NCBI GenBank assembly: GCA_035517655.1
Contig: DATIYJ010000045.1
Location: forward strand, 1-58,937
Direction of reading: 5' to 3'
From: Nitrospiria bacterium
Lineage (GTDB): Bacteria > Nitrospirota > Nitrospiria > JACQBZ01
Length of the DNA: 58,937 nucleotides
Made by a program: the position numbers and the translations under genes. Positions 1-58,937 of the stretch are shown here, in pieces (positions within the stretch are counted from its first letter, which is position 1; each line of letters starts with the position of its first letter). The notes under the pieces were generated by a model. It was not told the DNA's origin, ran no database searches, and worked only from the letters and a program-made list of their open reading frames with translations.

Positions 1-1433
1 GTCGCGGCGACGGAGATCTCGATGAAGGCCTTGGGGTAGATGCCGAGCAGAAGGACGCCGCCGACGGCGGTGAACAGGACCAGGCGCATCGGGAACGTAA
101 TCGGAATCGGAGAGGCGTCCTTCGGCATGTTGATGTAGACGCGCTTGATGACGATGAGGTAGTAGTACATCGAAATGACGATGTTGATCCCGCCGATCAC
201 GACCAGCGCCACCAGCCCCTCCTTCATCGCGGCCGCGAAAACGTAGAGCTTGCCGATGAAGCCCGCGAGCGGCGGCACGCCGGCGAGCGACAGGAAGAAG
301 ATCAAGAGCGCGAAGGCGAGCAGCGGCGAGCGCCGCGAGAGGCCGTCGTAGTCCTCGAGCTGATCGCTGTTGGTCAAGTTGGAAAAGATGATCACGACTG
401 CGAAGGCCCCGACGTTCGCGAAGAGGTAGGTCAGGAAGTAGAACAGGACCGAGTCGCCCCCCATCTTGCTCGCGGCCGCAAGGCCGATCAGCACGTTCCC
501 GATCTGCGCGATCCCGGAATAAGCCAAAAGCCGCTTGATGTTCTTCTGCGCGATCGCCACGATGTTCCCGTAGGTCATCGAGATCGCCGAGACCGCCACG
601 ATCAACCAGATCCAGTCTTCCTTGATGTCGCCCACCGTCGCCATGAAAATGCGCAGCAGGATGGCGAAGGTGGCGGCCTTGGGCGCGATCGAGAGGAAGG
701 CCGTCACCGGCGTCGGCGCGCCCTGGTAGATGTCGGGCACCCAGGCGTGGAAGGGCACCGCGCCGACCTTGAAGCCCAGCGCCACGAAGATGAGCAGGAA
801 GCCGATGATCATCCCGGGCGTCAGATGGGCGTGCATCTTGGCGAAGTCCGTGAACATAATGCTGCCCGTCTCGCCGTAGATCAGGCTGATGCCGAAGGCG
901 AGCAGCCCCGCCGCGAAGACACCCAGGATGAAATACTTGAGCCCGGCCTCGTTCGACTGCGCGTCGTCCCGGAGGTAGGCGACCAGAATATAAAATGAAA
1001 AGGTCGAGAACTCGAGCGTGATGAACATGCTCAGGAGGTCGTTCACCGAGGCCATCAGCATCATGCCCAGCGCCGCGAGCAGCCCGAGGAAATAATACTC
1101 GCCCTTGAAGTGCGGGACTTTTTTAAGATAGTCCATCGAGGCCAGGAAGACCAGTATGGTCGCGCCCAGAATGAACGCTTTAAAGAAGATCGCCAGGGGA
1201 TCGACGACGTACATGTCATGGAAGAGCGTCCCGTGACGGTCCTCGATGAAATAGTCCGCGAGCAGAGCGAAGATCCCGCCCATCCCGGCGATCGAAAGCC
1301 AGGCGAGCTGAGTCTTCCCGATCCGGGGAAACAGAAAATCAAGAAAGAGGATCACGCTCAGTAGCCCGGTCATTAAAATTTCGGGCATCAGTAGCCAGAC
1401 ATCGGCCGGCGTCATGGTAAAGGTAAAGGGCAT
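1..1433 (-). CDS. nuoN: NADH-quinone oxidoreductase subunit N (3' end outside window)
   Basis: Antiporter-like proton-pumping membrane subunit of respiratory complex I, next to NuoK in the membrane arm. I translated it from the ATG at 1433 (MPFTFTMTPADVWLL); the frame is open to base 1, so about 477 residues are present and the C-terminus is missing. Visible family motifs include LEFSTFSFYIL, FKVGAVPFHAWVPD, YSGIAQIGN and SLAGVPPLAGFIGK, the standard NuoN landmarks, with repeated hydrophobic helices throughout. It starts 2 bases after the second nuoM stop and is the last visible gene of the minus-strand nuo operon. The call is secure; only the 3' end and what follows are unknown. Confidence 0.95.
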   Translation of the reverse strand, partial: MPFTFTMTPADVWLLMPEILMTGLLSVILFLDFLFPRIGKTQLAWLSIAGMGGIFALLADYFIEDRHGTLFHDMYVVDPLAIFFKAFILGATILVFLASMDYLKKVPHFKGEYYFLGLLAALGMMLMASVNDLLSMFITLEFSTFSFYILVAYLRDDAQSNEAGLKYFILGVFAAGLLAFGISLIYGETGSIMFTDFAKMHAHLTPGMIIGFLLIFVALGFKVGAVPFHAWVPDIYQGAPTPVTAFLSIAPKAATFAILLRIFMATVGDIKEDWIWLIVAVSAISMTYGNIVAIAQKNIKRLLAYSGIAQIGNVLIGLAAASKMGGDSVLFYFLTYLFANVGAFAVVIIFSNLTNSDQLEDYDGLSRRSPLLAFALLIFFLSLAGVPPLAGFIGKLYVFAAAMKEGLVALVVIGGINIVISMYYYLIVIKRVYINMPKDASPIPITFPMRLVLFTAVGGVLLLGIYPKAFIEISVAA

Positions 1434-1435
1434 GG

Positions 1436-3013
1436 TCAGAAGAGTCCCCCGATCTGCGTGTGGGACGCGTCGCCCTGGATCGCCGCGATCAGCGGCACGA
1501 CGCCGGCCCGGATCACGCGGATGAATTGCGAGGGGAAGAGTCCGAAGTAGATGCTGGTCGCGGCCATCACCAGAAGCGGCAGGCGGTCGACGACGGGGCT
1601 CGCGTCGTGGACGTGGGCGTAGTGCGGGTCCATCGGACCGTAGAAGACGCCCCGCATCATCCGGAAGAGATAGGCCAGCGTCAGACCGATCCCCAGCACC
1701 GCGATGATCGTCTGGACCGGATAGAGGCTCCAGCTCCCGACCAGGATCATCAGCTCGCCGATGAAATTCACCGTGAGCGGCAGCCCGAACGAGGCCGCGA
1801 CCGCCACGATGAAGATCCCGGCGATAAACGGCATCCTGGACGAAAGCCCACCCAGGGACGGGATGTCCCGCGTGTGGGTCTGATCATAGACAAAGCCGGC
1901 GATGGCAAAGAGCATCCCGGTCGCAAGCGCATGGGCGAACATGTAGAGCACCGCCCCGGTCATGCTGATGACGTTCAAGGCCGCCATGCCGAGAAAGACG
2001 TAGCCCATGTGGCTTGAGGAGGAATAGCCGATCACGTACTTGGTGTCTCTTTGAAAGTAGGCCACGAGGCCGCCGTAGACGATGCTGAAGACGCAGAGAA
2101 CCGCGGCCAGCGGCATCCATTCGCGCGTCGCTTCCGGAAACAGTGTATACCCGACCCGGATGATCGAAAAATGGCCCAGCTTCATCAGAACGCCGGCGTG
2201 GAGCATGCTCACGGCGGCCGGCGCGGCGGCATGGCCGACGGGCGACCAGGAATGAAGCGGCCAGAGCGGGGCGATCGTCGCGAAGCCGAAGAAGATCAGC
2301 AGGAAGAGGAGGCCGTGCAGCGATTGCGGTATATGGCCGTGGGCCTGGAGCTCGACGAGGTTGAAGGTGTTCAGCCCGGACGTGGCGTAGATGATCAGGA
2401 TCGCCACGAGCGCCACGACGGCGCCGGCGGACAGGAACAGCGTCAGCTTCATCGCGGCGTATTCCTTGCTGTTCGAGCCGAAATTGAAAATGAAGCCGAC
2501 CGAATCCCGTTTCTGCCTGTCGGACATCTCGAGGTAGCCCTTGGTGTGGCTGCCCCAGATGCCGAGCAGGACGTACATCGGCAGCACGGACATCTCGTAG
2601 AAAAAGTATAAAAAGAACAGATCGAGCGAAACGTAGACCCCGATCGTGGCGGCGGCGAGAATCAACAGAAAGGCGTAGAACTCCTTCGCCCGGTCCTTGA
2701 TGTGCCAGGAGATGAAGACGCCGGTGAACAGAAGGATCGAGGAGGCCAGGACCAGCGGGATGCTGATGCCGTCCACCCCGAGGAAGAAGGAGATGCCGAG
2801 GTCCTTGGACCAGACGTACTGCTCCGTGAACTGGTAGCCGCCCGCGGTCGAGTCGTAGTGATAGAGTAGATAGAAGGAGGCCAGCGTCGGGATGAGCCCG
2901 GCGATCGCGGCGACCGTCCGGACGAGCAGGGGTTTTTCGTTCGGAATGAAGAGCAGGATCACCACCCCGACAAACGGCGCGAACAGTATGATCGAAAGAA
3001 TGTGTTCCGTCAT
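1436..3013 (-). CDS. nuoM: NADH-quinone oxidoreductase subunit M, second copy (NuoM2)
   Basis: Second of two adjacent NuoM-type proton-pumping subunits, 525 residues and highly hydrophobic. Key charged residues of the antiporter fold are present: the Glu in FFYEMSVLPMY, the Lys in GVLMKLGHF and the Glu in FIGELMIL. It differs clearly from the upstream copy: a hydrophilic insertion of roughly 25 residues follows the GIWGSH segment, and PVGHAAAPAAVSMLHAG replaces the more canonical loop. Its ATG overlaps the stop of the first nuoM (ATGA). The two copies are too divergent to be a recent tandem duplication. Having both between nuoL and nuoN is the hallmark of the '2M' type complex I with a fourth pumping subunit. 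Confidence 0.93.
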   Translation of the reverse strand: MTEHILSIILFAPFVGVVILLFIPNEKPLLVRTVAAIAGLIPTLASFYLLYHYDSTAGGYQFTEQYVWSKDLGISFFLGVDGISIPLVLASSILLFTGVFISWHIKDRAKEFYAFLLILAAATIGVYVSLDLFFLYFFYEMSVLPMYVLLGIWGSHTKGYLEMSDRQKRDSVGFIFNFGSNSKEYAAMKLTLFLSAGAVVALVAILIIYATSGLNTFNLVELQAHGHIPQSLHGLLFLLIFFGFATIAPLWPLHSWSPVGHAAAPAAVSMLHAGVLMKLGHFSIIRVGYTLFPEATREWMPLAAVLCVFSIVYGGLVAYFQRDTKYVIGYSSSSHMGYVFLGMAALNVISMTGAVLYMFAHALATGMLFAIAGFVYDQTHTRDIPSLGGLSSRMPFIAGIFIVAVAASFGLPLTVNFIGELMILVGSWSLYPVQTIIAVLGIGLTLAYLFRMMRGVFYGPMDPHYAHVHDASPVVDRLPLLVMAATSIYFGLFPSQFIRVIRAGVVPLIAAIQGDASHTQIGGLF

Positions 3014-4662
3014 TTCACCGATCCTTGGGCCGCGTTCATTTCCGGAAGGCCCGCAGCGGCCCCCGGATCGGCCAGCATTTTTAAGAGATAGGCGTGCGGA
3101 TTGTTCGGGTCGTATTGGACGAAGGGATTCAAGGGCAGTTCCCGCTTCTCCACTCGATCGACGACGGCGCGGACCGAGGGCTCCATGCGGGACAGCAGCG
3201 GCGCGGGATACAGCCCGATCCAGAGAATCAGGACGACCATCGTGCCGGCGATCATCGCTTCCCGAACATTCAAATCCGGCAGGACGGCGATCTCCGCCTT
3301 TTCAATCTTCCCCAGCATGATCCGCTCGTACATCCAGAGCAGGTAGGCCGCCCCCAGGATCACCGCGATCACGCCGATAACGGCGTACAGCGGACCGGAC
3401 TTGAACGCGCCAACCAGGATCATGAATTCCCCGACGAAGACATTCGTCCCCGGCAGCGCCAGGGAGGCCAGGACGATGATCAGGAAGAGCGCCGCCAGGA
3501 GGGGCGCCTTCTTCGCGAGGCCCCCGTAATCGTCCATGTTGAGCGAGCCCCGCCGGTCGAGGAGGAAGCCCACGACAAAGATCAGGCCGGCGCCGGCGAC
3601 GCCCAGATTCACCATCTGGAGCAGCGCGCCCTCGATGCCGATCTGGTTCAAGGCGAACAAGCCCACCGTCACGAAACCGAGATGGCTGATGCCGGCGTAG
3701 GCCATCATCGTCATCAGGTTCGGCTGGGACAGCGCGATGAAGGCTCCGTAGAGCAGGCCGATCAGCGCCAGCGCCATCATCAAGGGCACGGCGGCCTGCG
3801 CGGCGTCGGGGGTCAGCGGAAGGTTGAAGCGCAGCAGGCCGTAGCTGCCCAGCTTCACCCCGGAGAGCATGACGCTCACCGCGATCGGCCCCTCCAGCAT
3901 CGCCTCGGGCAGCCAGGTGTGGAAGGGAAAGATCGGGCCCTTGACGGCAAAACCGAGAAAGACCAGCCCGAAGACCCAGAGCTGTTTATCGAAGGCGACC
4001 GGCGCGCTCAGAAGTTTCTGGTAATCGAAGGAATAGGGTTCGAGGCCGTGGATCTGGACCGCCCAGTCGTGATAATTGAGGTACAGAATAATAAAGCCGA
4101 CCAGCATCAGGACGCTGCCGGTCAGGTTGTAGACGACGTATTTCAGCGCGGCATACTCCCGCCGGGGCCCGTTCCCCCAGGTCTTGATCAGGAAGTACAT
4201 CGGGATCAGCATCACCTCCCAGAAGACGAAGAAGAGGACCAGATCCAGCGACACAAACACCCCGATCATCGTCGCCTCCAGGATGAGAAGGCAGATCAAA
4301 TATTCCCGGAGATGCTCCCGCACCCGGTCCCAGGAATAAATCAGGGTCAGAACCGTCAGGAGCGCCGTGAGGATGACGAGAAACAGGCTGACCCCGTCGA
4401 TCCCGATGTGGTAGCCGATGCCCAGCGGGGCGATCCAGGGGATCGACTCGACGAACTGCATCGCCGGAACGCCCGACGCAAATTTAAAGAAAAGAAGGAG
4501 GGAGAGAGCCAGCACGACGAGGCTGACGATCAGCGCCTCGACCCGGGCGCCCCTGGCGTCCTTGCGCATCCAGAGACTCAGCGCGCCCGCGACCGGAAGA
4601 AAGATCAGGAGCGTCAGTACGGGAAAACCGAGCTGTTGATTCCAGAAGATTTGGAGATTCAT
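3010..4662 (-). CDS. nuoM: NADH-quinone oxidoreductase subunit M, first copy (NuoM1)
   Basis: Antiporter-like membrane subunit of complex I, 550 residues. The frame is open far upstream inside nuoL, but the real start is the ATG at 4662 (MNLQIFWNQQLGFPVL), five bases after the nuoL stop. Motifs seen are VFWEVMLIPMYFLI (Glu of the first half-channel), FPFHTWLPEA, GVKLGSYGLLRF (Lys), YAGISHLGF and FVGEFMIL (Glu), so both proton half-channels look intact. A hydrophilic tail of about 60 residues follows the last helix and is longer than usual. It overlaps the second nuoM by 4 bases, so the two are translationally coupled. Confidence 0.93.
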   Translation of the reverse strand: MNLQIFWNQQLGFPVLTLLIFLPVAGALSLWMRKDARGARVEALIVSLVVLALSLLLFFKFASGVPAMQFVESIPWIAPLGIGYHIGIDGVSLFLVILTALLTVLTLIYSWDRVREHLREYLICLLILEATMIGVFVSLDLVLFFVFWEVMLIPMYFLIKTWGNGPRREYAALKYVVYNLTGSVLMLVGFIILYLNYHDWAVQIHGLEPYSFDYQKLLSAPVAFDKQLWVFGLVFLGFAVKGPIFPFHTWLPEAMLEGPIAVSVMLSGVKLGSYGLLRFNLPLTPDAAQAAVPLMMALALIGLLYGAFIALSQPNLMTMMAYAGISHLGFVTVGLFALNQIGIEGALLQMVNLGVAGAGLIFVVGFLLDRRGSLNMDDYGGLAKKAPLLAALFLIIVLASLALPGTNVFVGEFMILVGAFKSGPLYAVIGVIAVILGAAYLLWMYERIMLGKIEKAEIAVLPDLNVREAMIAGTMVVLILWIGLYPAPLLSRMEPSVRAVVDRVEKRELPLNPFVQYDPNNPHAYLLKMLADPGAAAGLPEMNAAQGSVK

Positions 4663-4667
4663 GAACG

Positions 4668-6674
4668 CTAATGCCCCGCGCCGAGCGACAGGCGGGTCAG
4701 CAGAACGGAAACCGCCGTGTCGTCGATGAACCACAGATACAAATTGACCAGGATCACGATGCCGACCACCAGGAGCGCGGCGTAATGATGCACCATCCCC
4801 GACTGGATTCTCCGGAGCATCGAGGCGGCGATGTGGTTCGCGTAGCCGACGATGTTCAGGAGACCGTAGATCACGTACTTCTCGATCCACGTGCTCAAGG
4901 CCGCCCCCCGCTGGGCGAGACTTCCCACGGCGTTGACGATCCCGTCGATCACGCGGTCGTCGAAGCGCTTCGCGATCCGACCGAGATCCTTGGACGGCTC
5001 CACCACCGTCGCGTCGTAGAGCTCGTCCACCCAGTACTTGTTGTAGAGGACCGAATGGGCCGTCGCAAAGCGGGCCGCAAGCCGCCCGGCCGTCTCCGGC
5101 GCCTTCAGATAAATCCCTCGGGCCGCGAGCCACCCGGCCAGGGCCACCGTCACGGAGAGCGCCATCAAAATCATGTCGATCGCGCCGAAGCCGTGCGCGG
5201 CCTGCGCGCCGGCCGCCGTCCCGAGGAACTGATGGATCCAGCCCTCCTCCGGCGGAAAGCCGAGCAGCAGCCCGCCCAGAAGCGAAAGCGCCGCCAGCGC
5301 GATCAGGGGATAGATCATCACGTTGGGCGACTCGTGAAGATGTTGCTCCACGTCGTGATCCATCCGGGAAGAACCGAAAAAGGTCATGTAGACCTGGCGA
5401 AACATATAAAAGGAGGTCATCGCGGCGGCCGCGAGTCCCATGAACCACAGAAGGGGATAGCCCTGCTTGAAGGCCGCGCCCAGGATCTCGTCCTTGCTCC
5501 AGAATCCGGCCAGCGGCGGTATGCCGGCGATGGCGATCGCGCCGATGATGAAGACCGTCGCGGTCTTGGGCAGACGCTTCGCCAGGCCGCCCATCTTCCG
5601 CATGTCCTGCTCCCCGCCCATCGCGTGGATCACGCTGCCGGCCGACATGAACAGGAGCGCCTTGAAGAAGGCGTGGGTCACCAGATGGAAAATGGCCGAG
5701 GCGTAGGCCCCCACGCCGCAGGCCAGGAACATGTAGCCGAGCTGGCTGACGGTCGAGTAGGCCAGCACCCGCTTGATGTCGTACTGAACGAGGCCGATGG
5801 TGGCCGCGAAAAGCGCCGTCGCCGCCCCGATCACGGCCACCGTCTCGAGCGAGACGGGCGCCATATTAAACAGGACATGGTTGCGGACGACCATGTAGAC
5901 GCCGGCCGTCACCATCGTGGCGGCGTGGATCAGGGCCGAAACCGGCGTCGGGCCTTCCATCGCGTCCGGAAGCCAGGTGTAAAGCGGCAGCTGGGCCGAC
6001 TTGCCGATCGCGCCGACGAAGAGGCAGAGCGTGATCGCGGTCGCCGTCGCGGCCGAGAGCTCCCCCGCGCGCGAGAAAACGTCGGCGTAATTGAGCGTGC
6101 CGAAATGGTCGAAGATCAAAAAGAGGCCGACGAGGAAGCCGGCGTCGCCGATCCGGTTCACGACGAAGGCCTTCGTGCCGGCCTTGATGGCCGAGCTCCG
6201 CTCGTACCAGAAGCCGATCAGCAGATAGGAGCAGAGGCCGACGCCCTCCCAGCCGACGAACATCACGAGGTAGTTGCCGCCCATCACCAGGATCAGCATC
6301 GATACGGTGAACAGGTTCAGGTAGGTGAAGTAGCGGGCGTAGCCGGAATCGCCGCGCATGTAGCCGATCGAGTAGGCGTGGATCAGGAAGCCGACCCCGG
6401 TGATCACCATCAGCATGACGGCCGTCAGCGGATCGATCAGGGCGTTGAACTCGACCGCGAGATCCCCGCCCGGGATCCAAGTGAACAGGGCGGCGACCGC
6501 GGGCGCGGGATCGGCGATCACCCGGGCCAGCGTCGCCGAGGCGACCAGGAACGACAGCCCGACCGAGCCGACGGCCGTCGCGCTCACCGCGCGCTCGGAC
6601 AGCCGGTGGCCGGCCAGCCCGTTGATCAGGACGGCCAGCAGCGGAAAAGCCGGTATGAGCCAGATGATGTCCAT
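4668..6674 (-). CDS. nuoL: NADH-quinone oxidoreductase subunit L with extended lateral helix region
   Basis: Distal proton-pumping subunit of complex I, 668 residues, clearly longer than the roughly 613 of E. coli NuoL. The antiporter core shows WEGVGLCSYLLIGFW, LPLYTWLPDAMEGPTPVSALIHAATMV and YSTVSQLGYM. After the last core helix the amphipathic lateral-helix segment runs from about residue 555 to 640. By comparison with remembered E. coli NuoL, it has about 25 extra residues around EKYVIYGLLNIVGYANH before the final anchor helix. A longer lateral helix is what is known to accompany an extra NuoM, because it must span one more subunit. The ribosome-binding site is weak, and a 165-base gap separates it from nuoK. 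Confidence 0.94.
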   Translation of the reverse strand: MDIIWLIPAFPLLAVLINGLAGHRLSERAVSATAVGSVGLSFLVASATLARVIADPAPAVAALFTWIPGGDLAVEFNALIDPLTAVMLMVITGVGFLIHAYSIGYMRGDSGYARYFTYLNLFTVSMLILVMGGNYLVMFVGWEGVGLCSYLLIGFWYERSSAIKAGTKAFVVNRIGDAGFLVGLFLIFDHFGTLNYADVFSRAGELSAATATAITLCLFVGAIGKSAQLPLYTWLPDAMEGPTPVSALIHAATMVTAGVYMVVRNHVLFNMAPVSLETVAVIGAATALFAATIGLVQYDIKRVLAYSTVSQLGYMFLACGVGAYASAIFHLVTHAFFKALLFMSAGSVIHAMGGEQDMRKMGGLAKRLPKTATVFIIGAIAIAGIPPLAGFWSKDEILGAAFKQGYPLLWFMGLAAAAMTSFYMFRQVYMTFFGSSRMDHDVEQHLHESPNVMIYPLIALAALSLLGGLLLGFPPEEGWIHQFLGTAAGAQAAHGFGAIDMILMALSVTVALAGWLAARGIYLKAPETAGRLAARFATAHSVLYNKYWVDELYDATVVEPSKDLGRIAKRFDDRVIDGIVNAVGSLAQRGAALSTWIEKYVIYGLLNIVGYANHIAASMLRRIQSGMVHHYAALLVVGIVILVNLYLWFIDDTAVSVLLTRLSLGAGH

Positions 6675-6694
6675 TGGATTATTTTTTACTCAAA

Positions 6695-6832
6695 TCGGCG
6701 GGTCCTGTCCTTCGGCAGCCCCATCCGTCCTCACTCAGCATCTTCCAAAGGGTTGCCGGGAAACCACACGAAAATCTCCTCGGCCTTTCCGTTGCGGTCG
6801 GATGGGGCGCCCGGCCTGCGGACACCCGCCGA
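6695..6832 (-). other. Nested inverted-repeat element between nuoK and nuoL
   Basis: The only sizeable gap inside the nuo operon (6675-6839) is built from nested inverted repeats. The outer arms are 9 bases (6695-6703 with 6824-6832) and the inner arms are 10 bases (6718-6727 with 6799-6808), both perfect, with further partial pairing between them. The inner loop is about 71 bases. As RNA it would fold into one long imperfect hairpin with a large internal domain. I see no credible ORF and no match to a riboswitch class I know. It could be an intra-operon processing or attenuation structure, or a small mobile palindromic element. Confidence 0.6.
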
Positions 6833-6839
6833 CACTCTG

Positions 6840-7142
6840 TCACCATTTCAACAAATTAATCTGATCCACGTTCGTCGCGATCCGGCCGCGGAAGACCACG
6901 ATGATGATCGCCAGGCCGACGGCCGCCTCGCCGGCGGCCACGGCGATGATGAACAGGGCCACGATCTGTCCGGCCATCGAATCGAGATAGGACGAGAACG
7001 CGACCAAGTTGAGGTTGGCCGCGTTGAGCATGATCTCGACCGCCATCAGGATGATGATGAAATTCCGCCGGATCAGGACGCCGATCAAGCCGGTCACGAA
7101 CAGAACGGTGCTCACCACGAGGTAAGACGACAACGGGATCAT
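6840..7142 (-). CDS. nuoK: NADH-quinone oxidoreductase subunit K
   Basis: Small membrane subunit of complex I, 100 residues with three transmembrane helices, related to MrpC. Conserved acidic residues sit in the second and third helices: the Glu in ILMAVEIMLNAANLN and the Glu in AVAAGEAAVGLAI. Length and motifs are standard. The ATG at 7142 overlaps the end of nuoJ by 4 bases, so the pair is translationally coupled. Downstream, the operon is interrupted by the inverted-repeat gap before nuoL. Nothing is unusual in the protein itself. Confidence 0.95.
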   Translation of the reverse strand: MIPLSSYLVVSTVLFVTGLIGVLIRRNFIIILMAVEIMLNAANLNLVAFSSYLDSMAGQIVALFIIAVAAGEAAVGLAIIIVVFRGRIATNVDQINLLKW

Positions 7143-7672
7143 CCGGACGTCCTCCCGCTTCCGGCTTCCGGCGGGCGGTCCTTGGCCAGCACGATGGCGC
7201 CGATGATCGCGCCCAGCAGGAAGACCCCGACGATTTCAAAGGGCAGAAAATAGTCGTTGAAGAGGACGATGCCGATGGTGTGGCTGTGGCCGAAGGCCGT
7301 CACCTTGTCGGGCGTGACGTCGCCCGGTTTTCCGGCAAAGGGCGAACGGAGCAGGAGCCAGAAGACCTGCCCGGCGGAAAGAAGCGCGAAAAAAAGCCAG
7401 AAGGCGTAGCGGCGATGGAGGAAGCGCTCCTCGCTCTTGAGGTTCAGGAGCATCAGGACGAAGAGGTAGAGCACCAGGATCGCGCCGGCGTAGATGATGA
7501 TCTGGACGGCCGCGATGAACTCGGCGTTCAACAAAACAAAAAACCCTGCGATGTGGAACAGCAGGGACAGGAGGGCCAGGCCGCAATGGACCGGGTTTCT
7601 CAATCCGACGGTCAGCACGGCGCTCGTGATGCTGGCGAAGGCCAGGTAGTAGAAGAAAACCTGCTGGACCAT
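7139..7672 (-). CDS. nuoJ: NADH-quinone oxidoreductase subunit J
   Basis: Membrane subunit J of complex I, 177 residues with about five helices. The signature of TM3 and its surroundings is visible: AEFIAAVQIIIYAGAILVLYLFVLML, which contains the conserved pi-bulge region thought to move during coupling. The C-terminus ends in a polar tail (AKDRPPEAGSGRTSG) and overlaps nuoK by 4 bases. It begins 10 bases after the nuoI stop. Note that nuoH, usually upstream near nuoI, is not here. Confidence 0.94.
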   Translation of the reverse strand: MVQQVFFYYLAFASITSAVLTVGLRNPVHCGLALLSLLFHIAGFFVLLNAEFIAAVQIIIYAGAILVLYLFVLMLLNLKSEERFLHRRYAFWLFFALLSAGQVFWLLLRSPFAGKPGDVTPDKVTAFGHSHTIGIVLFNDYFLPFEIVGVFLLGAIIGAIVLAKDRPPEAGSGRTSG

Positions 7673-7682
7673 GGAGGGCCGG

Positions 7683-8243
7683 CTACTCCTTCTTCTCGGT
7701 CAGGACGGGGAACGGGAACTTATACCGGTACGCTTTGGCGGTTTCATCGGCCTGTTCCTGACGGTGGGCCACCAGGTACGCCTTCGCGTCGGCGAAGTAT
7801 TTGTCGCCGATCTCGTACAGTTTTTTCTTGTCGAAATAGAGGTCGCGCTTGTTCTCAGTGGAATACTCGTAAAGCTTCGTCATCCCGAGGGCGTTGACCG
7901 GGCAGGCCTCCACGCAGAATCCGCAGAAGACGCATTTCGTCATGTCGATGTAAAATTCGCTGGCGTAGCGGACCAAGGGCTGGTCCGGGATCTGCTCGCT
8001 GACGACCTTGATGCAGCGCGACGGGCAGGCCGCCTCGCACAGGTCGCAGCCCACGCAGCGCTCCACCCCGTCGTCGTAGCGCAGCAGCGCCAGCGCGCCG
8101 CGGTGCGTGTCGGGCAGGGCCCGTTTCACGTGCGGGTATTGAAAGGTCACCCCTTTGCCGAACATGTGCCGGAAGACCACCCACAACGCATTGACGATTT
8201 CCAGCATCAGGATCTTTTGGATCAGACTGCGGCCTTTTTTCAC
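7683..8243 (-). CDS. nuoI: NADH-quinone oxidoreductase subunit I (two 4Fe-4S clusters)
   Basis: Peripheral-arm ferredoxin-like subunit of complex I, which passes electrons from NuoG to NuoB. The two cluster motifs are CVGCDLCEAACP and CVFCGFCVEACP, each with the expected CxxCxxCxxxCP spacing. The frame is open far into nuoG. The start chosen is the GTG at 8243 because it overlaps the nuoG stop as GTGA, giving 186 residues beginning MKKGRSLIQKILMLEIVNAL. nuoG and nuoI are therefore directly coupled, which leaves no room for the nuoH gene that normally lies between them. Confidence 0.93.
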   Translation of the reverse strand: MKKGRSLIQKILMLEIVNALWVVFRHMFGKGVTFQYPHVKRALPDTHRGALALLRYDDGVERCVGCDLCEAACPSRCIKVVSEQIPDQPLVRYASEFYIDMTKCVFCGFCVEACPVNALGMTKLYEYSTENKRDLYFDKKKLYEIGDKYFADAKAYLVAHRQEQADETAKAYRYKFPFPVLTEKKE

Positions 8244-10996
8244 GCCGGGCCTCCCTCTCCGTTGCCGCCCGCGGCCGGCGCGCCCTTCGACTTGAGTTGG
8301 ATCGCAACCGGACCCTGCTTGTGGTAAATCACGCGGGTAACCGGATCGACCTCGGCCGCGATCAGGTCCTTCACCGGCGGCGTGTTGAAATGCTCGGGGA
8401 AGAAGACCAGCCCGGCCGGAAGACGGGGCTGGACCTCGACCCCGACTTCCGCCTCGCCCGCCGGCGATTTGAGAAGCACCCGATCGCCCGAAGACACCTG
8501 GAGCCGCTCGGCGTCCGCCGGGCCGATCTGAAGATGCGCCTTGTCGTAGATCTTCATCAGGCCCTCGGCACGGGTCGAATATTTTCCGGAATGATACAGA
8601 ATCTGTCCCAGGACCAGCGTGAAGGGATAGTCGGCCGAAACGGCCGGCGGCTCGCCGGAACGCGTCACGGCGTAGCGCGCATGGGCTTCCTGGGCATAGC
8701 CGTTGTTCAGGTAGCCGGACAAGCGGATCGGCAAGGGCTCCGGCTTGGTCGTGAAATAACCCGGAATCGTCTTGGCGATCTCGCGATGGATCTCCTTCGC
8801 GCTCCCGTATTCCAGCGGAACGTTCATCCGCCAAGCCAGTTCCGAAAAAATCTCCCAGTCCGCCTTGCTTTCCCCGATCGGCTCCAGGGCCATGCGGACG
8901 GGATTGACCTTTCCCTCCATGCTGGTGAAGCTTCCTTCTTTTTCGGCGTAGGTCGTCGCCGGCAGGACGACATGGGCCAGCCGTCCGGTCTCGGTCAGGA
9001 AGGGATCCTGGACGATCACGAGATCGATTTTGGAAAGCGCCTCGGCCGCGCCCATCGAGGCCGGAAGCGTGCCGACCGGGTTTTCCCCCACGATGTAGAG
9101 CGCCTTGATCTCGCCCCGTCGTGCGCGCTCCAGGATCCGGGCCAGATCGGCGGAAGGAGTGGCGGGAAGGTCTTCCCGCCACTCCTTCGAAAATTTCGCG
9201 CGGGCCTCGGCGTCCTGGGCATCCAACGCCCCCGGAAGAAACTCCGCCGCGCCGCCCATGTCGATCACGCCGATTTCATTGTTCTCCTCGCACAGCGCGT
9301 TCAGTCCGGCCCCCTCCTTCTCAAAGCAGCCGGCCACAAGCGCCAGGTCCACCAGGTTCAAAACGTTTTGATAGCCGTTCCGCCGCTTCGTGATCCCGTC
9401 TTCAAAAAGAATCACCCCGCGTTCGGCCTTGGCCAGGATCTCGGCCGCCTCGGCCAGGCGCTCCGGCGCGATCCCGGTCTCTTCGACCACCGCTTCGATC
9501 GGGACGGCCGCTGCGGCAAGCTTCAAGGCCTCGACGGCCTGCGGGTACTTCTGCAAAACCGTCTCGTCGCACAAGCCGCGCGCAAGGATGATCCCGACCA
9601 GCCCCTGGATCAGGGCCCGCTCGGAGCCGGGGCTGATCGCGAGATGATGGGTGGCCAGCTTGGCCATGGGCGTCGTGACCGGATCGGCCACGATCACCTT
9701 CGCCTTGTATTTTCTCAAAGCTTCCTTCACCCGGATGTTGAAAACGGGATGCGTCTCGGTGATGTCGGATCCGATGATGAAGATCGCGTCGGCCCGGGTC
9801 ACCTGCTCCGAGCTGTTCATCATCCGGATGCGGGGGGTCCCGAAGGCCTTGCGCAGCGCCGCCACGACGTTCATATGCCCGTAGCGGGCGGTGCTGTCGA
9901 TCTGGTTCGTTCCCAAACCGATCCGCATGAATTTTTGGAAAAGATAGATGTCCTCGTTGGTGCAGCGGGCCGAGATCAGGCCGGCGATCGCCTGCCCGCC
10001 GTGATCCATCTTGATCTTCGACAGGCCCGCGGCGATGAAATCCTGGGCGTCCAGCCAGGGCGTCTCGGCCAGGCGCCCGTCCTTGCGGACGAGGGGCAGC
10101 TTGAGCCGGTCGGGGCTGTTGACCATCTGGAACCCGAAGCGGCCCCGGCCGCAGATGCCCCCGTGCCCCTTGGCGGTATCGGCCCGGTCGCCCCACTTGG
10201 CCTTCCAGGACAGCTTGGAGGTGACCCGGACGATCCGGTTGTCCTTGGTTTCGACCGCGATCTGGCAGCCGTCGCCGCAGTAGGGGCAGGTGGTCTGCGT
10301 CTTCTTCATCTGCCAGGGCTTGTAGAGGTATTTGGAAAACTTGTTCGTGATGGCGCCGACCGGGCAGACCGCGAGGCAGTCGCCGCAGAACTCGCAGTAC
10401 AGCGGCTTGTCCTCCTTCGCCGTCACGATCGTGTTGCCGTCCTTCTTCATGAAGGTCAGCGCGTCCACCAGCTGGACCTCTTTGCAGATATTGATGCATT
10501 CGCCGCAGACGATGCAGCGGTTCATGTTGAAGTCCAGCACGATGGATCGGGTGTCTTCCGGAATCCCCTTCTGCTTCACGTTGGGCACCTCGCCGATGCC
10601 GAACTGGAAGGTGAAATCCTGGAGCTCGCAATGGCCGTCGGCGTCGCAGACCGGGCAGTCGAGCGGATGGGTCGAGAGATGCTTGATCAGGGCCTTCTTC
10701 TGGGCTTCCTTCAAATCCGGCGTTTCGGTCTGGACGACCATGCCGGACTGGGCCGACGCGGTGCAGGAACGGACGGGGGCCTTCTTCCCCTCCACCGAGA
10801 CCAGGCACATCCCGCAGGAGCCGAAGGGCGTGAAGGTGTAGTGATAGCACATCGCGGGGATGATTTTCCCCATGCCGCTCAGCACGTCGTACAGAGACCG
10901 GCCCGAGGTGGCCTTGACGGTCTGGCCGTCGATGGTGAGCTCGATCTCCTCCCCGGCCCCCAACAATCTGGCTTCTTTTGCGTCTCGTGTACCCAT
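8240..10996 (-). CDS. nuoG: NADH-quinone oxidoreductase subunit G, formate-dehydrogenase-like type
   Basis: Large iron-sulfur subunit of complex I, 918 residues. Cluster ligands are all present: 2Fe-2S at C50, C61, C64, C78; His-Cys cluster at H110, C114, C117, C123; two 4Fe-4S clusters at C161/164/167/171 and C201/204/207/211; and an N7-type cluster at C237, C240, C244, C282. The rest is a molybdopterin oxidoreductase fold (residues about 290-890). At the position of the molybdenum-ligand Cys/Sec of formate dehydrogenases it has Gly373 followed by the conserved His374, so molybdenum catalysis is unlikely. It lies between nuoD and nuoI with no nuoE or nuoF, which suggests electrons enter from a donor other than the usual NADH module. 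Confidence 0.92.
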   Translation of the reverse strand: MGTRDAKEARLLGAGEEIELTIDGQTVKATSGRSLYDVLSGMGKIIPAMCYHYTFTPFGSCGMCLVSVEGKKAPVRSCTASAQSGMVVQTETPDLKEAQKKALIKHLSTHPLDCPVCDADGHCELQDFTFQFGIGEVPNVKQKGIPEDTRSIVLDFNMNRCIVCGECINICKEVQLVDALTFMKKDGNTIVTAKEDKPLYCEFCGDCLAVCPVGAITNKFSKYLYKPWQMKKTQTTCPYCGDGCQIAVETKDNRIVRVTSKLSWKAKWGDRADTAKGHGGICGRGRFGFQMVNSPDRLKLPLVRKDGRLAETPWLDAQDFIAAGLSKIKMDHGGQAIAGLISARCTNEDIYLFQKFMRIGLGTNQIDSTARYGHMNVVAALRKAFGTPRIRMMNSSEQVTRADAIFIIGSDITETHPVFNIRVKEALRKYKAKVIVADPVTTPMAKLATHHLAISPGSERALIQGLVGIILARGLCDETVLQKYPQAVEALKLAAAAVPIEAVVEETGIAPERLAEAAEILAKAERGVILFEDGITKRRNGYQNVLNLVDLALVAGCFEKEGAGLNALCEENNEIGVIDMGGAAEFLPGALDAQDAEARAKFSKEWREDLPATPSADLARILERARRGEIKALYIVGENPVGTLPASMGAAEALSKIDLVIVQDPFLTETGRLAHVVLPATTYAEKEGSFTSMEGKVNPVRMALEPIGESKADWEIFSELAWRMNVPLEYGSAKEIHREIAKTIPGYFTTKPEPLPIRLSGYLNNGYAQEAHARYAVTRSGEPPAVSADYPFTLVLGQILYHSGKYSTRAEGLMKIYDKAHLQIGPADAERLQVSSGDRVLLKSPAGEAEVGVEVQPRLPAGLVFFPEHFNTPPVKDLIAAEVDPVTRVIYHKQGPVAIQLKSKGAPAAGGNGEGGPA

Positions 10997-10999
10997 GAA

Positions 11000-12271
11000 T
11001 TATCTATCGCACTCGCCCATGACAATGTCGTAGGTTCCGAAGATCGTGACGATGTCGGCGATCATGTAGCCGCGCGCCATGTAATCGAACGCGCCCATGT
11101 GGATGAAGGAGGGCGCCCGGATCTTCAGGCGGTAGGGCTTTCCGCTCCCGTCGCTCACGATATAAAATCCCAGTTCGCCCTTGTGCGCCTCGGTGCCGCA
11201 GTAGATTTCCCCGGGCGGCGTCCGGAAACCCTGCGTGAACAATTTGAACTGCCGGATCATATGTTCCAGGTTCGTGAACACTTTGTCCTTCGGCGGAAGC
11301 GTCACGCGGGGGTCTTCGACCATGTAGGGGCCCTGGGGCAATTGATCGAGGCATTGCTTGACGATCTTGGCGCTCTCCTTCATTTCCAGGATTCGGATCC
11401 AATAGCGGTCGTAGGTGTCGCCGTTCTTCCCGACCGGCACCTCCCACTGAACCTTGTCATAGGCGCCGTAGGGTTCGTATTTTCGAAGGTCGTAATCCAC
11501 GCCGGAGCCGCGAAGCGTCGGGCCGGACAGTCCGAAGCTGATCGCGTCCTCGGCCGAGATCACGGCGATGCCCTTGGTCCGCGCGAGCCAGATGCGGTTG
11601 GTCTCAAGCAGGGCGTTGTACTCATCAAGCTTTTCGCTGAAGTTCTCCAGAAATTTGTGAAGATGACCGATCAACTCGGGGCTGATGTCGTTTTCGACCC
11701 CGCCGATCCGGTACCAGCTCGTCGTGAGCCGGGCCCCGCACAGGTCGTCGAAAAAGTCCAGGAGCACCTCCCGCTCCCGGAAGGTGTAAAAGAAAACGGT
11801 CATCGCGCCGATGTCCAGCGCCTGCGTCCCGAGCCAGAAGAGATGGCCGATGATCCGCTGGACCTCGGCCACGATCGTCCGGAGATATTCGGCCCGCTCC
11901 GGCACCTTCATGTCCAACAGTTTCTCGACGGCCCGGACGTACGCGAAGTTGTTGTACATCGCGCAGACGTAATCCAGGCGGTCGGTGTGGGGGATGAACT
12001 GGTGGTAGGTCCCGTCCTCGGCCAGTTTTTCCACGCCGCGATGGAGGAAGCCCAGAACCGGCGTCGCCTTGACGATCCGCTCCCCCTCCAGCTCGAGGAC
12101 GACCTTCAGCACGCCGTGGGTGCTGGGATGCTGGGGACCCATGTTGAGCATCAGCTTCTCGGTCCGGAGAAGCGGAAGCGCCTTGTTGGGCACGGAAACA
12201 CCCGAGCCGGGATGCTCGGCCGCGGGTTCGACCGTCTTCAGATTCGTCTCGGGATTGGCTTCGGTCGTCAT
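11000..12271 (-). CDS. nuoD: NADH-quinone oxidoreductase subunit D
   Basis: 49-kDa-type subunit of complex I, 423 residues, forming the quinone-binding site together with NuoB and NuoH. The N-terminal signature MLNMGPQHPSTHGVLKV contains the conserved quinone-site His. Further family motifs are GFLHRGVEKLAE, YICAM-type YVCAMYNN, RGSGVDYDLR and the C-terminal GTYDIVMGECDR. An N-terminal extension of about 40 residues precedes the first family motif. It overlaps the nuoC end by 4 bases and is followed 3 bases later by nuoG, where E. coli-type operons would have nuoE and nuoF. Confidence 0.95.
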   Translation of the reverse strand: MTTEANPETNLKTVEPAAEHPGSGVSVPNKALPLLRTEKLMLNMGPQHPSTHGVLKVVLELEGERIVKATPVLGFLHRGVEKLAEDGTYHQFIPHTDRLDYVCAMYNNFAYVRAVEKLLDMKVPERAEYLRTIVAEVQRIIGHLFWLGTQALDIGAMTVFFYTFREREVLLDFFDDLCGARLTTSWYRIGGVENDISPELIGHLHKFLENFSEKLDEYNALLETNRIWLARTKGIAVISAEDAISFGLSGPTLRGSGVDYDLRKYEPYGAYDKVQWEVPVGKNGDTYDRYWIRILEMKESAKIVKQCLDQLPQGPYMVEDPRVTLPPKDKVFTNLEHMIRQFKLFTQGFRTPPGEIYCGTEAHKGELGFYIVSDGSGKPYRLKIRAPSFIHMGAFDYMARGYMIADIVTIFGTYDIVMGECDR

Positions 12272-12777
12272 GTCGTCTTCTTGTGCGTCCCCTCGGTGAT
12301 GAACTCAAACGTGTCGCGCCACCCTTTTCCGGCCAGAGGGAAATCCTTCCGGAGCGGATAACCCTCGTCGTACTCGTCCGGCATAAGTATGCGGCGGTGA
12401 TCGGGATGATGGTTGAAGCGGATCCCCATCATGTCGAACACCTCCCGTTCCATGAAATCGGCCCCCTTCCAGATCCCGGTCACGGAATCGACGGCGGCGT
12501 CCTCTTCCGTCACGCGGGCCTTGATCCGGATCCGCTCCCGGCGGCGGATCGAGTAGAACTCGTACACCACCTCGAAGCGCTCCGGATCTTCCGGATAATC
12601 GACCGAGGAGATGTGGACGATGTAATCGAAATCCATGCCGGGATCGTCATGGAGGTAACGGCAGACCGGAACGATCGCCTCCTTTTTGACCGTCACGGCC
12701 AGGTCGCCCCGCCATACCTTCTCCGTGACGAAGGCATCGGGAAATTCGGCCCGGATCTTTTCCGCGTTCGGATGCAT
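12268..12777 (-). CDS. nuoC: NADH-quinone oxidoreductase subunit C
   Basis: 30-kDa-type peripheral subunit of complex I, 169 residues, separate from NuoD (not the fused NuoCD of E. coli). Typical motifs are VDYPEDPERFEVVYEF, SVTGIWKGADFMEREVFDMMGI and HPDHRRILMPDEYDEGYPLRKDFPL, the last being the family signature. It has no metal ligands and works structurally at the NuoB-NuoD interface. The start at 12777 is 5 bases after the nuoB stop and its end overlaps nuoD by 4 bases. Standard length. Confidence 0.95.
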   Translation of the reverse strand: MHPNAEKIRAEFPDAFVTEKVWRGDLAVTVKKEAIVPVCRYLHDDPGMDFDYIVHISSVDYPEDPERFEVVYEFYSIRRRERIRIKARVTEEDAAVDSVTGIWKGADFMEREVFDMMGIRFNHHPDHRRILMPDEYDEGYPLRKDFPLAGKGWRDTFEFITEGTHKKTT

Positions 12778-12782
12778 GGCCC

Positions 12783-13289
12783 CTAAACCTTCGTCGCCCC
12801 CAGGATCGGGCTTTTGATGAAGACCTTTTGCTTCATGATCTTCTGCTGAAGTTTCAATATCCCGTCAAAGAGCGCCTCCGGGGTGGGGGGACAGCCCGGC
12901 ACGTAGATGTCCACCGGCACGAAGCGGTCCACGCCCTGCACCACGGCGTAGCTGTTATAAATATTCCCGGAGGTGGCGCAGGAGCCCATCGCGATGACGT
13001 ACTTGGGCTCCGGCATCTGGTCGTAAATTTTCCGGATCACGGGCGCCATCCGCCGGCAGACCGTGCCGGCCACGATCATCAGGTCGGACTGCCGCGGCGA
13101 AGCGCGGAAGACGCCGGCCCCGTAGCGATCGATGTCGTAGCGCGCGGAAACCGCGGCCATCATCTCGATCGCGCAGCAGGCCAGCCCGAACGTCAAGGGC
13201 CAGAGGGATCCCTTGCGGGCCCAGTTGACCGCCTGCTCGATCGTCGTGGTGACGAGGCCTCCCTCGCCGTCCAAGGTTCCTACTCCCAT
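12783..13289 (-). CDS. nuoB: NADH-quinone oxidoreductase subunit B (N2 cluster)
   Basis: Subunit carrying the terminal 4Fe-4S cluster N2, which reduces quinone; 168 residues. The four ligands are visible: the adjacent pair C38-C39 in [11 protein letters not shown], the Cys in [11 protein letters not shown] and the Cys in [12 protein letters not shown]. The N-terminus is a little longer than the core family. The start at 13289 overlaps the nuoA stop by 10 bases. With NuoC, D, G and I it gives a complete electron path to quinone except for the missing NuoH, which normally closes the quinone chamber. Confidence 0.96.
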
Positions 13290-13657
13290 TGCAAGGCCCC
13301 CTTCTTCCAGGCGTAGATATAGCCGAAGACAAACAGACCGATGAAGACCACCATTTCAAAGAGCCCCCAAAACCCGATTTTGTCGAAGACGATCGCCCAG
13401 GGATAGATGAAAATCATCTCGACGTCGAAGATCACGAACAGCATCGCGATGATGTAATACCGAACCGGGAAGGGATTCCGCGCGTCGGAAATCGGGTCGC
13501 TTCCGCATTCGTAGGGCGACAGCTTTTCATCGAGATCCAAACGGGGCTGGACGAAATTGCTCAGGAGAAGGGTGACCACCCCGAACCCGATCGCCAGAAC
13601 GATAAAAAGAAAAATCGAAAAGTACTGGGATAGGTAGGCCGCCGTTTGGGAAACCAT
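13280..13657 (-). CDS. nuoA: NADH-quinone oxidoreductase subunit A
   Basis: First gene of the nuo operon; a three-helix membrane subunit of complex I. Motifs are [20 protein letters not shown] and [12 protein letters not shown], standard for NuoA. An in-frame ATG lies at 13669, but the ATG at 13657 is preferred because AGGAG lies at the right distance just upstream of it, giving 125 residues. A sigma70-type promoter is found about 60 bases upstream. Position and promoter make this the start of a single 12-gene transcript running left. Confidence 0.94.
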
Positions 13658-13717
13658 CGCACTCCTCATGAATCGATCAAAGCGCTTCGCCCGATCTTTA
13701 CTTTTACCAGGTTTTCA

Positions 13718-13746
13718 ACAATATCATGCTTTTAAAGCTTGGTCAA
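13718..13746 (-). promoter_or_regulatory. Promoter of the nuo operon
   Basis: On the minus strand a -35 box TTGACC (13741-13746) and a -10 box TATTGT (13718-13723) are separated by 17 bases, about 55 bases from the predicted transcription start to the nuoA start. Just upstream lies a 7-base inverted repeat with a 4-base loop (13757-13774), which could be an operator or the weak end of the FKBP transcript; it has no T tract. Confidence 0.65.
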
Positions 13747-13808
13747 GGGACTATAAGGCCCATGGGAATGGGCCAAAAGACCCATAATCACGCTAAATCG
13801 GCTGTGGT

Positions 13809-14396
13809 TCAACGGGAAGACTTTGAAGGGTCTTGCCCCGACCCGCTTTCGTTATTGGGATGTTCGGGAGCTTCCGGTTTGACCTGAGCCTCGATGGCCA
13901 GAATTTTAACATCGAACAGAAGCGTTTTGCCGGCCAGCGGATGATTCAGATCGAGCACCACCGTTTTCTCCTTGATCTCGCGCACCGTCGCATGGATCGG
14001 GCGGCCCGAAGGGTCGTTTCCTTCAAGCGGGGTTCCGATCACCAAGGCCTCCGGCGGGATCCGGGACTTTTCAATTTCCTCCATGGCCTTGGGATCCACC
14101 TCTCCGTAGCCGTCCGCCGGCTTGACCCTGACCGACTTTGTGTCGCCCACTTTGAGCCCTTCCAGAGCCGTCTCGAGACCGGGAATAATCTGGTGTTCCC
14201 CTTGAATAAATCGGAGCGGCTCGCCCCCCACATTGGAATCGACCGTGGATTGATCTTCCAGTTTCAGCGTATATTCGATCGAGACCACTTTCCCGGCCGA
14301 AACCGTCGTGGGTTTGGCTTCCTCCCCGGACGCGCTCCAGGCGACACCAAGAAAGAACGGGGAAACGATCAATAACGAACCTAAAATCCATCTCAT
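13809..14396 (-). CDS. Exported FKBP-type (SlyD-like) peptidyl-prolyl isomerase
   Basis: Predicted periplasmic prolyl isomerase/chaperone of 195 residues. The ATG at 14396 was chosen over an upstream in-frame start because GAGGGG precedes it and it begins a clear signal peptide (MRWILGSLLIVSPFFLG, cleavage near AWSA). The mature part has the FKBP/SlyD layout: VSIEYTLKLEDQSTVDSN, then the IIPGLETALEGLKVGD turn, an inserted chaperone flap around residues 90-145, and LNHPLAGKTLLFDVKIL. There is no His-rich metal tail; the C-terminus is polar. It is monocistronic with its own promoter, upstream of but separate from nuoA. Confidence 0.88.
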   Translation of the reverse strand: MRWILGSLLIVSPFFLGVAWSASGEEAKPTTVSAGKVVSIEYTLKLEDQSTVDSNVGGEPLRFIQGEHQIIPGLETALEGLKVGDTKSVRVKPADGYGEVDPKAMEEIEKSRIPPEALVIGTPLEGNDPSGRPIHATVREIKEKTVVLDLNHPLAGKTLLFDVKILAIEAQVKPEAPEHPNNESGSGQDPSKSSR

Positions 14397-14477
14397 TTTC
14401 AAACCCCTCTTCGTGAAATTTGGCCCCTCTTCTTTGCCAAGCCGTCGCTCGCCGCCGAGGACGGCCATGGTTCGGTC

Positions 14478-14506
14478 ACTCTACCTAGGATCGGCCGCGA
14501 AAGCAA
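14478..14506 (-). promoter_or_regulatory. Promoter of the FKBP gene
   Basis: Minus-strand TTGCTT (14501-14506) and TAGAGT (14478-14483) with 17-base spacing. The predicted leader to the ATG at 14396 is about 75 bases. Confidence 0.5.
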
Positions 14507-14518
14507 GAAATTGTTGAA

Positions 14519-14548
14519 TTGGGCAGGCGCTTATGTCTATGTTATAAT
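14519..14548 (+). promoter_or_regulatory. Promoter of clpS with extended -10
   Basis: TATAAT at 14543-14548 is preceded by TG at the extended -10 position, with a weak -35 (TTGGGC, 14519-14524) 18 bases upstream. The predicted transcript starts near 14555, about 22 bases before the clpS ATG. Confidence 0.6.
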
Positions 14549-14576
14549 GCAGTTGCATTCCATTGACGGAATTCCT

Positions 14577-14888
14577 ATGTCTACGATCACCGCACCCGGC
14601 ACCCTTCAGGAAACGGACGAAGCCGTCCGTGATCAGACGATACCCCCTTATAAAGTGATCTTTCTGAACGACGACGTAACGACGATGGATTTTGTCATTT
14701 ATGTCCTGATCACGATCTTCAAAAAGGATCCCTCCACGGCCGTCGAGCTGATGCTCGAGACCCACAACACCGGAGCGGCCGTCGTGGACGTGCTGCCGCT
14801 CGAGGAAGCCGAGCTGCGACAGCACCAGACCCTCGAAGCCGCCCGCTCGGCCGGTTTTCCCCTCCGTTGCGTCATCGAACCGGCCTAA
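14577..14888 (+). CDS. clpS: ATP-dependent Clp protease adaptor ClpS
   Basis: Adaptor that delivers N-degron substrates (N-terminal Leu, Phe, Trp, Tyr) to ClpAP, 103 residues. Family motifs are PPYKVIFLNDDVTTMDFVI (the substrate pocket with the conserved NDD) and MLETHNTGAAVVDVL (ClpA-binding His). The start at 14577 gives a disordered 20-residue N-terminal tail typical of ClpS. The usual neighbour clpA is not adjacent; the gene stands alone with a strong extended -10 promoter. It is transcribed towards the membrane protein at 14984. Confidence 0.93.
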   Translation: MSTITAPGTLQETDEAVRDQTIPPYKVIFLNDDVTTMDFVIYVLITIFKKDPSTAVELMLETHNTGAAVVDVLPLEEAELRQHQTLEAARSAGFPLRCVIEPA

Positions 14889-14983
14889 CATTCCCCCGGT
14901 CGCCCAAGGATAGTTCGTTCATTAGGGGACGGCCCCACGCCCTGCATCGTTACGGGAAACTCGTCCGGAACCGGCGAAGCCCG

Positions 14984-15331
14984 TTACATGACGACGAAAT
15001 GCATCGCAAAGTCGAGAAGGGTGCCGATGACGGAGGCGATGTAGAGGGACCCGGTCGGGCTCGGGCCTGTCTTCCAGAAATAGACGGCATTGAAGATCAG
15101 CAGCGCGTTATAGAAGACGTTGATCACCTGGTGGGCGGCCGGAATCCGGGTCGCAAAGTAGGTGGTCGCAAAAATCAACACCAGCGGGAGGACGGAAAGG
15201 GCGAGCGCCTTGGGCTCGGGTCGTTTCCGGATCACGACCGCCAAAGCCCAGATCAACGCGACAAAGACGACCAGAAAGAAGACGTGGGCGAGGAAAAAAA
15301 TATGCGAATTAAACGCTAAGCCCCGGTGCAT
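14984..15331 (-). CDS. Small integral membrane protein, unknown function
   Basis: Hypothetical protein of 115 residues with four predicted transmembrane helices (about residues 10-33, 43-62, 68-86 and 93-113) joined by short polar loops (IRKRPEPKAL, WKTGPSPTG). A few His residues lie in or near helices (H11, H16, H67, H111), which could bind haem or metal, but there is no recognisable family signature. It starts 12 bases before the end of the methyltransferase gene upstream on the same strand, so the two are probably cotranscribed. No clear ribosome-binding site is visible. Confidence 0.6.
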   Translation of the reverse strand: MHRGLAFNSHIFFLAHVFFLVVFVALIWALAVVIRKRPEPKALALSVLPLVLIFATTYFATRIPAAHQVINVFYNALLIFNAVYFWKTGPSPTGSLYIASVIGTLLDFAMHFVVM

Positions 15332-15343
15332 GGCGCCGTCGAC

Positions 15344-16018
15344 TCAATTGGATTTCATGGATTTCAAGTGGGCCCATGCCTTGTAGGAAGCGCCGTTGGC
15401 CGGTTTACGGTTGACGCACTGAACGATATGCCAGTAGTTGAACGGATTGACTTTGAGATTATGTTCCACGTCAAGACAGGTTTGATCCAGGAGCGATTCA
15501 AGGGAGAGGTCCGACCGGAAGCCGATCCAGGTGCACAGCGGCGAGATCGTTCTCTCGACGCGGGAGACGAGCGGGTTTCCATTGGAAAAGTGGTTCAGCA
15601 GCACGATCCGACCGCCGGGGCGGCAGACGCGGATCATCTCGCCCAGCACGGCCTGCGGACGCGGGACGGTGCTCATCACATACGCCGCCACGACGGCGTC
15701 AAAAAGGTTGTCCCGGAAGGCCATGTGGGTCGCATCCATCTGTTGCAGATAAATATGTTCCAGCCCGAGCCGCTTGATCTTCTTGGCTCCCTGCGAAAGC
15801 ATCGGCCCGGTCAGATCAATCCCGATGACGGAACAATTCCGGGGATAGAGAGGAAGGGAAAGGCCGGTGCCCACGCCGACTTCCAGCACGCGGTCGCCCG
15901 ATTTTAATCCCAGCAGATCGATCGCGGCGGCGCGGGAATGATGAAAAATCTTGCCGAAAAGAAGATCGTAGAAGCCGGAATAAACGGAATAAACTTTTGT
16001 GACTTTCTCCGTATCCAT
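15344..16018 (-). CDS. Class I SAM-dependent methyltransferase, PmtA/UbiE-like
   Basis: Methyltransferase of 224 residues. The SAM-binding motif I is VLEVGVGTGLSLPLYP, with acidic motif GIDLTGPML and the later LFDAVVAAYVMSTVPRPQAVL and CRPGGRIVLLNHF. The N-terminus YSVYSGFYDLLFGKIFH resembles phosphatidylethanolamine N-methyltransferases of the PmtA type, so a lipid or quinone substrate is plausible but not proven. The frame extends upstream, but the ATG at 16018 has GAGGAG before it and a sigma70-type promoter about 110 bases further up. It is divergent from the NCS2 permease. Confidence 0.8.
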   Translation of the reverse strand: MDTEKVTKVYSVYSGFYDLLFGKIFHHSRAAAIDLLGLKSGDRVLEVGVGTGLSLPLYPRNCSVIGIDLTGPMLSQGAKKIKRLGLEHIYLQQMDATHMAFRDNLFDAVVAAYVMSTVPRPQAVLGEMIRVCRPGGRIVLLNHFSNGNPLVSRVERTISPLCTWIGFRSDLSLESLLDQTCLDVEHNLKVNPFNYWHIVQCVNRKPANGASYKAWAHLKSMKSN

Positions 16019-16134
16019 GTGGTCTCCTCGGTCGTCCCGGCCACAGCCCACAAGTTTAGGGAGAAACGAACATTCGCCGACCCGTCTAGGATCGGCCGGC
16101 GCGCCGCTCCCCCGGCACGACAACGGCCGTCCGT

Positions 16135-16164
16135 ACTCTACCCGATTTAAGCTCGAAAAGTCAA
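16135..16164 (-). promoter_or_regulatory. Promoter of the methyltransferase gene
   Basis: Minus-strand TTGACT (16159-16164) and TAGAGT (16135-16140), spacing 18. The predicted leader is about 110 bases and GC-rich. Confidence 0.5.
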
Positions 16165-16171
16165 ACGCCGC

Positions 16172-16200
16172 TTGCCACGGTCCGGGGCGTGGTATATACT
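16172..16200 (+). promoter_or_regulatory. Promoter of the NCS2 permease gene
   Basis: TTGCCA (16172-16177) and TATACT (16195-16200), spacing 17, pointing right. It lies 7 bases from the -35 box of the divergent methyltransferase promoter, so the two may share regulation. Confidence 0.55.
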
Positions 16201-16238
16201 TCCGCAGGTTTTCACCACGGGGGGTTGGAGACAGCGGC

Positions 16239-17780
16239 ATGAAGCGTTCCCTGTTGATCCGGCCGGGCGACTTAAACGCCTTTTTCGGCCTGATGCTGGA
16301 CAACGTCACCCAGCTGGTCATCCTGAGCGGCATCCTGATCGGCGTGTTCGGTTTTCCGAAGGAGCTGGTCCTGTACAGGATCGTTCCGGGATCGGTGGTC
16401 GGCGTTCTGATCGGCGATCTGGTCTATTCGTACATGGCGCTTCGCCTGGCCCGGAAGACCGGACGTTCGGACGTCACCGCGATGCCGCTCGGGATCGACA
16501 CCATCTCGCTCTTCGCCTTCTCGTTCGGGATCATCGGGCCGGCCTTTGCGGCCACCAAGGACCCCGATGCGGCCTGGCGGATCGCCACGGCGGCGATCGT
16601 CGTCGCGGGAGCGGTCAAAATACCGCTGGCCTTTCTGACCCCCCATCTCCGACGGCTGGTTCCCCGGGCCGGCCTCCTGGGCCCGATCGCGGGCATCGCC
16701 ATCCTTATGATCGGTTTTTTCCCGCTGCTCAAGGTGTTTCACCAACCGATCGTCGGTTTTCTGTCCCTGGTGATCATCCTGACCGGTTTGATCGGACGGG
16801 TGCGGCTGCCCTTCGGCATCCCCGCGGCGTTTGCGGGCGTCGCGGTCGGCATGGCGGTCTATTATTCGCTCTCGGCGGCGGGCCTGATCGTTCCGGATGT
16901 CCGGACCGGCACGGGCGCCGAGTGGCACGTCGCGCTGCCGTGGCCGACGGCCGGATTCATCCGGGGATTGGCCGGGCTGGGACCGTATCTGGCCCTCGTG
17001 CTTCCCTTCGCGTTGACCATCGTGATCGGCGGCGTCGACGTCACCGAGAGCGCCGCGGCCGGCGGGGATGAATACAACGCGCGGGACATCGTGCTGACGG
17101 ACGGCATTTCCACGTTGATCGGCGGACTGTGCGGCGGCGTGCTTCAGACCACGCCGTACATCGGGCAGCCGGCTTACAAGGACATGGGCGCGGGCGCGGG
17201 CTACACGACGGCCACCGCTGTGTTTGTCGGACTGGGCGGGATGCTGGGCTACCTGGCCTGGATCGTGAACCTCATTCCGGAGGCGGCCGTCGCGCCGATT
17301 CTGGTTTTCATCGGTCTTGAAATCCTGGCGCAGGCCTTCTCCGCCACGCCGACGGCTCATCACAAGGCCGTGGCGATCGCCTTTCTCCCGGCCGTCGCCT
17401 ACCTCGTCCTGATCCAGGTCAACTCCGCCCTGACCGGCGCCGGAAGCTCGATGGATCGGCTTACCGGCGACGCGGCCGCGACCTTTCAAGCCGTCACGCT
17501 TCTGGCCAACGGCTTTATCATTTCCTCCCTGATCTGGGCCGCGGCCTTGAGCAAAATCATCGACCGCCGGTTTGCATCCGCGGCCGGGTTTCTCTCCGCG
17601 GGCGCAATCGCGACGCTGTTCGGCGTGATCCACTCCCCGTTTCCGGACGGCCGCCTCTACTGGCCGTGGGCCATCGGATCCAGCGTCCCCATGACGCTCG
17701 CCGCGGCCTATCTCCTCTCGGCGGGCTTGCTGCTGGCCATCGGCAGATTCCATGCAACGGACAAGGACGCATCGACTTAA
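16239..17780 (+). CDS. NCS2-family nucleobase permease
   Basis: Integral membrane transporter of 513 residues in the uracil-xanthine/AzgA superfamily, probably importing a nucleobase by proton symport. Twelve or more hydrophobic helices are visible, with family features such as FFGLMLDNVTQLVIL, DVTAMPLGIDT, GLLGPIAGIAILMIGFFPL, IGGVDVTESAAAGGDEYN and GGLCGGVLQTTPYIGQPAYKD. The ATG at 16239 is chosen over further upstream codons because it follows GGAG and the promoter at 16172-16200 lies upstream of it. The substrate cannot be told from sequence alone. The 3' end overlaps the convergent DUF481 gene by 4 bases. Confidence 0.85.
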   Translation: MKRSLLIRPGDLNAFFGLMLDNVTQLVILSGILIGVFGFPKELVLYRIVPGSVVGVLIGDLVYSYMALRLARKTGRSDVTAMPLGIDTISLFAFSFGIIGPAFAATKDPDAAWRIATAAIVVAGAVKIPLAFLTPHLRRLVPRAGLLGPIAGIAILMIGFFPLLKVFHQPIVGFLSLVIILTGLIGRVRLPFGIPAAFAGVAVGMAVYYSLSAAGLIVPDVRTGTGAEWHVALPWPTAGFIRGLAGLGPYLALVLPFALTIVIGGVDVTESAAAGGDEYNARDIVLTDGISTLIGGLCGGVLQTTPYIGQPAYKDMGAGAGYTTATAVFVGLGGMLGYLAWIVNLIPEAAVAPILVFIGLEILAQAFSATPTAHHKAVAIAFLPAVAYLVLIQVNSALTGAGSSMDRLTGDAAATFQAVTLLANGFIISSLIWAAALSKIIDRRFASAAGFLSAGAIATLFGVIHSPFPDGRLYWPWAIGSSVPMTLAAAYLLSAGLLLAIGRFHATDKDAST

Positions 17781-18508
17781 AACGTATACAGCAACGCCGT
17801 CTTAAACAGCCGGTCGCTTTTCTGAAAACCGGGCGGCGGAAGATTGTCGAAGGCCACATCGAATGAAACTTTCAGGGCCAAATTACCCTTCAGATTTGTA
17901 ATCAACGCCGTTTCTTCGTTGATCACATAATCTTTAGTCTTATTCAGGTCGGGCAGATATTCCACCCATTCATCGAAGCGGCTCGTCTTGGAGAAATTGT
18001 GGGTATACCCGGCAAAAGCGCGCGCGTTCGGGAAACCCCGATCCGGGAACGGATCGACCTGGTCTTCGTGGATATACCCGCCGCCAGCCTCCAGCTTCAG
18101 GCTGTCCCCCTCCGTTTTAATGAGATAGTATCCAAGACCGCCCTGATGCGTATACCTAAACTCGATCCCCTTGAGCGTGTCTCGTTCGGTCTTGTCCAGG
18201 AGAAACAGATAAAACCGATCGGTGAGGTTCTGATCGTATTTGAGCGATCCGAACCAGCTTTCATCCGACGTGACATCTTCCTTCTTTCCGTACAGGGCGC
18301 CGCCTTCCAAGGTCAGCTTGGCGAAGGAGAGGTTCCGTTCAATCTTCAGCCCGCCCGAAAACGTCTGAGACGAGGTATTGCCGGAGGTTTGCAAATAGGA
18401 CAGCTCCATGCTGCCTTTCCACGGCGGCGGGGGTTCGTCCGCCCGGGCCTGGGCGGCGAATACTGCCACGAGGTGAAGCATCAAAATAGAAGAGACGATC
18501 CGTTTCAT
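17777..18508 (-). CDS. DUF481 outer-membrane beta-barrel protein
   Basis: Predicted outer-membrane protein of 243 residues. A signal peptide (MKRIVSSILMLHLVAVFAAQARA) is followed by alternating beta strands, and the protein ends in an aromatic residue (FKTALLYTF), as expected for barrel insertion. The N-terminal WKGSMELSYLQTSGNTSSQT matches the DUF481 family (YdiY-type, salt-induced). The ribosome-binding site GGGAGGA precedes the ATG. It begins 42 bases after the mscL stop on the same strand, so both could form one osmotic-stress transcript; this is an inference. Confidence 0.85.
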   Translation of the reverse strand: MKRIVSSILMLHLVAVFAAQARADEPPPPWKGSMELSYLQTSGNTSSQTFSGGLKIERNLSFAKLTLEGGALYGKKEDVTSDESWFGSLKYDQNLTDRFYLFLLDKTERDTLKGIEFRYTHQGGLGYYLIKTEGDSLKLEAGGGYIHEDQVDPFPDRGFPNARAFAGYTHNFSKTSRFDEWVEYLPDLNKTKDYVINEETALITNLKGNLALKVSFDVAFDNLPPPGFQKSDRLFKTALLYTF

Positions 18509-18550
18509 GCCGTAGTCCTCCCGGTCAAGAGTTCAAGAAGATGGAGCACC

Positions 18551-19003
18551 TTAGGACGACTTCACTCTTTCCACTTGAGCCGTGCAATGGGGACAACGGG
18601 TCGCCTTGATCGAAATAACCGAGAAACAATGGGGGCAATCCCGCGTAGTCGGCCCGGCAGGTTGCGCGGCCGGCTCTCGCTTCAATCGGTTCATCTGGCG
18701 GATCAACATAAAGATGACAAACGCGACGATGAGAAAATCGATCACGGTATTGATGAACACCCCGTAATTGATGGTTGCGCCGCCGGCCGCCTTCGCCTCG
18801 GCCAGCGTCGTATACGATCGTTGGGATAAATTCAGAAACAATCCGGAAAAATCCACATTGCCGAGCAGGAGCCCGATCGGCGGCATTAAGATATCATTGA
18901 CCAGCGAGCTGATGATCTTTCCGAAGGCTCCGCCGATGATGATCCCGACGGCCATGTCCATAACGTTCCCGCGCATCGCGAATTCCTTAAACTCTTTCAG
19001 CAT
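18551..19003 (-). CDS. mscL: Large-conductance mechanosensitive channel MscL with C-terminal zinc ribbon
   Basis: Inner-membrane channel that opens under membrane tension during osmotic downshock, 150 residues. The N-terminal helix and TM1 ([29 protein letters not shown]), the segment [15 protein letters not shown] and TM2 ([18 protein letters not shown]) are all standard. The cytoplasmic tail is unusual: instead of only the helical bundle it carries two CPxC motifs (CPHC, 14 residues, CPHC; about residues 123-143), which should form a zinc ribbon. It starts after a strong AAGGAGGAG site preceded by an AT-rich hairpin. Confidence 0.93.
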
Positions 19004-19016
19004 GGCTGGCTCCTCC

Positions 19017-19034
19017 TTATATATAAATATATAA
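19017..19034 (-). promoter_or_regulatory. AT-only hairpin overlapping the mscL ribosome-binding region
   Basis: Eighteen A/T bases form a perfect inverted repeat (8-base arms, 2-base loop) whose end touches the mscL Shine-Dalgarno sequence. It may be the promoter -10 region, or a weak RNA hairpin that modulates translation start. Confidence 0.4.
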
Positions 19035-19095
19035 TCGACCGCCCATTGATGGAATCGTCATGAAAAAGGGGCTGAACGAAACGAAATCGATGGCT

Positions 19096-19884
19096 TCAGT
19101 TTGTTTCCTGCGGGATGATCCGACGCGCGACGGTGAGGAAGGCCGAATGCGCCACCATCCGATGGTCGGGACGGACGCTGCGTCCCTCGATGTTCCAGGT
19201 GCGAAGGAGTGTCTCGAAGGTTTCGATGAAACCGAAGGCCTTCTCGGCCCGAAGGGCCGCGACGACCTGCTGAACTTGGGGAACGGTCGGGAGCAAACAG
19301 AGAAAAACCCCTCCGGGCCGAAGCGCCGTGACGGCATGCGGGACGACCTGCCAGGGTTCCGGCAAATCCAGCACCAAACGGTCCACCGGCCCGTCCTCGA
19401 TGCCTTCGTAAATATTTTTCAGTCGCACGACCAGGTTCGAGACCGGCCCCAAGAACTGGTTGACATTTTCTTCGGCCCGCCTCGCGAAATCCTCCCGGAC
19501 TTCGTACGAGACCACGCTGCCCTTTTCTCCCACCGAGCGGAGCAGCGCCATCGTCAGCGCCCCGGAGCCGATTCCGGCCTCGAGCACCTTCGCGCCGGGA
19601 TAGATGTCGGCCCACATCAAGATCAGACCGAGGTCTTTGGGGTAGATCACCTGCGCGCCGCGCGTCATTTTAAGGACGTATTCCGCCAGCGTGGGCCGAA
19701 GGGCGATGAACTGCGTTCCGCGGGAGGTTCGGACCGAAACGCCCTCGGGCTGACCGATGAGATCGTCATGTGAAAGCCGCTCGCCGCTGAACTGGAAGAC
19801 GCCGCCCTTTTGCAAAACGATGCTGTACCGCCGGCCTTTACGGCTGACGAGGTGAATGCGGTTACCGGGAAGAAAATCGCTCAT
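19096..19884 (-). CDS. trmI: tRNA (adenine-58-N1)-methyltransferase TrmI
   Basis: Methylates A58 in the T loop of tRNA to m1A; 262 residues. The N-terminal small domain (FLPGNRIHLVSRKGRRY) is followed by the Rossmann methyltransferase domain with motifs IYPKDLGLILMWADI, VLEAGIGSGALTMALL, VSYEVREDFARRAEEN and RLVLDLPEPWQVV, all characteristic of TrmI/TRM61. The start overlaps the stop of the upstream thiolase gene by 4 bases (ATGA). It is the third gene of a sulfur carrier-thiolase-TrmI operon, so two T-loop modifications (at 54 and 58) appear to be made together. Confidence 0.92.
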   Translation of the reverse strand: MSDFLPGNRIHLVSRKGRRYSIVLQKGGVFQFSGERLSHDDLIGQPEGVSVRTSRGTQFIALRPTLAEYVLKMTRGAQVIYPKDLGLILMWADIYPGAKVLEAGIGSGALTMALLRSVGEKGSVVSYEVREDFARRAEENVNQFLGPVSNLVVRLKNIYEGIEDGPVDRLVLDLPEPWQVVPHAVTALRPGGVFLCLLPTVPQVQQVVAALRAEKAFGFIETFETLLRTWNIEGRSVRPDHRMVAHSAFLTVARRIIPQETN

Positions 19885-20783
19885 GGCGCGGTCTTGACCT
19901 TTTCAAGAATCCGGCAGTAGGAGCAGACCGCCGCCGTGGTGGGTTGGCCGCAGCGCGCGCAGGATTGAATCTTTTCATCGGCGCCGGAAAGATCTTCGGC
20001 TTTTTGTCGCTCCAGAAAACCGAAATAGAAGGCGTGCTTCGTCCCGGGCGCGTCCGCCTCGAGCCGGTTTAAAACCTCCTTGTTCACGAGCATCTTGGAG
20101 CCGACGCTCATCGGGCATTCCTCGATGACGTAGTCGATCCTGTTCACGACGGCATAGGCCGTGATCTCGCGCTCGGCGAGACGGTAGAGCGGCTTGACCT
20201 TCTTGACCAGTTTTTCGTGCGTGGCTGAAAGCGCCGGAGCTTGTTTGGCGAGGTAATCCTCCTGCCAGCGAAGGATGTTCCCCAAGAGACGGGAAGCCTC
20301 GTCATCCAAATTATGGCCCGTCGCAAGAACGTCAAACCCGCGGTCATGCGCGATGCGGTTGAAATTGTACCGCTTCATGACCCCGCAGGCGGAGCAGGCG
20401 CTCCGGTTCGTCAACTCGGCGAGTTCCAACACGCCGGCGCCCTCTTCTTCTTGGAGGGAATGAACGATCAATTCAACGGCGCGGGACCGGGCGAAGGCGG
20501 CCGTTTTTCGGTGGGACTCCTCGGAATAATGCCCGATCCCCTGCTGGATATGCAGCCCGGCCGTCTCATAACCCAGCCGCATCAGGACGTCCCAAAGCGA
20601 CAAGCTGTCCTTGCCGCCCGAGACGGCGACGAGAATCCGGTCGCCCGGGTCGAACATCTTGTGGTCATGGATCGCCCGCTTGACTTGCTCGAGGACATAA
20701 TGGTTCAGGCAGGCGACGCAAACCGCCGTGTTGTGCCGGGGTATCTTCAATACCGCTTTGTCACCGCACCGCCGACAACGCAT
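19881..20783 (-). CDS. ttuA: TtuA-type tRNA 2-thiolation PP-loop ATPase
   Basis: ATP-dependent tRNA thiolase of the TtcA/TtuA family, 300 residues. In Thermus TtuA makes 2-thioribothymidine at position 54. Seen here are an N-terminal zinc finger (CRRC and CVAC), the PP-loop VAVSGGKDSLSLWD, a central CSAC plus a later ECPM Cys (three ligands of the catalytic 4Fe-4S cluster), the GHNLDDEASRLLGN motif and a C-terminal zinc finger (CARC, CSYC). Two zinc fingers favour the TtuA/NcsA branch over TtcA. Its start overlaps the preceding sulfur-carrier gene by 23 bases, and trmI follows by ATGA overlap. Confidence 0.9.
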   Translation of the reverse strand: MRCRRCGDKAVLKIPRHNTAVCVACLNHYVLEQVKRAIHDHKMFDPGDRILVAVSGGKDSLSLWDVLMRLGYETAGLHIQQGIGHYSEESHRKTAAFARSRAVELIVHSLQEEEGAGVLELAELTNRSACSACGVMKRYNFNRIAHDRGFDVLATGHNLDDEASRLLGNILRWQEDYLAKQAPALSATHEKLVKKVKPLYRLAEREITAYAVVNRIDYVIEECPMSVGSKMLVNKEVLNRLEADAPGTKHAFYFGFLERQKAEDLSGADEKIQSCARCGQPTTAAVCSYCRILEKVKTAP

Positions 20784-20982
20784 CCAGGTCTCCTCCCGAA
20801 ATCACCGGCCGTATCTCGATCGTATCGTCTTCCCCCAGCGCCTCATCCTCCGTCATCAGCTCGTCCCTCCGGATGACCAACACGGCTTCCGGGAGAAGAT
20901 CCAATTTTTTCAAGAGCTGGCCGACGGTCTTGGCTCCCCGGACCTCGGTTTCGCGTCTCGGATGTTGCAGAACAACACGCAT
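20761..20982 (-). CDS. Ubiquitin-like sulfur carrier (ThiS/MoaD/TtuB type) with extra C-terminal tail
   Basis: Small beta-grasp protein of 73 residues. The pattern TVGQLLKKLDLLPEAVLVIRRDE and EDDTIEIRPVISGG is typical of ThiS/TtuB carriers whose C-terminal Gly-Gly is thiocarboxylated. Position directly upstream of the thiolase gene suggests it is its sulfur donor (TtuB role). Unusually, Gly63-Gly64 are not terminal: nine residues (DLDALSAVR) follow, in the stretch that overlaps the thiolase start. They would have to be removed for activation. A promoter ends 6 bases before the ATG, predicting a leaderless mRNA. Confidence 0.8.
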   Translation of the reverse strand: MRVVLQHPRRETEVRGAKTVGQLLKKLDLLPEAVLVIRRDELMTEDEALGEDDTIEIRPVISGGDLDALSAVR

Positions 20983-20988
20983 GGAGGC

Positions 20989-21018
20989 ATCATACTACCA
21001 AGCCGGGACGCTTTTCAA
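20989..21018 (-). promoter_or_regulatory. Leaderless promoter of the sulfur carrier-ttuA-trmI operon
   Basis: Minus-strand TTGAAA (21013-21018) and TATGAT (20989-20994), spacing 18. Only six bases separate the -10 box from the ATG at 20982, and there is no Shine-Dalgarno sequence. Its -35 box is 3 bases from that of the divergent amgK promoter. Confidence 0.65.
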
Positions 21019-21021
21019 CGG

Positions 21022-21050
21022 TTGACAGAAAAAAGGGTTAATGGCACAAT
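21022..21050 (+). promoter_or_regulatory. Leaderless promoter of amgK-murU
   Basis: TTGACA (21022-21027) and CACAAT (21045-21050), spacing 17. Seven bases separate the -10 box from the ATG at 21058. The -10 box is imperfect (4 of 6). Confidence 0.5.
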
Positions 21051-21057
21051 TTGGACG

Positions 21058-22134
21058 ATGCCGGACCGTGAGACCGTTCTGACCATCCTAAAAACAAAAC
21101 TGGGCCATGACACCGCTTCGAACTTTGCGATCAACGCGCTCCCAGGGGACGCCTCGAACCGGTCCTACTACCGCCTTCGGTACACGAATCGGGGCCGGCC
21201 GGACACGATGATCCTCATGGAACTGGCCGAACCGGAGGCGTTTAAAAAATCGGAAGAAGCCGTTTCGGCATCAACGATCCGGATCGATGAAATCCCGTAT
21301 ATCAACATTCTCCGTCATCTGGCCCGCTCGGACATCGCCGTCCCGAAACTCTTTTATTACGACTCGAAGGCCGGCCTTCTTTTTCTGGAAGACCTGGGCG
21401 ACCAAACACTGGAGAAGGAGCTGAACGCCCGCACGGCGGAGGAAATTCAACAATACTACCGCCTCGCGATTGATGAACTGTTGAAGATTCAGGGCCCGGC
21501 GACTCGGGATCATGACCGAAACTGCATGGCCTTTGCCCGCGCCTTTGACGTGCCTCTCCTCATGTGGGAATTCGATCATTTCCTGGAGTATGGAATCGAG
21601 GCCCGAACCGGGACCTCGATCCACCCGGGGGACCGGGAAACGATGCGCGGGGAGTTTTTAAAGATCAGCGAAACATTGGCCAAGGAGCCCCGATTCATCA
21701 CGCACCGGGACTACCATAGCCGCAATCTGATGGTTCACCGGGATCGCATCCGGTTGCTGGATTTTCAGGACGCCCTGATGGGCCCGTCTGTCTATGACCT
21801 GGCCTCTCTGTTAAGGGATTCTTACGCCGTTCTTCCGGAACGGATGCTGGACGACCTGATCGACTATTACCTTGAGCAGCGGCCGAAGTGGATCGGCGAG
21901 GGTCCGGAAAAACAGGATTGGAAGCTTTTTCGGAAGCGCTTCGATCTCATGAGCATTCAGCGGAACCTGAAAGCGGCCGGACGGTTTGTCTACATCGATG
22001 TCGTGAAAAAAAAGGCGCATCTTCTTCCTTACATTCCGCAGACGCTGGCCTATGTCCGACACAACCTGAATCGATACGAGGAGTTAAAAACGCTGAAGGA
22101 TGTCCTTCAACCTTACGTGGTGGAATTTCAATAA
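21058..22134 (+). CDS. amgK: AmgK-type N-acetylmuramate/N-acetylglucosamine 1-kinase
   Basis: Aminoglycoside-phosphotransferase-fold sugar kinase, 358 residues. AmgK phosphorylates the anomeric carbon of MurNAc (and GlcNAc) released from recycled peptidoglycan. Visible are PGDASNRSYYRL (nucleotide loop), LLFLEDLGDQTLE, the catalytic loop FITHRDYHSRNLMV with the conserved Asp, and RLLDFQDALMGPSVYDLASLL (metal-binding DFQD). The call rests mostly on the next gene, a MurU-like nucleotidyltransferase starting at the base after its stop. The ATG at 21058 fits the leaderless promoter; a short out-of-frame ORF beginning at 21041 overlaps the start. Confidence 0.85.
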   Translation: MPDRETVLTILKTKLGHDTASNFAINALPGDASNRSYYRLRYTNRGRPDTMILMELAEPEAFKKSEEAVSASTIRIDEIPYINILRHLARSDIAVPKLFYYDSKAGLLFLEDLGDQTLEKELNARTAEEIQQYYRLAIDELLKIQGPATRDHDRNCMAFARAFDVPLLMWEFDHFLEYGIEARTGTSIHPGDRETMRGEFLKISETLAKEPRFITHRDYHSRNLMVHRDRIRLLDFQDALMGPSVYDLASLLRDSYAVLPERMLDDLIDYYLEQRPKWIGEGPEKQDWKLFRKRFDLMSIQRNLKAAGRFVYIDVVKKKAHLLPYIPQTLAYVRHNLNRYEELKTLKDVLQPYVVEFQ

Positions 22135-22872
22135 ATGCAAGCAATGATCCTGGCCGCCGGCCTGGGCACCCGTCTCAGGCCGTTAACAAACCATCTTCCG
22201 AAACCGCTCCTGCCGCTCGATGAAAAACCCTTGATCGAGTACACGTTGCACCTGCTCCGGCAATATGGATTGACGGATGTCATCATCAACCTGCATTACC
22301 ACGGGGATAAGATCATGCGCGCGCTCGGAAACGGTTCCCGGTGGGGGATGAAGATCCGTTATTCCGAAGAACCGCAGATCCTGGGAACCGGCGGCGGAAT
22401 CAAAAAGATGGCCCGTTTCTTATCCAACGAACCGTTTCTTGTGATTAACAGCGACATCCTGGTGGAGATCCGACTGGATCGGGTGATCGAATTTCATCGA
22501 CGCGAGAACGCCGCGGCCACACTGGTCCTGCGGGAAGATCCGGAAGTCGATTCATGGGGAGCGGTCGGGATCGACCCCCATAACCGGATCCGTCAGTTGC
22601 TGGGCAAACCGGAATGGACGGGAAAGACCCTCTCAAAAAGGATGTTTGCCGGGATCCATATCATGGATCCCCGCGTGCTTTCCTACATCCCCGATCAAGG
22701 TTTCTCCACCATCATCGATGCGTATGGGAAAATGCTCGAAAAGGGGGAGCCGCTTCTGGGCCACGTGTTTGAGGATTATTGGATGGATATCGGGACCCCG
22801 GAACGGTATCGTCATGCGCAGGATGATCTAAAAGCGGGTAGGTTGCGATTGTCTTACATGCAGGAGGGTTAA
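22135..22872 (+). CDS. murU: MurU-type N-acetylmuramate 1-phosphate uridylyltransferase
   Basis: Sugar-1-phosphate nucleotidyltransferase of 245 residues. With AmgK it makes UDP-MurNAc from recycled MurNAc, bypassing MurA/MurB. The N-terminal signature AMILAAGLGTRLRPLTNHLPKPLLPL is the NTP-binding motif. Other features are NLHYHGDKI, GTGGGIKKMARFL, FLVINSDILVEI (metal-binding Asp) and the C-terminal DYWMDIGTPERY. Its ATG immediately follows the amgK stop, so they are coupled. GlmU-like left-handed helix repeats are absent, as expected for MurU. The 3' end overlaps the convergent GGDEF gene by 4 bases. Confidence 0.85.
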   Translation: MQAMILAAGLGTRLRPLTNHLPKPLLPLDEKPLIEYTLHLLRQYGLTDVIINLHYHGDKIMRALGNGSRWGMKIRYSEEPQILGTGGGIKKMARFLSNEPFLVINSDILVEIRLDRVIEFHRRENAAATLVLREDPEVDSWGAVGIDPHNRIRQLLGKPEWTGKTLSKRMFAGIHIMDPRVLSYIPDQGFSTIIDAYGKMLEKGEPLLGHVFEDYWMDIGTPERYRHAQDDLKAGRLRLSYMQEG

Positions 22873-23831
22873 ATCTTCCCCTTGTTCAACTCTTCTCCGT
22901 TGCTCAATTCGATTCGGTTTCTTCCGCCCCGTTTGGCCTTATAGAGAGCAAAATCGGCGCATCGGACAATATCATCTTTGATGGCGATCAGGGGATCGGG
23001 AAGACCGGAGATCCCGATGCTGACCGTGATGATCCGGTCCGGTGGAAATCCCTGGAAACGGAGAGAGGAGATGCTTTCAAGGATCCGCGTGGCCGGTTTC
23101 ACCGCCTCACGCGAACTGGTCTTGGGAAGCAGGAGGACGAACTCCTCGCCCCCGTACCGGGCCGCCACCTCGATCAATCGAACACTCTGTTTTAAAATAC
23201 CCCCGATTTCGGACAAGACTTTGTCCCCGATCGGATGGCCGTAGGTATCGTTGATCTCTTTAAAATGGTCGATATCCAGCATGAGACAACTCAGGGGTTC
23301 GTTAAACCGCTTGGCGCGTGAGAACTCCTTATCCAGCAGCTCATAAAAATGACGCCGATTGAAAAGACCGGTGCCGGCGTCCGTAATGGCCTTCAGTTCA
23401 ACGTCCTTCAATTGATTTTCGAGCTGATCTTTCACCCCTCGAAGCTCGTCCTCCCGCATCTTGGTTCGAAGACAGACCTGAACGCGGGCCAACAATTCTT
23501 TATCGCTGAACGGCTTGGGAACGTAATCATCCGCGCCGATTTGCAAACCGGCCACTTTGTCTTCCACCGAATTTTTGGAGGTCAGCATGATGACGGGAAT
23601 CGAGCGGGTGGCTTCGTCCCGTTTCAACCACTGGCAGATCTGGGCTCCGGAAAAATCGGGGAGGACGACGTCCAACAATACAAGATCAATGGGCTGTGTC
23701 TTGGCCAACCGGAAACCGGTGCCTCCGTTCTCGGCCAGGATGACTTCGTAGCCTGCCGACTCCACAACGGCTTGGGTCTGTTTGGCCTGGAGTGGATTAT
23801 CCTCGATTACAAGTATTTTTGCCTTGGACAT
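22869..23831 (-). CDS. Response regulator with diguanylate cyclase (REC-GGDEF) domain
   Basis: Two-component regulator that should make c-di-GMP when phosphorylated, 320 residues. The REC domain (residues 3-120) has the acidic pocket IEDN, phospho-acceptor Asp in DLVLLDVVLPDFSG, LTS and the Lys in VPKPFSDKELL. A coiled linker leads to the GGDEF domain (about 150-310) with DAGTGLFNRRHF, MLDIDHFKEINDTYGH and an intact active site YGGEEF. The feedback-inhibition site is RLIE instead of RxxD at the right distance, so product inhibition may be weakened. No histidine kinase is nearby. The closest candidate effector in this window is the PilZ protein at 51.3 kb. Confidence 0.92.
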   Translation of the reverse strand: MSKAKILVIEDNPLQAKQTQAVVESAGYEVILAENGGTGFRLAKTQPIDLVLLDVVLPDFSGAQICQWLKRDEATRSIPVIMLTSKNSVEDKVAGLQIGADDYVPKPFSDKELLARVQVCLRTKMREDELRGVKDQLENQLKDVELKAITDAGTGLFNRRHFYELLDKEFSRAKRFNEPLSCLMLDIDHFKEINDTYGHPIGDKVLSEIGGILKQSVRLIEVAARYGGEEFVLLLPKTSSREAVKPATRILESISSLRFQGFPPDRIITVSIGISGLPDPLIAIKDDIVRCADFALYKAKRGGRNRIELSNGEELNKGKI

Positions 23832-23928
23832 CCGGTGCCTCGACGTTTTCCAGGAAAAATAAATCAGTAAGATGGGTTGACGGATCTTGGAGGTTTTTCA
23901 TGGATAGTTTTATCCTAAGCTTATTTTC

Positions 23929-23956
23929 AGTATAACAGAACCCCACCTCCTGTCAA
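23929..23956 (-). promoter_or_regulatory. Promoter of the REC-GGDEF gene
   Basis: Minus-strand TTGACA (23951-23956) and TATACT (23929-23934), spacing 16. The leader of about 90 bases contains a possible 34-codon upstream ORF overlapping the GGDEF start in another frame. Confidence 0.6.
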
Positions 23957-23998
23957 ACGCGAAAAATATCGTAACTACTTGAAATAAAAGGAGACAAC

Positions 23999-24397
23999 TT
24001 AAATCGACGCGATCACTTGCTGAAGGCGCGCCGAAATTTCCTTGGCGATCGGCTCCAATTGAGGATTATCGATCCGGCTGAGCGCGACGATTGGATCGAT
24101 CGCCGATACAACCGTCTTCCCCTGAGTGTTTTCGTAAACAATCACGTTGCAGGGCAAAAACAGTCCGAGTTCGGTTTCTTGGCTCAGAGCCCGATACGCC
24201 ATGCTCGGATTGCAGGCTCCCAAAATCTTGTACTTTTTAAAATCTACGCCCAACTTTTTTTTGAGGGTTTCCTTCACATCAATTTCCGTAATCACTCCAA
24301 AACCTTCTTTTTTAAGCTCCTCCGTAACCTTCACGAGGGCGTCTTCGTAGGAATCGTTCAATGTTTTTGAATAGCCGTATCGAGGTTTCGTCTTCAT
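23999..24397 (-). CDS. DUF302 family protein
   Basis: Small soluble protein of 132 residues. The fold signature of DUF302 is visible: GYSKTLNDSYEDALVKVTEELKKEGFGVITEIDVKETLKKKLG, then the conserved YKILGACNPSMAYRAL and LFLPCNVIVYE with two conserved Cys. The biochemical role of the family is unknown. Its start overlaps the carbonic-anhydrase stop (ATGA), and the AAGGAG ribosome-binding site lies within the end of that gene. It is last in a minus-strand cluster YHS-glycosyltransferase-carbonic anhydrase-DUF302. Confidence 0.85.
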   Translation of the reverse strand: MKTKPRYGYSKTLNDSYEDALVKVTEELKKEGFGVITEIDVKETLKKKLGVDFKKYKILGACNPSMAYRALSQETELGLFLPCNVIVYENTQGKTVVSAIDPIVALSRIDNPQLEPIAKEISARLQQVIASI

Positions 24398-24987
24398 GAT
24401 TTTCTCCTTATAATATTACGCGCCGTCTTCCGTTTCGCCCTTCCGGCGGCTTTTTGAGGGAACCGCTTATAGTCTTGTGCATACCGAACATAGTTGTACG
24501 CGGCGCGCCGAATGTAATTGCGTTGTTCAGGACGCACGGGCTTGACCGGCCGGCCGGGAACTCCGGTGACCATCATGCCCGGTGGAATCACCGTATTTTC
24601 GGTCACGACCGCCCCGGCGCCGATCAGCGCTTTCTCGCCGACGACCGCACCGTTCAAGACGATCGCGCCGATGCCGATCAGCGCCCCGTCCTTGACGGTG
24701 GCCCCGTGCACCATCGCCCCGTGACCGATCGTGACACGGCTTCCGATGACACACGGAAATCCGTGTCCGACATGAAGAACCGCCCCGTCCTGGATATTGG
24801 TCTCCTCTCCGACAACGATCGGAGCGATGTCACCGCGAACCACGGCCGAAAACCAAACGCTGGAGGACTTCCCGATCGAGACGTCGCCGATCACCGTGGC
24901 CGTTTCCGCGATGAAGACCGAGGGATCGATTTTAGACCGGGCCGGGCCGGATGGAAATAGCTTCTGCCCTTTTTTAGCGGACGGCAC
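24394..24987 (-). CDS. Gamma-class carbonic anhydrase-like hexapeptide-repeat protein
   Basis: Left-handed beta-helix protein of 197 residues in the YrdA/PaaY/gamma carbonic anhydrase family. Hexapeptide repeats run from about residue 20 to 150. The metal-binding His residues are in place: the first in DGAVLHVGHG and the others in RVTIGHGAMVHGATV. The C-terminal tail is basic (RAKRKTARNIIRRKS). The start chosen is the GTG at 24987, which overlaps the end of the glycosyltransferase by 14 bases; an upstream in-frame start gives no homologous sequence. Real CO2 hydration activity is not proven for most members of this subgroup. Confidence 0.82.
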   Translation of the reverse strand: MPSAKKGQKLFPSGPARSKIDPSVFIAETATVIGDVSIGKSSSVWFSAVVRGDIAPIVVGEETNIQDGAVLHVGHGFPCVIGSRVTIGHGAMVHGATVKDGALIGIGAIVLNGAVVGEKALIGAGAVVTENTVIPPGMMVTGVPGRPVKPVRPEQRNYIRRAAYNYVRYAQDYKRFPQKAAGRAKRKTARNIIRRKS

Positions 24988-25657
24988 GATACCACCGCGC
25001 CAGTCGCGTTGCCGAGACGCCCAAGAAGAAGAGCAATACAAGGAGCTGGTTCCGCACCGTGGTATATCCCACGCCCTCTTTGTCCCACCGGCGTGAAGAG
25101 GTCAGGATCGGACGGGACAGCAACGCGATGGTCCCCGTTCTCTTGAGCCGTCGGGCGAATTCGAGATCTTCCATGATCGGAAGTTCCGGAAATCCGCCCA
25201 AACGTTCAAAGACGGACCGGCGGACAAAGATCCCCTGGTCGCCGTACGGTATACCGGTCAGCCGGGTGCGCCAGTTGGCCGCCGCGGCCACGACGCGCAA
25301 GCTCGGTCGTGAAGAATCGATCGTCAGTCGGAAGGCGCCGCCCACAACGGTCGGGTCTTCAAGCGCCTCGATCAGATCACGAAAAGCATGATCGTCAAGA
25401 CGGGAATCCGCATGAAAAAACAAAAAGACCTCGCCTCCCGCGGCCCGGGCCCCCGCGTTCATCTGTCGGGCCCGGCCGGCCTCGGTCACCAGAACCTTGT
25501 CCGCAAACGCCTTGGCCAACGCGGCCGTGCCGTCGGAACTTCGCCCATCCACCACGATTCGCTCCACGCGATCGTGTTCTGGCAAGGCGGCCAGCGTCTT
25601 TTCAATGACCGCGGCTTCATTAAGGGTCGGGATGATCACGGAGATGCGCGGCACCAT
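24974..25657 (-). CDS. Family 2 glycosyltransferase
   Basis: GT-A fold glycosyltransferase of 227 residues. Family features are RISVIIPTLNEAAVIEKTLAAL, IVVDGRSSDGTAA, the DxD-type motif FFHADSRLDD, YGDQGIFVRRSVFERLGGFPELPIMEDLEF and a single hydrophobic helix near the C-terminus (QLLVLLFFLGVSA) that may anchor it to the inner membrane. It matches the small single-domain GT2 group often found alone, so acceptor and donor are unknown. It lies 21 bases downstream of the YHS gene and overlaps the carbonic-anhydrase-like gene. Confidence 0.85.
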   Translation of the reverse strand: MVPRISVIIPTLNEAAVIEKTLAALPEHDRVERIVVDGRSSDGTAALAKAFADKVLVTEAGRARQMNAGARAAGGEVFLFFHADSRLDDHAFRDLIEALEDPTVVGGAFRLTIDSSRPSLRVVAAAANWRTRLTGIPYGDQGIFVRRSVFERLGGFPELPIMEDLEFARRLKRTGTIALLSRPILTSSRRWDKEGVGYTTVRNQLLVLLFFLGVSATRLARWYRAVR

Positions 25658-25678
25658 GGCGTTGGGGGCGGGCCGGAC

Positions 25679-25828
25679 CTATTTCCTCGCAATGTACTGT
25701 TCCGGATTCCTGTCGAACTTTTCCTTGCAACTCTTCGCGCAGAAATAGTACGTCGCTCCTTTGTATACGGAATTTCCCGCCGCTTTTTTTTCATCGATCG
25801 TCATCCCGCAGACCGGATCCTTCGTCAT
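25679..25828 (-). CDS. Small YHS-domain protein
   Basis: A protein of 49 residues consisting of a single YHS domain: DPVCGMTIDEKKAAGN, then YKGATYYFCAKSCKEKFDRNP. The three Cys (VCGM and FCAKSC) are the metal-binding set, usually for copper or another heavy metal. The ATG at 25828 was chosen because GGGAGG lies just upstream; the frame stays open for another 56 codons, but that extension is not domain-like. It is the first gene of the YHS-GT2-carbonic anhydrase-DUF302 cluster. Confidence 0.85.
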   Translation of the reverse strand: MTKDPVCGMTIDEKKAAGNSVYKGATYYFCAKSCKEKFDRNPEQYIARK

Positions 25829-26077
25829 CGGCCACCTCCCATCGTCCCTATTCCAGCATCGGTCACAAACCCATTTTCGTCTTTTGCACCGCCTTGCGTC
25901 AAGCCCGTGCGGAAAGAACGTCGCCCCGCTTGATTTCCCACGACGAATTCCATAGGGCGGGGTTGTTTTTATCCGGGTTAATATTGCGACCGACAAGACG
26001 GGATCGGCGAGAGAGGCGCCCGGTCATCTTTGGAAAACCGTATTGCGCTTCAGTCTCGATCTCAATCAAGGCGCGGT

Positions 26078-27391
26078 CTAGAACTTGTTCAGCACCAGAC
26101 CCGTCAGCGGTTTTGGATAAAAGTAAGTGGACTTCTGCGGCATGCGGTCGCCGACCAAGACCACGTCCCGGACCTGACCGATCTTGGTGGGGTTGAGAAA
26201 GAAGGCCAGGCCGGCCGAACCGCTTTGAACCGTCTTCACGGCCGCTTCTTCGTCCTTGACGAACTGAATCTGATTTTCTTTCTTGGCGGCGGGGTCCGTA
26301 ATCCCCAGCGCGCCTTCCAGAATGTCTTTTTGAAAAATCGAGACGTCCAACGCCTCCAGAGCTTTGGAGGTCTTGGGCGCAAGTTCCGGCTTGAGTTTCA
26401 GAAGGTGGAACGCATTCTCGCTCTTGGCGTACATCCCGAAAACGACGGCGGATCGTCCCGCCGCGGACATCTCATCCAAGAGTTTTTTCCGAACCTGGGA
26501 TTCCGTGGCGTTATTGAAGTCCAAATGGGTCACGTCAAACGACCGGGCCAGCCGCTGCTTCAGGGTTCTGAGATCGCAGGGCAGCGGGTTCATGATGACG
26601 CGGTGAATCGGCAGCAGCGAGATACCGGCGTCATCCATGTTGGAGCAGAAAATAAAAACCGCCTCATACGGTTTCGGACCCGGGGAAGGATCCTTTTCCC
26701 GCATCTCTTTCATGAAGTTCAGGGCCGTCTCGTAACGATGATGGCCGTCCGCAATGAACAGGGGATGATCCTTGATGGAGTCGCTCACGGCGTTCAGCAC
26801 GGACGGGGTCGATATCTTCCAGAGTCGGTGACGGATCTCTTCTTCTCCGATGAAATCGACGAGGGGACGGGCCTCATCGACCGAGCGCTCCAACGCGGCG
26901 ATCACATCGCCGGCCGGATCGGAATAGAGCATGAAGATGGGACTGGGGTTGGCGTGGCAGGTCCGCATCAGTCGCAGCCGATCCTGCTTGGCCTTCGGAA
27001 ACGTGAACTCGTGCGGAAAAATCCGGCCCTTTCCGATCTCCTCCAGTTGGACCAACGAGAAGAACCCCCTCAGCGTTTTCTTTTCCTTGCTCGGCAGAAC
27101 GTAATCGAGTTTGTACAGATACATGGACGGGTCCCTGTCCCTTTGAAGCACCCCCTGTTTGACCCAGTCTTTCAGAAAGGATGCGGCGCGGGTGTAGCGG
27201 TTGTTGGTGGGGCTGTCCTCGGGGTTCTCCTTGCCCAATTCCACGCGAATGATGTTGTACTCATGGTTGTGATAATAACGATCCTGCGCCTGGGCATTGA
27301 TGACATCGTAGGGCGGACAGACCACTTTGCGAAGGTCCTTGACCTTATTGGTGTTGTATCGAACGCCCTGAAACGGCAAGAGAACGGCCAT
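26078..27391 (-). CDS. DUF1015 family protein
   Basis: Soluble protein of 437 residues. The family signature is clear: LPFQGVRYN near the N-terminus, CPPYDVIN, LGKENPEDSPTNNRYTRAASFLKDW, GRIFPHEFTFPKAKQDRL, FIADGHHRYETALNF and MNPLPCDL. The His-rich motif ADGHHRYE is invariant in the family and probably part of an active site. I know of no proven function for this branch. The start is preceded by GGAGGAG. It is separated from its neighbours by 249 bases downstream (no gene seen there) and 136 bases upstream. Confidence 0.88.
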   Translation of the reverse strand: MAVLLPFQGVRYNTNKVKDLRKVVCPPYDVINAQAQDRYYHNHEYNIIRVELGKENPEDSPTNNRYTRAASFLKDWVKQGVLQRDRDPSMYLYKLDYVLPSKEKKTLRGFFSLVQLEEIGKGRIFPHEFTFPKAKQDRLRLMRTCHANPSPIFMLYSDPAGDVIAALERSVDEARPLVDFIGEEEIRHRLWKISTPSVLNAVSDSIKDHPLFIADGHHRYETALNFMKEMREKDPSPGPKPYEAVFIFCSNMDDAGISLLPIHRVIMNPLPCDLRTLKQRLARSFDVTHLDFNNATESQVRKKLLDEMSAAGRSAVVFGMYAKSENAFHLLKLKPELAPKTSKALEALDVSIFQKDILEGALGITDPAAKKENQIQFVKDEEAAVKTVQSGSAGLAFFLNPTKIGQVRDVVLVGDRMPQKSTYFYPKPLTGLVLNKF

Positions 27392-27527
27392 CGAAACTCC
27401 TCCGGAACGATGATGAAAGCTCTCCCGCAGCGGAACGGCGGGGCATTTTTGATGCGATCAGCGGAAAACCCTGAGATGATATTTTGGCTCAACCCGCCCC
27501 TTCGGGCCGGGTGAGACCGATGCGGCT

Positions 27528-28067
27528 TCAGCGATAACGCTGCACCGTGAAACGGTAAAGCTCGACCGCATCCTCGGTTAAGATGCCCGCCTTCTGCCTC
27601 GCCTCCCGAATCTGTTGCTCCGCGGTTTCGATCCCATCGAGGTCCGGCAGCAACACGCCCCGCTTCGAACCCCGAACAACGAGGACGCCGAATCGTTTCG
27701 GGTCCAAATCCCGGGCGGCGGCCGGAACCGGGACCGAGAGGACATCCACAGAACTGTCGATCTCCTTGAACTCTTCCAAGGTCACGGGACTGAAACGAGG
27801 GTCTCGGGTAGCCGAGGCGATCGCGTTATGGACCACCTCTTCCGCCGCCGTTGGACGGGCCGGCTGATACGTACCGACACAACCGCGCAGTTGACCGTTT
27901 TTCTTCAGGCAAACAAACACGCCCGCCGGCTGTGGGAACATCTCATTCAGGAACGCGGGAACCGGTATCACGATCTGCGTGCTCAGATATTCCAGGATGG
28001 CGTCACGGGCCAATTCAACCAGCGGGTGGGCTCTCGGTAAAGGCATAGAAGCCGATTGCGGAATCAA
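27528..28067 (-). CDS. AMMECR1-domain protein (AmmeMemoRadiSam system protein A)
   Basis: AMMECR1 family protein of 179 residues: the core motif QLRGCVGTYQPARP with the conserved Cys, then ATRDPRFSPVTLEEF and the C-terminal GILTEDAVELYRF. In many bacteria it is encoded with a Memo-type protein and a radical SAM enzyme (the AmmeMemoRadiSam set), but neither is next to it here. The ATG at 28067 overlaps the polyprenyl synthase stop (ATGA), so it is cotranscribed with that gene. The function of the family is not established. Confidence 0.87.
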   Translation of the reverse strand: MIPQSASMPLPRAHPLVELARDAILEYLSTQIVIPVPAFLNEMFPQPAGVFVCLKKNGQLRGCVGTYQPARPTAAEEVVHNAIASATRDPRFSPVTLEEFKEIDSSVDVLSVPVPAAARDLDPKRFGVLVVRGSKRGVLLPDLDGIETAEQQIREARQKAGILTEDAVELYRFTVQRYR

Positions 28068-29068
28068 TGATCCCGGGAGACGACATAATCGGCGACCACC
28101 TCCATCGCGGCCTTGTGGACGGAAGGGTCGAACGATTCAAGGTAACCGGCGGACTTCTGGATATATCCCCGGGCCACGGAAAACGCATACTCGATCGATC
28201 CATGACGGTGCATCAGGTCCAAGATTCCATCAAACTGTTTTTCCGACGAGTCGCCCGCGCCGAAGGTTTGCGTCACTTGTTTCTTTTCCTCATACGAACA
28301 GTTGCGCAACAAATGAATCAAGGGAAGCGTAACCTTTCCTTCTCTCAGGTCCGCCCCGAGCGTCTTGCCCAAGCGCTGGGTCTGGGCGATATAATCCAGC
28401 GTGTCATCCGCGACTTGGAAGGCAATGCCGAGGTTCTGTCCGTATTGATACAGGGACTTTTTCTGATCGGAGGATCCGCCGCTCACGATCCCTCCCAGGT
28501 GACAGGAGGCGGCGATGAGGCTGGCCGTTTTATGTTGGATGATGCGAAGGTAGTCCGACTCCGCAATCTCCAGGTCGCTGTTGTAGGCATGCTGGACCAT
28601 TTCTCCCTCGATCATCTGCGAGCAGGCTCGTTGGAGAACAAGGTTGACTTCTTGGTTGTTCAGACTCAGGCCGTGGGCCACCGCCGTGGCGTAAAGATAA
28701 TCGCCGACCAGAATACTGGCGTGGTTGCCCCAGAGCGTCCGCACCGTTTTTTTCCCCCGTCGAAGGTTGCCTTCATCGATGACGTCATCGTGGAGCAGCG
28801 TCGCGGTATGAATAAATTCCACGACGGCCGCCAACAAAATATGATCTTCGCCCGGCGATGGACAAAGCTTGGACGACAGGATCATCAGGAGCGGCCGAAT
28901 GCGTTTGCCGCCGCTGTTAAGGATATACTGCGCCACTTGATTGATGAGCGGCACCTCCGATGAAAGGTTTTTTTGGATCTGCGCTTCCACCTTCAGAAGG
29001 TCCGGACGGTACCGCTCCCAGATATCTTGAATGGTTGGAAAAGACGAGGTTTTCGCGGAAGGAAACAT
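28064..29068 (-). CDS. Trans-polyprenyl diphosphate synthase
   Basis: Elongates isoprenoid chains, probably for the quinone side chain; 334 residues. Both aspartate-rich motifs are present: LLHDDVIDEGNLRRG (DDxxD) and FQVADDTLDYI. GGKRIRPLL and MIEGEM are also typical. The ATG at 29068 was chosen over an upstream in-frame start because the promoter TTGACA-17-TACTAT ends six bases before it, predicting a leaderless mRNA. Chain length cannot be read reliably from the sequence. It would supply the quinone used by the complex I encoded 15 kb away. Confidence 0.9.
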   Translation of the reverse strand: MFPSAKTSSFPTIQDIWERYRPDLLKVEAQIQKNLSSEVPLINQVAQYILNSGGKRIRPLLMILSSKLCPSPGEDHILLAAVVEFIHTATLLHDDVIDEGNLRRGKKTVRTLWGNHASILVGDYLYATAVAHGLSLNNQEVNLVLQRACSQMIEGEMVQHAYNSDLEIAESDYLRIIQHKTASLIAASCHLGGIVSGGSSDQKKSLYQYGQNLGIAFQVADDTLDYIAQTQRLGKTLGADLREGKVTLPLIHLLRNCSYEEKKQVTQTFGAGDSSEKQFDGILDLMHRHGSIEYAFSVARGYIQKSAGYLESFDPSVHKAAMEVVADYVVSRDH

Positions 29069-29074
29069 ACGCAG

Positions 29075-29103
29075 ATAGTAGGCCAGGGGTAAGGATTTGT
29101 CAA
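29075..29103 (-). promoter_or_regulatory. Leaderless promoter of the polyprenyl synthase gene
   Basis: Minus-strand consensus TTGACA (29098-29103), 17-base spacer, TACTAT (29075-29080), six bases, then ATG. No Shine-Dalgarno sequence is present. Confidence 0.75.
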
Positions 29104-29135
29104 GACAAAATATGGGAACATCCGCCCGCCTTTCC

Positions 29136-29164
29136 TTGACACCCATCCGACAGCTGCGTATCAT
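29136..29164 (+). promoter_or_regulatory. Leaderless promoter of the DUF155-like gene
   Basis: TTGACA (29136-29141), 17-base spacer, TATCAT (29159-29164), six bases, then the ATG at 29171. It is divergent from the polyprenyl synthase promoter. Confidence 0.75.
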
Positions 29165-29170
29165 GGACTC

Positions 29171-30214
29171 ATGGAAATATGGCGACAAGAAATCGCTTTG
29201 AAAGGCCGCTGCGTCACTTTTTTGGTGGGCCAGACCGGGCTCAATCTGGAAACTTCGGCCCGGGTTGAAAATCGCGTGCTCAAGAGTTCTCCGAACTATC
29301 CCGACGTGATTCCGAAACAGGCGATCATCCGAACGCAAAAAGGCGAGATCCGGGGCCGGGAGGCCACCTTTGTCGTCAAGGCCTACGTTCCCGATACCGT
29401 CATCGTGGAGGCCACCTTCGAATTTTACGATCTCGCCACGGAACCTCTGCTCGAGCTTAACAGCGATCTGCTGCTGGAGAGCCGCCGCATCTTAAACGAG
29501 TTTCAGTGCAATCCCGAGTTCGATGAAGAGTACAGCGTCTACTGCATCTCGGATTATCAGGGAGATCCCGAGATGTTTCTGGCGCTCCACGGCGAAAAAA
29601 TCGCCGCGTTGCTTAAAACGGAGCGGATTCCTTTGGATGAGGAAGAAATCAAGGCGACCCTGCGGTCGAACCTGAAATACGGGAAAGACGACCTGACCGT
29701 GGTGGACTGGGACGGGGCCTTCATCTTTGACCCCCAGGGAGACTTCGATGCGAACATCGAACTTTTTGAAATCAGCAACCTTCAACTCCTGAAATCACGA
29801 ATGCTCGATGAAGAACTGGACGAGCGGTTGAAAACGACCCTCCAGCTGCTCCGACGGCGCCCGGAACAATCGTGGCTCCGGTCCAAGCAGGTCCGGTCGG
29901 TGCTGCGGGAGATCATCCAGACCCGGACCACATCCATCCTCGAATCCCAGGCGATCGAGCACAGCATCAAACTGATCGGGGATTGGTACACGGCCCGGCT
30001 CTACGCGCTCATTGCTAAAAAGTTCCACCTCGATGAGTGGCGGCAAAACATCAACGAGAAGCTCGACATCCTCGAAGACGTCTATACCATGGCCGCCGAA
30101 AACTTCTCGATATCCTTCAACACCACGCTGGAGTTCATCCTCATCGGCGGCTGGTTTATCCTCCAAATCGGGTGGTTTGCGCTGCTGTTCATGGAACTCT
30201 ACCTTGCGAAATAG
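29171..30214 (+). CDS. RMD1/DUF155-like protein with C-terminal membrane anchor
   Basis: Protein of 347 residues, soluble except for a hydrophobic C-terminal hairpin (FILIGGWFILQIGWFALLF). The region from about residue 130 to 320, with VVDWDGAFIFDP, ISNLQLLKSRMLDEELD, WYTARLYALIAKKFHLDEWRQNINEKLDILEDVY and then the C-terminal helices, resembles the RMD1/SIF2 (DUF155) family known from fungi and some bacteria. This is recognised by pattern only, so confidence is moderate. No enzyme motif is visible. The start fits the leaderless promoter. It is followed by the Fur gene after a gap of about 100 bases. Confidence 0.6.
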   Translation: MEIWRQEIALKGRCVTFLVGQTGLNLETSARVENRVLKSSPNYPDVIPKQAIIRTQKGEIRGREATFVVKAYVPDTVIVEATFEFYDLATEPLLELNSDLLLESRRILNEFQCNPEFDEEYSVYCISDYQGDPEMFLALHGEKIAALLKTERIPLDEEEIKATLRSNLKYGKDDLTVVDWDGAFIFDPQGDFDANIELFEISNLQLLKSRMLDEELDERLKTTLQLLRRRPEQSWLRSKQVRSVLREIIQTRTTSILESQAIEHSIKLIGDWYTARLYALIAKKFHLDEWRQNINEKLDILEDVYTMAAENFSISFNTTLEFILIGGWFILQIGWFALLFMELYLAK

Positions 30215-30246
30215 ACCCGGGTCTTCTCCTTCCCTTCAAAAAAAGC

Positions 30247-30276
30247 TTGACAAGCCGGGAGCCGGTACTGTATTTT
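30247..30276 (+). promoter_or_regulatory. Promoter of the Fur-family gene
   Basis: TTGACA (30247-30252), with the -10 region TGTATT/TATTTT at 30269-30276 depending on spacing (16-18). An imperfect AT-rich dyad (TGAGAATCAAAATCA) lies just downstream and could be an autoregulatory site. Confidence 0.5.
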
Positions 30277-30318
30277 GAGAATCAAAATCAATTTCATCGA
30301 ATCACCGGGCGGGAAGCG

Positions 30319-30795
30319 ATGGCGAAGGGACCGACGATGGCCAAAGAAGTCGTTCGATTGAAGAACTATCTGGCCCAAAAGCGCCTCAAACTGACTCAAC
30401 AGCGAGAAAGGATCCTGGAGGCCTTTCTCAAAGTGGATCACATCACCGCCGAGGAACTGCATCGTCAAATCTCCCAGAAGAAGCCCCACCGCATGGGTCT
30501 GGCCACCATTTATCGAACCTTGAACCTTTTATGTGAAATCGGCATCGGGCAGCAACGGCATTTTGACGATACCCGGACGATTTACGACAACGTGATCAAC
30601 AAGAGGCACCACGATCACCTGATCTGTGATAAATGCGATAAGATCATCGAATTTGAATCCCCCGCCATCGAACGGCTTCAGGACGAAATGGCCGCCCGGC
30701 ACGGCTTTACGCTGAGCCATCACCGGCTGGAGCTTTACGGACACTGCATCGATTGGGAAAAATGTCGGGATTGGCAAAAAACGGCCGGCCGCTGA
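30319..30795 (+). CDS. Fur-family metalloregulator
   Basis: Winged-helix repressor of 158 residues. The DNA-binding half shows KRLKLTQQRERILEAFL and HRMGLATIYRTLNLL (recognition helix). The metal-binding half has RHHDHLICDKCDKIIEFE, with the conserved HHDH and CxxC, and a second Cys pair in HCIDWEKC. These features fit iron-responsive Fur better than Zur, NikR or PerR, but metal specificity is inferred. The ATG at 30319 follows GGGAAG; a second ATG at 30337 is possible. It lies directly upstream of the iron-uptake operon, whose promoter region carries a Fur-box-like palindrome. Confidence 0.9.
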   Translation: MAKGPTMAKEVVRLKNYLAQKRLKLTQQRERILEAFLKVDHITAEELHRQISQKKPHRMGLATIYRTLNLLCEIGIGQQRHFDDTRTIYDNVINKRHHDHLICDKCDKIIEFESPAIERLQDEMAARHGFTLSHHRLELYGHCIDWEKCRDWQKTAGR

Positions 30796-30821
30796 TTTTT
30801 AAAAAACGCTTATTATGAAAT

Positions 30822-30836
30822 TGAGAACTATTCTCA
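30822..30836 (+). promoter_or_regulatory. Fur-box-like operator of the iron-uptake operon
   Basis: Perfect 6-3-6 palindrome TGAGAACTATTCTCA lies just downstream of a TATTAT -10 element (30811-30816), across the expected transcription start. This matches the general form of Fur boxes and would let iron-loaded Fur repress the operon. Confidence 0.65.
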
Positions 30837-30859
30837 GAATAATCGATCGACCGGCTTCG

Positions 30860-31198
30860 ATGAAAAGGACGACGGGCTTCTCCATCGGTCTTATTCTCGG
30901 CCTGGGGCTATGGCTCTTTGGAACGGCCGCCGCGGACGATGAGATCCGTCTCGTCATTAAAGATCATCGGTTCTCGCCATCCGAGGTTCGGGTCAAGGCG
31001 GATACGAAGATCAAATTGATCGTCACCAACGAAGACCCAACCGCCGAGGAATTCGAGAGCTCCAGTCTCAATCGGGAAAAGGTCGTCCGCCCCGGACAAT
31101 CCATCACCGTGCTCCTTCCCCCCCTCAAACCAGGCATTTATGATTTCTACGGAGAATTTCATCCGGATACGGCCACCGGAAAGATCATCGCCGAATAG
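30860..31198 (+). CDS. Exported cupredoxin-like protein without copper ligands
   Basis: Periplasmic protein of 112 residues. The ATG at 30860 begins a signal peptide (MKRTTGFSIGLILGLGLWLFGTAAA); the in-frame ATG at 30815 is upstream of the Fur-box-like palindrome and less likely. The mature part is a single EfeO-type cupredoxin domain (IRLVIKDHRFSPSEVRVKAD, FESSSLNREKVVRPG, LKPGIYDFYGEFHP), but the usual Cys is missing, so it should not hold a type 1 copper. Such domains accompany FTR1 iron permeases and may pass iron to them. First gene of the Fur-linked operon. Confidence 0.85.
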   Translation: MKRTTGFSIGLILGLGLWLFGTAAADDEIRLVIKDHRFSPSEVRVKADTKIKLIVTNEDPTAEEFESSSLNREKVVRPGQSITVLLPPLKPGIYDFYGEFHPDTATGKIIAE

Positions 31199-31216
31199 GA
31201 AGAGGAGAAAATTCGG

Positions 31217-32038
31217 ATGTTAGGAACGTTTATCATCACGTGGAGAGAAACTCTTGAGGCGGCCCTCATCGTGGGGATTCTTTTAACCTACCTGAAGAAG
31301 ATCGGACAATCGAATCAATTCCGTTTTGTGTATTGGGGCGCACTGGGGGGAATCCTGACCAGCCTGGCCTTTGCCGGCCTGTCCGATTATCTCTCCGTTT
31401 TCCTCCAGGACATCGGAGAAGACATTTTTGAGACGGTCATCTTGTTTCTGGCGACGATCGTCTTGACTCACATGGTGATCTGGATGCATCACAATGCTCG
31501 CGAGATCAAAGGGGCGCTTCAACACGAAGCGGAACTGGCGATCTCGGGCAACCGACTGTGGGCCCTGGCCACGCTGGCCTTCGTGGGCGTATTCCGGGAG
31601 GGCGTCGAGACGGTGTTATTCCTCTGGGGATTATTTTTGCAAGGGGGAGGGGGGACATCCGCGGCGCCGGCGGTGACGGGCGGGTTGCTGGGCATCGGCC
31701 TCGGCATTCTGATGACCTGGCTTTTTTTCAAGGGGTTTGGCCATCTCGACCTGCGGCCCTTCTTCCGGGTGAGCGGGTTCATCCTTCTTTTCATGGCCGC
31801 CGGCATGCTTTCCTCCGGAATCGGAAAACTGGTGGCGGTGGGATGGGTTCCTCCTCTGATGGAACCGATCTGGAATACCTCCTGGTTTTTAAACGAACGG
31901 TCCTTCTTCGGCTCGCTGGTCGCGGGCATTTTCGGCTACCGCTCCAGCCCGTCATTGGTGCAGGCCCTCTTCTATCTCTTTTACTTTCCCGTCACCCTGA
32001 TTTGGCTCCGGCGGCAACGCCATGATCTTGCACAATGA
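31217..32038 (+). CDS. FTR1/EfeU-family iron permease
   Basis: Inner-membrane high-affinity iron permease of 273 residues with seven predicted helices. The two iron-binding REXXE motifs are present: RETLE (residues 10-14) in ITWRETLEAALIVG, and REGVE in VGVFREGVETVLF. It follows the cupredoxin gene by 18 bases with GGAAGAGGAG before the start, and its stop overlaps the next gene (ATGA). The EfeB peroxidase and M75 peptidase partners of the E. coli EfeUOB system are absent, so the donor is probably one of the two cupredoxins. Confidence 0.93.
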   Translation: MLGTFIITWRETLEAALIVGILLTYLKKIGQSNQFRFVYWGALGGILTSLAFAGLSDYLSVFLQDIGEDIFETVILFLATIVLTHMVIWMHHNAREIKGALQHEAELAISGNRLWALATLAFVGVFREGVETVLFLWGLFLQGGGGTSAAPAVTGGLLGIGLGILMTWLFFKGFGHLDLRPFFRVSGFILLFMAAGMLSSGIGKLVAVGWVPPLMEPIWNTSWFLNERSFFGSLVAGIFGYRSSPSLVQALFYLFYFPVTLIWLRRQRHDLAQ

Positions 32039-32478
32039 CCCCCCTGCGCTTCATGATGGCGAGCGGCCTGACGGCCTTTCTGGGCTTGATGATCGGAGGC
32101 GCTTTCGAATCCCGTCCGGTCTATGCCCAGGCGGATTGGCAGACGATCGAGATCAAGGCGGAGGAGTATAGCTTCACTCCCCGGAGGATTCAGGTAAAGG
32201 CGAATCGTCCGCTCGAATTGGTGATCGAAAACGAAGGGCACGAACCTCATCAGTTCCGGTCGGAACTCTTCCGGGACCAGACGATCGAGGTCGAAATCGA
32301 CGAAAGCGCCGTTCGGGGCCGGAATATCGACGTGGTCGATATTGCGGCCGGCAAGACGGCCCGCATCAAACTTCTCTCGCCGCCGGCGGGACAGTTTGAT
32401 TTTCAGTGCCGCATTCCCAGCCATCATGGAATGGACGGGATCATTCAGATCGATGCCGATCCATCACCGACCCCCTAA
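32035..32478 (+). CDS. Exported blue-copper-type cupredoxin
   Basis: Periplasmic cupredoxin of 147 residues with a signal peptide ending near RPVYAQA. The copper site can be read: a His in NEGHEPHQF and the C-terminal cluster CRIPSHHGM (Cys, His, Met) within GQFDFQCRIPSHHGMDG. It differs from the first cupredoxin of the operon, which lacks these ligands. A likely role is electron transfer or iron oxidation coupled to the FTR1 permease; this is inferred from its position. Its ATG overlaps the permease stop by 4 bases. Confidence 0.87.
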   Translation: MTPLRFMMASGLTAFLGLMIGGAFESRPVYAQADWQTIEIKAEEYSFTPRRIQVKANRPLELVIENEGHEPHQFRSELFRDQTIEVEIDESAVRGRNIDVVDIAAGKTARIKLLSPPAGQFDFQCRIPSHHGMDGIIQIDADPSPTP

Positions 32479-32490
32479 AGGAGCGACGGA

Positions 32491-33261
32491 ATGTTCAAAA
32501 TGAAAACTTGGCTGATCCTGGCCGCGTTGCTTGGCTTCGCGTCCCCCACCTATGCGCTCGAGTTCGAGGTCTACCCGTATGAAACACCGAGTCAAGGAGA
32601 GACGGAGTTGGCTTACTGGTGGATCTACACCGTGAAGTCCGATAACAGCTACGACTATTTCGGGCGTCGCCTGGACAAACAGGGGCTTCAGCAGCATACC
32701 ATCGAGGTCGAATACGGCATGACGGATCACTGGACGGTTTCGGCCTACACCGATTTTGAAAAGCCGAACGACGGCGATTTCAGATACGTTCAGGCCCGAG
32801 CGGTCGTGTCGCGATACCGCTTCTTCGAACAGGGCGAGCGGTTCCTCGATGGGGCGATCGAGATTGAATACTATCTTCCTCGAGACAAATTCAGCGACAG
32901 CGAAGAGATCGAAACCCGTGTCATCTTCGAAAAAGACATCGGCCGACTTTCCATCCGGCTCAACCCGATTTTTGAAAAGGACGTCAGCGGACCGGATGTC
33001 AACGAAGGGATGGAATTCGAGTACGCGGCGGGCCTGTACTATCGGGCGACCCCCCGGTGGACGCCCGGATTGGAATTTTACGGCAAGACGGGGGAACTGG
33101 GCGATCCAACGCCAAAGGGGCAGCAGGAGCATTATATCTTCCCGCGCCTGGGGGTCAACTTCTACCACGGCGTCAGCCTGGATGTCGGATACGGCTTCGG
33201 ACTGACCAAGGCCAGCGATGATCAGGTGATCAAAGCCATCCTGGAGTTTGAGTTCCTATAA
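32491..33261 (+). CDS. Putative outer-membrane beta-barrel protein of the iron operon
   Basis: Exported protein of 256 residues with signal peptide (ILAALLGFASPTYA) and then alternating strands rich in Tyr, Glu and aromatic residues, such as HTIEVEYGMTDHWTVSAYTDFE and GVSLDVGYGFGL. It ends in FEFL, suitable for barrel assembly. It has no TonB box, plug domain or other hallmark of a siderophore receptor, so it could be a simple porin for ferrous or chelated iron. It is 12 bases after the cupredoxin and 5 bases before rlmI, on the same Fur-linked transcript. Confidence 0.7.
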   Translation: MFKMKTWLILAALLGFASPTYALEFEVYPYETPSQGETELAYWWIYTVKSDNSYDYFGRRLDKQGLQQHTIEVEYGMTDHWTVSAYTDFEKPNDGDFRYVQARAVVSRYRFFEQGERFLDGAIEIEYYLPRDKFSDSEEIETRVIFEKDIGRLSIRLNPIFEKDVSGPDVNEGMEFEYAAGLYYRATPRWTPGLEFYGKTGELGDPTPKGQQEHYIFPRLGVNFYHGVSLDVGYGFGLTKASDDQVIKAILEFEFL

Positions 33262-33266
33262 AAACG

Positions 33267-34448
33267 ATGCCCCCGCTTCCCGTTCTTGGAATCAAATCCC
33301 ATGCCGCCCAACGACTGAAGAGCGGCCATCCGTGGATCTTTTCAAATGAACTGAGCCGGCGGCCGAAGGGGCTGGAACCCGGCCAATTGGTGGACATCCA
33401 AAACCATCGGGGAGAATGGATCGGCCGCGGATATGTAAACCCGCGATCGCTCATCGCGGTCCGCTTGCTGCGGCGAGAGCGCTTGGAGATCGACGAGGAT
33501 TTTCTGGATCGGAAAATCTCCGGGGCGCAGGCGCTTCGCGAACGATGGCTTGGGGACGAAGAAGCCTATCGGGTGGTGTTCGGAGAGGCCGACGGCCTTC
33601 CGGGTTTGATCGTCGACCGATACGGCTCCGTCCTGGTGGCCCAAATTTTGACCGCCGGGATGGACCGTCTCACCGATTTACTGCTCCGAGTCTTCATCAA
33701 ACGGTTTCAGCCCTCCGCCGTGGTCGCTCGCAACGACACCGCCGCCCGGGAGCTCGAAGGGCTTTCACAAGAAAAACGACTTCTTTATGGCGAAATTCAG
33801 TCCCCCCTTGTCATCCGGAAGAACAACCTTTCGTTCGAGGTCGATGTCTGGGAAGGGCAAAAGACCGGTTTCTTTCTGGATCAATCGGAAAACTACCGAT
33901 GCCTTGACGGGAGGGTCCGGGGCGCGCGCGTCCTGGACGCCTTCTGCTACACCGGGGCTTGGGGGCTCCACGCCGCCCGGTACGGCGCGAGAGAGGTGAT
34001 CGGCCTGGACAGCTCGGCAAAGGCGATTCGCCGGGCGCGGGACAACGCCGAGCGAAACGGCCTGGCTTCGGTTTGCACGTTTCTTCAAGAAGACGTTTTT
34101 GACGCCCTCCGTCGGCTTCACGATGCGAAGGAGCGATTCGATTTCATCGTTCTCGACCCGCCGGCGTTTGCCAAGAGCCGGCAGAAGATCAAGGAAGCGA
34201 CGCGAGGATACAAGGAGATCAACCGGATGGCCATGAGGTTGCTCTCGCCGGGGGGCGCTCTTGTGACCTGTTCGTGTTCGCATTTGGTCAGCCAAGCGTT
34301 GTTTCGCGAGATCCTGGTCTCGGCCGCGGCGGACGCCCAACGATCCTTTTACATCACGGCGTGGCGCACCCAGGGCCGGGATCATCCCATCGCACTTGCG
34401 ATTCCCGAAACGGAATATCTGAAATGCACGATTCTCCAGGCCAAATAG
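33267..34448 (+). CDS. rlmI: RlmI-type 23S rRNA cytosine C5-methyltransferase
   Basis: Methyltransferase of 393 residues. An N-terminal PUA domain (residues 1-75, SGHPWIFSNELSR, GRGYVNPRSLIAVRLL) precedes the RlmI/RlmK-type core with VFGEADGLPGLIVDRY, GQKTGFFLDQSENY, VLDAFCYTGAWGLHAARYGA, FIVLDPPAFAKSR and LVTCSCSH containing the catalytic Cys. The layout and length match RlmI (m5C1962 of 23S rRNA). It begins 5 bases after the outer-membrane gene, so it is probably read through from the iron operon although unrelated to it in function. The next gene is convergent. Confidence 0.9.
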   Translation: MPPLPVLGIKSHAAQRLKSGHPWIFSNELSRRPKGLEPGQLVDIQNHRGEWIGRGYVNPRSLIAVRLLRRERLEIDEDFLDRKISGAQALRERWLGDEEAYRVVFGEADGLPGLIVDRYGSVLVAQILTAGMDRLTDLLLRVFIKRFQPSAVVARNDTAARELEGLSQEKRLLYGEIQSPLVIRKNNLSFEVDVWEGQKTGFFLDQSENYRCLDGRVRGARVLDAFCYTGAWGLHAARYGAREVIGLDSSAKAIRRARDNAERNGLASVCTFLQEDVFDALRRLHDAKERFDFIVLDPPAFAKSRQKIKEATRGYKEINRMAMRLLSPGGALVTCSCSHLVSQALFREILVSAAADAQRSFYITAWRTQGRDHPIALAIPETEYLKCTILQAK

Positions 34449-34459
34449 CGCCCGTCCCT

Positions 34460-35479
34460 TTATCGAGGCGCCGGCGGCGGGGTCCTGGGCGATCCCGGCA
34501 GCGGGTCGGCCGAACGGAAGGATGCTTCCGGAGAAACGGCCCGACGGAGATGATCGAGGAGATAGGGGGTCAGAATCATGCGCCGCTCCGCCGATGCTTT
34601 TTCGAGGCTTCGCAGGATGGGGGCGTAGTTTTTTAACGGAAAATAGAAATAGACAAGGATCAGCGTGAAGGCCAGGAACAACACCAGCATCAGAAAAACT
34701 TTAATCGGGGGCAGGATTCCTCGGGCCAGTCCTTTAAGCCGGATGCGATTGACGGCATACCCAAAGCGGCTGCGCAAGGGTTCCTTCTTGACCGGATCCA
34801 GAACGACCTTCACCGCATCGTACAGCCCGATCATCCAGATCAACGGAACGAAGGGGGCCACGACCACGGCGGCGACGATCATCCACTCGACGGCGATCCG
34901 GTCCTCCACGGTAACCAGCATCGGCCAGATGAAGGAGATTGAAAGCGGGACCGTGACGGCGGTGAAGCCCAAAACGGCGAAGATCAAAAAGAAAAAAGCC
35001 TTTTTCGGTTGACCGTTGAGAAGCTGCCCCCAACCGGGGACCAGAAGGGAGCAGAACATCACCGGCAACGGATGACCGATCCCTTCAAAGGGCTTGGTCC
35101 GGTTTTTATCGGCGGCGTAATAGGCATGGAGGATGTTGAAAATCCAAAAAATCAATCCGGACAGGCCAAAAGCCGCGATCACCATGAAGGCGACCGAACC
35201 TGCGATATGGAATGTTTCCAAGAAAGGCGCGAGAAAATTCCAGTAGATGATGAGCAGGGCCGGGATCGAGTAGAAATTCGCCATCAGAAGAACAAAAAGG
35301 AATCCCGACTTTATTTCCAGGACATAAAACTGGCCCACTCCCCAGATCAGCAACGATAGCGTGGCGGCCACCGCGGGGCTTTTGCCTTTCAAGGATGGAT
35401 CAGGCGCGTCCTTGGATGTACCATCTCTGGAAAGGTTTTTTTTAATCGGATCTTCGAGAACCCAGACCTGCTTCGGCAT
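34460..35479 (-). CDS. Multi-spanning membrane protein with two GxGQ motifs, unknown function
   Basis: Hypothetical inner-membrane protein of 339 residues with about seven helices. Two related segments, LLIWGVGQFYVLEIKSGFLF near residue 45 and LLVPGWGQLLNGQPKKAFFF near residue 150, each carry a GxGQ turn followed by a helix, which suggests an internal duplication; similar turns occur in small DUF5683/TM2-like proteins. The C-terminus is a Pro-rich cytoplasmic tail (PLPGSPRTPPPAPR). The ATG at 35479 was chosen because a promoter lies 30 bases upstream. No function can be assigned. Confidence 0.65.
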   Translation of the reverse strand: MPKQVWVLEDPIKKNLSRDGTSKDAPDPSLKGKSPAVAATLSLLIWGVGQFYVLEIKSGFLFVLLMANFYSIPALLIIYWNFLAPFLETFHIAGSVAFMVIAAFGLSGLIFWIFNILHAYYAADKNRTKPFEGIGHPLPVMFCSLLVPGWGQLLNGQPKKAFFFLIFAVLGFTAVTVPLSISFIWPMLVTVEDRIAVEWMIVAAVVVAPFVPLIWMIGLYDAVKVVLDPVKKEPLRSRFGYAVNRIRLKGLARGILPPIKVFLMLVLFLAFTLILVYFYFPLKNYAPILRSLEKASAERRMILTPYLLDHLRRAVSPEASFRSADPLPGSPRTPPPAPR

Positions 35480-35508
35480 TTCACAAACCCCCGGACGAAG
35501 CTCCCAAA

Positions 35509-35537
35509 AATATAGCAGTGGGGCGCGGACTTGTCTA
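35509..35537 (-). promoter_or_regulatory. Promoter of the GxGQ membrane protein gene
   Basis: Minus-strand TAGACA (35532-35537) and TATATT (35509-35514) with 17-base spacing; the leader is about 23 bases. Confidence 0.6.
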
Positions 35538-35643
35538 TATTCCAATACCTTGAATTAATGGGTGTAAATTGATGAATGGAGCCCCGAAATGCGAAGCTTG
35601 ATTCGCATCCTCTTTCAGGTCGGAATAAACCGGTGCGGACAAA

Positions 35644-36003
35644 ATGACCGGGCATGAAATCGGACTATTGAAGGGTTACATGCTGGACCTCGTTGAACAG
35701 GCCCGGCAGGAATCGATAACCTACAGCACATCCGGGTACCGGGAACCACCCTATACTCCGGATGAGGCCTTGATGGATTTGCTGGCCATCCTGGACGACC
35801 GTCTGGAGTCCGAAGGCCTCCAGGTCGGGCTCTCGGAGGAGTTTCGGCACCGAATGTGGGAGGTCTGCAAGCGCTCTTTAAATCACGTAAAGGAAACATC
35901 CTGGCTGGCGGCCAACATCGGCGCGAATCGCCCCACCAAGGCGGAAATTAGATCCGTCGCTTACCGAGCCCTGTTGAAATACATCGAAACCCAGGAGAAT
36001 TAG
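35644..36003 (+). CDS. Hypothetical small helical protein
   Basis: Protein of 119 residues, soluble and mostly helical by composition, with no recognised family. A central acidic stretch (YTPDEALMDLLAILDDRLES) is followed by a basic helix (EEFRHRMWEVCKRSLNHVK) and a C-terminal segment (KAEIRSVAYRALLKYIE). There is no signal peptide and a single Cys. The ATG at 35644 lacks a clear Shine-Dalgarno sequence and I see only a poor promoter upstream. Composition and codon use look coding, and no longer ORF competes with it. Confidence 0.55.
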   Translation: MTGHEIGLLKGYMLDLVEQARQESITYSTSGYREPPYTPDEALMDLLAILDDRLESEGLQVGLSEEFRHRMWEVCKRSLNHVKETSWLAANIGANRPTKAEIRSVAYRALLKYIETQEN

Positions 36004-36072
36004 GGATCAAAGGACGCTTGGCCTACGCCGACTTCCGGGCCGGACCGTCGTTCGCAGAAAAAACCGCTCGGA

Positions 36073-36384
36073 CTATTGCGTGGGACTCAGCATCGTGCGT
36101 TTGACGAAGCGACCTTCTTCATGAGCCAGGGCCTTGTAAAGTTGTTGGGCACAGGCATCGGAACAGGAGGCAAAAATCAAGCGATAACCTTCGTTGTAGG
36201 CCCGGGAGTTCAGTCGAAGGGGGGCGGCGAAAAGAGACCGGTTGGAGTGCGACAACGGGACCTGCACAAAAACCTCCCCCGTCTTATACGGTTCCGAATA
36301 GCTCGCTCCGACACCGTAAACGGTCTCGTTCAACGCCCCTCCGCACCAGGCGCACTCCCCGGCAATCTGCTCGCTCTTTTTCAC
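36073..36384 (-). CDS. Hypothetical protein with paired Cys motifs
   Basis: Protein of 103 residues. An N-terminal CAWCGG (residues 11-16) and a later FASCSDACAQQLYKAL could together bind one zinc ion, similar to small FCS-type treble-clef fingers. Between them lies a beta-rich stretch (TGEVFVQVPLSHSNR). It starts at a GTG (36384) with GGGAGGGG just upstream. No family is recognised. It could be a regulatory or assembly factor, but nothing in the context says which. Confidence 0.6.
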   Translation of the reverse strand: MKKSEQIAGECAWCGGALNETVYGVGASYSEPYKTGEVFVQVPLSHSNRSLFAAPLRLNSRAYNEGYRLIFASCSDACAQQLYKALAHEEGRFVKRTMLSPTQ

Positions 36385-36451
36385 TCATCCCCTCCCCTGG
36401 GTTATTCCTGGCGGGCCTTGAAGGCCGCCCCTTCAGACAGAAACAACGGCA

Positions 36452-37078
36452 TCAGAGTTTCAAGCCGATCGAAACACCGTCGCGCAACGGCAGGATTGTG
36501 GCCGAAAGTTGAGGATCCGAAAAAATTCGCCGGTTAAACTCCCGAATCCCACGGACCGACGGATCGTCCGACTCTTTGACGACGGAGCCGGACCAGAGCA
36601 CGTTATCGGCGATCAGCAACCCGCCTTTTCGGATTCGGGGAACGGCTTTTTCGAAAGCCATCGGGTAACGGGCCTTTTCGCAATCGATCAGGATGATATC
36701 GAACGCGTCCTGCTGACGATCGACGATCTCCAAGGCGTCCCCCACCTCGATCTGGAGTCCGGAAAGCAGACCCGCTCTTTGAAAAAAGTCGCGGGCCAAG
36801 CGGGCGTTGTCCTCTTCGTCGTCCGTGTAGACGACCCGCCCCAGGCCGTCCATCCCCTTTAAGAACCAGTAGGCCGAGTACCCGAACCCCGAGCCGAACT
36901 CGAACACCCGGCGCGCGCCGATCATGCGGGCCATCTGGCTCAGCAGCCGCCCCACCAGCGGCCCGACGATGGGGAACCGCTGCTTTTCGGCCAGCCGCTC
37001 CATCTCGGTCAGAATCCCGTCCCGGGGGGGAAGGATCCGCGTCAGGTAATCTTCAATGTCCGGATGGATGATATCCAT
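36452..37078 (-). CDS. O-methyltransferase (caffeoyl-CoA/catechol OMT-like)
   Basis: SAM-dependent methyltransferase of 208 residues. Motif I is VFEFGSGFGYSAYWFL, followed by VVYTDDEEDNARLARDF, DAFDIILIDCEKARYP (metal-binding Asp) and RKGGLLIADNVLWSGSVV, all typical of the bacterial OMT_3 group. The ATG at 37078 is the best start, though its ribosome-binding site is weak; upstream in-frame codons do not look conserved. The substrate is unknown. It follows the DUF4202 gene by 20 bases on the same strand. Confidence 0.85.
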   Translation of the reverse strand: MDIIHPDIEDYLTRILPPRDGILTEMERLAEKQRFPIVGPLVGRLLSQMARMIGARRVFEFGSGFGYSAYWFLKGMDGLGRVVYTDDEEDNARLARDFFQRAGLLSGLQIEVGDALEIVDRQQDAFDIILIDCEKARYPMAFEKAVPRIRKGGLLIADNVLWSGSVVKESDDPSVRGIREFNRRIFSDPQLSATILPLRDGVSIGLKL

Positions 37079-37098
37079 GGAACGTCCAACACCCCTTT

Positions 37099-37695
37099 CT
37101 ACCAAACCGGTTCCGATCGCTTCACCAATAATGTTCTGACCCGCGGGTCCAGCGGCAGGTCCGCCGCCATGGCCCGGGCGCGGGGGCTCATTTTGGACCA
37201 CGTGCCCTCCAGGATCCGTCCGATCTTCGCCTCATCCCATTGGGTGATATAATCCTCCAGCTTGATTTCGAGGAAGGCCAGGGCATCGGCATCCTCCACG
37301 AGTTGCGTATCGGGATCTTTGGGAAGGCGGAGCCCCGTAATGATGCGATGGACCTCGCGGATCGTCGTCTCCGGATAACCGATCCGTCTTAAAATCTCGG
37401 ACGCGGCGTCGGCGGAATGGGCCGCCGTCGCCGCGCGCCATTGACGATAGCCGCCGGCATCCATGCGATACCGGTTTCGGGGAACCTCCCAACGCCTCAA
37501 GGTATGCGAACGCGCCGCCAGCCGGACCGCTTCGGACGCGGAGGCATCGAGCCGTTCGATCCAGGCATAAACCGTTTGCGCAAAGATGAATTCGCGGGCG
37601 TACGGCTTCCCGCCGACCCTCTGCCGCCGTGGATCCCGACGGTTGACGCGGTCGAATTCGTTCAGGGCTTTCTCAAGAAGAGTCTGCGTCTTCAT
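37099..37695 (-). CDS. DUF4202 family protein
   Basis: Soluble all-helical protein of 198 residues. The DUF4202 pattern is clear: NEFDRVNRRDPRR near the N-terminus, AREFIFAQTVYAWIERL, ARSHTLRRWEVPRNRYRMDAGGY, IREVHRIITGLRLPKDPDTQLVEDADALAFLE and TWSKMSPRARAMA. The arrangement of conserved His and Asp residues is like that of HD-type hydrolases, so an enzymatic role is possible but unproven. It starts just beyond the rnpB 3' T tract, so it either reads through from rnpB or uses the weak -10 element TATTGT about 12 bases upstream of the ATG. Confidence 0.85.
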   Translation of the reverse strand: MKTQTLLEKALNEFDRVNRRDPRRQRVGGKPYAREFIFAQTVYAWIERLDASASEAVRLAARSHTLRRWEVPRNRYRMDAGGYRQWRAATAAHSADAASEILRRIGYPETTIREVHRIITGLRLPKDPDTQLVEDADALAFLEIKLEDYITQWDEAKIGRILEGTWSKMSPRARAMAADLPLDPRVRTLLVKRSEPVW

Positions 37696-37731
37696 CGGAG
37701 CGCGTCAACAATACCGGTGAGAAAAAAATGC

Positions 37732-38180
37732 GCACTGAAGCGGTTCGTAAGCCGAGTTCTGTGCCCCTTGGGATCGCTCCGCCGGGGCGGCGATCATTTC
37801 TCTGGGATCCCGATTACTCGGGACCTCAAGCAACCAACCCGTTCCGCCCGGAATGAATTCGCTTCAGACGGGCCGTCCTAGGGTCCTTGGAGGACCAGGC
37901 GGAACCTATTTGGTCTTGCTCCGAATGGGGTTTGCCGTGCCCCCGCCATCACTGGCGGGGCGGTGAGCTCTTACCTCGCCGTTTCACCCTTGCCCGAATG
38001 CGTCCGAGATGACTGGAGCTCCCCTGCCATCTCTTCCGCACCGTCGGCGGTCTGTTCTCTGTGGCACTTTCCGTCCCCTCGCGAGGCCTGGGCGTTACCC
38101 AGCATCCTGCCCTCTGGAGCTCGGACTTTCCTCACCCCGCGTGCTCGTGCGGGGCGCGATCGCCTGAACCACTTCAGTGC
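37732..38180 (-). ncRNA. rnpB: RNase P RNA, bacterial type A
   Basis: Catalytic RNA of RNase P, which removes the 5' leader of tRNAs. Read on the minus strand, the 9-base P1 helix closes perfectly (38172-38180 with 37732-37740). The highly conserved GAGGAAAGTCCG lies at about 38122-38134. Also present are a GAAACGGCGAGGTAAGAGC-type core segment, CAAATAGG and the 3' segment CAGAACTCGGCTTACG. Length is about 449 bases. A T-rich tract (37722-37728) just past P1 probably ends transcription. The DNA also holds open frames, which are spurious. Confidence 0.95.
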
Positions 38181-38188
38181 GCAACTCT

Positions 38189-38218
38189 ACTATACAGGGT
38201 TTGGAGGCCCTCCTGCAA
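38189..38218 (-). promoter_or_regulatory. Promoter of rnpB
   Basis: Minus-strand TTGCAG (38213-38218) and TATAGT (38189-38194) with 18-base spacing, placing the start of transcription close to the first base of P1. It lies just beyond the end of the small Cys-rich ORF. Confidence 0.6.
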
Positions 38219-38229
38219 GTGCAACGCAC

Positions 38230-38400
38230 TCACATCCGGATCTCTTCCGAGAACCTCAATTCCGACTCGTCCGTGATTTCTTCCAGGCAGGTGAAGCAGG
38301 TGAACGGGAAGGCATCGACCGGCAGGGCGCAGGCCTCGGCCGTCAGGGTGTCGGTCTCCACGGCCGGGCCGCTGCAGGTTTTATGAATGAGCACGATCAC
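38230..38400 (-). CDS. Small Cys-rich protein downstream of the DUF4124 gene
   Basis: Probable protein of 56 residues starting at the GTG at 38400, with AAGGA nine bases upstream. It begins MIVLIHKTCSGPAVETD and contains four Cys (HKTC, EACAL, FTCFTCLEE), two of them in a CxxC. This could bind a metal or cluster. It lies 23 bases after the DUF4124 gene in the same direction and ends just before the rnpB promoter. I do not recognise a family, and the gene may be a chance frame; codon use looks like that of its neighbours. Confidence 0.45.
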   Translation of the reverse strand: MIVLIHKTCSGPAVETDTLTAEACALPVDAFPFTCFTCLEEITDESELRFSEEIRM

Positions 38401-38423
38401 GGGTTCGTTTCCTTCGGCATCGG

Positions 38424-39035
38424 CTACTTTTGATTGGTGATATCCTCGATCGCCTTGAGGCGGCCGGCTTCTTCCTTTTTCAATTCCTCCGCCTTTTGCC
38501 GGGTGGAGGAAATCGACTCGCTCCCTTCCGAAACGTCGCCGTTCAATGACTCGGCCTGGACGCGGATAAAAATAAAATAACAGAGATAGGCCGAGAGGAT
38601 CACAATCGCCATCATCCCCAGCCGGAGCGAGATTTTCACGAATGCGCTCTCGGATCGTTTCCGCAAAAAGCTCAAGCCCCACAGACTCACGACCAGAACG
38701 GGCAGAACCCCCACGAGGATCAACCGGTATCCCGGAGGCTGGCGACCGACCCATTCCCGAACCCGGGCCGAAAACGACGCCGCGGGTTGCGAAGCCGAAA
38801 GCGGCTCCGGCATTTTGATCTCCGGCGGCAGTTCGACGGCCTTCGCGGACGAGCGGTATTCGGCCGGGACGCGGGAAAGATCATCCGTAAATACCTCGAC
38901 GCCGTTTCGATCCACGTATCGGTAAATCGGCGGAGGGGACCCCTTTCCGGAACCATTCGCGCCGGCGATCGATCTCCCCGACGCCGAAAACGCGACGGCA
39001 AACAGGACAAACAGGATGAGGAGGACGCGTCTCAA
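38424..39035 (-). CDS. Exported/membrane DUF4124-domain protein
   Basis: Protein of 203 residues. A signal peptide (MRRVLLILFVLFAVAFSASG) is followed by a DUF4124 domain (IYRYVDRNGVEVFTDDLSRVPAEYR, about residues 37-61), a Pro-rich linker, two transmembrane helices (about 104-124 and 140-162) and a cytoplasmic or periplasmic coiled tail (STRQKAEELKKEEAGRLKAIED). DUF4124 is common in envelope proteins of Gram-negative bacteria and its role is unknown. It lies 19 bases after the HD-domain gene, as part of the galU-lon operon. Confidence 0.8.
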   Translation of the reverse strand: MRRVLLILFVLFAVAFSASGRSIAGANGSGKGSPPPIYRYVDRNGVEVFTDDLSRVPAEYRSSAKAVELPPEIKMPEPLSASQPAASFSARVREWVGRQPPGYRLILVGVLPVLVVSLWGLSFLRKRSESAFVKISLRLGMMAIVILSAYLCYFIFIRVQAESLNGDVSEGSESISSTRQKAEELKKEEAGRLKAIEDITNQK

Positions 39036-39054
39036 TTCGCCATCCGCAACGGGA

Positions 39055-40461
39055 TTATAGATTCGTCGGACTGCTCGGTGCCTCGGTCCCCAGGACGCGT
39101 TCGGCGGCCCGGGCCATTTCGGCGTCGTGCTCGTGATTCAGGGTAAAGATCCGGCACTGAACGATCTTGGCCGGGATGAAATCGAAGTACTCCCGCAAGA
39201 TCTCCTTCGAAACAACCTTCGTGGAAGGATCGTAGACGTAGATCTGGAACTCCCCCATGCTCAGGGGATTCAGCGGCCTCGGATCCTGGTTGGCCATGTC
39301 GACTTTGAACGGGAGTTTCTTCAAGGATGCCGGAAGCTGCTCGCGGATTCGCCGCTCCACCGTTTCCTGCTCGAGGAACGTTCGGCCGCGCTCGCCGCCG
39401 CGGGTGGGAAGGGTAATGTCGTAGGCCATCTTCCATTTCACGTCCCGGTGGAAGATCAACTGCCACTCGTCGTACAGCTTCCGTTTTTTGGCGTCCGAAG
39501 ACCGCTTCCACCGACGGATCTCTTCCAGCAAAGACCATTCGGTCAATTGGAGATATTCCGAACGGCGCTTGATCGGATGATAAGGGAAGATCCTCCGGAT
39601 CGTGTCGTGGAAGATGTCGCGCAGATGCAGGTCGATCGCCCGCGTTGTCCGATGGTAATACACATTCGAATAGAGGTAAAGGCGGGTGTTTAAAAACATC
39701 TGCAGGGCCGAGAGCCCTGTCTTGTGAAGCGTGAGACCCTTGTCCGTGAAAAACGTGTAATGGATCAGCCGCCGGATATCGACGGGACCGACCGCCACGC
39801 CGCACATGTAGGAATCGCGGAGCACGTAGTCCATGTTGTCGGCGGTGTAGATTCCGCCCAGGATCGGCTGGAGGAAAACCAGCCAGGGTGGGTATTTCGC
39901 GCTGTTCTTTTGCGGATCCTTGAGGATCAAAAAAGCGACATGGTCCGGGTTGATCTCCTCTCCGCGCCCGAACGGGCCGGAAGGACTGCGGCGGATCCGC
40001 CGGATCAGGCTTCCCAGTTCGTCCCGGATGATATACTGGCCCAGAATCTCATGCGTGATCCCGTACTGGGCCAGGAAATTATCGTCGAAGAAATGGCCGA
40101 ACGGGCCGTGGCCGATGTCGTGGACCAGGGCCGTGACGCGGAGCAGCTCCTCGATGAAATTCTCGGACGGGCAGTCCGGAACGATCTCGGTCAACGAGGC
40201 GTAGAGATGCCGCGCGAACCGCCCCGCGACGTGCATCGCGCCGATCGAATGCTGGAAGCGGCTGTGCTCGGCCGAGGGGAAGACCCAGCGGGCGCTCTGG
40301 AGCTGGTAGATATACCGGAGCCGTTGAACCCACGGCGAGTCGATCAACTGTTTCTCCGTGATTTCCGGCTGCGGGTCCGGATAGGGAACCGTGAAGGTGA
40401 TGTATTCATGGATGGGATCGGCGATCAGCGCGTGGCCTTCGTACAGAGAGCCTTTATACAT
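39055..40461 (-). CDS. HD-domain phosphohydrolase (SAMHD1/dGTPase-like)
   Basis: Predicted metal-dependent phosphohydrolase of 468 residues. The HD motif is complete: a His in RFQHSIGAMHVAG, the His-Asp pair in VTALVHDIGHGPFGHFFD and a distal Asp in YTADNMDYVLRDSYM. This layout is that of the SAMHD1/YpgQ-type HD proteins, some of which hydrolyse dNTPs. Substrate is not shown by the sequence. The C-terminal third (residues 300-460) is a family-specific extension. Its ATG overlaps the end of the DUF2062 gene by 8 bases. Confidence 0.85.
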   Translation of the reverse strand: MYKGSLYEGHALIADPIHEYITFTVPYPDPQPEITEKQLIDSPWVQRLRYIYQLQSARWVFPSAEHSRFQHSIGAMHVAGRFARHLYASLTEIVPDCPSENFIEELLRVTALVHDIGHGPFGHFFDDNFLAQYGITHEILGQYIIRDELGSLIRRIRRSPSGPFGRGEEINPDHVAFLILKDPQKNSAKYPPWLVFLQPILGGIYTADNMDYVLRDSYMCGVAVGPVDIRRLIHYTFFTDKGLTLHKTGLSALQMFLNTRLYLYSNVYYHRTTRAIDLHLRDIFHDTIRRIFPYHPIKRRSEYLQLTEWSLLEEIRRWKRSSDAKKRKLYDEWQLIFHRDVKWKMAYDITLPTRGGERGRTFLEQETVERRIREQLPASLKKLPFKVDMANQDPRPLNPLSMGEFQIYVYDPSTKVVSKEILREYFDFIPAKIVQCRIFTLNHEHDAEMARAAERVLGTEAPSSPTNL

Positions 40462-40927
40462 GCGACGTCTCCTGCGCCCGGTGGCGGAGATAGCGGTACT
40501 CCTTGATGAAGTAATAGGCGCAGGGATACACGACGATGCTCGCGGCGATCCCCAGCAGGGTCGTCCCGAGAAGAAACGGCTTGAGGTAGGGCTCCAACTG
40601 GGGGATGGCGTTTACAATCGTGAGATCCTGCCAATGGATCGGATGCAGAAGCTCGTGCCGGCCGTAGATCTTGATCCCGATCCAGAGACTGGTCCCGAAA
40701 ATCGGGGCAAAGGTCCAGGGGTTGTTGAACAACGTTCCGAGAATGACCGCCACGGGATTCAGCCGAAGCACCCACGCGAGAAAGAAGGCGCTGATGAAAT
40801 GGAGGCCGATAAACGGCGAACAGGAAATAAAAACCCCCAGGGAAAAAGCCGCGGCGATCCGGTGAGGGTTGTCATCCAGATGCAGAATGTCCTTGACCTT
40901 GTTCCGCCAGTAGGAAATCGTGATCAT
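40454..40927 (-). CDS. DUF2062 membrane protein
   Basis: Inner-membrane protein of 157 residues. The DUF2062 pattern is visible: DNPHRIAAAFSLGVFISCSPFIGLHFISAFFLAWVLRLNPVAVILGTLFNNPWTFAPIF, followed by another long hydrophobic segment (KPFLLGTTLLGIAASIVVYPCAYYF). The frame is open through thiL, but the ATG at 40927 overlaps the thiL stop as ATGA and begins the conserved region. Proteins with this domain are usually small and of unknown function. Confidence 0.85.
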   Translation of the reverse strand: MITISYWRNKVKDILHLDDNPHRIAAAFSLGVFISCSPFIGLHFISAFFLAWVLRLNPVAVILGTLFNNPWTFAPIFGTSLWIGIKIYGRHELLHPIHWQDLTIVNAIPQLEPYLKPFLLGTTLLGIAASIVVYPCAYYFIKEYRYLRHRAQETSHV

Positions 40928-41937
40928 AAACGGCCAAAGTGCTCGTAGCCCCTCACGCTCAAAGGAACCGCGCGGCTCTCCTTTCCGATCAGCGTGATTC
41001 CGCGGCTTTTGGAAACAACGGTGCCGATCGGGGTTACGGCCAAGGCCATCCGTTTCGCCGCGGCTTCGACCGCCGCAACTCGTTTCCGGTTCACCGTAAA
41101 AAGCAATTCGAAATCCTCCCCGCCCCGAAGGGCATAGTCCGCCGCGGACCGGTTCAAGCGGCGGGCATAGGAGGCCAACGCGGTCGAAACCGGCAGGCGG
41201 TCCCAGTCGATCCGGGCCCCCGCCCGACTGGCCTCGCAAAGATGCCGCAGGTCGGAGGCCAAACCGTCCGAGAGGTCGATCATCGCCGTGGCCCATCCCC
41301 GCCGGCTCAGCAGACGGCCGAATTCCACCCGGGGAACGGGAAAGAAATGACGACGGACCAGGCGCGACTCCAGGGCCGGGGAGTTCGGGCGTTTTTTCAT
41401 TTTTAAAATTTCCAGCCCCGCCCGGGAATCCCCCAACGTGCCGGTCACATAGATCCGGTCGCCGGATCGTGCGCCGGAACGGGGAACGGCGGCGCCACGT
41501 CCGATCACTCCCAGCATCATCACCGTGATCGAGATCCCTTTCGGGGAGCCGGAAACGTCCCCGCCGATCAACGCGACCCGATAGCGGCGGGCCAAGGCCA
41601 GCATCCCGTGATAGATTTCGTCCACGGCCTTCACCGGCGTTCGGCCCGGCGCGGCGAGACTGACCAGGAAAGCGACGGGCCGGCCGCCCATCGCGGCGAT
41701 GTCGCTGAGATTGACGGCCAACGCCTTGTACCCGATCTGGCGGAAGGAACTGTAGGCCCGATCGAAATCGACCGCCTCCACCAACGTATCCGTCGTGACG
41801 ATCCAATCCCGGTCGGAGGAGGTCCGGAAAACCGCCGCGTCATCGCCCGGTCCGATGGAAACAAAGCGGGGCGGCGATGGGATCCGCCGAAACAGGCGAC
41901 GGAGGAGACCGAACTCCCCGAGTTGGTTCAGCGTCAT
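40924..41937 (-). CDS. thiL: Thiamine-monophosphate kinase
   Basis: Last step of thiamine diphosphate synthesis; 337 residues. AIR-synthase-like fold with the ThiL signatures [55 protein letters not shown] and [12 protein letters not shown]. The Asp residues that bind magnesium and ATP are all in place. It overlaps the lon stop (ATGA) and is followed by DUF2062 in the same way, so it is expressed with the stress protease rather than with other thiamine genes. Standard length. Confidence 0.93.
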
Positions 41938-44417
41938 GCGATGGATCGAGGTCTCACGCGTTCGCTCTTCCCGGACCGGTCGCGTCCGCGCGCCGAAATG
42001 GCCGGCGCCAACACCTTTTCCCGGCGGACCTTCTGCGCCACGGGACGCTGAACTTTGGAGCCGGCCGCCCGCCGAAGGGCCGCCGGAAGAACATCGTCCA
42101 TGGTTTCGGCAAAGACAAACTCCATCCCGCGACGGACGTGTTTGGGCACTTCCTCCAGGTCCTTTTCGTTGCGCTTCGGCAGGATCACGGTCTTGATCCC
42201 GGCCCGCCGCGCCGCCAGAATTTTTTCCTTCAACCCGCCGATGGGCAGCACGCGTCCCCGGAGGGTAACCTCCCCCGTCATGGCCACGTCCCGGCGGACC
42301 GGCACGTTGGTAAACACGGAGGCGAGGGCCGTCGCCATCGTGATCCCTGCCGAGGGCCCGTCCTTCGGAATCGCGCCGGCCGGCACGTGGATATGGATGT
42401 CGTTCTTGGAAAATAGATCCGGTTTGATGCCCAACGTCTTTTCCCGGGACCGGATGTAGCTCAAGGCCGCCTGCGCCGACTCTTTCATGACATCCCCGAG
42501 GTGGCCGGTCAACATCACGCCCCCTTTTCCCTTCATGAAGGTGGCCTCGATATAGATGATGTCTCCGCCGGTCTCGGTCCAGGCCAGGCCGGTCGCCACG
42601 CCGATCTCGTCTTTTTCCTGCTCGGCCTCCGGAAGATGTTTCGGAACCCCGAGGAGCTTGTGGACGTTGGCCGGCGTGACGGTGAAATGCTTCTCCTTGC
42701 CCTCCGCGATCTGCCGCGCGATTTTTCGAAGAACGGTCGCCAGCTCCCGCTCCAGGTTCCGGACGCCGGCCTCCCGGGTGTATTGCTGAATGATCGACCG
42801 AACGGCCGGGTCGGTAAGGGTCACGTTCTTTTCCGTAATGCCGTGCTCCGTCAACTGCCGGGGGATGAGAAAATTGCGCGCGATGCCGAGCTTCTCCTCC
42901 TCGGTATATCCGGAGAGTTCGATCACCTCCATCCGGTCCCGCAGCGGCGGCAGGATCGTATCGGTGATGTTGGCCGTGGTGATGAACATCACGTTGGACA
43001 GGTCGAACGGCACGCCCAGATAATGATCGCTGAAGGCGTTGTTCTGCTCCGGGTCCAACACCTCCAACAGCGCGGCGGAGGGGTCGCCCCGGAAATCGGC
43101 CCCGACTTTATCGATCTCGTCCATCATGAAGACCGGATTGTTGGTTCCGGCCTGCTTGATGCCTTGAATCAATCGACCGGGCAGGGCCCCGACGTACGTC
43201 CGGCGATGCCCCCGGATCTCGGCCTCGTCGCGGATACCGCCCAGGGAAATGCGCACGAACTCCCGTCCCAGCGCCCGGGCGATCGATTTCCCGAGCGAGG
43301 TCTTCCCCACCCCCGGCGGACCGACGAAACAAAGGATCGGGCCCTTCATCTTGTCTTTCATCTTCCGGACGGCCAGATACTCGAGGATCCGCTCCTTGAC
43401 CTTTTCGAGGTCGTAATGATCCGTGTCCAGCACCTTGGAAGCCGCTTTGATGTCCAGATTGTCCTTGGTCTTTTTGCTCCACGGCAACTCCACCAGCCAT
43501 TCCAGATAGCTCCGGACCGTGGAGGCCTCCGCGGAGTCGGGATGCATATGTTCCAACCGCTTGAGCTGCTTGTCGGCCTCCTTGGATACCTTCTCGGGCA
43601 TCTTGGCCTCTTTGATCCGCTTCCGGAATTCCGTCACCTCCTCGGCGCGCTCATCGACGTCGCCCAGCTCCTTTTGAATCGCCTTCAGCTGCTCCCGAAG
43701 GAAATATTCCCGCTGGGTCTTGTCCATTTCGCCCTTGGCCTCGGCCTGGATCTTCTGCTGCATGTTCAGAACGCCCAGCTCCTTGGCCAGAATCTCGCTC
43801 ACCTTCTTGAGGCGCTCGGTGGGATCGAGGATCTCCAACACCTCCTGGGCCTCCTCCACCTTCAAACCCAGATTCGAAATGATCATGTCGCTCAGGCGGC
43901 CCGGGTCGTCCAGATTCTCGATCACCACCAGGACCTCCGGCAGCACGAGTTTTCCGAACGTGCTGATCTTTTCGAGCTGTTCTTTGACGGTCCGGATCAG
44001 CGCCTCCAACTCGAGCGGCCGCTCCTCGATCTTGGGCTCGACGATTTTTTGGATCCGGACCCGATAATACGGTTCCGATTCGACAAAACTCAGGATGCGG
44101 GCCCGCGTGAGGCCTTGTACCAGGATCTTGATCCGGCCGTCCGGAAGCTTCAGCATCCGCATGATCATCCCGACGGTGCCCACGGTATGGATGTCCTTCG
44201 GGTCCGGATTTTCAACATCCAAAACCTTCTGGGCGGCCATCAGAATCATCCGGTTGCCGGCCAGGGCCTCGTTGATGGCGCGGATCGACATCTCCCGCCC
44301 GACGAACAGGGGAAGAACCATGTAGGGGAAGACGACGATATCCCGCACCGGAAGGAGCGGAAGCGTCTCGGGAATCTCGATCGGTTGCTGCATCGTTTCT
44401 TTGTCTTGTTCTGCCAC
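41934..44417 (-). CDS. lon: ATP-dependent Lon protease
   Basis: Cytoplasmic AAA+ serine protease, 827 residues. The N-terminal substrate domain ([23 protein letters not shown]) is followed by a coiled region, the AAA module with Walker [14 protein letters not shown] and Walker [12 protein letters not shown], and the protease domain with catalytic Ser in PKDGPSAGI and Lys in [14 protein letters not shown]. After the protease domain comes a basic, probably disordered tail of about 40 residues ([10 protein letters not shown] to RPRSIA), longer than in E. coli Lon. It starts at a GTG after AAGGGGG, downstream of hsp20. Confidence 0.95.
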
Positions 44418-44459
44418 GTGAATGACCCCCTTGAGGAGTTAAGTGATTTCGACGGTGAT

Positions 44460-44900
44460 TTATTTGATCTCGATCTTGATCGCCCGCTTGCGCCGGTCCT
44501 CGATCTTCGGGAAGCGAAGGACCAAAACGCCCTGCCGATAGATGGCCTCGGCTTTCTTCGGATCCACGGCAAACGGAAGATGGATGATGCGGCGGAAATC
44601 TTCAAAACAGCGCTCCATCCGCAAATAATGTCCGGCTTCCTGCCCTTCGCCCCGCTGGCCTCTCCGGCCTTCGATCGTCACCTGATCGTCCGCCAGACGG
44701 ACCGCGACCTCGCCGGGTTCGATCCCCGGAAGATCGGCTTCGATCACAATCGCATCCGATTGCTCGTAGATGTCCACCAACGGGGAATCCGTCTCGCCCA
44801 CCATGTCCCGGCCTTCTTTCCCTCCCGCGCGCAAGGCCTTCGGAAGCAATCCCAAGGGATTTTGGATGATCTTCATATGAAAGAACGGATCGTTCGGCAC
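44460..44900 (-). CDS. Hsp20/alpha-crystallin small heat-shock protein
   Basis: Holdase chaperone of 146 residues. The alpha-crystallin domain (about residues 40-140) shows PLVDIYEQSDAIVIEADLPGIEPGEVAVRL, HYLRMERCFEDFRRIIHLPFAVD and GVLVLRFPK. The C-terminal tail has the I-x-I element in AIKIEIK used for oligomer assembly. The start chosen is the GTG at 44900, with GGGAG upstream; the ATG at 44876 has no ribosome-binding site. It lies between galU and lon, so a chaperone and a protease are produced from the same transcript. Confidence 0.92.
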   Translation of the reverse strand: MPNDPFFHMKIIQNPLGLLPKALRAGGKEGRDMVGETDSPLVDIYEQSDAIVIEADLPGIEPGEVAVRLADDQVTIEGRRGQRGEGQEAGHYLRMERCFEDFRRIIHLPFAVDPKKAEAIYRQGVLVLRFPKIEDRRKRAIKIEIK

Positions 44901-44917
44901 AAGGAGGATCTCCCGGA

Positions 44918-45796
44918 TTAGGCCTGCAACTTCAGACTCTTGAGATACTTAAGGAACGGCTTTCCCAAATCCGGACGTTTCAACCCGAACTCGACCGTCG
45001 CTTTTAAAAAACCCAACTTGTCTCCGGCGTCGTAGCGCACCCCCTGGAGTTTCTTGCCGTACATCACCCTTTGCCGAGCCAGGATCCGAAGGGCGTCGGT
45101 CAGCTGGATCTCCCCGTTTTTCCCGGGGGGCGTTTTTTCCAACGCCTTAAAGATTTCCGGCGTCAGGATGTAACGACCGATCACGGCCAAATTGGACGGG
45201 GCCTTCAGGGGCAGGGGCTTTTCGATCAGGTCTTCGATCCGGAAAAGATCCGGCTCGATCGGCTCGGCCTTGATGACCCCGTACTGATAAACCTCGGACT
45301 TGGGCACGGGCTGGATGCCCACAATCGGAGCTTGAAGCCGTCCATAAACCTGGATCATCTGCTGGATGGCCGGGACCGGAGCGTCCAGAATGTCGTCCCC
45401 CAAAATCACCGCGAAAGGTTCATTCCCGATCAAATGCCGGGCGCACAGTATGGCATGACCCAGACCGCGCGCATGCCTCTGGCGCACGTAACAAAAATCG
45501 GCCAGGTCCGCGATTTCCTGGATTTCCTTTAAGAGGCCTTTTTTCCCGTTCTCGCGAAGGTTTTCCTCCAGTTCAAACGAAACGTCGAAGTGATCTTCGA
45601 TGGCCCGCTTTCCCCGGCCGGTGATGATGATGATCTCCTGAATGCCGGCCGCGACCGCCTCTTCCACGACGTACTGAATCAACGGCTTGTCCACCAGCGG
45701 AAGCATCTCCTTTGGAGAGGCTTTCGTGGCCGGTAGAAACCGGGTTCCCAACCCCGCCGCCGGGATGATGGCCTTGATCACGTTGGACGAGGTCAT
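44918..45796 (-). CDS. galU: UTP-glucose-1-phosphate uridylyltransferase
   Basis: Makes UDP-glucose, precursor for envelope sugars; 292 residues. Motifs are AIIPAAGLGTRFLPATKASPKEMLPLVDKPLIQYVVEEA, RQRHARGLGHAILCA, VILGDDILD and GVIKAEPIE. The frame also has an ATG at 45805, but that codon overlaps the -10 box. The ATG at 45796 lies seven bases from the -10 box, giving a leaderless mRNA. It is the first gene of the long minus-strand operon galU-hsp20-lon-thiL-DUF2062-HD-DUF4124. Confidence 0.93.
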   Translation of the reverse strand: MTSSNVIKAIIPAAGLGTRFLPATKASPKEMLPLVDKPLIQYVVEEAVAAGIQEIIIITGRGKRAIEDHFDVSFELEENLRENGKKGLLKEIQEIADLADFCYVRQRHARGLGHAILCARHLIGNEPFAVILGDDILDAPVPAIQQMIQVYGRLQAPIVGIQPVPKSEVYQYGVIKAEPIEPDLFRIEDLIEKPLPLKAPSNLAVIGRYILTPEIFKALEKTPPGKNGEIQLTDALRILARQRVMYGKKLQGVRYDAGDKLGFLKATVEFGLKRPDLGKPFLKYLKSLKLQA

Positions 45797-45803
45797 GAGC
45801 TCC

Positions 45804-45833
45804 ATTCTACTGAGAGGATCGACGAAAAGTCAA
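45804..45833 (-). promoter_or_regulatory. Leaderless promoter of the galU-lon operon
   Basis: Minus-strand TTGACT (45828-45833), spacer 18, TAGAAT (45804-45809), then seven bases to the ATG at 45796. No heat-shock type promoter is visible although the operon contains hsp20 and lon. Confidence 0.7.
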
Positions 45834-45875
45834 CTTCACCCGGCGGAGGGGGCGACGTGAGCCCCTGCAAATAGT

Positions 45876-46478
45876 TCAGGCCAGGGATTGCAGCTCTTCA
45901 TAAATCTTTCGTACCTGGCCTTCGATCGTTTCCAGAGCCTGTCCCCCGTCGATGATGTAGTCGGCCTTGCTTTTCTTCCGGGTCTGGGGCATCTGCGCCT
46001 CGATCCGCTTGACCGCTTCCTCCCGGCTGAGTCCGTCCCGTCTCATAATACGGCCGATCTGTTTCCGGCGGTCGATCGTCACAAGGATCACCTTGTCCAT
46101 CAGCTGATACGATCCGGTCTCGATGAGCAAGGCGGCGTCGAACAAAACGACCGCTTTGGGATCCTTTTTCTCGATTTCCTTCCGCAGGCGCTCTTCCTCC
46201 ATAAACACGTAGGGATGAACGATCGAGTTCAGCCGTTCCCTTTTTTCGGGATGGTCGAACACGATGCGGCCCAGTTCGGCCCGGTTGAGCGTCCGGTCCG
46301 GATTTAGGATTTCCGGTCCGAAGGACTCCACGATCCGGCTTAAAGCCCCCCGGCCGGGCTCGACCGCTTTGTGGGCCAGCTCATCCGCATCGATCAGATA
46401 AGCGCCCAACTGTTTGAACATCTGCGCCACCAGCGACTTCCCGCTTCCGATCCCGCCCGTCAGCCCGACAAGGAGCAT
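45876..46478 (-). CDS. coaE: Dephospho-CoA kinase
   Basis: Final step of coenzyme A synthesis; 200 residues. The P-loop is GLTGGIGSGKSLVAQMF, with DADELAHKAVEPGRGA, HPYVFMEEERLRKEI, VVLFDAALLIETG and the lid region RRDGLSREEAVKRI. The ATG at 46478 is chosen over an upstream in-frame start because GGAGGGCG lies in front of it and homology begins there. It is monocistronic, between the galU promoter and the divergent moxR operon; its own promoter is not obvious. Confidence 0.93.
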   Translation of the reverse strand: MLLVGLTGGIGSGKSLVAQMFKQLGAYLIDADELAHKAVEPGRGALSRIVESFGPEILNPDRTLNRAELGRIVFDHPEKRERLNSIVHPYVFMEEERLRKEIEKKDPKAVVLFDAALLIETGSYQLMDKVILVTIDRRKQIGRIMRRDGLSREEAVKRIEAQMPQTRKKSKADYIIDGGQALETIEGQVRKIYEELQSLA

Positions 46479-46600
46479 CGCCCTCCGTCCTTTCTCATTC
46501 GTGTTTGTTGCCGGCGCATTCTCGTTCGCGCCCCGAATCTTCACGGCCGAATTTAAAGGCAATGATTCTACCATAAATCGGGGCGCCGTCTCCAGTCGCG

Positions 46601-46629
46601 TTGACTAGACGCATACCCTCTGCTAAACT
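46601..46629 (+). promoter_or_regulatory. Leaderless promoter of the moxR-DUF58-tgpA operon
   Basis: TTGACT (46601-46606), spacer 17, TAAACT (46624-46629), six bases, then the ATG at 46636. There is no Shine-Dalgarno sequence. Confidence 0.7.
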
Positions 46630-46635
46630 TTCCCT

Positions 46636-47580
46636 ATGAACGATGCCGCGAAGAAAATCCGGGCCCTTCAGGACAACATCGAACAGGTGATCAAGGGAAA
46701 ACCGGAGGTGGTCCGGCTGACGATCACGGCGTTGTTGGCCCGCGGGCACCTCTTGATCGAGGATGTTCCCGGCATCGGCAAAACCACCCTGGCCCACAGT
46801 CTGGCCCGGTCCCTGGACTGCAGCTTCCGACGCATTCAGTTCACCAGCGACCTGCTTCCCTCCGACATCCTGGGGGTCACCATTTATAATCAGCAGACCC
46901 AGACCTTTGAATTCAAACTCGGGCCGATCTTCGCGAACATTATTTTGGCGGACGAGATCAACCGGACCACGCCCAAGACCCAGTCCAGTCTTCTGGAAGC
47001 CATGAACGATGCCCAGGTCTCCGTGGACAGCCACACCTACCCGCTTCCCAGCCCGTTCATGGTCATGGCCACGCAGAATCCTCTCGAACACCACGGAACC
47101 TATCCCTTGCCCGAGTCGCAGCTGGACCGCTTCCTGATGCGGATCGGAATCGGCTATCCCGACCCCGAAAACGAGAAGGTCATCCTGACCACCCAGCGAC
47201 TTTTTCAACCGGCCGGCGACCTCAAACCGGTCCTGAGCACGCACGAGGTCCTGGAGCTTCAAAACGCCGTCGACCGCGTCCGCGTGGATGAAAATCTGGT
47301 GGACTATCTTCTGTCCCTGACCCTGGCGACGCGGAGCAACGAACGGTTTGCGTTGGGGGTCAGTCCGCGCGGCGCCATGGCGTTGCACAAGACCGCGCAG
47401 GCTTACGCCCTGGTCGACGGACGGAATTACTGCGTCCCCGACGATATCAAACGGCTGGCCCCGCTGGTCTTCGCCCACCGCGTGATTCTCAACACCCAGT
47501 TCGAAACCGACGGCCGCCGCAGCGAGGACGCCGAGCGCATCGTTCAAGAATTGGTGAACCAGGTCGCCGTTCCGCTTTGA
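46636..47580 (+). CDS. MoxR-family AAA+ ATPase
   Basis: AAA+ chaperone ATPase of 314 residues, MRP subgroup. Walker A is VPGIGKTTLAHSLA, Walker B is NIILADEINRTTPKTQ, with sensor region MVMATQNPLEHHGTYPLPESQLDRFLMR and the C-terminal GVSPRGAMALHKTAQA. In the common MoxR-DUF58-transglutaminase triad these ATPases are thought to help mature or assemble envelope proteins, but the targets are unknown. It is the first gene of that triad here and has a leaderless-type start. Confidence 0.9.
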   Translation: MNDAAKKIRALQDNIEQVIKGKPEVVRLTITALLARGHLLIEDVPGIGKTTLAHSLARSLDCSFRRIQFTSDLLPSDILGVTIYNQQTQTFEFKLGPIFANIILADEINRTTPKTQSSLLEAMNDAQVSVDSHTYPLPSPFMVMATQNPLEHHGTYPLPESQLDRFLMRIGIGYPDPENEKVILTTQRLFQPAGDLKPVLSTHEVLELQNAVDRVRVDENLVDYLLSLTLATRSNERFALGVSPRGAMALHKTAQAYALVDGRNYCVPDDIKRLAPLVFAHRVILNTQFETDGRRSEDAERIVQELVNQVAVPL

Positions 47581-47598
47581 GCGGGAATCCATCTTTTT

Positions 47599-48873
47599 AT
47601 GTCCTCCTTCCTCACCAGACTTCAGCGGCTGATCTACCGGAACCGCTCGATCACCTTCACGCCGACCGGCACCCGTTTCGTGCTTCTCACCTTGGCCGTC
47701 GGCGTGGCGGCGGTGAACACCGGGAACAACCTCCTCTATCTCATCCTCGGGATGATGCTGAGCCTGATCATCGTCTCCGGGATTCTGTCCGAACAGTCCC
47801 TCCGCAAAATTTCCTTCGAATGGCGCTTCCCCGTCCGAATCTTCGCGCAGGAGCCCGTTCCGGTCGAGATCCGGATCACCAACGGCAAACGGTTTCTTCC
47901 TTCCTATTCGTTCCGCGTGGACGAGGGAGAGGACGCGTCCCAGTCCGTCTACACCTTTCAACTGTCCGCCGGGCAGACCACCGTTTTCCGGAAGACGACC
48001 CGGTTTGAAAAACGAGGATTCCAGGCGTTGCCGCCGTTGCGGTTCCACACGGCCTTCCCGTTCGGTTTTTTTCAAAAGACCCTGATCCGTCCCCAGACCC
48101 GCACGGTGCTGGTCTATCCCCGGGTCCTTCCCCGACCTCCGGGCATCGACCGGATGACTTCGCGGCTCGGCCGGGACCACGAATACCCGGTGCGGGGAAG
48201 CGGCGCGACTCTCCACAACCTGCGGGATTACACGCCGCGGGACGACGCCCGCGGAATTCACTGGAAAGCCTCCGCCCGCGAGTCCAAGCTCCTCCTGAAA
48301 GAATACGAGCGCGAGGAGGACGACCACGTCCATCTGGTGTTCAGCAATCACCTGCCTTTTGTATCGGGGGACCGCTCCGGCGGAGAGGAACAAGGGTCCT
48401 CACATGCCCCCCGCACCCCCGCGCTCGGACGGGCCAAGCCCGATCCTCGCTTATTTTCTGGATCGGGGGGCCGCTCCGATGCGCCGGAAGCGGCGCTTCA
48501 GAATTTCGAACGGGCCGTCGAGTTGACGGCCTCGCTGGCCTATGAGTTCAACCGTCACGGCTATGCGGTCGACCTGCAGACGCTTTCTGAAAACGCCGAC
48601 GGGCCGGAAACGCCCATGGATCTCGACGACGTTCTCAAAACGCTGGCGCTGATCCAACCGGTCTATGATTCCACGGAACAAAGCGAGCGGGATCGGATCA
48701 ACCGGAGAATCGCGGCCCTCGCCCGGTCCGCCGCGTTCGGAGGGCGCCGGATCCTGATTCTTCCATCGCCCGACCCGATGTGGGACACTCTGCGGGGACG
48801 CTACTCGAACGTCCTGGGCGCCGGCGAACCCCGGTTCGAGGCCTGGTCCCGGACGGGAGGAAAACGCCCATGA
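47599..48873 (+). CDS. DUF58 domain protein with a 33-codon in-frame insertion
   Basis: Membrane-anchored protein of 424 residues. Two N-terminal helices (FVLLTLAVGVAAVN, LLYLILGMMLSLIIVSGIL) are followed by a beta-rich region and the DUF58 signature EYPVRGSGATLHNLRDYTPRDDARGIHWKASAR; the C-terminal part resembles a von Willebrand A-like fold. Between residues about 255 and 293 it has a Gly/Ser/Pro-rich insertion, flanked at the DNA level by a 17-base direct repeat; homologues usually run straight through. It starts 18 bases after moxR and its stop overlaps the transglutaminase start (ATGA). Confidence 0.88.
   Translation: MSSFLTRLQRLIYRNRSITFTPTGTRFVLLTLAVGVAAVNTGNNLLYLILGMMLSLIIVSGILSEQSLRKISFEWRFPVRIFAQEPVPVEIRITNGKRFLPSYSFRVDEGEDASQSVYTFQLSAGQTTVFRKTTRFEKRGFQALPPLRFHTAFPFGFFQKTLIRPQTRTVLVYPRVLPRPPGIDRMTSRLGRDHEYPVRGSGATLHNLRDYTPRDDARGIHWKASARESKLLLKEYEREEDDHVHLVFSNHLPFVSGDRSGGEEQGSSHAPRTPALGRAKPDPRLFSGSGGRSDAPEAALQNFERAVELTASLAYEFNRHGYAVDLQTLSENADGPETPMDLDDVLKTLALIQPVYDSTEQSERDRINRRIAALARSAAFGGRRILILPSPDPMWDTLRGRYSNVLGAGEPRFEAWSRTGGKRP
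48363..48478 (+). repeat. 99-base in-frame unit with 17-base direct repeats inside the DUF58 gene
   Basis: A direct repeat (ATCGGGGGACCGCTCCG at 48363-48379 and ATCGGGGGGCCGCTCCG at 48462-48478, one mismatch) brackets sequence so that the repeat period is exactly 99 bases or 33 codons. The frame is kept. The insert is rich in Gly, Ser, Arg and Pro codons and unlike the rest of the gene. Confidence 0.6.
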
Positions 48874-51002
48874 CGCTGGACCTCACGTTTCAGATCACCT
48901 CGCGCCTCCTGGCCTTGATCGGTTTGCTGTCCCTGATCTTGACGAACGAATTCTCCTTGTTATTCGCGTTCACGGCCGTCGCGGCGGTGGCGGCCAGTTT
49001 TATCCTCGTCCTGCGCGGGATGACCTTTAATCTGAACCGCCAGATCTGGACCTCGGTCAACTTGGCCGTGCTGGCTTTTTTCATCATCGACCTCTCGGTC
49101 TTTTCCCAATCCCTTTTGACCGCCAGCACCCATTTCATCGTTTTTCTGATGATCAATAAACTGTTCAACCTCCGGACGCCCCAGGATCATTTCCAGCTTT
49201 ACCTGATCAGCTTCCTGCAGCTCCTGGCCGCCTCCACCTATACGATCGACGTCACTTTCCTGGTTTCCTTCGTGCTGTATCTCCTGACCGCCACCTGGGC
49301 CCTGCTGCTTCATCACCTGACGATGGAAAAAGCGAGACTCACCGGCCGGGGACCGGCCGGCCAGCCGTCCGGCTGGGCGTCCGGATTGACCTGGGCTTTT
49401 TTCATGAGCACGAACGGCATCGCGGTCGCCGCGCTGGGATGCGCCCTTCTTCTGTTCATGTTCATCCCGCGGGTCGGCCTGGGCTTTTTCCACCGAACGC
49501 AATCCAGCCTGATCCGGACGTCGGGTTTTTCCGAGGAAGAGGACCTGGGCGAGATCGGTTCGGTTAAAAAGGACCCGACCGTGATCATGCGGGTCCATCC
49601 CTCCCGTCCGCTTCCGGACGTCGAGGGAATTTACTGGCGCGGTATGGCATACGATTTTTACAACGGCCGGGCCTGGCGCAACAGTTTCGGCAGCGGCCGC
49701 TTCGTGTCCTCCGACGGCAACGGCGTCTTCAATCTGGCCTATCGACAACACCCCGAACGGGCGATCACCCAGGAGACCATCCTGGAGCCCCTGGACACCG
49801 CCGTTCTCTTCGGCGCGCCGGACGTGGTTCAGGTGGGCGGTCAGTTCTCCACCATCCGGGCGAACGCGACGAATTCCATCTCCCTTCCGGCGGTTCCGGC
49901 GACGCGGATCGAATACATTCTCACCTCCGTCCTGCCGGCCCTGACGCGGTCGGACGCCGAAACCCGGACGATTCCGGCCCCCGGCCCCCCGCTCCGGCCC
50001 TATCTCCAGATGCCGGAGGGATCCGACCGGATCGGACGGCTGGCCCAGGACATCCTCCGGGCGAGACCGGCGGCCGACACCGTCTTTCAAAAGGTCTCGA
50101 CGATCGAAACCTACCTCCGGACCAACTACCGCTACACCCTGGACGTCAAACCGACGACATCCGGCATGCCGATCGAAGATTTTCTTTTCAGCACGAAGGC
50201 CGGCTTCTGCGAGCACTATGCCACGGCCATGACGCTTCTCCTGAGAAGCCTGGGGATCCCTGCAAGGTATGTTACCGGCTTCCTGCCCGGCGAATGGAAC
50301 GATTTCGGCCGGTACTACACCGTCCGCCAGAGCAACGCGCACGCCTGGGTCGAGGTTTGGTTCGAGCACTCCGGATGGATCCCGTTCGATCCGACTCCGC
50401 CGGACACCTCGGAGGACGCCGGCGGTCTCTTCGGGTTCCTCCGCCGCTCGACGGACACGCTCCAGTGGTGGTGGAACCGCTACGTGGTCTACTTCAGCCT
50501 CCACGACCAGATCCGCATAGCCGCCGAGGTGAAGGACAACACGATGAAGATCCCCGTCCTGCTTCCGGCCATTCTAAAGAACATGTTCGACACCGTCTGG
50601 ACCGCCTTCTCCTCGTTGCTCCTCCATCCGGTCACGGCGGCGCTGATCTTGATCGCGGCCGGCATCGCCCTGTACAAGGGCATGCGCCGGCTCAAGCGAT
50701 CGAGCGGCCGGGCCGTCGCTTCCTGGCGAAAACGGCAGCGAAAGACCCAGGCGCACGCCTTCTACTACCAGATGCTCGACCTGCTCCGCGCCAAGGGCTT
50801 CCCCAAGCCGCCCGCCCTCACGCCCAGGGAATTCGTCCGAAAAATCCCGGCGGCGCCCCTGCCGCTCCGCCCGGCCGCGGACGAGCTGACCGACCTCTAT
50901 TACCGCGTCCGCTTCGCCGGCGACGCGCTCTCCGATCACGAGCGGCGGCGCGTGAGCGAACTGCTTGAAGCCATGAAAGCCCCGACGCCCGCGGTGACTT
51001 AA
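48870..51002 (+). CDS. TgpA-like transmembrane transglutaminase (DUF3488-transglutaminase)
   Basis: Inner-membrane protein of 710 residues. Five or six N-terminal helices (residues 1-220) are followed by a large periplasmic part with a transglutaminase-like domain (about 400-520). The catalytic triad is readable: Cys in FCEHYATAM, His in NAHAWVEVWF and Asp in WIPFDPTP. A further helix near residue 590 returns the chain to the cytoplasm. This is the layout of Pseudomonas TgpA, an essential periplasmic transglutaminase. It is the third gene of the moxR-DUF58-tgpA operon, with a 4-base overlap to DUF58. Confidence 0.9.
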   Translation: MTLDLTFQITSRLLALIGLLSLILTNEFSLLFAFTAVAAVAASFILVLRGMTFNLNRQIWTSVNLAVLAFFIIDLSVFSQSLLTASTHFIVFLMINKLFNLRTPQDHFQLYLISFLQLLAASTYTIDVTFLVSFVLYLLTATWALLLHHLTMEKARLTGRGPAGQPSGWASGLTWAFFMSTNGIAVAALGCALLLFMFIPRVGLGFFHRTQSSLIRTSGFSEEEDLGEIGSVKKDPTVIMRVHPSRPLPDVEGIYWRGMAYDFYNGRAWRNSFGSGRFVSSDGNGVFNLAYRQHPERAITQETILEPLDTAVLFGAPDVVQVGGQFSTIRANATNSISLPAVPATRIEYILTSVLPALTRSDAETRTIPAPGPPLRPYLQMPEGSDRIGRLAQDILRARPAADTVFQKVSTIETYLRTNYRYTLDVKPTTSGMPIEDFLFSTKAGFCEHYATAMTLLLRSLGIPARYVTGFLPGEWNDFGRYYTVRQSNAHAWVEVWFEHSGWIPFDPTPPDTSEDAGGLFGFLRRSTDTLQWWWNRYVVYFSLHDQIRIAAEVKDNTMKIPVLLPAILKNMFDTVWTAFSSLLLHPVTAALILIAAGIALYKGMRRLKRSSGRAVASWRKRQRKTQAHAFYYQMLDLLRAKGFPKPPALTPREFVRKIPAAPLPLRPAADELTDLYYRVRFAGDALSDHERRRVSELLEAMKAPTPAVT

Positions 51003-51048
51003 TGATACTTGTTTCAAGAAAGTCGCTTCGTGGACATGCAAATACCCC

Positions 51049-51185
51049 TTGACTCCCTCCCCTCCGTTTGCTAGCATCACGCCGTCGGATGAATGGAACC
51101 GACGTTCATTGTTTTCCATTGCTGCGCACCGCATTGACCTGGACGGGCATGCCGCTGCCCGGTCCGGACGGTCGAGGGAGTTTCC
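51049..51185 (+). promoter_or_regulatory. Promoter-leader unit, copy 1
   Basis: TTGACT (51049-51054) and TAGCAT (51072-51077), spacing 17, followed by a leader of about 100 bases. Its core (51121-51180) has an invariant hairpin GGGCA-TGCCGC-TGCCC (51145-51160) inside a possible outer pair GACC (51136-51139) with GGTC (51170-51173). It ends in a ribosome-binding site (GAGGGAG) before a GTG. The 5' part can also form CGTCGG/CCGACG or AATGGAA/TTCCATT, which overlap and exclude each other. It is 86 percent identical in the core to copy 2. The rest of the gap 51003-51316 holds only the small ORF and the PilZ promoter. Confidence 0.65.
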
Positions 51186-51320
51186 GTGCCCCGGTTTGAA
51201 GCCCGTCTCGTTTATTCGCAACCCGTCCTCCCCGTCGCCCCGTTCCCTTTGCGCATGGAATCGGAAAAAACCCCTGCTATAATTAAAAGGCCGTCAACCA
51301 TTCCAAGGAGAGTTCGATGA
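51186..51320 (+). CDS. Short ORF behind promoter-leader copy 1
   Basis: A 44-codon frame starts at the GTG at 51186, with GAGGGAG five bases upstream, and ends at a TGA overlapping the PilZ ATG (ATGA). Only the first three residues (MPR) match the start of the giant secreted protein behind copy 2. The rest is Pro/Arg-rich with no recognisable domain. It could be a translated leader coupling the upstream RNA to the PilZ gene, or the remains of a gene whose body has been lost. Confidence 0.35.
   Translation: MPRFEARLVYSQPVLPVAPFPLRMESEKTPAIIKRPSTIPRRVR
51278..51283 (+). promoter_or_regulatory. Extended -10 promoter of the PilZ gene
   Basis: TGCTATAAT (the TATAAT at 51278-51283 with an upstream TG) lies about 34 bases before the PilZ ATG, with AAGGAGAG in between. 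No convincing -35 box is seen. The PilZ gene may thus have two promoters. Confidence 0.5.
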
Positions 51321-51847
51321 AGATCCGATTAAAAAAAGCCGGCCGCTACCGGGGATTTCAGGTCGGCATCGACGCGGAGAAGGAGTCGCTCACGGTCGAA
51401 AATCCGGAAGGAAAGCCGGTGGCCAGCCTGGTCCTGGAGGATTTTCTGGAACGGCTGGGGGGCGTGACGCACGACTTCAAGCGGCAGTATCCCCGCCTTG
51501 ATCTTGGGACCCACGTCAATTATCACGACGCGGACGGCCGCCTCTGCGAAGCGATCGCCAGCACCCTCGGCGGCGGCGGCCTTTTCATCGAACAGTTCAG
51601 CCCGCAGCCCGCGGGGACGCAGATGCGGCTTGAGATTCACCTGCCGGCCTCGAGCAAGGTCATTCCGGCCGAGGGCAAAGTGGTCTGGGTCCGCAAAAAT
51701 ATTCTGGAAAAGTTCTTCTATCCCGGCATGGGACTTCAGTTCACCTCGATTTCCGATAAAAACCGCGCGGAGATCCTCCAGTTCATTCACAAGTTCAACC
51801 GGCAAAGGGGGCTTCATGAGCCCCAACCGGAGGGCATGCCGTTTTGA
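51317..51847 (+). CDS. PilZ domain c-di-GMP receptor-like protein
   Basis: Cytoplasmic protein of 176 residues. A short N-terminal domain (residues 1-55) precedes the PilZ domain, which begins with the c-di-GMP motif RxxxR in KRQYPRLDL. It continues with IASTLGGGGLFIEQF (the second motif, D/NxSxxG, is degenerate at its first position), then GKVVWVRKN and FYPGMGLQFTSI. It belongs to the class with TIGR02266-like ends. Binding of c-di-GMP is likely from RxxxR but not certain. It is framed by the two promoter-leader units. Confidence 0.85.
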   Translation: MKIRLKKAGRYRGFQVGIDAEKESLTVENPEGKPVASLVLEDFLERLGGVTHDFKRQYPRLDLGTHVNYHDADGRLCEAIASTLGGGGLFIEQFSPQPAGTQMRLEIHLPASSKVIPAEGKVVWVRKNILEKFFYPGMGLQFTSISDKNRAEILQFIHKFNRQRGLHEPQPEGMPF

Positions 51848-51911
51848 AAACCTTCGTCGTAAACGGGCGACGCGCCATTGTCGCCGCTCTCGGGCGTACG
51901 CCAAAAACCCC

Positions 51912-52052
51912 TTGACACGGGCCGATCCCTTTGATAGCATCGCGCCGTCAGAAGAAGTAAGATCTGCATCTATAAATCCACCGTAACGCTGCGCACCGCG
52001 TCGACTTAGGCGGGCATGCCACTGCCCGATCCGAACGGTCGAAGGAGTGATC
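51912..52052 (+). promoter_or_regulatory. Promoter-leader unit, copy 2
   Basis: TTGACA (51912-51917) and TAGCAT (51935-51940), spacing 17, then a leader of about 106 bases. The core (51988-52046) matches copy 1 without gaps; all nine core differences are transitions. The hairpin GGGCA-TGCCAC-TGCCC lies at 52012-52026, and GACT (52003-52006) can pair with GGTC (52037-52040) through a G-U pair where copy 1 has G-C. AAGGAG follows directly, then a GTG at 52053. I do not recognise it as a known riboswitch. Confidence 0.65.
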
Positions 52053-55000
52053 GTGCCCCGGCTTCCAAACGCACCGCTGTCAATTTTATCCCGCCCCACC
52101 CAAACGCTTCCTCATCGATCGCATCGGCGGAACCGTGTCCTCCCCATCCCTGCGTTCGGCTTTATCCTCCTAGCTGTTTTGATCAGCCCCGGCCTTTCCA
52201 GGGCCCACGACGAAGATCACGACGGGGCCGTCCGTCCGATCCTTGAATGCGTGACCCCCATGGCCGACGGAAGCTATTCGGCGTTGTTCGGGTTTAAGAA
52301 TGAGAACGCCTTCACCGTTAAGATTCCAGTTGGATCGAACAACAAGTTTTCGCCGTCGCCCGTCAATCGCGGGCAGACGACAGCCTTCAAACCGGGCCGG
52401 ATCGTCGGGGCGTTTCGGGTTTCGTTCAACGGTTCCAATCTGGTTTGGACGTTGGAAGGACCGGATGACGACCGCCGCACCGCCACGGCTTCTTCAAAAT
52501 CGACCCGCTGCGCCAATCAAGCGCCTCATGCCGCGAATGATACCGCCGGCACGGTTCAAGGTGTATCGGTCACGGTCCAGGTACTGGCAAACGACTCCGA
52601 TCCGGAGGGAACCGCGCTGACCGTGGCCGCGGTCGGTACCCCTGGCCACGGTTCCACAGTCATCAACGCAGACAACACCGTCGCCTATTATCCGGTCTCC
52701 ACCTTCAGCGGGACGGACACGTTCAGCTATACGGCGCGTGACGCTGGCGGAGCCACCGGTACGGCGACGGTTACAGTGACCGTGACCGCCGATACAACCC
52801 CGCCGACGATTACTCCGACCGCCGCGCCTACGCCGAACGCGAATGGCTGGAATAACGCCGATGTGACGGTGAGTTTCACCTGCTCTGATTCCGGCAGCGG
52901 CGTGGCGAACTGCCCGGCGTCCATCACTGTCGTTACTCAAGGAACGAATCAGCTCGCAAGCGGTACGGCGAGCGACCTTGCAGGAAATACGGCCACCGCC
53001 CATATGGCTGTCAATATTGATAAGACCCAGCCGCTTATCACTATCACATCCCCTCAGAATGAGGCGGTCCTCAACGTCTCCAAACCCGGGATCTCGGTTC
53101 TATTTTCAGATGAAATCTCCGATATGGATGCGTCGACGGTTCATCTTTCTCTTGACGGTTTGGATGTCACTTCCGACGCGTTGATCACGGCATCCGGCCT
53201 GACTTACACCCCTAAAACAACCCTTGCGGACGGCTCCCATTCAGTCCTTGTGTCCGCTACGGACAAAGCAAATAATACGGGAAGCTCGTCGGCCACATTT
53301 ACCACAAAGACAAGGACAAGACCTTTTATATTCCCCGAACCGGGATTTGATGCCGGAAGTTATAAAGATAGCAACAGTGCTTATAACGGACCTATGAAGG
53401 TTTCAGACATTAACAAGGACGGCATCCCGGACGTGGTCTTGGTCAACAACGGTGGTTCCGGATTTGGTCACAGCAGCAAGATCTCCGTGATCTTGGGCAA
53501 GGGAGACGGCGGTTTTCAAAACCCCGTCTCCTTCGGCGAGCTGAGCGGAGCCCCCGACACCGGATATGACGATATCGTGGCAGAGGACTTTAACAGCGAC
53601 GCAATCCCGGACCTGGCCTTGACGGTTTCTCTCTCAAATAACCGGCATGAACTTCTCCTGTTCACCGGTAACGGCGACGGGACGTTTACAACGGGACCGA
53701 GTTATACCCTCAACGCCCCGGGAAGGATTTTAACGGGAATGTTCGATGCCGATTCGTATGTCGATACCGCCATTGCGGATCAAAACGGCGCCGTCCGTCT
53801 CTTCTACGGGATGGGTGACGGCTCTTTTAGCAACCCCGTGATGGTCTGGAGCGCCGACGCGGGCTCGGGGCTTACGGAGGCGGTCGCTTCCGATTTCAAT
53901 CACGACGGTCTGGCCGATATCGGGTTGATTTTAGGAGACGGTTCGGGCGGTCACGAACTTTTGGTGTTGCTGAATAAAGACAACGGCGCATTCCAGTCTT
54001 CCACCGTCCTTCCGTGGGACGACAGCGTCTACCTATCAAACCTAACCGTCGGAGATCTCAATGGAGATGGTTTCCCCGATATTTTCATGATGAAAGACAA
54101 CCCTTATTCCCTCCGGCCGGATTTGATCGTCTTCATAAATGACGGAAGCGGGAATTTTCAAGAGCCTCGAGTTGATAGCCCCGGGCTGGTGATCCCTTCA
54201 AACAACTATTCACTCCTGGGCGGTCGAACGGTCGAGTTCACCGATTTGAATGGCGATCGGAAGTTGGACCTTCTGATCGCATATCTTGGCACGGCATTCA
54301 CATTTTTAGGAAACGGCGACGGGACCTTTCAGCCCCCTTCGGAATTTAGCACCGACGGCGGTTCGATGAATATCGGGGATTTTGATCAGGATGGAGCCCA
54401 GGACATCATTACAGTAGGAAGTTTCGATATTTTTATGCTCTTTGGTCGTGGCGACGGGGGTTTTATTGATCGAGTAGAAATTCCAACGACTGAAGCGATC
54501 TTTGGCATTGTGTCGGCGGATCTTGACGGAGATCATACCCCGGATCTTGTTCTCTCGGGAAACGGTTTTGTCTCTTTATTTTCTACGGTGCTGAACAGAG
54601 GAAATACCTGGATCGGAAATGACATCAGCCCTCCTTTTCAAGTGGATCGCACCTATCGCACGGGAATCGATCCCGTGGCCGTAAAGAGGGGGGACTTGAA
54701 CAAAGACGGACATCCGGATCTTGTGGTTGCGAATGACTTATCGAATGACGTCTCCGTCTTGTTAAACAGCGGGAATGGCGACCTCAACGCGCCCGTTTCA
54801 TATCCGGTCGGGTCGGCCCCCGCCTTTATCGCCCTGGAGGATCTCAACGGGGACGGCAACCCGGATATCGTCACGGTCAATAGCGGTTCAAATGATGTCT
54901 CCATCCTCCTGGGCAACGGGGACGGCAGCTTTCAAGCCCAGAAGATTTTTACCGCCGGACCGAATCCCAAGAGCCTGGCGATTGCGGATGTCAACGGCGA

Positions 55001-58000
55001 TGGTCATCCGGATATCGTGGCGACGGATTACGATCCATCCGTCAATTACGTTTCGATTCTTTTGGGCAACGGCGATGGGACATTTCAGCCTTACTATCCA
55101 TGGAACACCATCGGCCGCTTCCCTATCGCGATTCAAACGGGCGACTTCAACAGAGACGGCCTTGCGGATTTCGCCGTGGTCAATTACTTATATTATTCAT
55201 CGTACGGGTTTCAAGCCAGCATGGTCACCCTTTTACTTGGAAAAGGAGACGGCTCGTTCGACGAAAAAATCGCCTATCAATCAAGCAATGTCTTTGTCTT
55301 CGATGCCATTTTAAGCGAGGACCTGAACGGGGATGGCAAACAGGATTTCATTGTTTTTGATTACGCGGCTTCCTCCGCGTGGGTGTTCTTAAATGACGGA
55401 TACGGCCAGTTGGATGAGATGATACCCGTCGGGGGCTTGGAGGGCCTCTTATTATACGGAGGTCTCTCGGCAACCCTCGATGATTTAAACCATGACGGCC
55501 ATCTTGATTTGCTTGTGGGAGGCGGGAGTTCTCTGCAGGTCTGGCTGGGGCAGGGGGACGGGACTTTTGCAAGAAGCTCATCCATCGGTGGATGGGAAGA
55601 TGTGGCGTCGGTGGAAATGGCGGATTTGAACGGGGACGGTGTCCCGGACATCGCACTCGTGGATCATAACAACCTGTCGTTAATTCCCGGAAAGGGGAAT
55701 GGAACCTTCGCCGGACAGGCTATCATCAATCAGGAGGCGGGCGTTTCTGAGATTTCAGGCATGGCCTCGGCGGACTTTAACGGCGACCGCAATCAGGATA
55801 TCGTTCTGAGTGACGCTTTCTACAATCCGACGGGCGGCACACACGGCTATCCGAGGATCGAGCTCTACTGGGGGACGGGAGATAATACATTCAGACGGGG
55901 TCCGACACTGCAGACCTCAACTCTGCCCAATCGGGGCATTGTCGCAGCCGATATAAATCAGGACGGCCTTGTCGATATCGTGCTGGCTCAGGACCCGGGC
56001 GTGATGGTCTATATCAACAACGGGGATGAGACGTTCAGAGCACCCATCTCTTATACCATCAGTACAAGGTCGGTCGGCATACGGGTTGCCGACATCAATC
56101 AGGATAACCGTCTCGATATTGTCAGTCTGGATTCGACACCGATCAGCGGCCATCCCGGAGAGTTTTCATCGAGCCTCTCGATTCATACCGGAAACGGGGA
56201 TGGAACATTTCAGCCTAACGGGACCATCCTGTTGGATCCGTTCGAGCCGTCCGATCTCCTTGTGCGGGATTTCAACGGAGACGGCTACCCGGATTTGGCC
56301 GTCGGCATGAACTTGGGCCATACACTTAGAATCTACCTCAACAATGGAAACGGGACCTTCAACGACCCGATGAGCTATGAGGTCGGGGTCGAACAGGGGA
56401 CTTTGATCGCACAGGATTTCAATCAGGACGGTTTCATGGATCTGGTCGTCGGAGATTTGGAGTCCATAAACCTTTTGCTCGGCAATGGGAATGGGACGTT
56501 CCAACCCCCCGCCGCCTACGGATCGAACGGGCAAATGGTATCCACGGACTTTAACCTGGACGGCCGCATGGATATCGCCGTAGGTTCGGGCGGCACGGTC
56601 AAGCTCCTATTAAATCAGCTGCCCGCGTTATACACGCCCCCGTCCCCTCCTCAAAATCTTTCCGGCGCGGCCGGGGACGGCAGTGTCTCCCTGATCTGGG
56701 CCGCAAGTCCGGAAGCCGATCTAGCGGGTTACAATCTGTATCGAAGTCTTTATTCCGGGGGCGGTTATACAAAAATCAATGGCGCGCCGATCACCTCGCT
56801 TTCATACATCGACACCTCGGTCACGAATGGTCAACTCTATTTTTATACCGTTGCGGCTGTGAACACGCAGGGAGAAGAGAGCTCGCTTTCAAGCAAAATC
56901 AAGCTCACTCCCCATCCGGCCGATACGGCGGCTCCGTTGATCAAGATAACCATCCCGCTCAACGGCGGGATCACGGTCGACCCGCTTTTGTTCGTCTCGG
57001 GCACGGTTGACGATGTCGGCGCCGTGGTCACCGTCAACGGTCAATCGGCGGCTGTCCAGACGCAAAGCGGGACATTTACGGCCAATAATATCCCTTTAAA
57101 CCCGGGCATGAACACCGTCGCCGCCACGGCCGTGGATTCGGCCGGGAACCGTTCATCGGATACCGTAACGGTCACATACGCTCTTGTCGCAGGAATGACG
57201 GGCACCATTCAAGATGCCGCGACAGGGGAACCCGTCTCGGGAGCAACGGTTTCCGTGCAAGATGCCGGGGGAATCCAAACCGTGACGACCGGGTTAGACG
57301 GCCTTTACATGTTTTTGCGACTGGTTCCGGGTGAGGTAACACTCACCGTGACGCCTTCCGTAAATATTTATCAAACCACAACCCTGACTAAGACGCTCTC
57401 ACCCGGACTGGTCATGACGTTGAATATCCCGCTCGACCTCCGCCCGGCGATACTGACCGGCACGGTTTATGACTCATTTCCCGTGGTCGATAATCCAAAA
57501 CCGTTCCTGCGGGTCTACAATCCGATTGCCGGAGCAACCGTGTCGGTCACGGACGGCAAGAAAACCCAGGCCGTTGTGACCGACGTCAGCGGCAAATATC
57601 GGGTCGAGAACATCACGCCCTATGAGATAACGGTCACCGTCGCGAAGGCCGTGTACGAAACCTTTATTCAGGACCAATTCATAAGTCCCGGGCAAACAGA
57701 AGGCATCGATTATCTTCTGGACAAGCTCCCCCCCGCCGCTCCCACCGGACTGGTTGCCTCGCCGATTATCCGAGGCGCGGCGCTGAAATGGAATCCGAAC
57801 ACGGAGAGCGACCTCCTGGGCTACAATGTTTACCGGGCAACAACGTCCGGCGGCGATTATTCCCTGCTCAATACAGCCCCCGTGACATCTCCTTCATACA
57901 TGGCCGGCGGTCTGGCCGGCGGAACGACTTACTACTATGTGGTCACGGCGATCAATACATCGGGAAGTGAGAGCGGTTATTCGGCGGAAGTCTCGGCCAC

Positions 58001-58880
58001 CACGCCTTCACCCACGCTCCCCATCAGCATCACGTCCCCGGCCAATGGAACGAATGTCAACGCCTCCAGTGTCATAATAACAGGGACAGTCGATGCTACA
58101 CTTAATGAGATCGGTGTGGTGATTGAAGTGAATGGGCCAGATGGGATAGAGTCTGTTCCGGCGCACGTCAACCGGAACTCCTTTTCCGCCATGGTTCCCT
58201 TGCAGGCGGAAACGAACGTGATAACAGCCGTAGCCGTTAATCCGGGGGGCGCCTATGGAGAGGCGAGCATCACGGTCGATGCATCTATTCCGTCACAGGA
58301 TGTACTGCTCATAGCCAATCCCGAAAGCGGCGTGCCCGATAGCACAACAGGGCTCTTCTCGGTGACACTTCGAGTCGAAACAACCCTCACGAATCCGGTG
58401 AGTCAATATCGGTGGGATTTGGATGGGAATGGAGTAATCGATCAAGTCGGCGCAACGCTAACCAAGGTAACGGCCCAATATCAGGCGGTAGGAATCTATT
58501 ATCCAACCGTGTCCGTCACGGATACAAAAGGCAACACCTACACGGCCGCGACAATCGTCAATGTGTTATCCCGAGACGAACTGGATGCGTTGTTGAAGAG
58601 CAAGTGGGAGGGGATGAAGACAGCGTTGATCAACGGGGACATCGAAGGAGCGATCGGTTATTTTGCTGAATCATCTCAAGAGCGCTACCGAGGAATCTTT
58701 AATGCAGTTCAGTCCCAATTGTCAGACATGGTCGCGGGTATGAATACGATCCAGTTCATCCATGCAGACAATGGTATCGCCAAATTTCGGATCCGACGGC
58801 AAGAAGCAGCTGGCGAAATCACTTATTACATCTTTTTCGTGATGGATCAGGATGGAATTTGGAGAATCCAGCAGTTCTGA
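52053..58880 (+). CDS. Giant secreted FG-GAP/VCBS, fibronectin III and PKD multidomain protein
   Basis: Exported protein of 2275 residues. The start is the GTG at 52053 (AAGGAG five bases upstream) rather than the in-frame GTG at 52047. The signal sequence has a long basic N-region, then AFGFILLAVLISPGLSRA. In order: a cadherin-like Ig domain (about 160-246), two more Ig-like segments, 21 FG-GAP/VCBS repeats with calcium-binding DxNxDGxxD loops (about 450-1520, enough for three seven-bladed propellers), Fn3, Ig-like, two carboxypeptidase-regulatory-like domains, Fn3, Ig-like, PKD (about 2113-2172) and an NTF2-like C-terminal domain. No cell-wall anchor or passenger-barrel is visible. Probably an extracellular adhesin or a carrier for another protein. 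Confidence 0.85.
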   Translation: MPRLPNAPLSILSRPTQTLPHRSHRRNRVLPIPAFGFILLAVLISPGLSRAHDEDHDGAVRPILECVTPMADGSYSALFGFKNENAFTVKIPVGSNNKFSPSPVNRGQTTAFKPGRIVGAFRVSFNGSNLVWTLEGPDDDRRTATASSKSTRCANQAPHAANDTAGTVQGVSVTVQVLANDSDPEGTALTVAAVGTPGHGSTVINADNTVAYYPVSTFSGTDTFSYTARDAGGATGTATVTVTVTADTTPPTITPTAAPTPNANGWNNADVTVSFTCSDSGSGVANCPASITVVTQGTNQLASGTASDLAGNTATAHMAVNIDKTQPLITITSPQNEAVLNVSKPGISVLFSDEISDMDASTVHLSLDGLDVTSDALITASGLTYTPKTTLADGSHSVLVSATDKANNTGSSSATFTTKTRTRPFIFPEPGFDAGSYKDSNSAYNGPMKVSDINKDGIPDVVLVNNGGSGFGHSSKISVILGKGDGGFQNPVSFGELSGAPDTGYDDIVAEDFNSDAIPDLALTVSLSNNRHELLLFTGNGDGTFTTGPSYTLNAPGRILTGMFDADSYVDTAIADQNGAVRLFYGMGDGSFSNPVMVWSADAGSGLTEAVASDFNHDGLADIGLILGDGSGGHELLVLLNKDNGAFQSSTVLPWDDSVYLSNLTVGDLNGDGFPDIFMMKDNPYSLRPDLIVFINDGSGNFQEPRVDSPGLVIPSNNYSLLGGRTVEFTDLNGDRKLDLLIAYLGTAFTFLGNGDGTFQPPSEFSTDGGSMNIGDFDQDGAQDIITVGSFDIFMLFGRGDGGFIDRVEIPTTEAIFGIVSADLDGDHTPDLVLSGNGFVSLFSTVLNRGNTWIGNDISPPFQVDRTYRTGIDPVAVKRGDLNKDGHPDLVVANDLSNDVSVLLNSGNGDLNAPVSYPVGSAPAFIALEDLNGDGNPDIVTVNSGSNDVSILLGNGDGSFQAQKIFTAGPNPKSLAIADVNGDGHPDIVATDYDPSVNYVSILLGNGDGTFQPYYPWNTIGRFPIAIQTGDFNRDGLADFAVVNYLYYSSYGFQASMVTLLLGKGDGSFDEKIAYQSSNVFVFDAILSEDLNGDGKQDFIVFDYAASSAWVFLNDGYGQLDEMIPVGGLEGLLLYGGLSATLDDLNHDGHLDLLVGGGSSLQVWLGQGDGTFARSSSIGGWEDVASVEMADLNGDGVPDIALVDHNNLSLIPGKGNGTFAGQAIINQEAGVSEISGMASADFNGDRNQDIVLSDAFYNPTGGTHGYPRIELYWGTGDNTFRRGPTLQTSTLPNRGIVAADINQDGLVDIVLAQDPGVMVYINNGDETFRAPISYTISTRSVGIRVADINQDNRLDIVSLDSTPISGHPGEFSSSLSIHTGNGDGTFQPNGTILLDPFEPSDLLVRDFNGDGYPDLAVGMNLGHTLRIYLNNGNGTFNDPMSYEVGVEQGTLIAQDFNQDGFMDLVVGDLESINLLLGNGNGTFQPPAAYGSNGQMVSTDFNLDGRMDIAVGSGGTVKLLLNQLPALYTPPSPPQNLSGAAGDGSVSLIWAASPEADLAGYNLYRSLYSGGGYTKINGAPITSLSYIDTSVTNGQLYFYTVAAVNTQGEESSLSSKIKLTPHPADTAAPLIKITIPLNGGITVDPLLFVSGTVDDVGAVVTVNGQSAAVQTQSGTFTANNIPLNPGMNTVAATAVDSAGNRSSDTVTVTYALVAGMTGTIQDAATGEPVSGATVSVQDAGGIQTVTTGLDGLYMFLRLVPGEVTLTVTPSVNIYQTTTLTKTLSPGLVMTLNIPLDLRPAILTGTVYDSFPVVDNPKPFLRVYNPIAGATVSVTDGKKTQAVVTDVSGKYRVENITPYEITVTVAKAVYETFIQDQFISPGQTEGIDYLLDKLPPAAPTGLVASPIIRGAALKWNPNTESDLLGYNVYRATTSGGDYSLLNTAPVTSPSYMAGGLAGGTTYYYVVTAINTSGSESGYSAEVSATTPSPTLPISITSPANGTNVNASSVIITGTVDATLNEIGVVIEVNGPDGIESVPAHVNRNSFSAMVPLQAETNVITAVAVNPGGAYGEASITVDASIPSQDVLLIANPESGVPDSTTGLFSVTLRVETTLTNPVSQYRWDLDGNGVIDQVGATLTKVTAQYQAVGIYYPTVSVTDTKGNTYTAATIVNVLSRDELDALLKSKWEGMKTALINGDIEGAIGYFAESSQERYRGIFNAVQSQLSDMVAGMNTIQFIHADNGIAKFRIRRQEAAGEITYYIFFVMDQDGIWRIQQF

Positions 58881-58895
58881 AAACGGAGCGGTGAT

Positions 58896-58937
58896 ATGAA
58901 CTGGAGCAGAAAATTAAAGACGTGGCAGAAATGGGGA
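58896..58937 (+). CDS. Start of a further gene (3' end outside window)
   Basis: An ATG at 58896, with GGAG eight bases before it and 15 bases after the giant-protein stop, opens a frame MNWSRKLKTWQKWG that runs off the window. It is too short to identify. Genes of this sort of neighbour (RHS or other large secreted proteins) often follow, but that is not shown here. Confidence 0.45.
   Translation, partial: MNWSRKLKTWQKWG

Follow-up and report, generated by a model that had tools for sequence, protein, structure and literature searches.

What is the relation between two similar promoter-leader units that lie in the same stretch of DNA, one upstream of a gene for a PilZ-domain protein and the other in front of a gene for a giant exported protein? 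The two genes are not homologous. We examined these units in a 58,937-nt contig of a Nitrospiria bacterium (DATIYJ010000045.1), here called the window; all window coordinates are on the forward strand unless marked (-). A sequence-only reading of the window had taken the units for a structured, translation-controlling leader duplicated together with its promoter.

Two promoter-leader units

Unit A occupies 51049-51188 and unit B 51912-52055. The promoter of unit A (51049-51077) is TTGACT-17-TAGCAT with an extended -10 TG, and is alignable in seven copies of the unit; that of unit B (51912-51940) is TTGACA-17-TAGCAT. A consensus scan of the region found two sigma-70-like sites against 0.4 expected, exactly these two, in agreement with the common promoter TTGAC[T/A]-17-TAGCAT that had been proposed. 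The exact promoter pattern occurs six times across seven genomes of the family, five times in units and once at a site without the core; the control gave zero. The core-less site (L147, G005:C70:56567) lies 1.9 kb upstream of the unit on the same contig, before a gene for a FecR/DUF6600 exported protein.

The conserved RNA core, of 77 nt, spans 51121-51197 in unit A (covariance model match 99.2 bits) and 51988-52064 in unit B (93.5 bits). Between 51121-51188 and 51988-52055 the gap-free alignment of the cores covers 68 nt and shows 12 differences. In a search of the whole genome the match between A and B has E = 1.2e-16, and there is no third copy. The gap-free core of about 60 bases described before thus stands, with nine differences in the first 61 nt. 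These nine are all transitions, as had been claimed for the entire core, but the last stretch before the GTG adds three more differences, two of them transversions. A and B have the same hairpin arms, GGGCA/TGCCC, and the reported change of an outer pair from C-G to U-G is seen in helix P1 (below). The core was rejected as coding sequence, its substitutions showing no codon periodicity (9, 9 and 8 by codon position).

Identity between copies is 78% in the promoter and 78% in the core, 49% in the spacer, 38% in upstream DNA and 42% after the core, with 29-36% in shuffled controls. Promoter and core are therefore kept as a unit while the intervening DNA drifts, and the divergence noted earlier between promoter and core is borne out. 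Conservation runs past the start codon into the first codons. Four-fold sites of the PilZ gene are 52-58% identical between unit A's locus and the G003 and G005 orthologues; the cores of the same loci are 81% identical to A.

Copies in related genomes

A DNA search of 98 relatives, followed by covariance models, found six further copies in three relatives from the window's family, for a total of eight copies in four genomes and three genera. Those at G005:C36 and G003:C6 lie upstream of PilZ orthologues, and those at G003:C80 and G002:C48 upstream of giant exported proteins. Another (L009, G005:C70:58456-58611) is a decayed duplicate of the PilZ leader, in which the GTG has become GTC and a PilZ coding remnant follows. 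The last (L061/L130, G005:C46:30-345) precedes a short ORF of 84 codons, ended by an in-frame TAG beyond which the frame stays open, possibly a pseudogene. The unit is thus found at the PilZ gene in three genera (plus the decayed duplicate), at the giant exported protein in three species, and at one other ORF. It is absent upstream of PilZ in G001 and G002, and upstream of the giant proteins in G004 and G005.

Covariance model R1 found no copies beyond the window's family in the rest of 396 genomes of the phylum, and permissive scoring with model R2 in 39 relatives found none beyond the eight; both scans also gave weak matches, and those inspected sit in apparent coding sequence. A pattern scan of genome contigs returned 37 stretches, among which the only units were known Nitrospirota copies and one on a contig (L101, JACPOZ010000065.1) assigned to a gammaproteobacterial groundwater MAG. 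Its covariance model score equals that of the G003 copy and its gene start is near-identical; this is probably a misbinned Nitrospirota contig. No unit was found in IMG/VR, plasmids or phages, and a protein scan of genome contigs gave no match.

Other species have the unit in both positions, before PilZ and before the giant protein, so a simple duplication confined to this genome is not its history. The idea that the leader travels with its promoter is supported, the two being kept together in other species' copies. The covariance-model search in relatives had itself been suggested as a check, to fail if hits were limited to one locus with no covariation; it returned six more copies and compensatory changes. 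On this comparative evidence the promoter-leader unit is real and conserved, and its occurrence is limited to a single family of groundwater Nitrospirota.

A conserved hairpin next to the Shine-Dalgarno sequence

Comparison of the copies supports a predicted RNA hairpin in the core, with a fold conserved across species. It consists of P1 (6 bp), P2 (up to 4 bp), a 1-nt bulge, P3 (6 bp) and the loop UGCCAC. In unit A the hairpin is at 51134-51175, with P1 at 51134-51139/51170-51175, P2 at 51140-51143/51163-51166, P3 at 51144-51149/51156-51161, the loop at 51150-51155, the bulge at 51162 and an internal loop at 51167-51169. In unit B it is at 52001-52042, with P1 at 52001-52006/52037-52042, P2 at 52007-52010/52030-52033 and P3 at 52011-52016/52023-52028. 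Compensatory changes support both placements: six copies have C-G at P3 pair 27-36, where L018 has G-C and L061 has U-A, and P2 pair 22-42 is A-U, G-U or G-C. P1 varies in seven cells (4 columns), all changed to G-U and none to A-C; outer P2 has six A-C mismatches. The loop UGCCAC and an upstream CACC are conserved in sequence, except that the loop differs in L018 and that A and L011 have single changes.

The Shine-Dalgarno sequence of unit A, GGGAG (51176-51180), adjoins the 3′ end of P1; in unit B the first A of AAGGAG (52042-52047) is the last P1 base. A further helix, P0, is suggested by an upstream GCAC (51126-51129 in A, 51993-51996 in B) complementary to the GUGC that contains the start codon (51186-51189 and 52053-52056). 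Its candidate partners have both changed in L011 (ACAC/GUGU), and the adjacent position shows perfect covariation over the eight copies, being either C/C or U/U, so that the support amounts to one compensatory change and one covarying mismatch. The copy that breaks P0 is the decayed L009. Energy models favour P0 in L010 and L018, and not in most other copies. A hairpin sequestering the Shine-Dalgarno sequence, proposed by RNAalifold, was rejected as not above shuffles.

With hairpin and P0 together, 94.7% of cells are paired, against at most 39% in slid controls, and the covariation score was reached by none of 500 shuffles; for the hairpin alone it was reached by one of 500. These shuffle statistics are inflated by relatedness, since there are only eight sequences, all from one family. 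The folding energy of A or B is no better than that of shuffled sequence, so the evidence for structure comes from comparison. Predicted folds of single copies vary, with P1 and P3 at low probability in B (0.16) and L014 (0.08-0.09) in the alignment's column register. An extended outer helix, GCUG/CGGC, weakened the statistics and was rejected. As expected of a structured cis-regulatory leader, there is a conserved helix with compensatory changes (P1-P3, eight sequences), and it recurs before the non-homologous PilZ and giant-protein genes in several species. The compensatory changes in the six further copies also support the earlier description of a structured, translation-proximal leader.

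The downstream genes

The core had been said to end at a GTG before the PilZ gene. The GTG is there; in unit A it opens not PilZ itself but a leader ORF of 44 codons (51186-51320), whose TGA overlaps the PilZ ATG as ATGA. The PilZ-domain protein (51317-51847, 176 aa; Pfam PF07238, E = 2.8e-11) has orthologues, and the same overlap of leader stop and PilZ start occurs in five of the five genomes with this gene (the window's, G003, G005, G002 and G001, with leader ORFs of 44, 40, 37, 10 and 10 codons). The peptide sequence is hardly conserved. Given the frame, an open frame alone has a chance of 0.2-0.4 per locus, so the argument for translational coupling rests on the repeated frame and overlap. 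The PilZ ATG in G003 has no visible Shine-Dalgarno sequence of its own, which would be consistent with coupling. Known translationally coupled leader ORFs likewise have a stop that overlaps the next ATG, as does this GTG ORF with its TGA; the unit differs from them in its hardly conserved leader peptide and in that the start which opens a leader ORF at PilZ opens the main ORF at the giant protein. The RxxxR motif of PilZ does not vary among five orthologues (RQxPR), and the second c-di-GMP motif looks degenerate. The PilZ genes of G001 and G002 (L020, L021) have a different leader, with a hairpin CATCC-GCGC-GGATG, an SD-like GAGGAAG (G002) or GAAGAAG (G001), and a 10-codon GTG ORF ending at the ATGA.

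The GTG of unit B is the start of the giant exported protein (52053-58880, 2275 aa), which contains 16 FG-GAP_3 stretches along with Ig-like, fn3 and CarboxypepD_reg domains. The G002 giant has the C-terminal 280 aa in common with it, at 33%; five of the seven family genomes encode this C-terminal domain, each of them once. Two homologues, in G005:C17 (L162) and G004:C19 (L163), share a different leader, with a near-consensus promoter TTGACA-17-TATAAT followed by GTGACG(A/C)T(G/T)AACGCCTGG(G/C)AAGG(G/A)ACC and then the ATG. It had no Rfam match, and the likeness could be simple orthology.

Known RNA families

A search of Rfam 15 at gathering score matched neither unit A nor unit B; relaxing the threshold to E<=10 added only weak, unrelated matches that lie outside the cores. 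The covariance model of the c-di-GMP-I riboswitch (RF01051) did not match the units; the earlier reading had remarked that the known conserved bases are not visible. Four c-di-GMP-I riboswitches can be recognised at other places in the genome, and at least one of them lies before exported FN3 proteins; with these ordinary copies present and no match at the units, the earlier guess of c-di-GMP as the signal has no support from the sequence. Nothing beyond gene context ties the element to c-di-GMP. One c-di-GMP-I riboswitch (L135, G000:C10:2679-2770) precedes a gene for an 818-aa protein with a match to the hydrazine synthase alpha middle domain and a weak CXXCH match. Rfam also identified a class A RNase P RNA at window positions 37733-38175 (-).

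The unit resembles orphan or candidate cis-regulatory motifs and riboswitch candidates, for which 104 candidate structured RNAs provide an example set (PMC2864571), in having a fold that is compact and conserved, shows compensatory changes, and sits in the 5′ leaders of functionally linkable, non-homologous genes. It differs in being known from one family and eight copies, without a ligand, and in being outside Rfam 15.

Interpretation

Building on the promoter, the core, its conservation and recurrence before unrelated genes, the compensation in P2 and P3 and the leader-ORF overlap, all drawn from sequence comparison, we consider it probable that the unit combines a promoter with a structured, cis-acting 5′ leader and that this leader governs the initiation of translation in a small regulon, chiefly PilZ and the giant exported protein. 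The most economical reading is that ribosome access is what the unit controls, since the hairpin abuts the Shine-Dalgarno sequence and the start codon has a conserved complement. That the unit is transcribed, regulates rather than acts constitutively, and couples translation is what we infer. Transcription would start just after TAGCAT, and the transcript would fold into the bulged hairpin P1-P2-P3, its 3′ strand ending at the Shine-Dalgarno sequence, while the upstream GCAC could also pair with the start-codon GUGC. A bound protein or small molecule may stabilise or loosen this fold and so set ribosome access; at the PilZ locus, ribosomes would translate the short leader ORF and reinitiate at the overlapping ATGA. 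More tentatively, the unit may represent a new signal-responsive RNA class, either a ligand-binding riboswitch or a dedicated protein-bound leader, that co-regulates PilZ and the giant surface protein alongside the c-di-GMP-I riboswitches of the family.

A hairpin placed immediately before a Shine-Dalgarno sequence can enhance translation or stabilise mRNA. The unit might then be a constitutive leader of this standby or stabilising kind, joined to a strong promoter and copied by duplication without regulatory input, which would fit the lack of a proven switch structure and of support for the SD-sequestering hairpin; we think this rather unlikely, as sequence and not pairing alone is kept in the loop UGCCAC and the upstream CACC, and the units are confined to two main types of gene. 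The P3 compensation would equally preserve a DNA palindrome, and the promoter is conserved alongside, so the core could instead be a transcription factor's operator downstream of the promoter. This is unlikely: on the transcribed strand every changed P1 cell is G-U and A-C does not occur (a chance of about 1 in 16 over 4 columns, if the events are independent), and the element is asymmetric, with its bulge and 3-nt internal loop, adjoins the Shine-Dalgarno sequence and is conserved into the first codons.

PilZ and exported Ig/FN3 proteins are a typical c-di-GMP context, which the unit has in common with RF01051, and exported FN3 proteins at another locus of this genome are themselves preceded by a c-di-GMP-I riboswitch. 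A variant c-di-GMP riboswitch is nonetheless very unlikely, given the Rfam results at E<=10, the normal RF01051 copies in the same genomes, and the smaller size and different layout of the unit, a simple bulged hairpin against the Shine-Dalgarno sequence compared with an 87-nt aptamer. Least credible, to the point of being negligible, is a CsrA/RsmA-type binding leader. The GGA in the Shine-Dalgarno region and the gene types are typical of such leaders, but the hairpin loop has no GGA and CsrA (PF02599), found in other families of the class, was detected in none of the seven family genomes, which contradicts this explanation unless an unrecognised CsrA exists.

The recurrence of the regulatory leader that we favour before two unrelated genes makes it a ready test system for finding its trigger. 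If our reading is true, uncultured groundwater Nitrospirota would possess an uncatalogued RNA element that connects expression of a giant exported protein with a PilZ protein.
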